This document shows, one piece after another, positions 1-64,000 of a stretch of DNA of 64,000 nucleotides. The notes beneath the pieces are model-generated. The model had not been told where the DNA came from. It saw only the letters and a list, made by a program, of their open reading frames with translations, and did no database searches. The stretch spans positions 1 to 64,000 of the forward strand of contig JAEHOE010000131.1 of the NCBI GenBank assembly GCA_016858145.1. The letters are read 5' to 3'. The position numbers and the translations under genes are program-made. The stretch comes from Edaphochlamys debaryana. Its lineage: Eukaryota > Chlorophyta > Chlorophyceae > Chlamydomonadales. Within the stretch, counting starts at the first letter, position 1. Each line of letters starts with the position of its first letter.

Positions 1-101
1 TCTTACCCTCTGGCCCACTCTACCATATCGCCAGCCCTTCGTCTCTCTTCTCTCCATTCACTCCTCCGCCCTCTCCCTTCGGCCGTTGCCCCCGTCCTCA
101 G

Positions 102-1375
102 ATGATGAGCGAGGCCACCATGCAGGCCCTGCTGGACTCCACCTCCGGCCCCGTCGTCGCGGGCCCGGTACAGCCGCCTCCCGCCTCGCCCCGGGACCTG
201 GACCACCGCCAGGCGGTGCCCAGCCCCACGGGCGCGGGCAGGGTCGCGCGCTGGGACCAGATGTCCGAGTCCAGCAGCGACTCTGACCCCGAGGAGAGCC
301 GCATGCGGGTGAGCTCGCCCACCTCCGTGCTGCGCCCCACGCCCAGCCAGGTGCCGTGGAGCGACGTATCGCCCGCCCTGCAGTTCCTCCGCAACTCGCC
401 GACCGACTGGCGCCGGCAGGAGGGCGAGCCCGTCCGCTTCCGCCACGTACACGCGCTCGGCGACCGCCATCCCGCCTGGGTGCGCTTCCCGGGGTGGGGT
501 ACCCGCGCCGCTGTGGGACGGGCCATGTTGCACCGTTTCACGCTCTGTCGTCTTCTTCTATCAACAATGCTACGTCAACCCTCTCTCTCTTCATCACTGA
601 CCTTCCGCCTCTCGCCGCTGCCCCGCCCAACCACAGGAGGGCCAACCCGCGGTGGGCGCCCCCGGGCCCGCTACTTCTAAGTGCAGCGCCCCAAGAGCCC
701 TCCGCTGAGCCCTCCCCGGCCGCCGCTCAAGACTGCTGTTCGACTTCTTCGGCAGCAATCGATTGCCCCCGACTACACCTTCTGGTGCCGACAACCCTTC
801 CTCGTCGACCCCAAGATCGTTGGCCGCCGCGGGCACCCCCTACGGCTTTGGCCTGGCGGCGTCCTTCTGCATCCAGATGGCTGCCGCCTGGACCAAGACA
901 CGGGACGAGCTGCACGGTGAGCTGGATGCATCCAACCAGGTGCACCTGCAAGACCGCAGCGCCATTGAGCGGCTAGAGCGGGCGGTTCTAGGAGGCGGAG
1001 AGCGCGAAGGCCAGATCTGGTAGATTAACTTGGAGCAAACTACGGGACAGGACTAGCAGCTTAAATGCGGCCGTACGCCAGCGCGATACGGCACAGGCCG
1101 AGGTGACCGTGCTGCGGCAGAACATAGGCGCCATTGCCTATGAGCTGGCCCTGCGCGAGCACGCCGAGGCCGAGCTGCGGGCGGAAATCCTGGCCCTGCG
1201 CCTGCAACTGTCTGACACCACCTCCGAGCTGGGCGCTTGCCAGGCCCGGGAGGAGGCGTCATCGGCGGCGCTAGCCCTGGCGTTTGAGGAGCGCAGCGCA
1301 CTTGCGGAGCAGCTCGCCAACCTTGAAATGGCGGCAGCAGCCGCACTGCACTCGCCCTCGGCAGGGTCAGAGTAA
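102..1375 (+). pseudogene. Decayed or unresolved gene fragment with C-terminal coiled coil
   Basis: Protein-like sequence runs through this interval but changes frame. The first part, from the ATG at 102 to about 530, is Ser/Pro-rich with an acidic patch (SSSDSDPEES). The middle part, about 690-1020, is in another frame and ends IERLERAVL. The last part, about 1000-1375, is in the third frame and is a clear heptad-type coiled coil rich in Ala, Glu, Leu and Arg (for example EHAEAELRAEILALRLQL). The coiled coil reads continuously across the last change if one G near 990-995 is discounted, and stops (TAA 678-680, TGA near 706) interrupt the upstream joins. I could not find a splice pattern that joins all three parts. 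Either this is a pseudogene or it is a gene with introns or sequencing indels I cannot resolve. Family unknown. Confidence 0.35.
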
Positions 1376-3534
1376 TAAATTGTCGGCATGCATGGAAGCA
1401 TTGTGGCCTATACCCGTCGGTTATATCTCTGTGGTTGAGCTTGTGAGCATGGAGCATCCCTCGTGGGGCATGTGTCTATACAAGCATCAAGCAAGCCTAT
1501 TGGTTGAGCACCTAGCCTGGCATGTTTCTGTCTCCCGCTGTCGGACTGACCGATCACTCCTGCGCAGCAATCACGCGCGGTTTGTGCATCCCTCAGTGCT
1601 GAGGTGTGGACGTACAGACTGCATCCGTGCTGTGTGTTTCAACCCCCATAAAAAGGTTTTTTCGGCATCACCCCTCCCCGTGGTTTCGGGTCTTCGATTT
1701 CAAGACGGGCGGCCCCGCCGGTGGCCGCTCCCCCGTCGTTTTGTGGAGTAGGATCGCCTGGTTAAAGCTACCGGTCCGGAGTCCTTGGTCCTAGCGCAAG
1801 GGGCTATACGCTTCCTTGGTAGGATCGGGCATAGCTATGCTGCGCAGGGGACGACCGACCCCAAGCGAGTATGGCACCCGGTTGCGTGGCGTGGCGAACT
1901 GGCTTCCCGACCTAAATGCGTGGACTTGGAGGAGAGTGCCAGGAGGGTTAGTGTCTGGCCGGCAGGCCGGCACGCGCAAGGCGCTAGCCCCTGTACACTA
2001 TTGCGCAAGCATGCTGGAGCTTATGTCAGTCATCGCGAGGGCCGGGAGCCGGCTCGCGTAGGATGATTCGTGGAGCATTGCGTCTTCCCTGGCTCCTTCG
2101 TCTGGAGCCTCGGACCGTTTCCTGTGTGTGTTCAAGGTATTCTTCGCTGCTGTGGACGGCCGAGCGCTGCAAGCGCGAGGCCGCGGCCCGGAGGCCGACG
2201 GATGGCTGGCGCCCCCCGCCAATCCGCCCGCAGCTTAGCTTCTCCGTTCAGTGTGATTCATAATTGGAGTGGGAGCAACGCCCGAGCGTGCCCCCGGTGG
2301 GAGGAAGCGGCCATGCAAGGAGCCCTCCACTGGCAACGGTGGGCTCTCCCGCAAGAACCGCCCTCTCCTTGTGCAGTCTGCGCGACAATCACGGCAGTGT
2401 GCTGTTTGGGTTCTTAGTGGAGTAAGCGGAAGAGCGGTCCGCCTCCAAACCTGAATTGCGGACGCCAGGACGTGCTTTAGAGCGTGAGCACGAAGTATTA
2501 GGACTACTGCGTGTGTTCTGTGGGTTCTGTGTGTGTCTAGGCCGCCCCTCGAGTGCAAGAAGACGGCCTGACGCGAGCTGCGCGTTCAAAGGAGGACGGG
2601 CCGTCGAGACCCTCGCCCTAGACCTGCTACTGCGTTGGTTTGTGCTATTCCCGCGTTGTTGCCCGCTGGGTATGCCGGTGCAGTGCAGGGGTAGGGTCCG
2701 GCGCGGCGCAATGGGCGCACCGGATTGTGGGGGCCGTACCCTGGCGCCCCAAACCTGCCCCGACACCAGGAGCTGTGTGTTGTTGAGTTAGGGCTAGCGC
2801 TATGCTGCAGTGAGCTAGGTTAGGAGCGGTGTGGTGCCTCGTAGGCGCGGCGAGGCGAAAGGCACGCGGCCCGGCCTGTACGGCGGGCCGCGGGCCCGAG
2901 CCCTTTATATTCCGCGTGGTTTGCGCGCTTTGAAAAACCGGAATTAAAATAGAAAAAGGAGGATAGCGCCTCCTTACAAGCCTTCCAGCGAAAGTCCCTG
3001 CTAGAGGGACAGCGTGTGTGTGTGTACCGCTCCGCGACTGAGCAAGAGTTGCGACTGATCATCGTGACACTAGCAAGGAAGTGTAATCCCGTGATTGAAA
3101 GACAGGCCGCGCGTCCCTCGTGTGACCTTCGGTCACTGAATAGTCGCCCATCGCCGTCGTCGCGTACGCAGAGTACGCACATAGGAGTAGCACAGCCTTT
3201 GTCTGACCGCAGGTGCCCAAACAAGTACCTTCGCCGTCAACGACAACAGTCTACCGGCAGCGAGGCCGTCCGTTGGCCCCGGACTGCTCCCCTTCCCCCC
3301 GTCGCAGGACCCGCAGGTGTTCTAGTAGCCCGGTTGCCCCCAGGTCCCGAACGCTTCACCAGACAGTTATCTGTCGGGTGTTTGCCGCACTAAGTCCTAT
3401 CGGTACCCGGCCGCAAGAGGCCGCCCGGTCAGGCAGCTAGGAACCCGGCTTCCACAGGCACAGGCACCCGCCGAGCGCAGCGAGGCGTCCCCTTCCCGCT
3501 CCGGCGTCAGGGTAGCGTCGTTCCCTTGTCACCG
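1376..3534. other. No gene recognised
   Basis: Open frames here are short, on both strands, with no recognisable motif and no signal peptide followed by a usable donor. The AT content is locally higher than in the gene regions. A short TG repeat lies near 3011-3022. It could be 3' flank of the upstream fragment plus transposon debris; nothing decides this. Confidence 0.4.
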
Positions 3535-4015
3535 CAGGTCGTGTGACTAAGCCTCCGATCTGTCAGTGGTATCAACGTCTACAAGTCGACTACAGCAGCA
3601 GAAGCGGCACCTCAAGCCCTGCTTGCAACCCCTTGGATCCAGCGTCTCTTCCCCAGGCCGTGTGACTAAGCCTCCCGCCTGCTGGGCCAGCGCACATCAA
3701 CAGCAGCGGTAGAAGCGGCGGTTAAGACCCCCTGCCGTACTGCTCGTATATCCGTGTCAACAGGTCGTGTGAGTCATCCTCCCGTACCGTACAGCAAGAC
3801 ACATCGTCGGTGGTTCATATCTGCACGGCCCCTGGTCGTAACCCCCAGGCACCGCCGCCTCTCTCTCTCTCCTCCGCAGGCCTCCCACCTTCCGTGTGAC
3901 CCCTGCCCCCCTCAGCCGCAGCAGCAGGGACACCCTCAGGTCCCCTGCTTGCGTGACAACAACCCCGACACTTGGACAGGTAGAAGAGGCGGTTAAGACC
4001 CCCTACCTGAGCCCT
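3535..4015 (+). repeat. Degenerate tandem/dispersed repeat cluster
   Basis: Two motifs recur. Motif one, around GTGTGACTAAGCCTCC, begins near 3538 and 3658 and in weaker form near 3766. Motif two, around GCGGTTAAGACCCCCT, appears near 3717 and 3989, with a weaker relative near 3602. The spacing of about 110-120 bases between the first copies suggests a diverged tandem unit. A TGGTATCA string, resembling the start of an initiator-Met-tRNA primer binding site, lies at 3567-3574. Origin unknown; an old retroelement is possible. Confidence 0.45.
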
Positions 4016-6296
4016 ACACGCTTCCGCACCTCATAAGTACGCTTCCGCAAAGCCTACCTTCAACCCAAGGCCCCTGGATCGTCTGTCCAGGCCCAAGCCG
4101 CAACCCACTAGCGCCTAGTTGTGTCTTCACACACACTATAGCGCCAGCTGTGCGATCCTAGGGCACGGACCGTTAGTCACCAGTGGTAACCTCCTGCAAG
4201 TAAGTGGACACGCATCTACGGGTAGTATCCGCGCGAAAAATTTTGGGGTGGTTACCCACTTGGTGGACCACACGCTCCGCCGTGGCATAGCGTCGTGTGC
4301 GTCGAAGGGTTGCCATGCCGATATGTCCCGACCCGCGGGCACTGCTGGAAGGGGTTGAATGGCTCGCCAACATAAGGCCGTGCCTCTTACACGCTCAGGG
4401 CATGCTTTCAGATGCCGGAGAGTGCCCTGGGCCGCTGGAACAAAATCCAAGCGGCCAAACCCACCCCCCCATCGTTGCACTTTGCTGGCCTGCTTTTCGC
4501 GTAACTCGTCTCCCGTGTCTCCTTTCCCCCCCCCATGACATTGCAGTAAAGCTTCTGTTGGCTTGCCCCGATTCCCCGGGGCTATGCCAATGCGATTGTG
4601 TCTCAGCGCACACTGCTCGTCATCATGGAGTTCGGCCTTTGCTCGTCCAAGTTGTTAGGGGCCATCAGAATCCGGACGTAGGGGTAGTCAAAGTGTTCGC
4701 TCGACCAACAGCGTTCCTTCACGCTGCCTCTCAGTTTTGCTGCTATGAGAACGTGAACAACTGCAATGCTTAAGACGAAGTCGGCAAGACTAGGCGTGTC
4801 GCAGGGTGTCGCCACACCATTTGGCACCCCCCGCCGCCCCCGCCGCCCCCTTTCGTCAATACCCGGCGTGTGCCCTCATAAGAGTCACTTCACGTACACA
4901 CTCAACATACAACCTCCCAAACATGGGCCAAGTCTTGACTGCTGCGCAGCTCAGTGGCCTTCAAATTCAAGGATCGAGAATCTGCCCCCCCCCTGCATCA
5001 ACCCATCGGAACCCAGTACGTGACAGTCCTGACAGGCGGTTGAACGCTTGTTAACGCTACATAATGGAGGAGGGGGGGTGGGGGTGAGGCCGAGGGGTTT
5101 GACCTCATCGGACTTCAAAGGGTGGGGTTAAGGCCGTGAGGGGAAAGGCCCTAACCGGCCCTGCCTGGACCTCAGTCCATGGGGTGTTCCCTTCGTGCCC
5201 TGTCATGCCATCATCAGGCCATGAGACCCTGGCCCCCTTCATGCCCAACTCACGGTCCAAACCCCATGCCCGCCGTCCACGTTGCACTTCGCCTTACCCC
5301 CGCCACAACCCCAGAGGTTCCCCCGGAACTTGGTGCCGGGCACCCAGCGTGGCCTCATTGCACGGTGCTGTCAACCCCAGAAGTTGCAGCTCGTGCCCTC
5401 CGCCCTCACGAAAGCAACGATCATTACCTCTCGGGAGCCGCCCTCCCAAAGGCGAGGGCCGATGGGCACGGTCGAAGGGGTGACGTGATGAGAGGGCCAC
5501 CCAAGCACGCGGGGGGCTTTGGAGCCGCAGGTCCCGAGGCCACAGAGGCGCATGGGCTCCCGCTGTGAGGTAAGAGGGGATATGGAAGTGGAAGCAGCCA
5601 CGGGGCAGTCACTCCGACTAGAGGGCAATGCGACGCTGCCACGCGGCTCGGTTCGCGACGCCTTCTCGGAGCGTTGACCTCCCGGAGGCCCCAGGTCCGG
5701 CTGTATGCAAAGACGGCAAGCTGGGGCCCCGGAGCCGGGGCTTCCTAGTCAGCAGCACCTGCCCCGAAGATCACGAGGGGTGTGACAGAGTGGTATCAAG
5801 TGGCTCTCACACGCCCACCGGCCATGGTCGCCGATGGACGAACTGCACTCCGGCGTAGGCCTCCAACGAGCTCATGCTCTGGTTGAGTGCTACAGGCATC
5901 AATAACCACAACTAGCGAGCAGATTTGCAACAGCTGCACCGCGGTGCGCTGAAAGGACGGATTTGCTTGCACGTAAGCGTTGCGCGAAACGGAGCCCAAA
6001 CAAACATACATGCAAAATAATGGATCAACTGTGCGCGTCATGTGCATGCGGCGGGTGCAGTGGACGCGTCAGGGTCTCACTCGAGACGCCCACCGTCGTA
6101 CTCCATGGAATGAAGCCCCGTTCTTGACCGGACTGCAGGTCAAGCACGGGCTTTGTCTCGCAAGGGCCCAACACACCTGTTTCCTTCGGCAGCGCTCACA
6201 GCGCGCCAGGAATACTCGTCATATAGTCTCGCCAATACAACCACATTGCTGATACCGGCCGCGTAGGCTGAGACAGCGGAGCTAGTGGCGGCCGAC
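4016..6296. other. No gene recognised; possible LTR debris near 5060-5800
   Basis: No open frame here resembles a protein. A purine-rich, G-heavy tract at about 5063-5085 is followed by a TG dinucleotide. About 700 bases later comes TGTGACA and then TGGTATCA at 5791-5798. That order resembles polypurine tract, LTR and tRNA-primer site, but no second copy of the supposed LTR is present, so it stays a suspicion. The last few hundred bases should contain the promoter of the LysM gene that starts at 6297; I see no convincing TATA box. Confidence 0.3.
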
Positions 6297-7477
6297 ATGG
6301 CTCGCGTAGTGTTGCTGGCGACTCTGGCGCTCCTCGCCTGCGCGGGTCAGTGGATGGTGCTGTCGGCGGGCGACCGCGTCGCTGAACTCCAGAATAACGC
6401 CCAGCCCTCTCGAGTTCAAAAGAGACGCTGAGAACATTGCGGATCAGTTGTGGTGCCCGTCTCGCAAAATGTCACTGGTCACTCGTCTGATGGCGTGCAA
6501 GCCGACGCGACGAGCCAGCGAGTGCACCGCGACTTCCGTCCACGTCCCTGAGTGTGCCATCCCGCCCATACCGCTCTTTCTATACACTCAGGGGGCGCCG
6601 TCGCCGGGAGAGTCCTGCTTCAGGTGCGAAGCCAGCGAGGTGCAAGCGGCCTAATCGGCTGCGACCTTTGCTACGCGGGGCCGGGCCGCGCGGGCACGTG
6701 TTTCTAAGTTTCAAGACGGATACGTTCTCCTGGGAGTTCCTTTTAAAGGCTAAACGTTTGTGTCGAAACGGTCTGCAACCGCCGATGCCTCCCTGGTCGG
6801 GCTTCTAACCCCTTTTGCTTCCCCTGCGTCACCTCGTCGCTCTTGCCAACAGGACGAGTGCACGTACACGGTGAGCATTTTGGGGGGTTGGATCTGGGGC
6901 AATGGTCTCACAGCCCCAGCGGCACACAGTCTGGGCCTCAAGGACCGTGAAAAACTGGCAGCGCAAAACCGGCGTTACCCGCGTCATCGGTCGGTTCGCC
7001 AGCTGAAACAAACACATCCCTTCGCAAGGGCCCCAACGGCCCCGGATGCCCCGTGTCGAAGCCACCACGCTGATGAGACGTACGCCTAGGGCCTCATGTG
7101 TATTGAAGCCAGCATGGCTGGTCTCCCTTGGTAGTTTGGCATGCGCGCTGTCGGCCCTCCATCCCGCCCCACCCGCCTGACTGCGCCGGGGCCCACTGCG
7201 CACTTCAGCCTCATATATCACAGCCACCCAGCAAGCACACGGCCTTAAATCCCTGCCCATGGCGCGTTACACTTGAGTGCCTCCTCAACCCCTCCCAAAC
7301 CCTCATGCCCGCCCTCCCCACAGGTGACGGCTGCGGACATTTCCCTGACCCAGATTGCTCAGAAGCTGGGCGTTAAGCCCAAGGCCGTGCGCCGCCTCAA
7401 TGACGGCGTGGCCGACTCCCCCGCGGCCGGCACGGTGAGAAATTTACAGCTGTGCCTGTAAAGGTTTTGGGTGCGCT

Positions 7478-7548
<71 letters not shown>

Positions 7549-10500
7549 TGGCGGCTCCCAGGACGGACCTCGCCCTGGCGTACACCATGCCGCCTTGGCA
7601 CTCTAGTCATGCCCCCAGTCCTGCAAATGTGCGCGTTGCCTGAGTCGCAACTTCCCACCTCCAAGCCGCCCTTGACCCTGCCCCCGCCCCCCCACAGGTG
7701 CTTGCTATGCCCGATGAGGTGTGCAACACCGCCAGCCCCTCCCCCGCCCCGGACAACTGCACGGTGAGCGACAGCGCGCGCTTGAGTTGGCGTTGCAACA
7801 GGCTCCGATGTGTCTCTGGCCATGCATAATGGTGTTTGCAAGGACAAGGCCGGGCCCCGACCGGGGGCGAGGGGGCTGTAGATGCAGATTGACCTGCTGC
7901 GCGCAGCTGACGAACCCTGCCTTGGCCCTGCACCCCTCCCCTTCTAACCCCTCCGTTCCTCACGCCCCTGCAGTACGTGGTCGTGGCTCGCGACACGGTG
8001 AGCGCGTTTTTGGGGTGCACTGCGTTGGTTGGGCGGTAGTCACATTGAGTGCTGAAGCGTGGCAGTCAGTGTGGCATCGGCCTCTCAGGAGGTTAGCGTG
8101 CACCTGTAACCTAAGTTCTGGGCGGGCTTGGCGAGGCAAGGCTGGCCCGGTCATGCGGACTAGGTGCTTAGCTGAGGTGCCGTTCACGGTGGAAGCAGAA
8201 CTGCGGCATGTGTTAATTACGGTTGTGCCCGGTCTAGCGCCAGCAGGATGGTGCCCTGTTTGTTGCGGCTGTCAGAGGAGGCCTTGACGGGGAAGGCAGG
8301 CTCTTGTCGTGCACGCCACCGGCATCCGTCCCCGACATTCTAGACCGCGGCGTCCTTGACACCTCTCCTCCCGCTCGTGCAAAGCCTGTTCCTTACCGGT
8401 TTCCTCCTCCCTGCTTGCTTGCTTCCGGCCCGCAGTTCAAGAAGATCTCCCGCAAGACCGGCACCCCGGTGGCTACGATCAAGGAGCTTAACCCCGACGT
8501 GCAGAAGCAGCGGGACCTCAAGCCGGGCGTGCTGCTCACCGTGCGCATTGGCTGTGTGCTTCCCAGCCCGCAGCCTAGCCCCAGCCCCTCGGCCCAGTGC
8601 AACTACACGGTCCAGGCCGGCGACACGGTGGGTCCACACGGGCGCGCGTGCTGATGAGGGGACAGGCGGGCGGCGGGTACAAATGCTTCTGGAAGCTTCA
8701 TTGCCGATTCGGTAGCACGGGGTTGGGTGGTCGGTGGTCGGCGTGACTTTGAAGAGGAAATGGCGCCAGACAAGCGCGTCAAAGCGTTGGCGCATTGGGC
8801 CAAGGGCCGGGCGACCAGTGGCACCAGACCGCCCACGATCCCACCCCGCCGCTGGCGTATCCCCTTCCTCCCCGCAGTTCCGCTCCATTGCCCGCGCCTT
8901 CAAGGTGACGGCCGATGAGGTCCGAGCCCTCAACCCGGGCGTCCGCCAGCCGCTGGAGGCCAACAGCACCATCCTGGTAAGGCCGGGGGATGGGTGGGCG
9001 GAGAGGGGGGGCCTAGGGGAGGGCCTTTGCATGGGTGGCGGACATGGGGGAGATGTGATGTTAAGTAGGTACCGGCAAGGGACACCGGCGCTCACTTTGT
9101 GCAGCGGTTCCTGACGCCTATGCGCGCTCTGCTGCGCCGCAGGTGCCCGCCGAGTGCCCCCCGCCGTCCTCGCCCTCGCCCTCACCCTCGCCGGTGGAGT
9201 CCCCCTCCCCCTCTCCTGAGGAGTCGCCCTCCCCCTCTCCCGAGGCGTCTCCCTCCCCCCCGCCGTCCTCGCCCTCGCCGCCGGGTGTCCCTCCGTCGCC
9301 CCCTCCTTCGGTGCCTCCTACCAGCCCCATCCCCCCGTTCTCACCCCGCCAGCCGCGCAGCCCCCCGCCCCCGTCGGTGAGGCAGAGTGCATCGGGGTCA
9401 TGGGCCAGGAGTCCTTGGCATGAGGCTTGTGCGCTGTGCGGCTCCTGCCTCGCTCTCCTGCCCGCCTGTGACTTCATTTCCTTCCTTCCTTTCTCGTCCC
9501 CTCTGCCCCTTACCTTCATGTCGGCCCCCCCTTTCCCCTCCCCCTCTCGACCCCCCCCTCCCCAGCTCCTAGACCAGGTGGTGGACAAGCTGCCGCCGCC
9601 GCCCAGCCCCGCGCCGCCGGCTCCGCCGTGCGTGGAGGATTTCACCTACACCACCGTGGCCGACGTGAGTGCGCGTCGCCTGCAGAAACCTCGCATTTGG
9701 TAGTAGTCGCCTGGACATGTGGGTCTGTGTCGGGGCTGAGTCGCGGGCTGAGAGACTGGCTCAAGGCTGTGACTTTCGGGTCGGCTGTGCTGTGTCTTAC
9801 GGCGTGCATATGCTTGCCTCTGACGCCCACAGGACACCTGGGACAGCGTGGCTTTTGACTACGGTGGGTGACGCGCTTGACTCCCGCTCGCACGAAAGGG
9901 GTGCACCCAGTCGACACGAAACAGTGCTCGAGTCACCGCTCCTCAACTTCCAACCATTGTACCTCGTCCCTGTGTCCCGCAGACGTGTCCGCGTTCAACC
10001 TCAAGGCGGTCAACCCCACCATCGCCAACCGCCCCCTGCGCGCGGGCGATGTGCTCGCCATTCCCTGCTTCGTGCCCTGCGTGCCGGCGGAGCGCTTTGG
10101 CTGCATCCTGACCACGGAGGGCTTCTCGAGCTTCAACAGGTGAGCCTCTCACGACCGCAAACCTGCGGCCCTTTAGCATCAAACCTGCGGCCCTTCAGCA
10201 TCAATCAGCGTTGACCGTGCAGGCAAGCCTCCAACGAGCGTAGTCTGCGGCCCTACAGCGTCGGCCGTGCATTCCACTGGGCTACTGGGCTCGAGCACGG
10301 TCGATTCCTTCTCGACTCGGGGCTTTCTCGCAATCAGCATCTCTGCCCCGTTTGCCTAATCCTGGCCTAATCCGATTCCTCCCCCTCGTCGTCCACGTCC
10401 TCCTCGTACACAGGATGGCCGAGTACATGATGATCTCCACGTCGTGCCTGCTCCTCAACAACCCCGGCCTCGAGTCGCTCACCGGCGTGTTTGCGCTCAG

Positions 10501-12619
10501 CGTGCCCTGCAACTGGGCGTTCGACTGGGAGGGCGAGCCCATGGACGACGGCCCCTGCCCCGAGGCCATCTGCCCCTACCTGGTCCAGACCGGCGACACG
10601 TACAACGCCCTCGCGCCTGGCTACATGACCTCGGGCGGTGGGTCGCAGGGAAGGGGGGGGGCACTGGAGGGGGCTGCTAGTCCGGCTACAGGTTGCAGCT
10701 GACGACACCTCGGCCATAAGGAACAGGGCTGCGCCTCTCGGCATGACTGTCTTATTGCAACCCAGCCCACATGCGACCCAGCCCACTGCTACACGCTGAG
10801 ACTGACCGTGAAACGTCTTGGCTCTTCTTGTCCTTTGCGCGCAGCTTGCCTGATCCGTCAGAACCCCGGCACCACTCCTGCCCAGCTGGTGACGGGCAAC
10901 GCCATTGTCGTGCCCTGCCCACCGCCCTCACCCTTGCCGCCGCCCACGGGTGTAACGCCCACGCCCTCGCCGCCCAGCCCCTACTGCCCCAACGGCCTGG
11001 TCAACTGCCCCGCCATCCCCGCGATGACCTGCATTCTCTACCTGATCAGCAACGACACGCTTGCCTAGTGAGTCTGGGCGTGCACACGTGCATTTGTGGG
11101 GCCACCCCTGCATGCTTGAATAGCTCCGGACCCAGTATCTGTCCGTATCTGTCCGTATCTGTCTGTACCCAGTATCCAGTTGCCAGCGGTCAGGTTGATC
11201 CAACACTGACTCTCTGGCCCCTACCGTTTCTTCCGCCGCGCCCCTTCAGCGTTGCCGAGCGCTTCTGTGTCACTGAGGCCTGCATCACAGCCCGCAACCC
11301 CGGCCTCCCCGCCGGCCTCGTGGGCGTCTACGCCGTGAGCACGCCCTGCAGCAACCTGCCCAACGGCCAGCCCGCGTTCGACGAGGTGTGCTCGACCCAG
11401 TGCACTGAGCCCGTCCGGACTTCCGGCCAGACGTTCAACTCGCTCGCGCCCTTCTACGACACCAGCGGCGCCTGCCTAAAGGACAACAACCCAGGCGTTA
11501 CGGAGCCGCTGACCCAGGGCGCTACGATCCGGGTGCCCTGCGTGGTGCCGCCCTCGCCGACGACCGCCTCGCCCCCTCCGCCCTCGCCTTCCCCCCCTTC
11601 CCCCGCTCCCCCTACCACCCCCATCTCGTCGCCATCCCCCCCGCCTTCGTCCCCCACGCCGCCCTCCCCTTCGCCCCCGGACGTGCCCCCTCCCTCCCCT
11701 TCGCCGCCGAGCACCCCCCCTCCCAACCCCTCGCCGCCGAGCACCCCCCCTCCAAACCCCTCGCCGCCGAGCACCCCCCCTCCAAACCCCTCGCCGCCCA
11801 GCACCCCTCCTTCGTCGCCCGGGGCAGTCTCGCCCTCGCCGCCTGGCCTCCCGCCGCCGTTGCCCTCGCCGCCTGGCCTCCCACCGCCATCGCCCTCACC
11901 CGCGCCTCCCGCCTCCCCCGTGGCCTCGCCTCCGCCACCCTCACCCGTGCCGCCCTCGCCCGCGCCGCCCAGCAGCCCCGTGCCCACCATTGCCTACGAG
12001 GCGCAGTGCACTGCCGGCGCCGCGGCGACGGAGCTTAACGACCGCTACCAGTTAACCATCTCCGACCCTAACTACTGCCCACCGGTCGTGATTGGCAGCG
12101 ACACGGTCGAGGGATGGTGCTACGGCGACATGACCACTTATGAGGCGTAAGTCGGTGTCCGCTTAAGCGTGCTTGGATGCGCTTCCATGCTGTGACAGGC
12201 TCCCTCTGTGCTGACGCCTGCCCCTGTCGTGCTGGATACCCTCGTTCCCTCGCAGTGCTGCTGCCCGGTACTGCGTGTCGGTCCAGTGCCTCACGGACAA
12301 CAACCCCGGCGTCAACAGTGCGGCCGACGCACCGAGGCTGTTCGTCCCCTGCAGCTACACGTCGTTCAACGGCATGGCGGACCTCGACCAGGGCTTTTGC
12401 CTGCCAGTAACCGCCAACAACGTCACTCTGACGTGCGACGTGGGCGGCAGCCAGACGGCCCTTTCGGTGGCGAACTGGTCCAACACAGTCGTGGGCTGCC
12501 TCAAGCTCCAGAACCCTGGCGTGACCTTCCCGGCCCCAGGCGCCTCCTTCTCCACTGGGACCGTCATCGCCATCCCCAACAACAGCAACAAGGGATGCCC
12601 CACTCCACACGCCGTCTAG
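6297..12619 (+). CDS. Secreted multi-LysM, Pro/Ser-rich extracellular protein (939 aa, 16 exons)
   Basis: Exons: 6297-6345, 6592-6623, 6853-6870, 7324-7434, 7698-7763, 7974-7997, 8436-8627, 8878-8976, 9143-9376, 9566-9664, 9833-9863, 9983-10139, 10414-10637, 10845-11067, 11250-12146, 12256-12619. All introns are GT-AG and phases agree to the stop. Residues 1-17 are a signal peptide ([17 protein letters not shown]), followed by GRVLLQ. Four fairly typical LysM units follow, each starting with a Cys-aromatic-Thr type strand: about 30-79, 91-140, 154-202 and 301-350. PSPSP spacers lie near 204-275 and 572-655. From about 350 to the end come divergent LysM-like modules with a Cys, an NPG core and a closing VPC. 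LysM domains bind N-acetylglucosamine polymers, so a role in wall or glycan binding outside the cell is inferred. The gene at 27842-37103 is a paralogue with matching exon phases. I am sure of family and most exons, less so of the exact ends. Confidence 0.85.
7478..7548 (+). repeat. (ATC)n microsatellite, about 24 units
   Basis: An uninterrupted ATC trinucleotide run of 71 bases lies inside the intron between the fourth and fifth exons of the LysM gene. It is intronic, so the poly-His, poly-Ser and poly-Asp frames across it are not protein. Confidence 0.97.
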
Positions 12620-13796
12620 GCTGACGAGTAGAGTGTCGAGCTAGCTCGCTACTTGACTCACGTCGGATGCGCCCAGACATGCCAGGAGCTGACAATGATG
12701 CTCCGTAGACTGAGTGGGTGTAGCTTTACTAGCTCGTCAGCGGGATGGATGCGGCGGGAAATGAACTGTTGCGTGTGTGTCGTTCTTTTATCGGGCGCGG
12801 TGGATGCTGGCCCGCGCTCATCATGTGTGTTTTGCTGTGCGTTGGTGTGCTGACAAGCGAACTAGTGTGTGTGATGTGCGCCGAGGTGGCGCAGGGACCT
12901 GACCTGCCATCGGACCTGACCTCTCGCTGGACCGCGTGGATGACGAAAGGGGGGAGGCATGGGGATGGGTGTGGGCGATGGGGTGTTCGCGCGTGGCTGA
13001 ATGAAGGAGCCGAGCGAGCCTCCTGTAAGGCACACGGACCTCTGCAGACATAACGCTTCCTCTCGACTCCTTCCTCTCGTATCCTGTGACGATATGACAT
13101 TCGAAGGTCACCACCGGCGGCCAAGATGTCAGGATGTCAGCAGGGAGCAGGGGGCAGAGCCTCCATGTGCACAAGCAGCAAGGCTTTTTAGCGCCACACG
13201 CGGCTAAAGTGGGGAGGGGGGGCGGTCGAATGCCTCGAATGGAAAGAGCGTCGCGAAAGCGGGAGTCGGGGGAAGCAGGAGTCGGGGCACGGCACTTGAA
13301 GCAGCAAGTCCCGACCCCGTACGGCCGCCCCGCCCCCCCGACTGCCGTAACCGCCCATCTGCGTGCACTGTGGTTCAGCGCGCAAAGCAGGGATGAAGCT
13401 GGGAGCCGGTTCGCGCCGGTTCGCCATCGCAGTTGGCAGGCCGCCAACCGACCGGATGAATGTTGACGTGGGGCCGGCTGCTCAGTTGTCCCCAACTTAC
13501 CTGGGCCTCCTTGCTTATGTCATAACTGAGACTGATTGACACACTTTGGCGCTAGGGCCGAAGCTAGGCCAACACGCGTTCCAGGGTTGAACGGACGAAG
13601 AAGTCTGTCAACAGCACTCGCATACTGCTGGAGTCCACGGTTATGTAGCTCTGTCCCGTCATCTGCTTGTTCATCGGACAGCTTTCACGAAATGAACGAA
13701 TCCTTGTTACACTGGACTCCGCGGCCAAGCCGAGCATGTTGTGGCGACCGAGATCAGCCGTGGATGCAGGACGTGCTTTCATCGCTCCGGTAGCAG
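12620..13796. other. 3' UTR of LysM gene and 5' flank of GRDP gene
   Basis: No open frame here looks coding. The first 400 or so bases are probably the LysM 3' UTR. The rest should hold the GRDP promoter and 5' UTR. A TAG stop at 13791-13793, in frame and just upstream of the ATG at 13797, supports that start codon. Confidence 0.5.
13024..13028 (+). promoter_or_regulatory. Candidate polyadenylation signal UGUAA for the LysM gene
   Basis: TGTAA, the usual polyadenylation motif of Chlamydomonas-type green algae, lies about 405 bases after the stop codon at 12617-12619. A five-base motif occurs often by chance, so this is only the nearest plausible site. Confidence 0.35.
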
Positions 13797-16700
13797 ATGG
13801 AGCAGCATCCTGACGGAGGTCATGCGGCCAGCTCTGAGGCAAGCTCGCGCGGGCCGGCCTCCAACGCTGGCCTGGAGCCGTCCGATGTTGGAGGCGTGGA
13901 CGCTATCGGCCTTCTGCTCGCTGCGTTCGAGGAGCAGTTGCCGGAGCGCCTACTGGGGCATGCACTTGCACTGCTGAAGCTCCTTCACGCCGTCGACTGC
14001 TTCCCTCACGGTGCGATCTGATGACGTGTCTTCGCGAGAGGGGGGAAGCGGATGAGGCTGTGGGAGGCGAGGAGGCATGGGCCAACTCGTGGGGGTGGGG
14101 GTGGGGGTGCGGGGTGGGGGCCCGGGGTGGCGGGTGCTTCAACCACCCAGCCGCCTCGCCCCACCGCCTCACACAGGACCCTCCCCACCTCCCTCCTCCG
14201 CACCCCGCCCTCCACTCTCCACTTCCCCCTCCCTTCCCCCCCACTCCCCTTCCCTGCACCCTGAACCCCAGGCGGGCTGTATGAGGGCCACTACGCCGCC
14301 TCAGCGCTGCAGCGCTACCGCCTCTATTGGCTGCCCCTCATGCGGGCCGCGTGCTACGGCGGGCCCACACCCGCGGCCCGGGCCCAGGCCCAGGCCCAGG
14401 CCCAGCAGAACCCCTTGGGCGGCAGCGCCCGGACCCCGCGGGCCGGCTCCGGCCGCTCCCCAAGCGCAACCCGAGCGGGCCCGGGGGGGCCCAAGCCGGG
14501 TCCAGGGCCCGTCGCCGCGGGCCCAGCGTCGGGGCGGAGCGGAAGTGGCGGCGGAGGCAAGGCTGGCGGCGCGGCAGCGGCGGTGGCGACGATGGCGGCG
14601 GCGGCGGCCAAGGGCGGGCCGCTGCCGCCGGCGGTGGTGGCGGCGGCGCAGCGGGGGGTGGTGCTGCGGCTGCCGCAGCCGCCGCTGGACGTGCAGTGGA
14701 TGTGGTTCCTGCATCGCTGCCAGCCGGACGCGTACGGGAGGGACCTGGACGCCTCCTGCTCGCCGGTGAGGGGAGGGTGTGGCGGCCCTGGAGGGGTGTA
14801 GGCTCTGGGGAGGGGGGTAGGGTGGAGGGGTGTAGAGGCCGTGGAGGGGTGTAGGCCCGTGAGGGGTGGAGGTGGTGGAGGGGTGTAGTCCCTGGAGGGT
14901 GCAGGGTGGAGGGTTGCAGGGTGGAGGGGTGTAGAGGCCCTGGAGGGGTATAGGCCCTGGAGGGTGGAGGGCGGAGGGGTGGAGGTGGTGGAGGGGTGTA
15001 TCGTGACGACCTGGAGGGGTGCAGGGTAGGGGGGTTGCACGGCGTAGGGCGAGAGGTTACGTTCTGGGGTGCCCTGACTCAGGGGCTGTGAACCGGTAGA
15101 GCCGCAGTCAACGGCGAAGGCCCTCCGCGGGCTGTGACTGTCCAGGCGGGGATGGGGTTGATGGGGGATTTCCTGGCAGGGCCTTGGGGGACCGAAAGGG
15201 CCGCAGTAAGCGACAAGGGGCGTTGTCGGGGGGCGGGGTTAGTCCACGCACAAGCTTGGTATGAGCGGCGGCGGAGGGCTGTCCAATGGGCGGGAAGCGT
15301 CTGGTTGAGGGCCTAACCACGGGGCCTACCTGCATCGGAGTCCAGCCCCCTCAAGTGGCCTCGAGCCTCCGCCCCTTGTCCTCTTTACCCCCCTCTCCCT
15401 GCCCCTCCCCCCCCCTGCCCCTGTCAGGACCCCGGCACGGTGTCCGCGGGGGACTGGGACGAGGCCGTGAGCCGCCTGCCCGCTGCGGGCCTGGTGACCA
15501 CCACGCTGGCCTTCAGGCCCGGGGCCCGGGGGCCGGAGCCGCCGCACCGCAGCCAGGCGAGGGAGGGAGGGAGGGGGCGGGGGGGACGGGGGGGAGGGGC
15601 GGGAGGTCAGGGAGGGAGGGGTGAGGAGGGGAAGGGAGGGAGACACGGGGAGGGTGGCAGGTCGCCTGACTTCCCAGCGCTTGGCCACCAATGAGGTGGG
15701 ACTCGTGGTAACCAGCAAGGTGAGGCGATGGGGCTTGCTGGGATGCAGCTTCACACCCTTCCGCCCCCTCTCCCCTCACAGGCGCTGTGGGAGCGGCTGT
15801 TCCCCTCCGCGCCGCAGCCCTTCTGGCCGCCCCCGCCCGCCGGCAGCCGCTCCGACCTGGCGGCCGCCCGCTCTCCCGCCGTGCTGTCGTACGCACATGC
15901 GTACGGCAGGGACTGTGCCGTGGACGTAAGCGCCGACCTGCTGGTGATGAGTCAGGTGGGGCGCAGCTGCCGTACGGTGTCCCCTAGCCTCACCAGCTGT
16001 GTGCTCAGGCGGTGACGAGGGCGCTTCCGTCAAGACGCTGCTGGACGGCAGGGGCCGGCGGCCCGCCATCACCGGTCTCGCTTACCCTACCGCCCCCCCC
16101 CTCCCCTTCCACCCACCCTCCCCCTCCTCCCCCCCCCAGGTCCTGGGCGGCCTGCTGCACTCCCTGCTGCGCCCCGAGTACCGCCAGCGCTGCCACATGC
16201 GGGCGGCCAGGAGCAGGTGGGGGGCGGGGGTTTGCGGGGGCGGGGGCGGAGGCACGGGTCTGTAGGGGGGGTGTTTGTCACTGCGGGTGATTGCGCTGGC
16301 GCCGGGGAAGCCAGGGTGCAAGGGGGGGGGCGAGGGGGGGGGGTTGCTGGCCGGCGACGATGTGGGGGATGCATTCGGGGATGTGGAGGGTGCAAAGAGG
16401 CCAGGAGCAGGTGAGGGGTGCGCGGACGGCTTAAGCCTTTACCCCCTTTACCCTCCAAGTTGGAGGCTCCAACCCCCTGATCCCCCCTATTCCCCCCCCC
16501 CTCCTCCAGGTACGCCCGCTTCTGGGTGCTGCAGCTGGTGCACTCGGAGGAGGCCCTACTGCCGGCGGCCGACATGGCGCTGCTCTGGTGGGGGTGGGGG
16601 GTGGGGGAGGGGGGCCTGGGGCGGTGGTGGTGGTGGTGTTGAGTAGATTGGCGGAGGTGGTCCTGTAGAGAGGGGACGACTAGTAGGGAAGGCAAGGGAA

Positions 16701-19700
16701 ACGGGCATTGACATGTCCAGCGGGCCAAAGGCGTTTCTGGGGCTGCACAGGCCGCTCCTTCGAGCAGCCACTCAACGGCTGGCAGCCTGCTGGCTCTTTT
16801 CAGCCCCTCAATCACTTCCCTCTCTGCCCAACTCACCCGCACCCCGGCAGGTGCGCCCACATGTCCATGGCCGGGGCCTACCGGGCCGCGTGCCGCCACT
16901 TCGACCCCCAGCCCGGCTCGGGGGACGGCCCGGGCGGGGTGCGCCTGCTGGGCCCCCGGCACCTGCTGCTGGGGGGGCACGAGTGGGCGCGCGCCTACGC
17001 ACGCACCAAGTACCTGTACGAGGCGACGTACGGTACGGCGGCTGTACGGCGTCGTACAGGGCGGGAACGGGCGGGGGTGTTACACGGGACAGCGTACGGT
17101 TTCTGCGCGCCGCTCCATGCCTGTGCTCATCTTTGCTCGCATACCTTACCTCCCGCGCCCCTACCCCTCCCCTTAACCCCCCTCCCGCCCCACCCTCAGG
17201 CGAGCTGTTTGACCCCCCTCACACGCAGTACGTACCGCTCTCCGTACCGCACCCCCTGGCGGCCCCCGGCAGCCCCCTCTCGCCCCTGCTCCAAGTGCTG
17301 GAGCTCCGGCGCCCACCGCTGCAGGTGTGAAGGGCCCGGCGGGAAAGCATTGTGGGGGGGAGCTCGCGCGTTTGTAACTCCTGGGTCTGCTCAGCAAGGA
17401 ACGTTTGGAGCCCGGAGCGTAACCTGAGGGGCGCCTGTCCCACTGCGCACTGGTCAGGAGTTCTGCACGCAGGGAGAGGGGCTGCACACAGACAAATGTA
17501 AAGCCGCCCATGCAGCCCACTCGCACCCGCTCACCAGTCCATGCCCACCTCAGCCCTCACCCGCCTCTCCTCCCACCCGGGCAGGGACCGTGGCCGGTGC
17601 GGCTGCTGCCCCCTGACCTGGTGTCGGGGGCTCTGAGGGCCGCCCAGGCCTGCGAGGAAGCCACCAGCCACGGCGGCGGCGGCGGCGGTGGCGGCGGCAG
17701 CGCCGGGCCCGGCTCGCCAAACGGCGGTCTCCCCAGCCCAGGCTCCCACCCCCACCCGTACGGCGCCCTGCCGTCGCCGTACGCCGGCAGCGCGTACGGC
17801 AGCGTGGGGCCGTACAGCCCCGGCGGCGGCGGCGGCGGCCGGGGCGTGAGCGAGGCGGCCCTGATGGCGTTCTTCGACGCGTGGGCGGCGTCGCCCGCGG
17901 GTCCTCTGTCCGCGGATGACCCGCGGGTCGTGCGGCAGCCGCGGTGCGGGGCGCACGCCCTCTTTCTGGCGTGGAGGCTGGCGCGGGGCGTCCTTGACCG
18001 GGCGGACAGGGTCGGGTGCGTTCCGCGTGGCCGGGGTGGGATGGGCGTTTGGGTTGGATGGAAGAGCGGGGGCTGTGGTTTGAGAGGGTTCCGGTGGTGC
18101 CCGGTTTCACCCTGGGCGGTGTGCGCTTGCTCCGGTGGTGGCGGCCTGTTGCTTGCCGCTCGCTTGTTGTTCTCTTTGGGTGTTGTCCGCTTGCTGCGGC
18201 CTATGCCGACGCATGTGCCCCGTCTCGCTGCCCCACCCTTCCTTATGCCCTCCCCTGCAGCGTGTTCGAGCAGCAGGGCTGCTGCGGCCCGTCCACCTTC
18301 TCCCTCGCCTGGACGGACGAGCGACACGTGAACCGCCTCACGTGAGCGCAGCCGGCGGGGGCGGTGCGGACCAGCGTTGCGGGAATGCGTCTGCATCCCC
18401 CCTTGCAAGCCCCCGCCATGCGCCATGCTTCCCTCCCAGGGCTCCTCTGCCTCAACGCACGTCGCCGGCCGTTTCTGGCTCTCCTAATGTGACCGCCCTG
18501 CCCACGCTTTCGCCTTCGCCATATTGCTCTCCCAGTGCTCCTGGCCCCTGACGCCCCTACCACGTTCCCCCCACGCCAGTCCCCACCAACTAGCTCTCTG
18601 TGCGCTCTTCGCCCCTGATGTCCCTGTGCCTTTCCTCCCTTTGCCCCGCAGCAACTTTATCGCCCTCCGCCGCGGCTGGTTGGGGTTTGAGGGCCTCCCC
18701 CTGGACTCGTCCCACCCCTACCTGGCGGAGGTCACGGCGCTGGAGGGGCCGTCGGATCTGCCCTCGGATCTGGATGCCGAGGGCCTCGACGAGCCGGAAG
18801 ATCAGGATCCGGATCAGGAGGATCGGGAGAAGGGCAAGGCGGGCGGCGGGCGAGGGGGCAAGGACGGTCTTGAAGGGCACGTGCAATCGCGCGCAGGGGA
18901 CGGCAAGGGGAAACGAGCTGGTAAGGAGGCGGAGGCGGAGGCAGAGCGCAGGGAGCATGTTGAGGACGGAGGGGGGCTCGACGGGCGGAGGTCCGGGGGC
19001 CCCGCGGAGGACGGCGGGGGCAGTCGCGCCAGCCGCGGACCCGGGCGCGTGAGCGGCGGCGGGTGGGACCCCCGGACTAGCGCCAGCAGGCACCCGCCAC
19101 GCCCCAGCGGCGGCGGCGGCGGCGGGACAGGCAACGGCGGCGGGGCAGGCAACGGCGGCGGAGCTGGCGGCGGCGGGGCGTTCGACGACGAACGCGCCGA
19201 TGACGACGTCGCAATCGAGGAGGAGCAGCAGCGGCGGAGCGCGCAGCCCAGCCGGCGGTCGCTTCTGTCGCCGTTCGGGGCCGCGGCGGCAGCATCCGGC
19301 GGGCCTAGTCGGAAGAGCACGCAACGGAGCCGCGGCTCGGAGGGCGGCGCGGGCCCTGCGGACCGGCTCGATCCCACGCCCAAGGCCAGGGACCGACCCA
19401 GCGGCGGCCTGAGGGCCTGGATCTTTGGCGACATCGGCGGCGGCGGAGTTGGCGGCGCCGGCGGGCAGGACCCAGATCGGAGCCAGAGGCCGAGCGGCGG
19501 CGGGTTACGGGGCCGCGGCGGAGGCGGCTTGCCGTTGGCTGGCGGCGGCGCTGGGGACGGGCAGCGGCCCAGCGGTGGGGGTGTACGGCATGCGGTCAGC
19601 GCCGCTGGCGAAGGGCCCGGCGCCGACCGGCCCAGCGGCGGCGGCGGCGGCGGTGGGCCTAGGGTCAGTGGCAGTGGAGGCGCTGCCGCCGATACGGCGG

Positions 19701-20910
19701 AGGCGCCGCTGGAGAGCCCGGGCAGCCCCCTCCGTCGGGCGCCCGCCGCCGCCATTAGTACTGCGGACTGGGAGGAGGCGAGCAAGCGGGCGGTCCGTAA
19801 GGCCAAGTCGGCGGGGGGCTCGCTCGCTTCGCGGGCAGGGCTCGGGGCGTTGGTGGGCTATGGCCTGGGACGTATTGTCGGCGGCGGCGGCAGCGGCGGC
19901 GGCGGCGCTGGTAGCAGCGGTGGCGGCGGCGTGGAAGGCGCACACGTGTTCTCCAACCGGCTCGCGACGGCAGCGACGGCGCCGGCGGCAGGGCCGGCGG
20001 CGCTGCTGCCTCCGCCGCGAGAGAGCGACGACGGGGCAGCGGAGGCCGAAGCGGAGGCGGCCGCGACGGCGACGGCGACGGCGGCAGGGCTGGCGGCGGC
20101 GGGAGGCGATCCCGACCACGGGCGGAGCTCGATGCTACGAGATCGCAAGTCGCCGCCGGTGCTCCGCATCCCATCCTTTGGCAAACCCGACGCGAGCGCT
20201 GCCGCTGCCGCAGCCGCCGCCACCGCTTTTACCGCCGCCGCCGGCGGCGGTTTTGGAGCCGGCGGTTTCGGAGCCGGCTACGGCGTCGGGGGGCACGGCA
20301 TCAGGACTAGCGGCACCGGTTACTCTGAGGTCAGGAGCCCAAGTACGCTAATGCGTGCGCCCTTCCGGGCACCCTGGGCTCCCCCCGTGGCGTCGCCCCG
20401 CGACGGGCCGTCGGGCCCTGCCACGGGGCTCTTCCCGCCGCCCGAGGCGCTGCCCCTGGCCGCCACCACGCCCCGCCTCCGCCGGCCGCCGCCCGCGCGC
20501 AAGGCCGTGAGTGTCATTGCGCCCTTCGTCACCGACGCACGAGCCGCCGCGGTGCAGGTGAGCATCGCGGGCTGGGGCTGTGTGGGTCACAGAGCAAGGG
20601 TTGTCGTAGAGTTGTGCACGCCTGGCTGGGGCTGGTGGCCGGAAGACGCCGTTTGCAGCTCTTTCCGATCAGGGCAGCTGTCACGATTTTACGGTTCCAA
20701 CTCCGCGCGTCCTGTTGATCAATGCTCCATCCCGCAGGCCGCTATTCGCCAAGCCCGCGCCGAGGAGCCGCCCCGCCACGCCTCGCAGCCCGGCGCCGCC
20801 AGCCCCGTTGGCGGCGGCGGCGGCCAGGGCCGGCCCAGCTTTGGGGGCAGCGCCCGCGCCAGCGGCAACGGCATTGCGCCCTGCCTCACCACCGTCGCCG
20901 CCGTCACTGC

Positions 20911-20941
<31 letters not shown>

Positions 20942-23900
20942 ACCGCCTCAACGCGCAGTTCCTCCGTGCACTCGTCGCTGCGGGTGCGTTCTGGGGCCGA
21001 GCTGGGGGACGTCAGGGCCCCGCTGGAACACGTGGGATCGATGCGGCCGCGCCGCGGCAGCAGCAGCAGCGTCAACACCGCCCCTGGCGGCGGTAGCGGC
21101 GGCCGTGGCGGCGGCGGCAGCAGCTGCGGCGGCGGGAGCGGCGGCGGCGGGCTGCAGGAGCTGGACGCTAGGGACGTGGTCCTGGGGCTCGCTAGGTCGG
21201 GCAGCGCAGGCAGCGGCCCCCGGCCGCACTGGCCTAGGCGACACAGCGGGGCCGGCGGCTCCCTGGCCGTATCCTCGCCGTCGCCATCGCGCCTCGGCCG
21301 ACCGACCCACGCCGCCGCCGCCGCCGCCACCGCCGCAACCGCTACCTCAGTCCCGGCCGACGCTGTAGCCGCCATCAGCGCATATGGCGCGATGCAGGCA
21401 CCGGCCATGGGCGCGAGTGATGTGGTGGGGGAGCCTGCAACGGCTGATCGTGAGGAGGGAAGGGAGGATGCGGCGCAAGGCGCAGAGGCGGATGCGGAGG
21501 AGGAAGACGAGGGGCCCAACAGCTACCCGTCCGAAGGGCCGAGCGTCGATCCGGGCCTGGCGCTGGCGGCGGCCGTTGTTGTACACCCGTACGACGCGCT
21601 GCCTGGCTTCACGCCGGGGCTGGGACGTACGGCACTCGATGACGTGGATCACTACCTGCCGGCGGTTGACGGCTGGAGTGCCGTACTGCAGGATCTGCTC
21701 GATCTCGAGGAGCAGTACGGCGCACTGTACGGCACGGCGGTCCGGCGGCGGCGTGCGTTCCAGGTGGCGGGCGCGGGGCAGCCGGGCTGGGCTGGGCAGT
21801 TTGCGGCGGCGGTGGCAGCGCTGCCGGCGGCGCGGCGTGCGGCGGTGCGAGCCGCCGCTCCAGAAGCCGCCGCCGAGGACGCCTCATCGGTACCCTGTGA
21901 AGTCTGGTGCAGGGCACAGGCCTTTGCTTGGCTTCGAGCTTGCTGCTGGTTTCCGTTTGTCGAGCCGGTGGTTACTTTCTGGAGGACGCTCGAACCGCAC
22001 AGCCGCAAGACGCTCCTCTTTTGCACTTTCGTCATTCCGCTGCTACCGCTCCTGCTGCTGCTTTCGGGTGTGGCGGCGGCGGCTGGCGTGGCGGTGCTCG
22101 CCGTACCGCTGCTGCTTGCGGCTGTCGTACTAGTCACGGCGGAGGTCATGGACGGCGGCTGCATGGTTGTCGTGCGGCGGTTATGCTGCCTCGTGTCGTA
22201 CGAGGGCCCACCGGAGGAAGACCAGGCGGCGGCGGCCAAGGCGGAAGCTGAGCTGGCGACGGTGCTGGCGGCGGCGGCGGCGACAGCCTGGCACAACCGC
22301 CTGCCGCCGCCGCCGCCATTGGACGGAAGCACCAACGGCGGCGGCGGATTGGACACATCGCCTCCGTCGCCATCCATGCTGCCGCCTTCGCAGACAGCGT
22401 CACCCCCATATCGGGGCGCCGTGGGAGCGCTGGCGGCGCCGCCAGCGGCGCAGCGCATGCATCGGCGTCGATCTTCGGCGTCGTACGGCAGCCACGACGA
22501 CGAGGAAGGCCTCAGCGCTGGCGCCACTGCGGCCGCCGCTGCCGCTGCCGCTGCGGCGGCGGCGGCCACGTCGACCTTTGGCGCATCTTGGTCGACGCCG
22601 GCTGCATCTGCCCAGCCAGCCGCCGCCGCCGCTGGCACATACATCGGCCCTCGGGCCAACAGCGGAGCGCTGCCGTACCGCAAGTCCCTCCTGGGCTTGC
22701 GCTCTTCAAACGCGGGCAGCAGGCCGGATTCGATCAGCCCCGTCCGCGGCACCGACGCAGCCGCCGTCGGGGGGTCGCCGCTGGGCGGCTCGCCACATGC
22801 TCCCTTCGCGCTGGCGCCTGGGGAGCTTGCGGGCGCGGAGAGGCTGTACCCCCCGCCCCTACACGGAGCCACGCCCTCGCCTCACGCGGCGGCCGCCGCC
22901 GCCGCCCTGCCGGCTCGGTCCCCCACCAGCGCCACCGCCGCCGCCGCCATGGCGAACGGCGCCGCGTACTTCGCCGCCGTCAACACGTCGGCAGCCGCCG
23001 CCGCCGCCGCCAACGCCAACTCCACTCGCACGTCGCCAGGCGCCCCGTCTGCGTTCTCTCGTGCTACAGCGGTGGCGGCGGCGCTGGCGGCGGCGGGGGC
23101 GGGCGGAGCGGCCTTTGCTGGCGAAGACAGCCTGACGGAGCGTGCGTCGCAGCCGGGGCCAGCTACGTCGCCGTCGCCGTCAGCGTCGCCGCCGCCGGCG
23201 GGGCGCGGCGCAGGACAAGGGTACGGCCAGGTATCGCCGATGGGCGCGGTACCTCACCCGCTGACGTACGGCGTGAGCAGCAGCTTTAACAGCTCTCAAC
23301 ACCCAACCGTCAGCGGCACGGGGTCGTACGGCATCGCTGCCATGGCGGGCGCATACGGCACACCGTACGGCTCGCACGGAGCGACGCCGAGCACGCCGGG
23401 TACGGCGCCGGCAGCGTCTGCGTTGTCCCCATCCCTCGCTGGCGGCTACACGAGTGGCGGCGGCGGCGGCGGCGGCGGGGGTTACATCAGCGGCGGCGGC
23501 GGCGGCGGCAAGACTGGCGGCGGCGGCGGCGGCGGCTACACCAGTGGCGGCGCTGGAGGGCGCAGGTCGTCAGGCACGCGCAGTCGGCGGCGCAGCTCTT
23601 CTGGTGCGTGCAGGGTGACGGTGAAGGGCGCCCCAGTAGGATTTTCTGGGGAAGGCTTTTTGGCTGGGTTAATCTGCTCGATTTCGTGCCTCTTTGCTGC
23701 TGCTGCTGCTGCTGCTCATGGGAGCTAACAGTACTGTCTGCCTTTGGCCCTGTCTCTACCCCCGCACAGCCGGGTACGAAAGCGCCGGCGGCGGCGGCTA
23801 CTACGGCGTACCGCCCGTGTACGGCAGCCAAGGCACCGTGACTAAGCCGAGCTGCGGCAGCGGCGGCAGCCTCACCATACGGCCGGGCCCTGCCGGCAAC

Positions 23901-26288
23901 GTCCCTTCCTCGCCGCCGCCAGCCTACCGCCTCGGCTCGGCCCAGGCTGCGGCCTTGAGCGGGACGCCTGGGGAGACGTCATCGCCCAGGGTCCAGGCCA
24001 TTGGCGGAGGCAGCGGGGGTCACATCAATCTGCAGGTGGGTAGATCGGGCTGAGGGCCTACAGATGATGAAATGGCGCAAGCCGTACGGAAAGCAACCCT
24101 GTTTACGAATCGCCCCTCCTCGTGTCAATTGCATTCCCCGCAGGCCGCCGCAACGGCCGTCCTCTTTGCCGCCCGCGCCCGCCGCAACGCGCCGCCCAGC
24201 GCCACCGCCGGCGCCTCATCCGCGTCCGCCGGGTCCAACGCCGCCGCCAGCGGCGGCGGCGGCCCCAGCGGCGGCGGCCTGCCGCCGCAGCCCGGCAGCC
24301 CCGGCGCCGCCGGCAACAGCCCGGGCGCGGCGCCCTTCGCCTGGCCCGGCGCCGCCGACGGTTCGGGCCTCGGCAGCGCCGTCGGGCCCGGCCACACAAC
24401 CCTCACCGTTCCCACCATGGCATCAACCATGGTGGCCATGCGTCGAGCCTCCATCACCACAAGCGCAAGTGCGAGGGTGGCGGCGGCGCCGCCGACGGAA
24501 CCGGGCCCCGACGACGACGTCGCGGCGGCGCTGGCCGTTGCCAACCGCATGGCGTACAGCGCGTACGGCACGTACGAGGGTACGGCATCGCCGTCGTACG
24601 GCATGTACGGCGGGAGCGGCGCGGGCGTCGGCGTTGGTCCGCCGTCGCCGCTGCTGCTGGCGCCGGTTTCGCCGCTGCACCCTGGATCGGCGACGGCGCT
24701 GTCGCCGCCGCTGTCGGCAGGGCTGACGTCGCCGCCGTCAGGGGCAATGGCGGCGGCGGCGGCAATGGCGTTGGCCTACTCGCCCACTAAGCAGCCGCGG
24801 CCTGCCCTGAGGACGCATAGCGGTGGCGGCGCCACAATGGCGGCGGCGGCAGCGGCGGTGGCGATGGCGGCGCCGTCGCCGCCGAAGCAGTACTACCAGC
24901 CGACGGCGGCGGCGCTCCGCCGCAGCGGCGGCGGGCTGTCGGATGGCGGCAACAGCCCGCACAGCCCCGGGAGCGGATCTCTGGTGCGTCGAGGGTCCAG
25001 GAAGAGTACGAACGGGGAGGTTTTGGTCAAGATCGGGAGATGTGGGAAAGTTTGTCCTGGGGCAAGGGGACCGCAGGGGATCTGGGGCGTGGCGGAGGGA
25101 GGCCGCTGCTTACTGAAGCATGGGTGCTGCACGGGTGTCAAGCACCGTCACTTGTTGGACTTCTGGCCCTGGCCCTGCGTTGTGACCGCCCAACAGGCGG
25201 CGCGACGCGGCAAAGCGACGCCCTCCATCAAGACCCCCGGGAGCGCAACGGGCGGCGGCGGCGGGGGCGGCAGTGTTGGCGGCGGCAGTGCTGGCGGCTG
25301 GAACTCCTCAACCGCCCCCAGCCCGGTCCGAGGCCCCTCAGGGGGCGGCTCTCTAACCACGAGCCCCGTCCGTGGCGGCGGCGGCAGCAGTGTGTACGGC
25401 ACGCCTCCCGGCGGCGTACGGCAGTGGTCCCACGGGTCCCTCGGCAGCGGCGGCGGCGGCGGGTGGTCCCCGTCGCCGCGTGCCAGCGTGCCCTCGCCGT
25501 CGACCGCCACCGTCGCCGCCGCTGCTGCCGCCGCCGTCGCTGGCGGCGCTGTGTGGCCGCTGCAGGGCGGGGCTGAGGTGGAGCGCACGTCCCCGCAATC
25601 GCCCCTTCCGGTCATAGGGCCGCTCACGGGCTTCATGCTGCCGGTGAGAGCCGGGGAAAGAGACGGTCGGCGCAGAGGGACCCGCCAGGGAACAAAGACC
25701 TAGTTCATGAGTTAGCTAGTAATCTATCCGTGCTGTGCTGTGCTGTGCTGAGGGTGCTCATCCTTGCGCACCAGCACCACGCTAGCGTTGTTTTGCCGCC
25801 CTAGGCTATACCTAGGCTGGAGTTGGTCGGAAGAGGCCGTGCATATGTGCCCCCGCTCTCTCCAACCCTGCCTTCCCCTCCAGACGCTTCGCATGAGTCA
25901 GCTGAGGCACGCCGCCGACGACCCCGACTCTACGCCCTCCGCCGCCACCACCCCCGCCGCTCACACGCCCGCGCACGTCCACACGCGGGGCCTCAGCTCC
26001 GTGGGGTCAGCGGGCCGCCCGCCGCTGCCACCCAAGGTCTACAGCAGCCCCCGGCTGCGACACGGGGACGAGCTGGGGAGCAGCTTCGGGGCAGCTTCCG
26101 CCGGCGGCAGCTTTGGCGGCGCCGCCGGGGCGGCGCTGGTGGCGGCGGCGGGGCCCGAGCTGCCAGCGGCGGCTGCGGCGGACGCGGGAGGCGGCGGGGC
26201 TTGGGCAGCGTTGGGGGGCGGCGGAGGCTCGAGGCCGTTTGGGCAGGCGCTGGACACAGTCCCTGAAACGGGTGGTAGCAGCCTGTAG
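13797..26288 (+). CDS. GRDP-like (DUF1399) protein with giant low-complexity extension (2918 aa, 17 exons)
   Basis: Exons: 13797-14010, 14272-14765, 15428-15556, 15678-15719, 15782-15955, 16140-16216, 16510-16587, 16851-17032, 17200-17324, 17585-18015, 18261-18341, 18652-20557, 20738-23603, 23770-24035, 24144-24983, 25197-25643, 25884-26288. Phases agree throughout; the 15556/15678 intron uses a GC donor. Residues about 40-680 match the plant glycine-rich domain protein (GRDP, DUF1399) pattern. Visible motifs are RYRLYWLPL, then LDVQWMWFLHRCQPDAY, then LWERLFP, then a second unit with VLQLVHSEEALLPAADMALLW. From about residue 690 the protein is mostly Gly, Ala, Ser and Pro, with recurring YG and PSGGG motifs. 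A hydrophobic hairpin lies near residues 1739-1783 (nucleotides about 22019-22150) between charged flanks. GRDPs are linked to stress and hormone signalling in plants; function here is unknown. Exact exon ends in the low-complexity part are less certain. Confidence 0.78.
14780..15035 (+). repeat. G-rich minisatellite in GRDP intron 2
   Basis: Imperfect repeats of a core like GGAGGGGTGTAGGCCCTGG fill most of the intron between the second and third exons. Unit length varies because shorter and longer versions alternate. Confidence 0.8.
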
Positions 26289-27841
26289 AGTAGCTGCCCC
26301 AGGGTTCGTTTCCTGGGCGACTGCCGCTTTGGGCATCTCAAGCGGGGTAGGGGTAGAGGGGATGAACGCGGCGCGCGTGTGCAGAGGTTCGCACTGTCGA
26401 ACGGAGGGCTGATGCAAAGTGCGAAGAGCGCAAGGCGGGGCCTTGGGCGTACTTATGCGGAGGGGACGCTGCGGCTGTTGCGCTTGCGTTGCGCTTGGTG
26501 TGGCAGGGAGTAATATCTGTTCCGGACTGAATGTATACTGAGCTGGTGGGTGACATATGGGCGCGTGTATAATTGTTGGACGTTCTAGGTAAGGACGCAG
26601 CAGCACTTGCCGCGGGGGACCCTCGAGCCATGTTTCGCATGCATGCATTTCTTTTTCCTGGGTCCTCTGCGTTGCCTCGATCTTGTATCTGGCCGAAACG
26701 CAAAACACAAGCCGAAGCCCACGCTCTGGCCGATTGACAAATGACCGGATTGTGGCTGGGCGTGGGTGATGAGCTTGGGATGGGCACGGTGCAGACTGTG
26801 AAAGCCATGGAGTAGGCTGGCCCCACCGGGGTTGATCAGGCAGGCAGCCCAGTGGGGAAGCCGCGGACCCGTGACAGGGACTGGCATCGCCCTCCGTCAG
26901 GCCCCCCTGAAGCCGCATATTCTATGTGTTATCCCGTCTGTCGGTCTGTGCCTTGCGGATGGACGGACAATCAGACTGACCACGCCTTACGGCCTTAACC
27001 CCGCCCGAGCTCACAGTAATGCGGATGATCGTGCCATGCCCTAGGTCATGTATGGTCATGCTTACATGTTGCGGCACAAGACGGTTGGCATAGCCCGATC
27101 TCAGGGTGGGAGCATCATACATGGAGCAAGGCATAGGCAGCAATGGCTGGAGAGAGCACAACTAGGAAGGGCGAGTATGTACCCATCAACCAGGATAGGG
27201 CTCAACAAATCACCGAGGGAATTTGTAAATGGGGTCATCGACAGGAAGGCCCCCAGACCTGTACCCCACAGTGCAGAAGTCTCAATGCGGGGATAGGCCA
27301 TAAAGCACACCTTGTAGAGATAGGTACTGTATGGAACAGTTTGTGCAGCACTACTTCAGCAGCTCAAGAACCTCATGGGCCGCGTCAAAGGCTTTGCCAC
27401 ACAGCACCCCTGCACGCCGGACACGCTAGCTGGACAGGCACGCATGGGTGCATGTCAGAAGGAGGCAGGCAGGCGTGTGCGTTCCGTTAATGATGAATAC
27501 CCTATAATGCAGCCACGCACACAACTTGAAAGACACAATGCCCGTCTTCCACGATAAGGCCTTGTCTGACGCATGCCTCAGCGCCAGCCGTAACCAGTGC
27601 ACGCCCGGAGAAGGGTGCGGTGTAATGCCAACTCCATGCATCCGCCATCCAGTGAAGCTTTCCTCGAACACTAGATCAAAAACCCAAGTAAGGGGGATTA
27701 CTCATGGGGTATCCCGGACACCAGCCAGCATGAGTCTTGGTCGTCCAACCTCACGAGCGATATGGTCCGGCTAGTCAGATGTATGCGCCCGCAGCATGCG
27801 CTTGGACCACTGACCTTCCATCACGGACCCGGCTGATATAG
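26289..27841. other. Intergenic space between two convergent genes
   Basis: This lies between the GRDP stop and the stop of the inverted LysM gene, so it should hold two 3' UTRs. No open frame is convincing on either strand. A TGTAA on the minus strand lies at 27062-27066, about 780 bases past the LysM stop. A TGTAA on the plus strand occurs only near 27226, far from the GRDP stop. Confidence 0.45.
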
Positions 27842-30800
27842 CTAATGGCGACCCGCGCCGGCGCAGGAGTCGGGCAGGTACGTGACCTTGCCCACCCAGT
27901 TGCCGATGCCCTCGCCCACGGCGAACGTGTTGCAGTCCTGGTAAGCCACCAGCGTGCTGCACGGGTACTGGGTCGGCGCGATGCCGTACCACCCGTTGGT
28001 GATGTCACTCTGCGGTGGGGATGACAGGGCGGCAGTACATTGGGTAGAGGCAAGAGGTGTCAGGAGAGTCAAGCGCGCGGCAAGCCGGACACTCATGTAC
28101 CCTGTGCTTTCATTTTCAAAAAAGTTGCAACAGCTCGTCGAAGTGGACCACTCACCGCGACGCCACTCGCTCACCCAAACGAGCGTTTATTCCCTCCACT
28201 CCTGGCCCTTTCTGGGCGCACCCAGCTGGTACCAAGGTAGATTTCAGGTAACTCAGGCCTCTGATCAAACCTCTCCTCCCACATCTGAGCAGCACCACAA
28301 CCATGGGAGATGACTTTCCTTTACTGACCCTGCACCGCCCCTACGCTCTCTTCCCAGCTCACCGACTTGACAATGTAGGTGCCGCCACCGCATCCAGCGG
28401 GCGCACCACCGCCGTCAGAGGGCGAGGGCGAGGGCGAGGACGAGCCCGTGGTCCCCGCACATGAGTCGGGCAGGTACGTGACCTTGCCCACCCAGTTGCC
28501 GATGCCCTCGCCCACGGCGAACGTGTTGCAGTCCTGGTAAGCCACCAGCGTGCTGCAGGGGTACTGCGTCGGCGCGATGCCGTACCACCCGTTGGTGATG
28601 TCACTCTGCGGTGGGGATGACATGGCAGGGGTTGAGGCGGCGGCAAAGCAGGCCCAACAGCACCAAGAACAGGATCTAGGAGGCGGTTTGGTGGCCAGCA
28701 GTACTAGTAGGCCAGCCGCCTCTCACCGACTTGACGACGTATGTGCCGCCGCCACAACCCGCTGGCGGGCCAACCGGTGACGGAGATGGAGCGGGCCCGG
28801 GGGAGGGCGATGGGGAGGGCCCAGCCCCAGGCCCGCACGGGACCATCAGCTTGGACACGCCCGGGGACAGGTTGCGCCACCACAGAGCGGCATTGCCGTA
28901 CGCGGCCTTGTTCTGGTCGATCAGGCACTGACCGCTGGTGTTGAACTTGGGCGCAATGACTGCATTGATAGTGTCTAAAGATTGGACCGTGTACTCGCAT
29001 GCCGCAGGGGGGCAGGGGCCTTCGGGGTCCTGCCCGTTGGGGGCGGAGCAGGGCACGCTGAGCGCCTTGAAGCCGACCCCCATGGTGCCTGTTGAGCCAC
29101 TGGTGTCGACGTCCGTGTTACGGAGTCCCAGGCATGAGTCCCTGGCGATGCAGTACTTGTCGGCGATCCTGCGGGATGGGAGCAAGGCGGAAGAGGTAGG
29201 GTTGGAAAAGAGGGGGGCACCACCAAGCAAGTGCAAGGCAAGGCATGCGCATCCCTCAACAGAACCTAAACCCAGCCATGCTCCTCAACACAACATGGCC
29301 CCGCCTTGGGGCACCGACCCCAACAGCTAGCACACGCACTTCTGGTAGGTGTTGAAGGTAGGGTCCACGTACTCCACACAGAAGAAGTTGGAGGGGCAGG
29401 TGGCGGACGGGCAGCCGCCAGACGGCGAGGGCGGCGAGAACGCGGGAACCGGCGGCGGGGAGGGTTTGAAGGACGGCAGCGGCGACGGAGGCAAAGGGGC
29501 GCCGCCCGCGCAGGGCACGCTCAGGGCCAGGCCCACGACGTTGGTCCACCAGTTGGCGACGGCGGCAAAGGCGGCGGCCGCGTTCAGGTCCACCAGGCAC
29601 TTGGGCGTGGTTAGGAACATGAGGGCCACGCTGAAGATGGACTCGGTGCCCCGGGGCGTGTACCGACACGTGACCGAGACGGAGCCGCTGAGGAGCACGG
29701 GGCAGCCCCTGCCGTCGGCCAGGTCGCCGCCGGTCTCGTCCGTTGTGCAGGGCACGCTCAGGAAACCGGCCAGGGCCAGGCTGGGCAGGCCGTAGTTTGC
29801 GTCCACCAGGCAGGCGACGGAGGGCAGGCAGAAGTGCTGGGCGATACTGCGAGGAGAATTGGGGAGGAGTGAGGGGGCAGGCGGGTCAGGGGCAGGCGCA
29901 GCAGGCGCAGGCGGGGGTCAGGGGTAGACTGGTACGGCCTGGCCGAGGAAGCCGAGTGGGATGACCCCGGGTCGTTCCTGCCTGTAGCCGCCCATGGAGT
30001 CGCACTCACAAGTCGAGGGGGATGAAGGGGCTGATGACGGTTATGAAGCAGCGGAAGTCGGCGATGGCGGGGCAGGTGGTGATGACGGCTGCGCCGCAGT
30101 AGGGCGGGAGCACGGGGGGCGAAGGCGAAGGCGAGGGGGAGGGGGAGAGGGCGGGGGCGGGGGACGGCAACACGCCAATGGGGCAGGGCACGTCGAGGAC
30201 CAGTCCCGCGATCCTGGTCCACCAGCTCAAGCCCAGGAGCGCCACAAACTTTGCCATGTTGCCGTCCACCAGGCACTTGGGCGTGGTGAGGTAAATGTCG
30301 GCAATGTCGAAGATGGTCTCCGTGCCGCTGGCGGTGTGCTTGCAGCTGACGACCGCCACAGAGCCGCCAATGCTGGCAATCAAGGGGCAATCGTCAGGAC
30401 CGTCGGAGATGTCTTTGCCGGTATCGTCGGTCTGGCAAGGCACGCTCAGCCAGCCGACCCAGTCCTCGGGCAGAACGCTGGGAGCGCCGAAGTTGTTTCC
30501 GAGCAGGCAGGAGACGGAGGGCAGGCAATAGTCCTGGGCGATGCTGGGGTGAGATAAGGGGAGGGGCCAGGGGCGGGAAGGTGGAAGGTGAGGGGAAGGG
30601 AGGGCAAGGTCAGGAGCACGGGGCTACGTGAAAGGGATCCTCCGTCCAGCTCTCGAGAGCGCATCGTACTTTCCTACATTCCCTACCCGCCCGCTGCCCG
30701 GCATGACTCATTCACACCCACGTCACAAGCGTGACTGCCGGGCTCAAGATGACCATAGTGCGGCACGTGAAGAGTACGACAGCGGGGCAGGTGGTGACCG

Positions 30801-33800
30801 TGATGCAGTACGACGGGTAGACCAGGGGCGGCACGGAGGGCGAGGGGGAAGGGGAGGGCGACGGCGAGGGAGAAGGGGAGGGCGAGGGCGAGGGCGAGGG
30901 GGAAGGAGAGGGGGAGGGAGACGGCTGCCATGGGTAGGGATCGATGGGCCAAGGGGAGGTGCAGGGGACGTTGATGACCACGCCGATCTTGGGGCTGACC
31001 AGGCCTGGGTTGATGCTGAGCAGGCACGGCAGGCTGATCTTGTACAACGCAGCGACCTCCGTCATGACGTCACCCTTCTCAAACCTGTACGTGCAGCGCT
31101 GCTGCAGTACGACCGACAAGCTGGGGCACACGACGACGGAGGGCCCCAGGCAGGGCACGCTGAGCGCAAAGGATAGGCTGGCCAGCGCGAGGTTGAAGCG
31201 GGGGTTGGCGGCCAGGAGGCAGTTAAGGTCGATACAGACGGAGCCGGCCAGCCTGCGTGGGGGGCACGGTAGGCGGCGTACGTAGGGCACATGGTAAGAG
31301 GGGTCACGGGTGAGAGCTTCATGGATTGAGACCGAGGCAAACATGGCACGAGTATGGCCCTGCCATGCTAGCCATGCATGCTTCGAGGCACCGCCTTGCG
31401 ATCAAGCCCTGACAGCGCTCCCGCCCAGCCACCCCGCCCGTGGCCGCCCACGTGCCCATGCATGCATGCATGCGTGCGGCGCTCACATGAATATGCTGAA
31501 GCTGCCGAGCGGAGCCATGCAGTTGAAGGCCGTGGGCGCGGGGCAGGTGATGGTTACGGGGCAGTAGGCGGGGTAGGCGATGGGGGGCACAGGGGGCACA
31601 GGGGGCATGGGGGCGGGGCGGGACGGCTCCGGGGCCGAGGGGGGCTCCATACCGAAGATGCACGGCACGTTGAGCAGGTCACCCGGGAAGAGCAGCGTGG
31701 GGGGTTTTGTCGGGTTAGCCTCCATGAGGCACGCGCCACTTGTTGCGTACTCAGGGGCGATGCCGTTGTACGTGTCGCCCGGTACGACAAGGTGCTGGCA
31801 CGTGTAGTCCTCCGGCGTGCAGAAGGCTTCGAAATTTGGCTGTCCATCAGGCGTCTCCGTGCAGGGCACGGTCAGCGCGCTGACGCCCACGATTGAGGTG
31901 ATGCCGGGATTCATGACCAGCAGGCATTCGGCGGTGACGCATACGCGGTTGGCGATGCTGGATGGGGGCGGAAGGGAGGTGGTGCGGGAGAGCAGAGGGA
32001 TGGAGGCGGCGAACGGTGGGATGAAATGTCGGTTACGTACAGGGTTAGTTGATTGTACGGCAGCCCATAGCCGTACGCCCGAGCGCAGTGAGCCAAACGC
32101 TAAGACTATTTGGAGCTCTAGCTAGTAAGTCTTACAATTGGATGCTGATGTCGGACTGAGTCAGGTAGGTGATGCAGGTGTCGTCAGTCGGGGGCGGGCA
32201 GGCAATGAGACCATTCTCGCAGAAGAGGCTGATGGGAGGGGACGGCGGAGACGGAGGCTCGGCGGTGGCCGTTATGCACGGCACGAACACAAAGTTGCCG
32301 GGGAAGAGCTGGGTTGGGGCGGACTCCGGGTTCTGGTCAATGAGGCAGGCTGCAACCGTCGGGGCAGAGGGCGGAGCACGGAGGAAGGCACGTTTGAGGA
32401 TAGGGCGGGGCGGGCCACTCAGCAGGCGGAGGGACACAGAGGGATGCACCCACGCATCATCATCTGCACCGGTACCCCCGAGCGCTCTTCCTCACAAGCA
32501 CAGACCTGTGCCGCCTCTATCCATCTGTCTTGCTCCTCGCTCCGCTGCCCGTGCCCCGCCCCGCAATCGCTGAGGTGCAAACACCGGCCCCGCGGCGCAG
32601 CCGCCCATCCTCCATCCCACGCACCTCCCGACGTCTTGTAGGCGGGCGCAATGGTGTTGTACGTCTGGCCGGCCAGGATCTGGTGGAAGCACACGGCCGG
32701 CGGGCACCTGCCAATGTCGAGCCGGGCGCCGTTGGTGATGTTGGTCAGGCCGCAGGGCACGGAGATGGCGAAGAGGCCGGCCAGCGAGGACAGCCCCGGG
32801 TTGAAGTCCCAGATGCAGCTGGTTTTAAACCCCGTCCACTCGTAGAACCTGGCGGGCGGTGGTTGGGGCTAGTGGTAACGGGGGCATGTACCGTATGGGG
32901 GCATGCACGGGGCGTGGCCTCCGTTGCGAGCTTGGGGCAGGGCAGCTAGGGGGGTTGGGGCAGGCTTGTCGGCACCTGACGCCTCAGCGTGCCTCCCATC
33001 CTCCCTTCCCGCGGACCTCCTTGCGCCCAACGCTCGCTCGGTGGCCAAGCCCAGACTCACGTGTAGGGGTCAGGCAGCGCTCTGACCGGCATGATGCACT
33101 CCCACTCGGCCTTGTCGGGGCACGAGGGCACCGCGTAGCAGGGGATGTCCACCAGGTCCTCCGTGTCTGGCTCCTCCTTGTCCGCCAGGCTGGGGTTGGC
33201 GGCCTTGAGCGCAGCCACGGTAACGCCTGTGTGGGATGGGAATGAAGGAAGGGGGTGGCAGGGGGGATGGAGTGAAGCCAACGCCGCCGCTGGTTGGCGC
33301 CCGTGAGCCGGGCACCGGGGCATACATGCAGCCATGAGCTGAGTGGCTGAGTGCGTGGGTAGGCTTGCTGATATTCCGTTCTGAGGCAGGAGGCTTCGCG
33401 GCGGCCGCCGCCAGCCGCCTCGCTCCGTCTGCAGAGCGACTGTCATCCTAGGAGCCCGTACAGCAACCTCTGCCTGCGACCGGTGAGCTCACCAAACTCA
33501 TCCGCAAGGTCGGCCCACGTCACCTGCGGAGCACGCGCGGGGGAAAGCCCAGCCTTCAGCTTGAGTGCAGGTTGCTACCAGTGCGTATCGTACCCAAGCA
33601 AGTAACCCACGTGACGGCATAACTTACACTAGCGCCAACTTCCCAGTCCTCCTCCTGGAGGCAGAGCGGTGGCGGGGACGACGGAGGCGAGGGCGGCTTG
33701 GGGCTCGGGGGCGGCGGCAGCTTGTCCACAACCTCGTCCAGAATCTGTGGTAGAGAAGCAAGAGCGAGGGGGATGGGGAAAGGGGGAGCATGAAAAGCTG

Positions 33801-36800
33801 GGAGGAAAGGCACGCAGGCAGAGCAAGAAAGTGACTGGGCTTGTCAACCACCTCAGGTGGAAGAGGCTGGTCCAGCCAGCAGGATGGATGGACCTGCCGT
33901 ATGGGGGTTATGTGAGTACGATGAAACCGGTAGGTAGTACGGCAAGCGTGTCGACCAGCGTCCTCACTCCTCGGAGGGCCTGGGATGAAAGTCGACAGCT
34001 GGCTAGTGTCTCAGCCACGGTACCCCGAATGGCGCCAGCTTGAAGCCGTGCTGGGGCCTCTGAAGCCCTGGGGGCTGCTCCTGTCCGGCTTGGAGAATCC
34101 AGCCCCCACCCCTATATAAACATCGGCTACAGCTGCTGCTGCAGATTAGAATGCTGCTGCTGCTGTTCAGTGCTCTTGCGGGGAAAGGGCAAGGCGGGCT
34201 CGCAGGTTTCATGGAGCTCACCGAGGTCGACGGGGGCGGCGGCGGGGGGCTCGGCGGAGGCGGCGAGGGCGGAGGGGGGCTTGGAGGGGGCGAGGGGGGA
34301 GGTGAGGGCGGTGGGGGCGGCGAGGGCGGCGGGGGGCTTGGTGGGGGCGGCGGGGGAGGGGAGGGCGGTGGGAGGTTGGGAGGCGAAGGGGAGGGGGGTG
34401 GGGGCGAGGGCGAAGGAGACGTCTCCGACGGCGAGGGCGAGGGTGAGGGGGAAGGCGAGCCGCACGTGCCAGGAATCTGCGTCGGCGGGTAGAAGCCAGG
34501 GTGACGTGTTGTATCATGGTTGAACTCAAAAACCCCAAGCCGCCCAAGCAGGGTTTCACGAGAACAACGTGGCAAGAAGCCGCCCAGGCAGGGTGGTGCA
34601 CAAGCAAGAAACCGGTCGTAAGCCCAAACCTTGTACCGCGCAACTCCTACAGTCCCACACCGCTGCCGTACGCTTGCAAGCCCCCCCCCGGAGGGCCCTC
34701 CCCCTCACGCACCTTGATGACGTCCCCCGCCTTGAGATCCTTGGCCGCAATGGTGTTCATCGCGATCAGCTCGCCGCGAGTGGATCCAATGCCACGTGCA
34801 ATGGATCCGTACTGCAGGCACGTGAGCAGGTAACGGGTACTTGCTTAAGGCGAGCGAGATGCCGGACATTGTGAATGCTTGCATGCAGTAATACAAGCCC
34901 AAGCCCGCGCCCCGGGGTCAAGGCCCTGCATAAGGGCTGCAGTAGCGCCCCAACCACTCGTTGGGAGCTTCAAGTTCAAGGCCCTGAGCGAGCGTGCCAC
35001 CACCCTCCAACCCTCCGACCCTCGCCCCCTCACCCCCAGCCCAGCCCAGCGCCTCACCGTGTCACCCTTCACGACGGTGTAGGTGCAGCCGCCGCCCTCC
35101 GTAGGGCTGAGGGAAGGGTAGTTGAGGGACCGAACATGTAAGGCATGCATGCACACTTGCTCAGGACGGGCTCAATCTCATAGCCACTCAGCAGATGCCT
35201 AGGGCGACTAAGGAGGCAATTCTCTCGGGCCTCACCCTCGGGCCTCACCTGGGGCTGGCACCTGGGCTGGGGCTGGCATCGCCGCAGCCCTCGCCCGGCA
35301 GCCGAATGACGTCACCGGCCTTGAGGCGCTTGGGGGGGATGGAGGGGTTGAGGCCGGCCAGCGTGTCGCGATCCGATCCGAACTGCCGAGCAATGGACTT
35401 ATACTGTGGATGTACGGCGGGGGATGAGCAGAGAGGAGGGTTGAGAGCAACGGTGCTCAGGTGGTGGCGGGGCACGGCGAGGCCACGAGGCGGGCACGCC
35501 CCACCAGGCTAGGGCCGAGTCTGCATCGCCGCCTGCTGCCGGCGGTGCGTGCCCGTGACCGCATGGTCCCCGCATCCCCGCCCGTGTCCCCTCGCAGAAG
35601 CCGCCGCAGGTCTTACAGTATCGCCCTTCTTGACAACATACTGCAGAAGGCAGAGCGCCGGGCAAGCCGAGGCGAAAGGACGGCGGCGGGTCAGCATGCT
35701 GGTTAGACGGCGACTCCCCCAGATTATCAGATAGACTTGGGTTCCCCGTCTGCCCCCCGACAAGGCGAGCAATCCAGGTCAGCACAGCATACACACCATG
35801 CAGAGCAAGTAATGATGCAGCTAAGACGTGTCTAATCTTCTGTCCACCACGCAAACGCAAGCACGCGCGGGGGCTCACCGTGCAGCCATCCGAGGGCGTG
35901 GGGCTGGCCTCGGGGGTGGGGCTCGAGGGGGGCGCGCAGGCGTCATCGGGCAGGATCAGCACCTGCGTGTAGGGTACGGAGAGGGGGGCGGCGGGGTGAA
36001 ACCGGGGCCTGGAAGGTGGGGGGCACTGGCTGGGGGCGGCTCGCTGTCACGTGTCCTCTGGAGATGCATCCTCCGCCTGATGAGCGCATGGAGACAGCCT
36101 CAAGCGCCGCGCTCGCGTTTCCGCGCAAACCCCCGCCCCTTCGCCCCTGACGTGCCCCCACACACCGTTCCTGGCGCAGGCTTGGCCACGGGTACCCCCT
36201 GGTTGAGGTTACGTATGGCCTTGAGCCGAATGCCGAGCTTTGCCGAGATGAAGCCCAGGGAGGGGTCACTCGCCAGGACCTGGGCGCGGCAGTAGTGAGA
36301 GGTTCAGGGTGTCACGCTTAGCCAAGCTCATGGTGGTGGTTGAAGCAGGCGTTCGTACGGATCAGATGGCGGCCAGGCCAATCATGGATGCATGCATGGA
36401 TCATGGTGAGGCGTCACAAGGCTCATAGCCGCGCATCCCGTTCGGTATTGTAGGCAAAGGCAGGCTGCCTTGCTAGTTGCTTCTGGCAAGCTTTCCCGAT
36501 CTCGACGCGAGAGAAGCTCCGCATGCGCTGAACTTACCGTGTATGTGCAGGATGGCACAGTCTGCGGCACATGGGGTGGCGGGGGTTTGAGGGTGTACAA
36601 CGTGGGGCGGTGGGGGGGGGGACAGCGGGGGAAAACGTTTCCTGTGCAGAGTGACCAGACTCCCAGTCGCAAAGACTAAACTAACTCGACGGGCTTCGCA
36701 GAACTGTGGAATGCAGGGCCATAAGAAGGCCCCAGCTCGCGGCGAAGGTTGCCGCGGTCCCGACATTCACCTGAAGCAAAGTACGCCGGGCCGCGACGTT

Positions 36801-37103
36801 CATGCTACCTGCAGGTCGTGGGGGCACGGTTACAGGGCGATTGGACCACTGCCCACTTGTTGAATCGGTAACTGCGTGTCCTGACGGCCCGGACGTGGTC
36901 GCGCATTCGGCTGCCTGAGTAACCAGCCGCAGAGAAACATCCTCAAGTAGGACCGCCTACACTCTTGTAGGACCGGACTTGGCTGCGCGACGCCGGGGCT
37001 GGGCGAGTGGCGAGGATCCCGCGGCGCACCCATGCACACATGTGCCCTCACCCGCCGCGACGGCCAGGAGCGCCACAGCCGCCGCGAGAGTTACGCGCGC
37101 CAT
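27842..37103 (-). CDS. Secreted multi-LysM, Pro/Ser-rich extracellular protein, paralogue (1513 aa, 22 exons)
   Basis: Exons in transcript order: 37103-37052, 36808-36771, 36561-36538, 36279-36166, 35962-35879, 35640-35617, 35403-35249, 35106-35058, 34811-34713, 34476-34222, 33744-33628, 33523-33493, 33226-33061, 32848-32625, 32349-32136, 31957-31487, 31252-30722, 30543-30010, 29846-29340, 29168-28727, 28605-28363, 28009-27842. Phases agree from ATG to TAG. The signal peptide (MARVTLAAAVALLAVAAG) leads to RRTLLQ, then CTYT. LysM units lie at about residues 35-85, 103-150, 166-220 and 326-390, with a long PSPPPP spacer at 218-298. About twelve divergent modules with CL...NPG...VPC follow, two ending in a WW...GL...VPC version. 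Exons 1-7 and 10-16 correspond to exons of the gene at 6297-12619 in order and phase; one exon is 224 nt in both. A glycan-binding wall role is inferred. The last two exons are a tandem duplicate. Confidence 0.85.
27867..28622 (-). repeat. Tandem exon duplication (two 160-bp copies 596 bp apart)
   Basis: Bases 27867-28026 and 28463-28622 are the same 160-bp sequence with two mismatches. Each covers most of one exon (28009-27842 and 28605-28363) plus the acceptor and a few intron bases. Both mismatches are silent (a Thr and a Pro codon). The copies diverge sharply outside: the upstream copy continues into a Ser/Pro linker and another exon, the downstream copy ends five codons later at TAG. Confidence 0.92.
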
Positions 37104-38765
37104 GATGTCCGCGCTGCACCCGCCGTGCCGAACGGCTGTGTTTCTGATGTAGCCGGCACCGCGTGCAGCGACGAAGGCTGGCGAAGTCTGGAGGGCGCTC
37201 CGACTCGTGCGCCTAAGGCACGACGTGGCACTTTTGCTCCCCGATCCACTAAGCAAAACGCCTTGATGGTGAGCACATCTGTCGTGACCGGATAGCCCCT
37301 ATAAATGCAAAGTTTCGCCCACCGTACGGCGAAGAACATGCGCTTCACACAAAGTAGCCTTCTCTCCGTAGAGTTTGGTGTCGACTTCATATACATTCAG
37401 GGATGCTTTTGTGTGGCGAACGCGTTTCAGAGCTGTCGTGTTTTGCTTGCACTTGCGCTGCACTTCAGCCCTACTGTGTAAGACGCTAGACGACTTGATG
37501 CAGACGTCGATGCATCAACAGTATCTCTGACCTGGTGCACACCGTACGCCTTTCGCAATGCGGCGGAAATGGCGCTGATTGCGCGCTGACGGCGCTGGAG
37601 TCGGCGAATGCAACAGTTACGAGGGCACGATGTGAAGGGACAAGTGTGCATCATCGTGGTTCTGTCGATACCTCAGTCGACGCGAAGACTCCGTGTGTGC
37701 CGTACAACCCGGGAGCCCCGAAGGAGGAGGTGCGCGGTCCCGCGGGTGGCAACTTCCAGAAAGAATGTACGGGAAACAAGGAGGAGGTGCGGGAGTAGAG
37801 CACTGACCACGGAAGCCTCGGGGCCACACACACGAGCCTCGGACGCACGTGAACCAGGGGTCGGTCCCACGGGTGTAAAGCAAAGCGCTATGCAGCGCAG
37901 AGCACGATGGCACGCTTGGCTCCGGACCGCCAGTCACCTCGCGGCCGTGGCAAAGCAGGAGATAAGAGTGAGGTGTGCAAGCAGCCTAGCGTGCTCGCAT
38001 GTTACTGTATGGGTCTTGAGCGGTTATTGGCGACAGCTCTCTGGCTCTGTCAGCTCTCCGGCGGCTCGCAAGCGGGCCCGCCCTGTGCAAACCACACGTA
38101 TACAAACCTGTGGTCCCAGGGGTAGACAAGAGTGGCTGCCAGAAGGCAGGAAAAGGGCTGAGCCCCGTGGTCCCCCCCAGGGGGCCCAATGTTCGAGTCT
38201 GGCTCCGTGCAGCCCTCAACCCCTCTCCACCACCAGCCCGCACCACGGCACGCGGGCTCGCACCCGGCCATTAATCCGTTGGAACCTCGCACTACACGAG
38301 GTGCGCTCGTCAGGCGTCTACTCGCCTCGGCCTGGACATAGCCCTATAGGGCGTGAAAGGAGAGCAGAACGATGTGGTGGAGCAGTAGAGTCTGTGAGCA
38401 GGTAGAGTCTGCGGTCCCGCTATTAGGGAGATAATATGTTTGCCATCGCCAAGACCTGAACTTAGACGATGGACCATCCGGCAAGTGCAAAGTGTTGCAA
38501 CTACCGCACCAACAACGGATACGAGATGCATGAGGCGCTTTAACAATACTGCGCTCAGGTTGGGCACAAGCGAGAAGGTTGAGCTCCCAGACATTTCACC
38601 GGCATGTTGGAGCGTGGTCGATACATTTCCCTGCTCTCAGTCGCAAGCGATACGGATAAGATAGCTCGAGCTTGTGGCATCGAGGGCTGGTAGGGGCAGA
38701 AAACATCAACGAAGCGAGGCGCTTGGTTGTGGCGTAGGGCGTGTGGTCCCAGGGGTGGACGGAAG
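37104..38765. other. 5' flank of the inverted LysM gene; no gene recognised
   Basis: This should contain the promoter of the gene starting at 37103 on the minus strand. Frames here are short and unlike any family. The string GTGGTCCCAGGGGT with similar flanks occurs at about 38108-38121 and again at about 38741-38754, so a small direct repeat lies here; the second copy is next to the retrotransposon insertion point. Confidence 0.4.
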
Positions 38766-38769
38766 TGGG
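38766..38769. repeat. Candidate target-site duplication (TGGG), left
   Basis: TGGG directly precedes the TGACAG start of the element and recurs directly after its CTGACA end at 52922-52925. Four bases is usual for DDE-integrase retroelements, but the local sequence is G-rich, so chance is possible. Confidence 0.5.
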
Positions 38770-39224
38770 TGACAGAGCACAGTACCGTCGCTGTCACAGG
38801 ATGGTTGCCGGTTGGGAATTGAGGTAGGATGCTGGAGGTTTGTGGCCGGTCTGCTAGTTTGTGCTGGAGGGTACGTCTAGGGTCGTGACTAGGGTTGTGA
38901 CACCAGGGTTTGCCTCCTGGGACACGTGGCATGCGCACCTGAGGTACGGCAATGAGCCCTTCCAATCGGGGGGACTTAGGCGAACGCCCAGCTTCCGACT
39001 AGCAAGTCGGAAGCACTGCTGCTGATACTACTACTTGCTGCGGATCTACTCTGCTGTGACTGTAACTACTAGAGTGTTGCTGCTCTGCTGCCTCTAGCGC
39101 CTGCGGCGCAGTCTCTGTGCCATCCGACGACTTCCCGAGGAGCCTTCGCTCGACCCAGCTGCTGAGCCTCGGCACTGGTCCTAGAAGTGAGCCCAGGCAC
39201 CGCCTGCGTCTTTGCTCGCCGATT
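38770..39224 (+). repeat. Terminal repeat A1 (455 bp)
   Basis: Identical by eye to 52417-52871. It starts TGACAGAGC and ends GCTCGCCGATT. It contains a perfect 10-bp inverted repeat with a four-base loop (38991-39000 and 39005-39014) and a TGTAA at 39061-39065 that could serve as a polyadenylation signal. Unlike A2, it is not followed by the 50-bp B sequence. Confidence 0.95.
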
Positions 39225-40402
39225 TGCTTCCGACTTTTCTTCGTCCGCTGGCGCCGCGCGCTACGGACTCCCAGACTCGATCGCTCCGGGCTCCGCCCGC
39301 GCGGCGATCTGGCTTCCAAGGAGTCTTCTAGGAAGTCTAAGCAACAGACTGCGTCTGGTGCTGATAGGCGTGGGCCCGCGGCCGCGCCTCTGCCGATTCC
39401 TCAGCTCACGCCTGTGTCCACGACCGCGAGTCGAGCTGCAGCGCGCAAGCTCCGTAGACAAGAAGAGCAGGAGGCTAATCTCCCGATCGATCGTTTGGCT
39501 GCCCTGCTGAACGCCCGAAACGCAGGTACTCCCATACGCTCGGCACCTGCAAGCCCAACTCGCGGACGAGGCCTCGCTGATCCACGGGCGGCTACAACTG
39601 CTCTTCGCGGCAACCCGCTATTTGAGCAAGACCCCACCGGCTCCGCCGGTGCTGGGCCGTCGAACTCCGGAGGCTCCGGTGAGCCTCAACATCGTCGCGC
39701 GCCTTCGGCTGACCTCGCGACCGAGCCAACCCGCAACGACGTTGCAGGTCCTTCTGGCTCCAACTCCGGTGGCAGCGCTGCTGGAGCGTCTTCGGGGCCG
39801 GGCCCCGCCCGCGTTCCCTCTCCACCAGCCCCGCAGCCCTCAGCTGCGGGGGCTCTACCTGCACTCGCCGAGGAGCTCGGGCAACACCTGCCGGCACCGC
39901 CTGACGCGCCTGGTGAGCAGCAAGATCTCGGCCCGGGCCCCGCCCCGGCCGATCAAGCACAGCCTCCCCAGCCTGCGGCTGCAGGGGCTCTAGACTTAGC
40001 ACCTGCTGAGGAGGGCGACGGGGAGCAACCTCCTCCCGCCCCGGCGCTGCCTGCGCCGGCACCTGCTGCCCAGCTAGCTCCCCGGGCTCCGCCCAGGTGG
40101 AGTGAAGACGAAGACATGGGCGACCGCAACTGCCCCAGCTTCGATGCTAAGCCAACTTCCCTTCCCGCCTTCCTGCAGTCCGCTCGCCTGTTCGTCAAGC
40201 AGTGGGCCATGAGCGACCGGGGCGACAACAAGGCCCTGATAGCCGAGCTCATCCTCGCCGGCATGGCCGGTGGGCTCACCAAGGATGGGGGCAACAACCT
40301 CAACCTGGTCGTGCAAGGCTGGTGTGCGACCGAGGGCGCCGAGGCCCTGACTGAGCACAAGGACAAGTGGACCCTGCTCCACGCCGGCGTCGCCAATCCC
40401 CC
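39117..40402 (+). CDS. Gag, N-terminal frame segment
   Basis: An open frame runs from inside A1 into Gag-like sequence. It has no ATG until 40115, so the real start is unclear: 40115 (reading MGDRNCPSFD) or an upstream non-AUG start. Before 40115 the frame is rich in Ala, Pro, Ser and Arg. After it comes a helical, charged stretch (for example LPAFLQSARLFVKQW) typical of the start of a capsid domain. The frame continues as meaningless sequence past the C run at 40398-40402, where the capsid reading moves to another frame. Confidence 0.65.
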
Positions 40403-43400
40403 GAGTACAAGGGCCAGGCCAAGCTCCCTGACCTCAAGCTCGACGCCTGCGAGTACCTGCTGGAGGCCCTGGCCAAGAAGTTCGGCCGCGAGGACCCCAC
40501 GTCCAAGAAGAGCTACGACAACTTTGGCGTCGAGCCCCTCGAGGACCCCATGACGGCGGGCGCCCGCTTCCTCTCCATCGTCAGGCCCATCAGCGAGGCC
40601 AGCATCTCGAGGCGCGTCCGCACCGAGCGCTGGCTCCGGGCCGTCATGGAGTCGCACTGGGTCAAGGCCAGCTTCATGAATGACACCATCAAGGTCAGCT
40701 ACCTGGGCAAGGAGGACAGCGACCCCACTGCCTGGGACCTCGCCAAGGCCATCGTCCGCTGCCACGAGATCTACAGTGCCTTCCGGGTCGAGCAGGAGGC
40801 CGCCGACAGCAAGGTCAAGGACCCCAAGAAGGTCAAGGCGTTCGCCACGTCTGCTGGCCCCGTCTCCGAGAGCACCAGCGCCCCCGGCGTGGGCTCGGCC
40901 GACATTGCCCGCCTCTCATCGCAGATCGAGCGCATGGCCAGCAGCGTCTCGGCTCTGGCCACGCACTCCGGTCGCCAGGACCACGGCAAGGGCTATGGCG
41001 GCCAGGCGGGCGGGCGCCAGCAGCAGCAGCAGTCGAGCGGCGGCAACAAGCCCCGCTGGCCCAAGGCGGAGCCCGGCCCCGCTACCGGCTCCACGGGCGA
41101 CTGCTCCTTCTGCAACGCCAAGCACCACTCGGTGGACTTCTGCACGGCCAACGCCAAGGCCGGCAACCTGACCGCGCTGCCCGGCCACCCCAAGTCCATC
41201 AACATGGACAACGCCTGGGCGGAGCTAGTCCACAAGAAGCCGGAGTACGCGGCGCTGCTCTCGTCGCCGCGCCAGCAGCAGCCGCAGGGCGACCGCCCCC
41301 GCAGGCAGGACTATGCTAAGCCCAAGGACAACAACCGAGGCAAGGGCAACCCGCAGCACGCGGTCTACGCTGCTGAGGCCTCGCCGTACCTGCAGTCCCA
41401 GGCCCCGCCTGCGGTGCTGCACTACGGCCAGGGTCCCGCGTCCCACGGCTACGGCTACGGCTACTCCACGCCGCCGCCCTCGTCGTACGGCCACAGCTAC
41501 GGCTACGGCCAGGGCCCTCAGGCTCCGCCTGCAGGTGCCTTCGCGTCCTCGGCCTCCTTCCGGGCCCCGGCGGCCCCGCCGCCCGGTGTGCCGCCGCCAC
41601 CGTCCTGGCCCATGGGCTACGGAGCTCCGCCTTTCTCGCACCCACCGCCATCCTCGTACGCGCCGAGCTCGGAGTCCGCTCTGCACACGGACGTTCTCTC
41701 GGTGGCCCAGCACCCGTACAACAGTACGTTCGTCACGTACGTGGAGTACGGCACCCCCGGCGCAGCCCTGGCCACGTCGGCTTCGGTCTCCCAGCTGGGG
41801 GGGGGTATGAGCGCGTGCAACAGCGTCGGCAGCTTTGCCAGCAAGGAGACCGGCCCCGCCGTGTCCCCGACTGGGCCGCCAACGCCAATCCAGGGCCAGA
41901 CCGTGTGGCCACCGCAGGCCTCCTCGGCCGCGGCCTTCAACACCACCAAGGAGCCCATGCCGGCCAGCTTCCGGCAGCTGCCCCCCGGGCCGCTGCCCAG
42001 CTCCATGCGCCTGCCGCCCGTGGAGCAGGTCTCCTTCTCGCACATGAAGGACGGCAGCTCTAACGTCCGCTTCGGCCCCATGGCGCCGGGCAAGACGGCG
42101 GCGGCGCTCGAGATCCTGGGCAAGATGATGGCCGAGCTGCTGGATCTGCTCAAGACCCCCGAGGTGGCGCCCGAGGCCTCCGCCCTCGCCTGCTCATCCA
42201 CGGCCGCCACCGCCGGCTCCAAGATGGAGGAGATCAAGCAGTACCTGAAGAGCGAGCTCGCCAGCTCCCTTCACTACGTCAACAACAGCGACCCCAAGCG
42301 CGGCGCTGGCCTGCTCAAGGCCGATGGCACCCTGATCTTCCCTCCCGGCATCGGGCCAGACACCATGTGCAACACGGTGGGTCTGATGGTCCAGAGCTTG
42401 TACGAAAACCTTGGCGTCAAGCTGGAGCCCTGTAACCCCGGCGTCAAGTCCCTGCGCCAGAGCAGCCAACCCCTCGGCATCGCCCGTGTATGGAACGTCA
42501 TCACGCCTGGCACCGCGTCCGAGCTGCGCGTCTGCGGGGACTTCCTGGTCGTCCCCGACGACTGGGCGGCCGGCCTCTTCACCATGCTGTGGGGCGGGCC
42601 GCTCTTCCACCAGTGCGGCATGCTGTACGACTACTACCCGCGCCCACACCTCCGCTTCCGCTCCGGGCTGCACCAGGGCGACGAGACCATCAACGGCCAC
42701 GTGGCGCTGGTTCCGGCCCCGCCGGAGCTGGAGAAGGTGGCAGCCTCGCTCCGCGCCTGCTACGCCACGGCCCTGCTGCCCTCTGAGCCCTCGCCACCCC
42801 CGGTGGACAAGGCCGAGGCCCGGCCCAAGACCGTCTCCGTGCACATCCCCACCGTACGGTTCGATCCCAGCGACTGCGCTCGCCCGCTGGCGTCTGCGCT
42901 GGGGCTGAGCGACCGCCGCATCCGCATATGGGACTGGAGCCCCGCGGACGGCGCCAGCGTGGCCTTCGCCACCAGCCTCGACACTGCGGAGGAGCTGGTC
43001 GAGGAGGAGATGCTCGTGTACGAGGACGAGGAGCTGGCGGAGGCTGACGCGCGTGGGGAGCTGTCTGGGCCCCAACTCGAGGAGGTGGAGCCGCACCACA
43101 CCCAAGTGCCTACGTCCGCCGCCTCGGCTCCGCCGAAGGGGGGCCCCGAGATCCAGGCCCTGGCTACGCACGACCACCCACGGCGTCCCGCCTCATCCCG
43201 AGATGAAGGGCGTCAGTCCAGCCGCGGCCGCTCCCGCTCCCGCGACCGAGGTGCTGAGAGCCGAGGTCGTGACCACGAGCGCGAGCGTTCAGGCGACCGT
43301 CAAACCCGCCGCAGTGGCAGTGGTGGAGCTGGCGGCCGCCGACCTTCGGGCTCTCCGCAGAGGTCCCGCAGCCGATCCCCTGGGACGCCTGGACGGCTCT

Positions 43401-45562
43401 CAGGCTCACGCCGCTCCTGCACCCTCTGCAGCTGTCTGCGCGAGGCGACGAAGCTGCAGGCTTACCGAGATCTGGCCGTCTTCCCTGGTCACGAGAACTA
43501 CCGAGGTGCCGGCCCCCGGCTCGGCAACCCGCTGCGCTACCCACCTTGGTCGCGGCACAGCCAGGACTACTGCCTGCTGCACGCCTTGCTGGGCGGACCC
43601 ACGCTGCTGCGGTGGACCCCGGAGCTGCAGGACTCGCTCGGCAGCCTGGACATCAAGGGCTTCTTCCAGCCCATTAACGAGGTCGATCTGCAACCATGGC
43701 CTGAGGACCTGCCTGCGCTCCCCCTGGCCAAGGCGTACGACCGAGGTGACAAGCAGCTTCGCCGTGAGTGCCGGTGGACGGAGGAGGTGCTGGCGCGCAT
43801 GGGCCCCGACCTAGATCGCCCCAACGTCTCCGTCTACCGCCAGAGTGAGCGCCACATCCACTCCAGTACCCACTTCATCGGTGCTTACATCGACTGGTGC
43901 CGTAAGCTCCGGGACTGGCTCGCCTTCAAGGGGCAGACCATCGGCTGGCGGGAGCAGCGACCGCTCCCGGCACCTCAGCCTGCCCCACCACCGCCGCGCA
44001 AGGAGCGCAGCCGGCCCCCTGAGGTGCCCCCTGCCGCAGCCGCCGGGCCCTCGACCTCGGCAACGCCCCAGCACGACGCCGTGGCGGCGGGTCCCAGCGG
44101 CAGCGCCCAGGTGCGCAACCGAGAAGCGCTTGAGGCTGGCGCCCAGGCCCCGCCTGCGGTGCCTTCGCCCAAGCGCCAAGCGACCGCGAGCCCCGCGACT
44201 CGGGCTCCGCCCGCAGCTCCGGAGGTGGCAGCTTCGGCGGACCAAGGCCCGCGTCCCGCGGGGGCCGAGCTCGCCCCCAAGGCCCCGGTGCTGACTGCGG
44301 CTCTGGCGTCGCGGTACCCTTACCTGCCGCCACCGCTGCCTGCCCCAATAGTCCGCGATGCCCTCGTGCCTCCGCTACCGGCCGAGCAACCTGGTTCGGA
44401 CCCCCAAGCCCTGCCGGCCAGCCAGCAAGCCTACATGTGGCGCCGGGCTTCGGCCATCATGGTAGGAGACGTGATCTTTGGCGAGGGCTGCGCGGACACG
44501 TATCAGCGCTATACGGAACGCGAAGCCGCGGTCGCCCTGCCGAGGCCGCCGCCTCCCGTCTGCTTCCTGGCATCCGCCTGCTACCACGGGTCCTCACTCA
44601 CTGACGATGTCACGCCCATGGACCGTAACGACCTGTGCACCGGCCTGCTGTTTGGCGACAACGAGCGATCCCGGTGGGAGTCACAAGGCCTCCCCAAGAT
44701 CGAGATCACGTGCGCGGGGTTCGACATCACGTTGGCGTCGTACGGCGTCGACATGGGCCTCACCGGGGCATGCTGTCTCATGCGGCAAGACCTCTTCAAC
44801 GGCGTCCCCGTTGCCGTGCTGCAAGACACAGCGGTCACTACCGCTGGTCTCTACCACGAGGACGAGGTGATCAAGGTCTTCGGAGCGCGCGGTGTCAAGA
44901 AGTCGTGCTACTCCACCAAGCGCACGGCACGCGACGTACGCATCTTCATCAACGGCACCCTGGGACGCGACGGCGCCCCAGGTGAACCCGCAGCGATCAT
45001 GGTGCAAGTGCCCGTAGCACCCGTCCTGCCCGTGGAGGACCTACCCTACGGCATCGTGTTTGGGCGCCCATTCCTCTCCCTGCTGCGGGCAAACATCAGC
45101 GTCCGCACCTCAGGCGACGAGTACTGGCTGAGCTACCCCGTCGACGACACCGCCTCCTGGCGCACTCGGCTCTGGCTCTGCAACCGGTACACGGACAACG
45201 CCATCCGCTTCTGCGCCCTAGCGGCAGCCCCGGCTTCGAGCAGGGGGGGGGTAGAGTCCGAGCCCGAGTCCAAGCCCGAGCCCGAGTCCAAGCTCTCCTC
45301 GTCTGCAGAGCTGCTCGAGCCGGCCCCGCCGCTCGCGGCCAAGCCCGAGGTCTGCGCCAACGCCACCGCGCAGGACGAGCAACCCGCCTCCGCCAACGGT
45401 GACCCCGCTCCCGGCCCCGCCGGCGAACGGAGGAAGGAGGAGCTGCCCGACAGCAAGTGCAGTGCGACTCCGCGCCAGCTGCCCTTCTGGGTCAAGGCCA
45501 ACACCCCCGCCAAGCGCAGCATCAATGGGCCCGGCGCCGCCGGTCGCAGCCCGCTGCAGAGC
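40403..45562 (+). CDS. Gag C-terminal part, zinc knuckle and protease-like region
   Basis: This frame takes up the capsid reading right after the C run (EYKGQAKLPDLKLDACEYL) and stays open to the TGA at 45650-45652. A CX2CX4HX4C zinc knuckle lies at 41102-41143 (CSFCNAKHHSVDFC). Tyr/Gly/Pro-rich sequence follows at 41370-41700, then two basic or acidic low-complexity stretches. Around 44640-45130 is a retropepsin-like region: VDMGLTGACC near 44747 stands where a D-S/T-G active site would be, and YGIVFGRPFL near 45049 resembles the second conserved protease motif. The active-site middle residue is Met here. The reading passes to the pol frame near the C run at 45562-45565. Confidence 0.7.
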
Positions 45563-48500
45563 CCCTCGAGACTGGTGAGTCCTCGGCTCCCGGCACCGCC
45601 GGTACTGAGTCGCAGGCCAAGGGCGCCTGCTTCCTCCCCGGCTGCGGCCTGATTGACCATGACGTCTACGGCGTGTCCTTCGCTCGTGCCCTCCACCTGC
45701 TCTGCGATCTCGGTGCCCGCACTATTGCTTACGGCGCCACCACCTTCGGCATCTGGGTTCCCCTCCCGCACTGCCCCAGGGCCATCGCGCGCCTGATCGC
45801 GGCCAGCCCTGTCTACGGCCCCGTGCAGCCGTACGACACCTTCGGTGCCTACACCGCCGACACCGAGGACGAGGACTGGCACTCAACCAGCAGTGAGGAG
45901 GAGTCTGATGATGACGCGGAGCTAGACGAGCAGCTGGATGACTGGATGGAGCACGTCCAGTGGAGGCTGGGCTGCATGATCCTGCGCCGCGTCACGCGCA
46001 GCATCAACCGCAAGCTGGCCCGCCAAGCGAGGCGCGAGCTGCGCCGACAGGAGGAGCTGCGTGCGCAGGCCTTCGCTGCTATGGAGCTGGCGCGTCGCCG
46101 GTACCTGAGCCTGGTCAAGCGACAGTTCCTGCAGCAACGGGCGGAGCGCTGGGCGGCCGCGGCGGGCGCCAAGGTGTCCAAGCGCAAGTACGCACCGCCC
46201 GACGCCAACACCAAGTCGGCGACTCCGGCGCGCTGGCGCCTCAACAGCTACAAGACCTTCACCTTCGCCATCGTGATGCTGGTCTTCCTGGGCTGCTGGC
46301 GGCTGTCGGACGCGACGCCCAACTGCGTTCCGCATCCGGCTTACCCTCAGGGGGGGCAGTGGCTGGCTCCGAGCTGGGCGCAGCTGGAGCAGTCGCCCGC
46401 CACCACCCCGCTGGAGCAAGCCATGCGGCGCATCCAGCTGCGTGACCCGGCACCGCCGGCGAGGCGCTCACCATCCCAGGCCCCACCTGCGGGCTCGCCC
46501 TCGGCTGAGACACCTCTGGCAGAACCACCGAGCACCTTTGTCACGGGCACCGCACCTGCAAGCGCATCTAGTGTAGAGAGGCCTGCGGCTCCGCCGACAG
46601 AGCCGCCTGACGTAGCTGCACTTGGACCTTCTCCCGCCAATGTCACGACTCCTGATGGGGCTAGGGCACCGCCCGAAGACTCCACCTTAGTTAAGCAAGA
46701 AGCAGGCTACACTTTATGCATTCGACCTGATATGACTGAGGAGCAGCGCGATAGCCTCAAGACGCTGTTTTCCAAATATGACCACTTGTTTGCTAGGAGC
46801 CTCAAGGACATTGGTTGCTACCAAGGGGAGTTGGGGCCAGTGAGACTCAAACTCAAGCACAACAGCCCGATATTTGAAGCGCCGTGACGACATTCGGCTG
46901 CCGAGCGGTTGGTCGAGGATGCCAAGTGTCGCGAGCTGTACGGTGCCGACATTATCGAGCCGTCCAACTCCACGCAGTACGCGATGAATGTAACCCTGCC
47001 ACGTAAGAAGGGAATTGATGGTTCATACGAATCCAACGAGTACCGCTATTGTGCGGACGCGCGCCGTATAAATGCAGCGAGCGTGCGCGATTATTTCCGG
47101 CCGCCGGCGCCGGAAGACCTGTTCGATCGCATCCTGGGCGCGCGATTCATTACTAAGTGCGACTGCCGCGCTGCGTTCAACCAACTGCCGCTCGCCGAGG
47201 AGGATCGCGACAAGACCTCGTTCTGGTGGAACAACACCCTCTGGCGGTACAAACGGTTGATGTACGGCGCCGTCAACGCCACGGCAGCTTGGCAGCGAGT
47301 ACTTTCGCACCACGTGCGGAAGTACGGCCTGCAGGACTGCGTGTACCTGTTTGTCGACGACGCCGCAGTAACCGGCCATACGGCAGAGGAGCACGAGCAT
47401 AATCTCGCGCGGTTCCTCGCGATGTTGGACGAGATCAACATCAAGCTGCATCCTGACAAGACCGTGGTCGCGGCAGACAAGATAGAGTTCCTGGGCCACA
47501 TGGTGAGCGCTGACGGGCTCCGCCCGGTTCAGGCCAAGGTCGCTGCGATCCAAGCCATCCAGCCCCCTCGCTCGCTGACCGAGCTCCAAGCCCTGCTCGG
47601 CCTCTGCAACTACTATCGTTGTTACATCCCCCGCTTTGCCTGCATCGCCAACCCGCTCTACGAGCTCACCAAGAAGGGCGTCGCGTGGGGTCCCGAGACC
47701 TGGCAGCCGCGCCACCAGGAGGCCTTGGACCAGCTCAAGGCCGAGTTCTCGACCAACGACCGGCTGCTGCGCAAGCCTGATCCCAACCGTCAACTGATCC
47801 TGCACACTGACTTTTCCAATGTAGGCATCAGCGCCGTCCTAGGCCAACTGGATGACGAAGGGCACGAGTACATGGTCGCCTGCATCTCGCGCTCACTCAA
47901 CGTGCACGAGCGCAACTACACCTCCTACAAGGGTGAGATGCTGGCTGCCTGCTGGGCAATGAAGATGCTGCGCCCCTACCTGATAGGCCCACGCTTCATC
48001 CTGGTCACCGACCACGCGCCCCTGCTCTGGCTGATGGAGAACCAAAACCTAGTGGGGCAGTACGCTCGCTGGGCACTCTTGATGCAAGAGTACGACTTCG
48101 ATGTCGCCCATCGGCCAGGCCAGCTCCACTATAACGCTGACACCCTCAGCCGCTCACCTCTGCCCTCGAGCACTGATGGCTCCGGAGCCCGCATGGACGA
48201 GGACTCCGACGCCAAGCCGCCGCCACCTCGGCTCGTCCCGTATCCGACCGTCACGCCCTCGGCGCAACCCACGGCGCTCATGTCTGCAGTCCAAGTCCTG
48301 GCGCTGCGCGCTCGCGAGGAGTACTCCCTGCTGGCCACCGCCATGGGACAGGGCTCCGCCCTCGCTCCCTCTCCCGACGAGTGGCTCGCTGGCGGCAACG
48401 GCACAGCCTCTGACCCCGTCGAGCGCTTCGCCGACCCCGAGTGCACTGCGGCTCAGCTCCTGACCCGACAGGCCAACCTCACCGCCAACCGCGTCGTGCG

Positions 48501-51500
48501 CGAGGCCCGAGACGCCCTCCGGGCGACCTCGCTTTCGCCGCCGCGTCCCCGCCGAGTTGCCGAGGGCCGCACCACCGCCCTCGACACCAGCCTGCTCTCG
48601 CACCACTTCCTGGAGCACGCCCTCACGGAAGGGCTGGTAGTCGTGGAGTGCGGCACCTCCGCCGCCACGGGCCTCGAGGCCTGCCTCCGGGCGGGCTGGA
48701 CCGTGCGCCGTTATCACACCCTGGGCGCGCCCGCGCAAGAGCATTCGCTGCTGCGCCGCCGCCTGGGCTGGCTCCGTGCCTCCTTTCCCCGACAGCTTCG
48801 CGGCTCCGCCGTTGAAAGCCCCTGGGCCGCGCTGCCGCCCGGTCCGCTCACCAACGACCACCTCCTTGCTGCTTCCGCCAGGTCAGGGCAGCAGTGGTTG
48901 GTGCTCGGCAACCTAGACTCGACCCTGGCTCCGCCAGATAGAGTGCTAGAGCTCCTTGGCAGGCTCCAAGAGCTGCAACCCCGACTCCCGCCCGGCTTCC
49001 TGCTGGAGCGCGAGCCTCCAACGTCTGCGGACACGCCCTTCGGGACCTGCCTCACGCTGGACACCGCTGCCATGGGCAGGGCCCAGCACTCGCTGCGCGC
49101 CTTCTGCACCAACCTCGCGGCTCCCGAGCACCTGCGCAAGGTGGCAACATCTGGTGCCTGGAGCCCCAGTAACCTCTCGGCAGCTGCAGCGGCACCCTCG
49201 CGCCGCCTGCCCCTCTGCGAGGCACCCCTCAGCGAGCCCTACTCGGCCTGCGACGTGCCGGGTCGCCCCGTCACCGTCTTCCCGCCGGGCAACCTCGCCA
49301 CTATCCAGCTAGCCTCCACCGCCTCGGCCGTGCCTTCGCCGCTGCTGCCAGAGGAGATAGCCGCCCTGACCGACCTGGAGCCTGCTTCGCTGCTGGAGCG
49401 GCGCAACGACGGCACCCTCGCCGTGCCCTCCGCCATCGACGCCCTGCAGCAAGGTCTGCAGACTCCAGCTGCTGCACGCATCTTTCTCTGCGCACAAGCC
49501 CTTCAACGCGCTTTCGTCACCCCGCACCACATGGCTCGCATGCCACCGCAGCAGGCGCCACCGGCTGCCCCGCTGGGGGGGGGTAGGGAGATTGAAAACA
49601 ACACAGCGGCGCAGCCTGCAGCCCTGGTCACCACCGCGCTCCAGCACCACCAATCCAACGAGCACTGGACTTCTGCCCTGGTCTTGGCCGTCGCCGACGC
49701 ACAGGAGCCCCGCTACTGCGACCCTTGGGAGGACAAGCAACTGCTCCACTACCTCGCCCAGGGCACCTGCCCCGCCGGCATTGTCGGAGAAGCGGCTAGA
49801 CGGGTAGCGCGTCGTGCTATCAATTACCGTTTCGACGACCGGAGCAACCGCTTGTACCGCCGCATGCCCAACAGCACCATGCGGGAAGTACCTCCACCTG
49901 AGCGCCGCCAAGCCATCATCCAGGAGGCCCACCACCGCCTGGGGCACTGGGGAGCTCGCCGCACCCTGTGCCTGGTCCAGAACGGCTACTGGTGGCAAGG
50001 CATGTCCAGGGACGTTGAGTATGTGGTGCAGCGCTGCCCCCTGTGCGATCGCGCCAACACCGTTGGCAACGTCACTCCGCCCGAGCTGCACCCCCTGCCA
50101 ATCCGCGGGCCCTTCTTCCGCTGGCACGTGGACCTGGCTGGGCCTCTCACGCGCACGAGCTCCGGCTACGAGTACGTCATGGTCTGCGTCGAGGCTTGGA
50201 CCAAGCACGTGGAGATGATCCCGCTTCGCTCCAAGGGCTCTGAGGAGGTGGCCAACGCCTTCCTAGCCAACGTCCTAGCCCGCTTCTCGGCGCCCGCCGA
50301 GGTGGTGACCGATGGAGGCACCGAGTTCCAAGGCGCCTTTGCCGCCCTGCTCGAACAATGCTTCATCGACCATCGTCACACGTCGCCCAACCACCCGCAG
50401 GCCAACGGCGCTGCGGAAAGGGTCGTGCAGGTCTGCAAACGCTCTCTGCGCAAGTACTGCGCCCAGTACGCCTCCGCCGAACGCTGGGACGAGTACCTGC
50501 CCTGGGTCCTGATGGGCTACCGCTGCTCCCCTCAGAAGTCCACCGGCAAGTCCCCGTTTGAGCTCATGTACGGCGCACCGCCTGCTGTGCCCCTCGGCGC
50601 CGCTGAGCTGTGGGCAGAGGCGATCGACCCTGATGCCGATCCGCAACGGGCCGACCAACTCGTCATGCTGCGCTCGCACAACGTGCAACAGGCCGCGCCT
50701 TTCAACGGCCAGAACCTGCTGACGGCGCAGTGGCGAGACCGCCACAACTACGCCCGCGTGCGAGCTGGCGGCTACAAGCCCCGCTTCACCAAATTCAACG
50801 TAGGCAACTACGTCTACGTCATCCTGCGCAATCAGAACAACACGCTCCAACTGCCCGTCCACGACACCGTGCTCCGCATTGTGGCCGTGAGCCCAGAGGG
50901 AGTTGCCGAGCTGATGGGCCGCGACGGCACCATCCGCAAGGAGCACGTGAGCAACCTTGCCCCCTGCCACCTCCAAGACCTGGACCCAATCGTCGATCCT
51001 CGCATCGCGGTGCCGCCGCTGGACCTGCCCTGCAAGATCTGTGCCTTCCCAGGCGACGAGTCCAAGATGGTCATGTGCGACGGGTGCGGCACCGGCTGGC
51101 ACCTGTACTGCCTTCGACCTCCGCTCCAGCGCGTGCCCCGCGGCACCTGGACTTGCCCCGACTGCCATGCCCGCGGCGTGACACCGGCAACAATTGATCA
51201 GCTACCTGCCCCCGTACCGCGCGAGGCACCGCAGCCGCAGATCTTCCCCTCCGCTCAAGCGCACCGCCGGCTCAACGAGGCCAAGGCGCTGGAGGGCATC
51301 CCCTGCTCCCGCAAGGTCCGAGACCCCGCGACCAACACCTTCGTGAACCGTAGAGGCACCCTGCACTACAAGTCGGACGAGCCGCACTCTCGCCCCATTG
51401 AAGCGCGCTACACTGACGGCACCGCGGAGCGCCTGACTCTGCGAGCAGCCAAAGCATGCGCTCAACCGTCCACCACGGCCCTCGTCACGGCGGCTGGGGC

Positions 51501-52167
51501 CCCGCCCTTAGTCCTGCCCGACACCTGGGACCTGTCTTCGCCAAGCGCCCGAGCTGCTGCGCTGCTGCGGCTGCGCTCCGTGCCCGGGCTGGCCTCTAGC
51601 CTGCCTGAGTCCTTTCCCACGGGTACGCACCCTGCGCCTGCTGAGGATGCGCTCAACCTGCTTCTGGACCACCTGGACGCAAGCCGATCGCCCGTCATTC
51701 TGGACCCGTGCGCCGGCGACGAGACCCTGGCCAACGCGCTCCGCGCGAGAGGCTACTCCGTCTGCGCCAACGGGGGCCGGGCCACCGAGGCCCCGGGCTG
51801 GCCCCGCTTGGATCCCCTGCAACCTGGGACCTACCGCCGCCTCGCCACGCCCGGCGAGTCCTGGCTCATCATCTCGGCTCCGCACCCGGAGCTTCTGCCC
51901 TTCTGGCTGCCCCTGGCCATCGCCATGGTGCCGCTAGTCGTGGCCTTCATCCCACGGCGCATGCTTACGGCTCCGCCGGACGCATGGGCCGCCCTGCTCA
52001 ACACCTTCACGGAGGACGAGCGGCTGGCCATCATCACTGGGGACACCTGTGGATACGTCAACGGAAAGCCTGGAGCTTGGCTGTTAGTGTTCCGGGATGC
52101 GACCATGAGGGCGCAGCTGATGAGGGGTATCGGGAAGGGACGCGCTGGGCACTGGGTGCATGCGTAG
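45563..52167 (+). CDS. Pol: RT, RNase H, C5-MT-like, integrase, PHD, N6A-MT-like (one internal TGA)
   Basis: The frame is open to TAG at 52165-52167 except for one TGA at 46885-46887. Up to 46900 it has an acidic stretch, a basic coiled coil and one hydrophobic segment (TFAIVMLVFLGCW, about 46260-46300). RT follows, with YCADARRINA near 47044, KCDCRAAFNQLPL near 47155 and the catalytic YLFVDD at about 47344-47361. RNase H starts with ILHTDFS near 47797. Integrase has the HHCC zinc site (about 49930-50046) and a DDE core: Asp at 50131, Asp at 50311, Glu at 50416, the last two 34 residues apart. The GPY/F-like tail ends near 50960. A PHD finger (51031-51168) and an adenine-MT-like domain (51640-52110) complete it. 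Residues for RT, RNase H and integrase look intact. Confidence 0.85.
46885..46887 (+). other. In-frame TGA just before the RT domain
   Basis: The frame reads ...SPIFEAP, stop, RHSAAERLVEDAKC... Gypsy-type RT domains usually have an APRR-like motif here, so the stop stands where an Arg (CGA) is expected. C to T in a CpG would create it. The following base is C, a context that favours readthrough in other systems. Confidence 0.8.
48580..49240 (+). other. Cytosine-5-methyltransferase-like region, catalytic motifs missing
   Basis: Between RNase H and integrase the polyprotein has a block with the order of a C5-methyltransferase. At about 48631-48700 is GLVVVECGTSAATGLEACL, where motif I (D/G-rich loop then GLEA) belongs. 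QQWLVLGNLDST near 48886 stands where the catalytic Pro-Cys motif IV would be, but has no Pro-Cys. PGFLLEREPP at 48991-49020 resembles motif VI (LLENVP), keeping Glu but not Asn-Val. AQHSLRAFCTNL near 49081 resembles motif VIII. The similarity is judged by eye against remembered family patterns. If right, the domain is catalytically dead. Confidence 0.6.
51031..51168 (+). other. PHD finger in the pol C-terminal region
   Basis: Cys/His spacing fits a PHD zinc finger: CKIC, then CDGC, then HLYC, then CPDC, with the expected Trp two residues before the last pair (GTWTCPDC). PHD fingers read histone H3 tails. Its place after integrase is where chromoviruses carry a chromodomain. Confidence 0.85.
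51640..52110 (+). other. Adenine-methyltransferase-like region, altered catalytic motifs
   Basis: VILDPCAGDETLANALRARG at 51694 onward matches the SAM-binding motif I of phage-type N6-adenine methyltransferases, but Glu replaces the second Gly of the loop. SWLIISAPHP at about 51859-51888 stands where the catalytic (D/N/S)PP(Y/F) motif belongs and reads SAPH. Hydrophobic strands follow (LAIAMVPLVVAFIP) and the tail ends with AWLLVF, as expected of the fold. Judged by eye; a dead enzyme seems likely. Confidence 0.6.
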
Positions 52168-52355
52168 ATAGGGTGGTGAACCGAGGGAGATAAGTTCTGC
52201 TGGCTGTAGCCTGGTGAGGACACTTAGCGAGCATGGGGGAGGATTGAGGTTTTTCTGCCGGAGGGAACTGTTGTGTACAGCTTGAGCAAACTGCTTCTGG
52301 CTTAGCGTATGGCTTCGAGGCCGCCTGACTTCGCGTTTTTGGCTCTAGAGTCGCC

Positions 52356-52364
52356 AAGGGGGGG
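52356..52364 (+). promoter_or_regulatory. Polypurine tract
   Basis: AAGGGGGGG directly precedes repeat B1. In LTR elements such a tract primes plus-strand DNA synthesis and lies exactly before the 3' terminal repeat. Here it abuts B1, not A2, so B1 is part of the terminal structure. Confidence 0.65.
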
Positions 52365-52414
52365 AGTTCGGTCAGCCGGCTGCACTTTGCCGTAGCCCAT
52401 AGTGTGTCCTGACA
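52365..52414 (+). repeat. Split repeat B1 (50 bp)
   Basis: Identical to 52872-52921. It begins AGTTCGGTCAGCC and ends GTCCTGACA. Two bases (GC) separate it from A2, giving the junction CTGACAGCTGACAG, a tandem heptamer. Confidence 0.95.
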
Positions 52415-52416
52415 GC

Positions 52417-52871
52417 TGACAGAGCACAGTACCGTCGCTGTCACAGGATGGTTGCCGGTTGGGAATTGAGGTAGGATGCTGGAGGTTTGTGGCCGGTCTG
52501 CTAGTTTGTGCTGGAGGGTACGTCTAGGGTCGTGACTAGGGTTGTGACACCAGGGTTTGCCTCCTGGGACACGTGGCATGCGCACCTGAGGTACGGCAAT
52601 GAGCCCTTCCAATCGGGGGGACTTAGGCGAACGCCCAGCTTCCGACTAGCAAGTCGGAAGCACTGCTGCTGATACTACTACTTGCTGCGGATCTACTCTG
52701 CTGTGACTGTAACTACTAGAGTGTTGCTGCTCTGCTGCCTCTAGCGCCTGCGGCGCAGTCTCTGTGCCATCCGACGACTTCCCGAGGAGCCTTCGCTCGA
52801 CCCAGCTGCTGAGCCTCGGCACTGGTCCTAGAAGTGAGCCCAGGCACCGCCTGCGTCTTTGCTCGCCGATT
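52417..52871 (+). repeat. Terminal repeat A2 (455 bp)
   Basis: Same length and sequence as A1 by eye, including the 10-bp hairpin (52638-52647 and 52652-52661) and TGTAA at 52708-52712. It is bordered by B1 on the left and B2 on the right. Confidence 0.95.
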
Positions 52872-52921
52872 AGTTCGGTCAGCCGGCTGCACTTTGCCGT
52901 AGCCCATAGTGTGTCCTGACA
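52872..52921 (+). repeat. Split repeat B2 (50 bp), right end of element
   Basis: Second identical copy of the B sequence, directly after A2. It ends CTGACA, giving the element a TG...CA pair of ends with TGACAG at the left. Confidence 0.93.
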
Positions 52922-52925
52922 TGGG
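52922..52925. repeat. Candidate target-site duplication (TGGG), right
   Basis: TGGG directly follows B2 and matches 38766-38769. The predicted empty site would read GGAAGTGGGGTGGGGC. Confidence 0.5.
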
Positions 52926-55370
52926 GTGGGGCTGGCGTGCAACACACAGGGCAGGGCAATGTGTGGAGTCTTGCACGGTGGCGAGGCATGCTGTTTGGAT
53001 CTCCGGATGGGTATGGCACGCAGTGCAGGCGTGCGCACACGCTGTACCCCGTCCATGAAGATGCCATGGCTAGAAAGCGAAGCCACACCAAACACGTAAC
53101 CACACAAACTTTTCGCGCGTTCCGGAGTGGTGTGCTGGCTTGCCCTAGGACCGTTCTGCTGCGCCGTGCGGTGCCCGGGGCTCAGTGTGAGGACACTGGC
53201 ACCAGTCTCTGTCAATGCCGGATTGGGTGCGTGTCACGTTGCGGGGCTCAATCAACGGACAGGCGATAGCAGCAGGGATGCTGCGCAGCGGAAGACTTGC
53301 TTTGCGGAAGCGTTGCGGGTAATTGAGGTAGGTTTGAGGGGGACGGAGGCACTGACGGCGTCGGGGTGACGACAGGGCTCCGGGATAGGGCGTGTCGGGT
53401 CAAGGGGTGACCGCAGGACACGGGCTTGGCGTGCAGACGGGCAGGGCCCAGGAGAGAACAAGCGAAGCGGGCTAAAAGGCACGCGCTCGCCTCCGCTCGC
53501 GCGCACAGCAAGGGCAACGCAGCGGGTCAGAGCCGGGCTGACTCTGGAAAGGGGGCCGAGCTGGGCTGCTCAGCAGAGAAGTAGCTCCACTCGACGGAGG
53601 GCGCTGAGGCTCAGTCCGTGGGGGCTAGGGGCACGGGTCGCAACGCAGGCTGACTGCGTGCAGGGGCCAAAGGGCCAGGCTGGGCGCTCGATGGCGCAGA
53701 GGGGCTCGAGGGACAGGGCCTCAGTCGAGCACACACGTTTACACGAGAGATTCCTCCTGTTTCCTTGCGCTTGGGACCTATCAGAGGTCTCGGGTATCAG
53801 GGGTCCACCAATTCCGTTCGGTGCTCCGGTCGACCTGTTCTTGGGGTCCGGGGCTTGTCGCAGCCGGCGACCCCCGGCCTTAAATACGGCCTGGGTGTCG
53901 TACAGAACAACGGGCACCGCTCGCCAGAGGAAGCAACCGCGCAACTCCCTCTACGATCCCTTCGTATAGTACCTACTTCCTCGAAGCACCGCTTCCAACC
54001 CTCACTTGCCACGCAGGTGCACCACCTGCGTGCCCTGTACCTCAACAGCTCAATACATAAGGCCTCCGACGGCCGTACAACTGGGTCAATGTATGGGGCC
54101 AAAGTCAACGCCCCAGTCAACGAATAACGCCATAGTCAATCCCTCTCTCATGCGCCGTACGCATCTATGGCGCTCGTCCCGTTACCCCTCCTGTTCCAGG
54201 CTGAAGGCCCTCCAAACGGGCACCTTCTGCCCTGCTCCCGTCTCCCATGTCCCCTTGCTGCGTCCCCCCCCCCCAAATCTCGCTGCTCAACCGAAACCCC
54301 TTTCCTTTGGTGGTAGCCCAGGCCTACCGGTATGCAGCGTGCGGCCTGGCGTGAGCACAGAGAATCCTGAGCAAGCCGGCGTGCGTGTGCCCACACACAT
54401 CGCGTGACCCCCTCAACCCGGCAGTACAAAGAGTTGCCCAATTACTGCAAAGTACCGGTAATGGGGAGCACTGGCCGGCCTGGGCTAAGGCGCCGGCCGC
54501 CGCGGACAGTCTTGGTGGCGGGATACCACACAGGAACAGCGGGGACTGAGGGGAGAGTGTCCGAATGGCCTCGCGGACATGGACCCACATGCGCTTGAAC
54601 CACAGACCCACCAGGAGCGCATCGCGTCGTCCGCCGTGAAGCACTCCGATTGACAGTCGGCTACGCTTTGGCCACCTCGGTGGAACTGGTCGTGAGCGCG
54701 CGGCCATGGCGACTCTTAGTACGTCTTTATCGCACGGCGGCCATTTGCCTTCGCCACTTATACTATTTATGACTAATTGTCATGCCTGCTGTGTCCCCGC
54801 GGCCTCACGGGTCACGATCGCGGTGTTCGGGTGGTCAGCCTCGCGAGGGTGCCGCGTGCTGAGGGGGAGCCTCAGTAAGCCCGTGAGGTTGGCTGCCAAG
54901 CCACGGCGTTCAGCTGCCGTGCACGCCGCTGGGGTCCCTCATGATGACCACCGAGGACTGTGCTAAGCCCTGCCCCCCGCCCCCAGCAAGGGCTTCTTGC
55001 CCCACACAAAGGCACAGCTCAGACACACACCTCCACACACCTCGATCCCCCCCCTAGGCCCTGCTATCAGACGTATACGGTGATATTGTCATATTCAGGC
55101 GATTGGACCGCGTTGGCTCGGCCGGTACCGCGGCTTGCTGCTTTCGCGGCGGTTACGTGACTGGCCGTTGGGCGCCAGAACTTCCCGCTCCGTTGCGCTG
55201 GTGACAGCTGGATCCATGCCATCATCACAGTCGGCGCGACGCCGCTCACCCGCCCGTCTACTCAGGCTATCCACAAGAACCGGGCGTTCCACAAACACTG
55301 TGCGATAAACATTAGGTGCCTCGCTTGACGTATCGTGAGCGCTCTGCTTTGTTACCTGTGTTCCGGTTCC
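52926..55370. other. No gene recognised; 5' flank of the Vps62-like gene at its right end
   Basis: All open frames are short and lack motifs. A run of nine Cs lies near 54267. The last few hundred bases should hold the promoter and 5' UTR of the gene starting at 55371; no TATA box stands out. Confidence 0.4.
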
Positions 55371-58300
55371 ATGCGCAAAGTTGCCGCCGAAGTGATGTCT
55401 AGTCGGAGATATAGAGGCAATCTGTCGCGGTGTTTGGTCCCAGTCCTCGTCGCCCTGCTGCATGCCGCGCGTGCCGGAGCCTCGACACCGCCGCTTACTG
55501 CCCTAGACTCGGGCTCAAATCGCCCATACAATGTAGACATGGACTGGGAGAGCGGCGTTGCCGGGAAGGTACGCGCCCGGGTTGTGTGGGCCATTGACCT
55601 GCAGCGGCCTGTCGCGGACCATGTTGTTCTGCTTTGCGTATCATTTTGCTAACCTGTGAAGGTTCATGTTAAGTCTCGCATGTCGGTCGTGGTCACACCA
55701 GTCATAGACTACCCCACCCTCCTGGGACCCCAGAATTGCACTCTGGCCAAGAAAGCTGCCTTTAAGCCGCCTCCAACCTGCCCGCCCCCGCGACGAAACG
55801 TCAGGTGTGAATACACTCGTGCCCGCAACACCGCACGGCGCCGTGTGAGGGGCTCTTCAGGGAGGACAACGTTGGGGGCCCTGCCCCCGCACCTCGGCCC
55901 CTGCCTAGCCCCTGCCTAGCCCCTCAACCACACGCGCACGTCGCTAACTTGAACCTCTCCCCCCACCCCCATACACGCACACCCCTTGAATATGCTCGCT
56001 TCCCTAGCCGGGCGGAGGCGTCGAAGCTGGGACCCCGTTTCGCGCCCATTCTATACCAGGTACGGCACTTGCTTAGGTTGGTCCGAGCAGCGGAGCGGGC
56101 GGGCTCGAACAGGCTTCCAGCTCCTTGGCAGAAGCCCTGAGACAGCCGAGGCTGGGCGCCAGGTGCCGGAGGACAGGCGACAAGGGTCACGCACCTGGCT
56201 GGGCCCTCTACCTGGGCTCGGCTTGGCTTGGCTTGCAGGGCCAGGGAGCACGCGCATGGAAATGCATCAGCCTTGTGCTGGTGCTGGTGCACCAAGCTGT
56301 GCGCTGTGGATGAAGGGGTCCCCACCAAGCCTGGCCCAGCAAGGCTCTCCGAGCTGCAAGGGCCCTCCAGTGCCCTCCTCACACCCCGACGCCCTCCCAA
56401 TGCCTCCCGCCCCGACGCCCGCTTGACTCAGCACCCATTGGAGAACTCGTTCCTCACGGACCCGCCCAAGTTCTTTGTGCAAGTGAGCGGGAATGGCTAG
56501 CCAGCGGGGAAGGCACGCGGGCCCGGTCAGGTAATTGCGTAACCCTGGGTGCGGCAGTACAGATCCCCGCATGGGAACGAACCAGCAGCACCCGACCACA
56601 ACGCCCCCCAAGCCCCCCAGCTCGCTCGGCTTCACCGGATGAAGGTGTACCGCCTCCCTTAACATGTGGCCGTGTAACCGGCGATCGCTCGTCACCCTCG
56701 CGGACCGCAGGGGCGCAAGTACGCGGGCGCTCAGTGGAGCCCCATCAACATCACCGAAGAGACCTTCCAGTCCAACCCCTATGGGAACAACACCGCGGTG
56801 AGCCCAGGCTGGGGCCGGCAACGCAGCCCATCACAAGTTCGCCCCCAATCATACCGCGCATGCATCGTCGCCCATCCTGTTCGCCTCTCGTTTGAACTTA
56901 CACCCCACACATGAACACCGGGGTTCACGTTGGGTTCCATCCCCACGCACGCCGAACGCTCGCCCCTGACGGCTGCCCCGCTTGCAGGGTATCCTCGAGT
57001 ACCTATGCAACTCAGACTTCTCAATGACTCGCCTGGCCACCCCTATCTATAACACGACCGATGGCAAGGTGGGCTGGCGAGTTCGCCCACATGCATGCAA
57101 GGGCAGGGTTCTGTACGTAGGGATTGTGCGTGGATCTATCTGTAAGCTGCACGCTTTCTTCTGTAGCTGGTAGTTGCATGGGGCTGGTAGCTGCATGGGG
57201 TTGCCGCTCCGGCTTCCGGCCGTTACCCCTGACTCGCCAGTCGGAGCCCCTCACAACAGGTGACGTACCGAGCTACCCTCGCCGGATGCCCCTTAGCTTG
57301 CCGCCCCAACTCCCTCGCCTCACCCCACTTTCACAGGTGACTTTCAACGTCTCCAGCGGTGCCACCATCGCTGAGAAGGCCGTGATCGACCCCGTTGTGG
57401 ACGGCAAGCTGACGGGCAAGGTGTACTACACGGGTGAGGGGGGAGGGGGAGGGGAGGTAGGGGGAGAGGGGGGAGGGGAAAGGGGAGGGTCTGCTACAGT
57501 TCAAGGGGAGTGGGCGGGAAGGAGGCTGGGAGGGGGCTGGGAGGGGGCGGGGGTCAGGGTGCGGATTGGCGAGTCGGGGAAGGCTACGCTGGTAAAGGCG
57601 AGAAGGAAGGGATGGGATGAGGGCAGGCTGGACGTTTGCCTCGACGTGCGCGCCTGGCGGGCTTCGGCGGCCGTAAGAACGGCATCTCCCGCACACACAC
57701 ACCCCGCACCTGCAGTCTTTCGGCCACACGTAATCGGCACGGGCGACATCATTCCGTACGCCTACGTCTTCACATACAATTTCTACTACCCCTGGAACGT
57801 AAGAGAGGGAGCGCGGCAGGGATCAAGGCAGGGAAGGAGGGTGGAGGAGGGGAGGAGGGGGCCACGTACTTTCGGAAGGCTGGCCTCTCTGCTGCCGCGT
57901 TTCGCCCCCGGCCAAGAATTGCGTGCGCCGGGCTCGTCAGCACAATGTCCATCTTGAGTCCTGGAGATGGGGCTCGGGGACAGTGCCACCGGGGCCCTCA
58001 GCCGCCACATGCTTCCTCGTGCGCCCGCCCCTCCCGCCTCCCCACCCCTCCCTGCTTCTGCCCCGTGCTCCCCGACTGGTGCAGGGCTGCAGCAACCAAC
58101 TGGTAGCCACGCAGGTGCGGTGGGCATGGGGAAGGGGAGGGAGGAAAGGGGCGGGTGCAGACGGGTCGGGTGCTGGCCCTGTGATGGCGACAAGTGGGAA
58201 GCCCGAGCAAGCGGGACAAAACGTCGACCACGTGCAACGCGGTGTGCTGTGCAGCGAGGAAGGCCGTAAGCAAGTCAAAGACTCGGCGAGACCCCGAAGA

Positions 58301-61300
58301 CGTCAGGCGCAAACTTCTCCCGACATACTGAAATGGGCGAGCCCAGATGCAACACGGTGTGCGTTGTCAAGATCGTTCCCCTTTCACCCGTGCTTCCCCT
58401 TTCGTTCCCCTTTCACCCGTGCTCCCGCCCGCTCCCTCTCTCTCCGTCCCCCCCTCTCTACCCCTTGTGACGCACAGGTCGATGGAAAGCGTCAGGGCGT
58501 CGAATACTACATGTGAGTCAGGAGGGTACTGTACTGCCATCGCCACGGTGCCGTACTGCTATTGCCCGTGCGTGGCGACTGGAGAGGTTCCCCTGCCACG
58601 CGCCCGCCCGCACGGGCACGGGCACAGAAGGCGAAGGTGGAGCTGAGGCATGGCGCCGCTACCGCATTCCGCCTCCAGTGCTTCCCACCCCAGACCCACC
58701 CAACCCAACCCCGCTCCACCCGCCCCGCTCCGCCCACCCCCACACGATGCGGCTTCCAGCACGTGGGTTTTCGTCAAACTCCGCCCTCCCCTGCTGTCCC
58801 CCCTGCTCGCAGGTGCACGGATGGCGTCCATGAGGGTGCGTCCTGGGGGAGGAGGGCACAACCCCCGTGCCCCGGGGGAGGAGGGCACAACCCCCGTGCC
58901 CCGAGGGAGGACGGCACAACCCCCCCGTCCCGGGGGAGGAGGGCATATCCCCCGCGTCCCGGGGAAGGGAGGCGTTTCAACCCGGGCTCTGCCGGCCGGG
59001 GCTTGTTGTGGGGTGGCTCCAGTGCTACGCAGGGGCGGTGCGTTTGCCAGCGCCCCCAGACCCACGCAACCCCGCCGTTTCCCTTCCCTCCCTATCACTC
59101 CCATACCCATGTGGCCCTTGACCCCCGCCCTTCCCCCTCCCTCACCACAGCCGACCTGGAGCACCTACCGTCAATGTCCTGCCCGCTCTCTGCCCGTCCC
59201 TTCCCGAGCTCTCGCCCATTCACGCCACCTTGCTCCCGCCCATCTTTCCCCTCCCCCACCGCAGCCGACCTGGAGCACCTCACGGTGTTGCCCGCTCTCT
59301 CCCCCCTCCCGTCCCTACGCCCATCTGTCCATTTCCGTTCCATTTGGTCCTCTGTCCCTATGCCCACTCCTACGGGCCCTTCTCTCCCCTCCCCCATCGC
59401 AGCCGACCTGGAGCACCTCAAGGTGTGGGTCTGCGAGGACGACCTGTACGACGCCGACCCCGCGTCCGTCATCCGCCGGGCGCAGTACAGCCAGCACGGC
59501 TGGCTGCCGGACTTTGACTGCGCCGCGGGGGAGTGCAGCTTCGAGGTGGGTGATGCGGTGTTTGTGTGTGTGTTTAGGATGCGTAGGGTCGGCGCGTGAT
59601 AAGTATTTGTGCAGCCGTGAGGTGTGTTCAGGGCTGCTCGTGTAAAGGCCAAGAAAAGCGTAGGCGCGGTAATTAGCCGGCCGGTCGTAGATACGGAACC
59701 GAAGGCTTCGGGAGCCATGAGGTGTGTGTGTGGCGGGGGGGGGGGGGGCGGGGGGGGGGTTTGAAGCTGATAAGTGGGGGGCGGGCGGGGGGGGGGCGTG
59801 GAGGCGGGAGGAGCGGCGCCTGCCGGGAGCTGCCACGCCGTGGTGCCGTACTGTTCCTCTCGGAGCCCTCTGCCACCGCCCCGGGTCTCTCGACTTGCGC
59901 CCCACTCGCCGCGTCCCCTCCTCCGCCACAGTCACATCCACACGTGCCCCCAGGTGGACCCCCACAAGCCCGGCGCCCGATGCTCCCGATCACCCACGAC
60001 CCCGGACCCTTTCGGGCGCTCCACTCTCCAACTCACCAAAGGTCACCCCTGACCGCAGCCCCAATAATCCTTCCCTTTCCCCACCACTGCTACCGGTAAC
60101 CCAAAGCCACGAACCCAGCACACCCTCTGCTCCCCGTGGACCCCTCCCAGGTGGACCCCAAGGGTCAGAAGCGCCTCGTCACGTACGCGGGCCTCTTCTC
60201 CCACTCCAACTGGCCGCAGCCCACACCGCTGTTCGTGTACCAAAAGGTGCGTGTGCGAGCGTGTGGGGAAGGGGCGTGCGGGGAAGGGGCTGGGTGGGGT
60301 GGGGTGGGTTGTTCTAGGGGTCCAGAGGACGGGGTGACGGGCAGCGGGAGGTGGGGCTGCGCCCGCCCGGCAACTGTCCGGGGCCCGCCGGTCAGGCCGT
60401 TCGTTGTCCGTCTGTGTGAGCCCATATGCATCCGATGCAGTCATGCCGGCGCCGTGCCAGAACCATCCTCAAGGCTCAACGCCTGTAGCAGTATGTCATT
60501 ACGGCATTTCCCGCCGCCCCGATCCCCGACTTTCATTCTGACCCGCTCCGGGCCATGCGTTCTCCGCAGCCTTGGCCGCCCCCAAGGTGCCCCTTTGCGC
60601 CCCTCTCTTCACGCCACCCCTTTTTCCCAACCACAATCGTGCCGGTCGAGGTCGAGATCGACCACAATGTCAACATCAACAGCCTTGGTTGCCTCCATGA
60701 TTGGATGGCATCATGACCCTTTTCGGCCCTCTCTCCTTGAACGTTACGTTGGCAGGTCAAGGTCGACTTTATCCTCAACATGGACGGAGTCTACATCGGA
60801 GACCGCTACGCCAAGGGGGCCGTCTTCTACCCCGATGAGAACAACACGCTCTTCCTGCCCTTCCTCTCGGGTGCGCCCCTCGGTATGCAGCGCCCCGAAC
60901 GCCCCCTAGCCCGCCATGCCCCGACTTGCCGACGCCCTGCCCGACTGCGCCCACGCTCTGCCAGCTGCGACCCTTCCAGCCCGGCCCAGCCCCGCGTGCC
61001 GGACATGCTTGGCAGCCCGACCCGCACCCTGCTGTCCCGCGCCCGCGCCCCCGCTGGTCGTGCCTGCGTTGCCGCCTGCCGCCCTACCAGACTGTATTGA
61101 TACTTCCAGCCCAGGCTTGCGCTGCCAGTCCTTGCCATGGCGTCATGACGACGTGATGTGTACAGCATGGCCCCACAAGGCCCCGCGTCCCACACGGGCT
61201 CCATTTCAGGCCCCACACCCTGACCCCCGGGGCCCCAGATACCGGTAGCATCATGACTGGAATAACCTCGAAGTTAGCTCGAGGGCCCCCCTTACACTGC

Positions 61301-64000
61301 CCCGGTCCTTGGCCGCCGCCGCCCCGCCTGCAGAGATGAACAACAGTCAGCTGACCGGGGAGTTTGCGTGGGCCTCGTTCCCAGGTGGGACCGGGTCCGC
61401 CCGGCTGAGCTCGATCTGGTCAAGGGATGACGTGGCAGGCTCAGGGGCCCGACCCCAGCCCCCAAGCTGCCCCTGTCCTGCGCCTGCCCTCGCCCTCTCT
61501 TCCTGTCGGCGCAACCCATCTCAGGCTGCCCTTCGCCCTTGCTTTCCGCCCCATGACCGCCATCCCTGTATGCGTCCTCCCCGTTGCCCCACCCATCCGT
61601 CCCGTCTGTCCACCTGCCGTACCGGCATCTTCTTCCCCATTCCCCATTCCCCCCAACCCCAACCTCCGTTCTCCCCAGGCGTGTGGGGCGCCACGCTGTC
61701 TGGCACCTCGCGCACCATCACGTGTCTGGGGGACAACATCACCAAGGAGGTGCCATGCACCACACAGAACCCGGCCTACTACATGCTGGTGAGAGGGAGG
61801 GGGGGGGAGGGAAGGCCTGGGGAATGGGGGAGGATAGGAGAGGGAGGGAGGGAGGGCAGAGAGGAGCGGGTATTGGGTTCAGAAGGGACCCGAGGGGCCT
61901 ATTAGCCCAGCCAAGTGCATGCAGGTGGGGGGGAGGGGCGGGGGCAGGGGGAGGAGGGGGTTCATTGGGGGTCACGACAAGGGTAAGGGGGTGTAAAGGG
62001 GCAGCGGCCCAAGGCCCAAGGGGACCCTCAACCCGGCCTGTTGCAGCCCTAGACACCGCCCGATCCTTGCGATTGCCTCACCTCTCGCTGCACAGGACCT
62101 TATTGTGAAGCCCATTGGCGGCGATTGGACCCAGATCAACTTCACGTAAGCCGGGCTGGGGCCCGGGCCTCCTGCCCGAATCCGGGTGTTTCCATGTGTG
62201 GACTGGCATAGCCCGCACTAGGCGTGCGAGTTGGGCCGGCGTTGATTGCGCCCGCGTTGATTGTGGCCCGCCGCCGGCTGCCGGCCAACCCCTTTCTCCC
62301 TCCGCAGGGCCAAGACGCAGGGAAACACTGTGACCGGACCCCTGTGGGACCGCACATTCACACACAACTGGGAGGTCGAGCGACAGGTGCGCGACGCGCT
62401 TTGCGCGGTCAACATTGGTGATTATCCCAAAAGGCGGACCCGGGATGACTCTTACATGGGACCAAAGTGATGTCGGTCCGCGCGGGCGGAATCTGTAGAT
62501 CAGGGTTAGGCATGGTCTTGTTCAGCCGACCCACATGCGAACAAGAGCCCCTCTTCCTCCCTACTGACATGGATGCGGCAACAGGCTTTCCGCCCCCGCC
62601 GCCTCCGCCTCCGCCTCCCTCCTCTCCTCCCCAACCCGAACGCCTTCCCACAGTTCGCGCCTTCCCCTGCCCCCGCCCCCGTCCGGCCGCCCCCTGCAGG
62701 CGCCCCTCTGGAGCGGCGTCAGCGCGGGGGGCCTGAACATGGCCTTCGACGGGCTGTGCCCCCTCACAGGGCCCATCGTGACGAGCTACGAGGTGCGGCC
62801 GACTCGGCCCGCGGAGGGGCGGGGCCTTGGGGGTATTGGGGGTGGGGCGAAGGGCGAGGCAAGGCGGCCGGGGGGCGGGGGCTTGAGGTGGGGCAGAGTG
62901 TGGGGTGTGAACGTGGCTGGGGGCTCGGCGTACGGCTAAGTTTTTCGAGTTATGCTGGCATCGTGCCGTGACCGCACCATGTCGTGTGGACGCCAAGCCC
63001 CGGGCCACCCCCTCGCCACCCCACCCGCCTACACCCACCAACACACATCCATCCTTCCCAACGACCCCACCCACCCAGCCCCCTCCCCCCCCTCCCATTC
63101 AGACGATGGGCACATTCTACCACACCTCCCTCAAGGAGTTCCTTGGCGCCATCACGGGCCTGGTCCTGGCCTCCTCCATCATCTGCTTTGCCATGGTGCT
63201 GCCCATCCTCATGGTGAGCGTGACGTGCGTGCGGAGCGTGACGTGCTGAGACGCGTGTGGCGCATGCGGTGCGTGACGTGCTGAGGCGTGTGCTGACGTG
63301 CGCATTGCCCCGTAGTACTGCCCATCCTCATGGTAAGGGCCCCCGACTGAGCGTGACGTGCGTGCTGTGTGCGGCATGCTGGGGTGTGTGATTTGCGTGC
63401 GGAGCGTGATGCGGTGTGTTTTGGACCCGCTTGGTGGGACGCAGCACCCCGTCTACATGTTTGTGTCGGCCGCAGGTTGTCAGGCGAGCAGGGAAGCAGC
63501 CTGTGGCAGAAACAGAAACACGCCATGGGCGCTGCAACAGGCTGCCGCGCGGACCCCACCGTGCCCCAGCTCCTTCCCCCACTCCACGCCTCCCCTGCCC
63601 TCCCCCTGGCCTCTCCCTGCCCTCCCCCTCGCCCTATGTCTGGCCCTAACAGGTCCGGGGCAAGACCAAGCAGGAAGAGAACCTCTACACGCAGCTGCTC
63701 GACGAATTGCTCAAGCCCCCTCCCGCGCTCGCGGCCAAGGTCGCGGACGAAAAGGACCCGTAAGTTGGAAGCGCGTGCCGCTGTGAAGACGTATGACCAC
63801 GCAAGGGGCAGGCTTCGCGAGTCGCTTTTGGGGGCGGCCAAGGCACAGCCCAGGAAGAGGACCGGGGCGAGCAGCGCCCACCGCAGCGGCGCGGTGCCGC
63901 GAGGGAGGCGCATGGCGGCTCGGCTTTGCGTTTGGTGCTGTGTTGAGGCCTTGCTTTTGCTGCTGTCCAGCGCCGGCTGCTTGGCCGGGGCCGAGCCCGC
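55371..64000 (+). CDS. Vps62/DUF946-like protein with signal peptide and C-terminal membrane helix (partial, at least 21 exons)
   Basis: Exons: 55371-55568, 55662-55844, 56432-56482, 56711-56797, 56988-57068, 57337-57433, 57716-57798, 58085-58114, 58478-58512, 58813-58835, 59403-59545, 60151-60246, 60756-60870, 61334-61384, 61679-61788, 62096-62145, 62308-62386, 62700-62792, 63103-63213, 63653-63759, 63972 onward. Phases agree; at least 617 residues. A basic start followed by LVPVLVALLHAARAGA looks like a signal peptide; ATG 55395 is an alternative start. Vps62-type motifs appear in order: VHEADLEHLKVWV (residues about 287-299), AQYSQHGWLPDF and LVTYAGLFSHSNWPQP, matching GDWEH, SQH and the YxxxxxHxxYP element. 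FLGAITGLVLASSIICFAMV (about 548-567) is a membrane helix, followed by a charged tail. Plant relatives of this domain are usually soluble. Function unknown. Exons 1-2 are the least certain. Confidence 0.78.
58843..58972 (+). repeat. Intronic minisatellite, 29-bp unit, about 4.5 copies
   Basis: Units starting near 58845, 58874, 58903 and 58931 share GGGGGAGGAGGGCACAACCC followed by CCGTGCCCC, with a few changes per copy. It lies directly after the donor of the very short exon 58813-58835. Confidence 0.85.
59149..59418 (+). repeat. Three tandem copies of a splice acceptor and exon start
   Basis: AGCCGACCTGGAGCACCT occurs at 59149-59166, 59263-59280 and 59401-59418, spaced 114 and 138 bases apart. 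Pyrimidine-rich flanks are shared too. The last copy starts the conserved exon 59403-59545. Both spacings are multiples of three and no stop lies between, so the earlier acceptors could also be used in frame. Confidence 0.88.

Follow-up and report, generated by a model that had tools for sequence, protein, structure and literature searches.

How does a retrotransposon integrate when its terminal repeats are split in the order of tyrosine-recombinase elements, but its pol gene encodes a DDE integrase? The question was raised by an element in the window (the whole 64,000-nucleotide stretch of Edaphochlamys debaryana DNA that was analyzed; Table 1). The initial annotation had suggested that this combination implies an unusual replication route or, alternatively, that a normal A+B LTR had been rearranged in this one copy.

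Layout and coding content of the element

Sequence comparison within the window showed that A1 and A2 were identical over 455 bp and that B1 and B2 were identical over 50 bp, with a GC spacer between B1 and A2. The element had TGACAG at its start, CTGACA at its end, and TGGG on both flanks. These coordinates and identities agreed exactly with the annotated A1...B1-GC-A2-B2 layout, TG/CA ends, TGGG duplication, and polypurine tract adjoining B1. The A2|B2 joint was precise in the window copy. Its reading frame was interrupted, because the 476-aa ORF was closed by a stop and the gag-position ORF was in a different frame.

Table 1. Features of the element and its flanks, in window coordinates.
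Feature	Position	Strand	Remarks
Target-site duplication TGGG, left	38766..38769	+
A1, 455 bp	38770..39224	+	Begins TGACAG; host DNA before, internal sequence directly after
Upstream hairpin arm GCTTCCGACT	38991..39000	+	Complementary to primer segment
Putative self-primer AAGTCGGAAGCA in A1	39004..39015	+	12/12 complement of site after A1
TGTAA within A	39061..39065	+	Presumably the usual volvocine poly(A) signal
Putative primer-binding site (PBS) TGCTTCCGACTT	39225..39236	+	Directly 3' of A1
gag-position ORF, 1761 aa	40367..45652	+	Without Pfam match
ORF, 476 aa	45457..46887	+	Ahead of pol ORF, in pol frame, closed by stop
pol ORF	46909..52167	+	RT, RNase H, integrase (H2C2 + rve), PHD finger
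Integrase	49891..50418	+	Pfam H2C2 aa 995-1051, rve aa 1070-1163; D1075/D1135/E1170
PHD finger	51031..51165	+	aa 1375-1419
Polypurine tract CCAAGGGGGGG	52354..52364	+	Adjoins B1; same place in C24 subfamily and family 2
B1, 50 bp	52365..52414	+	Start of the predicted RT-defined LTR, B-GC-A
CAGCTG (CA-GC-TG)	52413..52418	+	Putative integrase cleavage site, 3' of CA on each strand
A2, 455 bp	52417..52871	+
Second copy of putative self-primer AAGTCGGAAGCA, in A2	52651-52662
A2|B2 joint	52871..52872	+	Putative end-joining junction of PBS-defined and PPT-defined cDNA ends
B2, 50 bp	52872..52921	+	Ends CTGACA
Target-site duplication TGGG, right	52922..52925	+

The integrase had been annotated as intact-looking, and its catalytic residues D1075, D1135, and E1170 were indeed present in the 46909-52167 frame. 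The second D and the E were separated by 34 residues, a spacing equal to that in the 22 listed homologues matching a simple motif. Pfam matches to RVT_1, RT_RNaseH, and Integrase_H2C2 were above the cut-off, and rve was slightly below it (32.0 vs 32.6). By sequence, the nearest solved integrase was that of PFV. Protein homologues were named from Tetrabaena, Gonium, Pleodorina, Astrephomene, Volvox, Chlamydomonas, and Haematococcus among the 120 of 289 matches listed; no relatives were found in viral_contigs.

Genome-wide layout and target duplications

The split layout was family-wide, the window element being one of dozens of copies in the 142-Mb genome. In the 3' search of the genome, 35 of 41 rows covered the entire 557-base B1-GC-A2-B2 (40 of 143 candidates scored). 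All 40 rows of the 5' search had their start at base 1 of A1 and continued into the internal region (40 of 122 candidates scored), although 5' matches with a break would rank lower and could have gone unlisted. Copy counts from both searches are lower bounds because the lists hold best matches. Among these best matches, most copies shared the A1...B1-GC-A2-B2 layout and its GC spacer, which was the check named in the initial annotation, and this supports its view that a PAT/TOC-like order together with a DDE integrase points to an unusual replication route.

Matching 4-bp flanks, of many different sequences, were found in 24 of the 28 copies with both flanks read (~0.1 expected). The four copies without them (C413, C457, C460, C463) were all on 16-22 kb contigs, and three of the four had flanks in common with other contigs. 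A clean duplication was absent, without full explanation, in the C413 copy pair and in the C48 pair of family 2. The A1...B-only copies C195, C65, and C119 also had matching 4-bp flanks (TACC, ACGC, CGGG), and a solitary A-B of family 2 (C108) had the duplication AGGG.

In all 43 distinct 3' ends counted, GC separated B1 from A2; this result is partly selected by the counting rule, which allowed no more than 6 nt between B1 and A2 and few changes. CA-GC-TG was present in all 43 ends counted and GC was missing at the integrated ends, as expected of a PFV-type palindrome. None of 38 distinct 5' ends had B-GC ahead of A1 (the permuted order A-B-GC-A-internal). A diverged subfamily and another family, family 2, had the split layout as well, and a third (family X, read in pieces) probably shares it.

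The family therefore combined features of two groups. It had the A1...B1-A2-B2 order of PAT-like elements, but it had 4-bp duplications, where the DIRS1 model gives none and PAT elements are not known to have any, and the four ORFs scanned gave no Pfam match to a tyrosine recombinase. As in Ty3/Gypsy elements, RT, RNase H, and a DDE integrase followed in that order, the ends were TG...CA, and the duplication fell within 4-6 bp; however, there was no whole LTR at each end bounded by RT-defined termini. The polypurine tract and the primer site bounded B-GC-A, not A-B.

Variability of the A2|B2 joint

The A2|B2 joint was precise in 26 and imprecise in 17 of the 43 distinct 3' ends, in contrast to the constant GC spacer (Fisher p = 2e-6). 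With two inverted copies and one cross-family joint left out, 14 of 40 ends were imprecise. Five ends had an added T, which is the first base of the PBS; other variants had an added C, a trimming of 2 to about 22 nt from B, or 12-nt PBS copies. Such 12-nt copies of TGCTTCCGACTT, or of its C34 version, lay at the joints of L075, L079, and L122. Elsewhere an intact A and an intact B were separated by exactly a 337-bp inverted-repeat element or by a copy of the 217 nt at its start, and in the family 2 copy C3, 57 nt lay exactly at the A2/B2 boundary.

Two of the 43 ends counted were cross-family joints, in which A plus a PBS copy was fused to the B of family X (C24:1141k) or to the A end of family X (C58). 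Both were counted by the joint, their flanking duplications lying outside what was read. Among inversion copies, C2 (GGCT on both sides) had breaks exactly at the A end and the B start, C15 (GACT) had a break exactly at the A end, and C109, equal to C218 (CGGG), had both the A end and the B start trimmed. At the inner breakpoint of C2, 9 nt were lost and a 7-nt filler took the place of a target duplication. On this evidence integrase autointegration was rejected as the source of the inversions, and end-joining fits them better.

Putative self-priming

The segment AAGTCGGAAGCA was complementary to TGCTTCCGACTT at 12 of 12 positions, a match reached by none of 5000 shuffles. Putative primer and primer-binding site showed compensating changes in the C24 subfamily, and the family 2 site was predicted from its A and afterwards read as expected. 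The putative PBS was complementary to the element's own 5' repeat, as in Tf1, with 12/12 positions matching in the window family and likewise in the C24 subfamily and in family 2. The C34 copy matched at 11/12, and was read at a joint rather than at a 5' end. The upstream hairpin arm GCTTCCGACT also varied in step with the primer segment in the C24 subfamily and family 2. A plain 5'-end primer does not explain this conserved arm, which counts against the explanation that we favor below.

Discussion

We consider it highly probable that this is a Ty3/Gypsy-type family whose ends for integration lie at other sites than the ends set by reverse transcription: the cDNA ends would be joined, and integrase would then cut inside the LTR. 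Read directly from the DNA are the fixed layout, the duplications, the constant GC, the variable A|B, and the co-changing primer and site; from these we infer where the RNA begins and ends, the circular form, and which enzymes cut and join. The self-primer, the joint-like A2|B2, and the split between RT-defined and integrase-defined ends go beyond the initial annotation.

In the proposed cycle, RNA would begin in A1 near the self-primer and finish in A2 past TGTAA. The 12-nt self-primer AAGTCGGAAGCA would anneal to TGCTTCCGACTT 3' of A1, so that minus-strand DNA would begin at the A end, and plus-strand DNA would start at the beginning of B, just past the polypurine tract. This would produce an ordinary linear cDNA whose 507-bp LTRs have the form B-GC-A. 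Host end-joining would fuse both cDNA ends to give A|B, a two-LTR circle being the simplest form. The DDE integrase would act at the B-GC-A site 50 bp from the A|B joint; by analogy with PFV, it would cut 3' of CA on each CA-GC-TG strand, so that GC is lost and the CA ends are recessed in the usual way, with 5' overhangs of 2 nt. Insertion with a 4-bp duplication would then yield A1...B1-GC-A2-B2. One result speaks against this cycle: the two B-GC-A sites of a two-LTR circle are identical, but the permuted product was seen in 0 of 38 5' ends (p = 4e-12 under equal use), and therefore a positional preference of the integrase must be assumed.

The precise joints (26/43) are allowed by end-joining but not demanded by it, and count against the favored explanation.

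The layout alone fits a circle and a concatemer equally. Nevertheless, a head-to-tail concatemer of two cDNAs, with the left B-GC-A of each unit cut, seems an unlikely integrase substrate: the cross-family joints (C24:1141k, C58) do require joining between molecules, but they make up 2 of the 43 ends counted, and intramolecular joining would be kinetically simpler. There is a real possibility that the A1...B-only copies (C195, C65, C119) are insertions of one-LTR circles, a second integration product, since all three have matching 4-bp flanks; on the other hand, recombination of the 50-bp B repeats after insertion (B1 x B2 deletion) would give the same structure with the duplications kept.

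It is scarcely credible that the true LTR is a 505-bp A+B, a rearrangement of this copy having removed B from the 5' end and added a B ahead of A2. A-B does start with TG and finish with CA, and the solitary A-B of family 2 (C108, AGGG) has this form, but A1 x A2 recombination would yield the same. The layout is common to dozens of copies, each of the 40 best 5' matches passes from A1 into internal sequence without a break, and A|B, which would be a templated internal position, is imprecise in 17 of 43 ends. The one-copy rearrangement offered in the initial annotation is refuted by this family-wide layout, with dozens of insertions having their own 4-bp duplications and a second family having the same order. 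We also regard it as very improbable that a tyrosine recombinase acting in trans from PAT/TOC-like elements performs integration while the family's own DDE integrase is idle. The terminal order equals that of PAT elements, and PAT-like elements are reported in all species of Craig et al., including E. debaryana (PMC8226300). However, the 4-bp duplications in 24/28 copies suit a DDE enzyme and disfavor recombinase integration, for which the DIRS1 model predicts no duplication (PMC3266345); moreover, the DDE residues are kept and the four ORFs scanned gave no recombinase match.

Our preferred reading, joining of cDNA ends followed by integrase cleavage, likely describes a green-algal self-primed Ty3/Gypsy lineage in which RT ends are separated from integration ends, cDNA joining (circle or concatemer) is obligatory, and the DDE integrase uses an internal inherited palindrome. 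If so, this would be the first retroelement with a retrovirus-type integrase whose joined form is an obligatory precursor; we know of no earlier one. The PAT layout would then also have arisen convergently, with no tyrosine recombinase involved. Two-LTR circles, at one time put forward as the precursor for retroviral integration, are now usually regarded as by-products. According to one abstract, they are considered a dead end (PMC5314604). Judged by its insertions, this natural family, which has many recent copies, seems to require such joining, and the sequence of each insertion records it. The family could serve as a living system for testing integrase cutting at palindromes and as a test case for the role of end-joining in retrotransposition, and it may show how a PAT/DIRS-type terminus arises with the integrase unchanged.

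Among known systems, PAT elements have their repeats in exactly the order A1...B1-A2-B2, pass through a circular intermediate, and are not known to duplicate their target. The PAT/TOC/kangaroo elements are, like the window family, bounded by split direct repeats, and they are known in Chlamydomonas and Volvox; the DIRS1 integration model gives no target duplication (PMC3266345). They use a tyrosine recombinase, whereas the window family has a DDE integrase and 4-bp duplications. In the literature searched (titles and abstract starts, with few subscription journals), we found no DDE-integrase element with split repeats. Ty3/Gypsy elements, including REM1 of Chlamydomonas reinhardtii, share the RT-RNase H-integrase order and the PHD finger; ordinary members differ in integrating from RT-defined ends with whole LTRs at both ends. 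Tf1/sushi-type elements have a primer-binding site complementary to part of their own 5' repeat (PMC4600332), as here, but the window family has 12 nt plus a conserved hairpin arm upstream. Lastly, PFV integrase is described as cutting an LTR-LTR palindrome in vitro on both strands after CA, with 2 nt lost (PMC1180852). The likeness lies in the CA-2nt-TG palindrome and in a cut after CA that leaves the processed ends with 5' overhangs of 2 nt. That palindrome is, in PFV, formed by the LTR-LTR joint, whereas in the window family it is inherited and located 50 bp inside the LTR, with the joint elsewhere. By this analogy, the family resembles spumavirus cleavage of the two-LTR palindrome, a reaction that is here apparently obligatory.

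Structure of the window element

The Gypsy-type element is flanked by TGGG on both sides, and its repeats match in pairs: A1 and A2 are 100% identical over 455 bp, B1 and B2 are 100% identical over 50 bp, and GC separates B1 from A2. Its long frames encode reverse transcriptase (RT), RNase H, a zinc-binding and DDE integrase, and a PHD finger. The frame is broken in this copy, where the ORF at the gag position lies in a different frame and a stop shuts the frame a little 5' of the pol ORF. Other copies (C3, C9, C376) had open frames of 4,303–4,332 codons around the integrase.

Features in and beside the window element
Feature	Window position	Detail
35-bp repeat, first copy	38109-38143	left of the element
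35-bp repeat, second copy	38742-38776	extends 7 bases into A1
Element	38770-52921	14,152 bp; ends A1 and B2
Hairpin in A	38991-39015	arm, short loop, self-primer
Stop	46885-46887	a little 5' of pol ORF
Stretch similar to P0013	48586-49848	between RNase H and integrase
Integrase	50131-50418	34 residues between second D and E

Over 253 columns (29% identity, E 8e-14) the stretch before the integrase aligned with a segment of P0013, a homologue annotated as carrying a C5 cytosine methyltransferase domain (PF00145). No Pfam match was found in window 48400-49700, and by its similarity the stretch may be a decayed methyltransferase. The textbook spacing between the second D and the E of integrases is 35 residues; the spacing seen here also occurred in 22 homologues matching a simple motif, among the 120 listed. 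The copies of the 35-bp repeat are 83% identical and, since the second reaches into A1, the insertion site was apparently within or next to repeated host sequence.

A fixed layout in more than one family

The A1...B1-GC-A2-B2 order described in the initial annotation proved real, fixed and common to many copies, to a diverged subfamily and to a second family. We searched the source genome (141.9 Mb, 502 contigs) with B1-GC-A2-B2 and obtained at least 41 rows, at least 35 of which covered the whole query (best 40 of 143 candidates scored). A 5'-end query gave at least 40 rows, all running from the first base of A1 into the internal region (best 40 of 122 scored). Among the loci in hand, none of the 38 distinct 5' ends with a full A1 and internal start within 4 nt had B-GC before A1.

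The 4-bp flanks matched in 24 of the 28 copies of this layout with both flanks read, including one (C48, flank TTCA) broken up by a family 2 copy. All four copies without matching flanks were on 16–22 kb contigs; C457, C460 and C463 have flanks that also occur on other contigs, suggestive of chimaeric assembly, but C413 is not accounted for in this way. Three copies with A1...B only (C195, C65, C119) had matching flanks, and may represent one-LTR circles or later deletions between B repeats. A1 and A2 were 100% identical in 8 of 13 copies compared, which argues that many insertions of the window element's family (family 1) are recent.

Termini of the diverged C24 subfamily were ~72% identical to those of family 1 (C24:42105-58222, counted as one element although its ends are 16 kb apart), and were ordered PPT (polypurine tract), B1, GC, 406-bp A, B2, with GGCC at both flanks. 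Family 2 (C89 and others) had the order PPT, 50-bp B, GC, 401-bp A and B again. Its 4-bp flanks matched in eight of nine copies with both flanks read (of 12 with both ends listed); the ninth, on C48, matched imperfectly and was nested within a family 1 B. Family X, read in pieces only, had junctions of both kinds, B-GC-A and A-B, and its palindrome, CTGACAGCTGTCAG, was perfect. One family X locus (L144; C15:50340-50920, minus strand) read PPT-B-GC-A-short internal-PPT-B in tandem, an arrangement not noticed among family 1 loci.

The joint between A2 and B2

In the mechanism we propose, minus-strand synthesis would begin where A ends, and plus-strand synthesis after the PPT, where B starts; the RT product would be a linear cDNA with 507-bp LTRs, B-GC-A. 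The A2|B2 joint of inserted copies joins exactly these two RT-defined ends. The B1-A2 spacer was GC in 43 of 43 distinct 3' ends, a count subject to some selection, as only ends with B1 and A2 no more than 6 nt apart qualified, whereas A2|B2 was precise in 26 and imprecise in 17 (Fisher p = 2e-6). Without two inverted copies and the cross-family joint of C58, 14 of 40 were imprecise. Forms of imprecision included one added T (five cases), an added C, a changed base, the loss of 2 to ~22 B bases and, once, the loss of A bases.

Some joints held other DNA. Two copies, C28:235k and C122, had an insert placed exactly where A ends and B starts, with both of these ends intact: a 337-bp inverted-repeat element, or its first 217 bases at 92% identity. 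A family 2 copy (C3) carried 57 nt precisely on the boundary of A2 and B2. The inverted-repeat element (TGTCGGTGCC...GGCACCGACA) was whole at locus L081 (386-722) and cut to 217 bp at L076 (440-656). No target duplication was visible around these two inserts, which look as if they were captured excised transposon DNA. At cross-family joints, A plus a copy of the primer site was joined to the B-like end of family X (C24:1141k) or to its A end (C58). Three insertions carried an inversion. In C2 (GGCT on both sides) it breaks exactly where A ends and where B starts; in C15 (GACT) it breaks exactly where A ends; in C109 = C218 (CGGG), which has one of its ends on contig C445 as well, both the A end and the B start are trimmed.

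Imprecise joints, captured DNA, cross-family joints and inversions are what end-joining of free DNA ends typically yields, and would be unexpected inside a templated LTR; the three inversions fit this same reading. The A end and B start of the cDNA would be joined before integration as a regular and probably obligatory step. The earlier suspicion of an unusual replication route is borne out by sequence evidence pointing to this joining.

Probable self-priming of reverse transcription

The 12 bases after A1, TGCTTCCGACTT, form the inferred primer-binding site (PBS) and complement AAGTCGGAAGCA, a segment of A, without mismatch; none of 5000 shuffles of A gave a 12-base match. In the C24 subfamily the two had changed in step, to TGACTCCGACTT and AAGTCGGAGTCA. 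For family 2, its A led us to expect TGCTCCCGTCTT, and this sequence did turn up downstream of A1 at an offset of one further base; the expectation was recorded only afterwards. A decayed copy (C34) showed the complementarity with one mismatch. PBS bases also followed A, ahead of other sequence, in C65, C24:1141k and C34 (12 bases); C58 had 12–13 and C119 had 10. Copying of the primer into the plus strand would produce such sequences. Judged by these pairings, reverse transcription appears to be self-primed from a segment in A, and a PBS complementary to the element's own A repeat places the family in the same self-priming type as Tf1 (PMC4600332).

The hairpin in A had equivalents at loci L073, L121 and L123, and was kept between families by compensating changes. 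Its upstream arm lies a little upstream of the self-primer, nearly copies the PBS and changes in step with the primer; a plain 5'-end primer model assigns this arm no role.

Proposed integration from joined ends

The integrated ends, TG of A1 and CA of B2, flank GC in an inherited CA-GC-TG sequence. Cutting both strands of this palindrome 3' of CA would leave recessed CA ends with a 2-nt 5' overhang. A two-LTR circle would hold two B-GC-A sites; the site 50 bp from the joint appears to be the only one used, with no sign of use (0 of 38 5' ends) for the site 455 bp away. An integrase assembled at the joined ends would act on the nearer site, which is our guess as to how the choice is made by position. 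The joined-end substrate could be a concatemer instead of a circle, and it would serve equally well.

With either substrate, we infer that the integrase is the enzyme cutting CA-GC-TG. By sequence, the solved structure closest to the element's integrase is that of the spumavirus PFV, ahead of Ty3. PFV integrase is reported to cut its LTR-LTR palindrome in vitro on both strands 3' of CA, a 2-nt loss being proposed by the authors (PMC1180852), and the HIV-1 enzyme is reported to cut the palindrome of that virus too, usually with a four-base overhang (PMC1905944). The substrates differ in origin: the PFV palindrome, as described there, is the LTR-LTR joint (PMC1180852), whereas the element's CA-GC-TG is inherited B-GC-A sequence.
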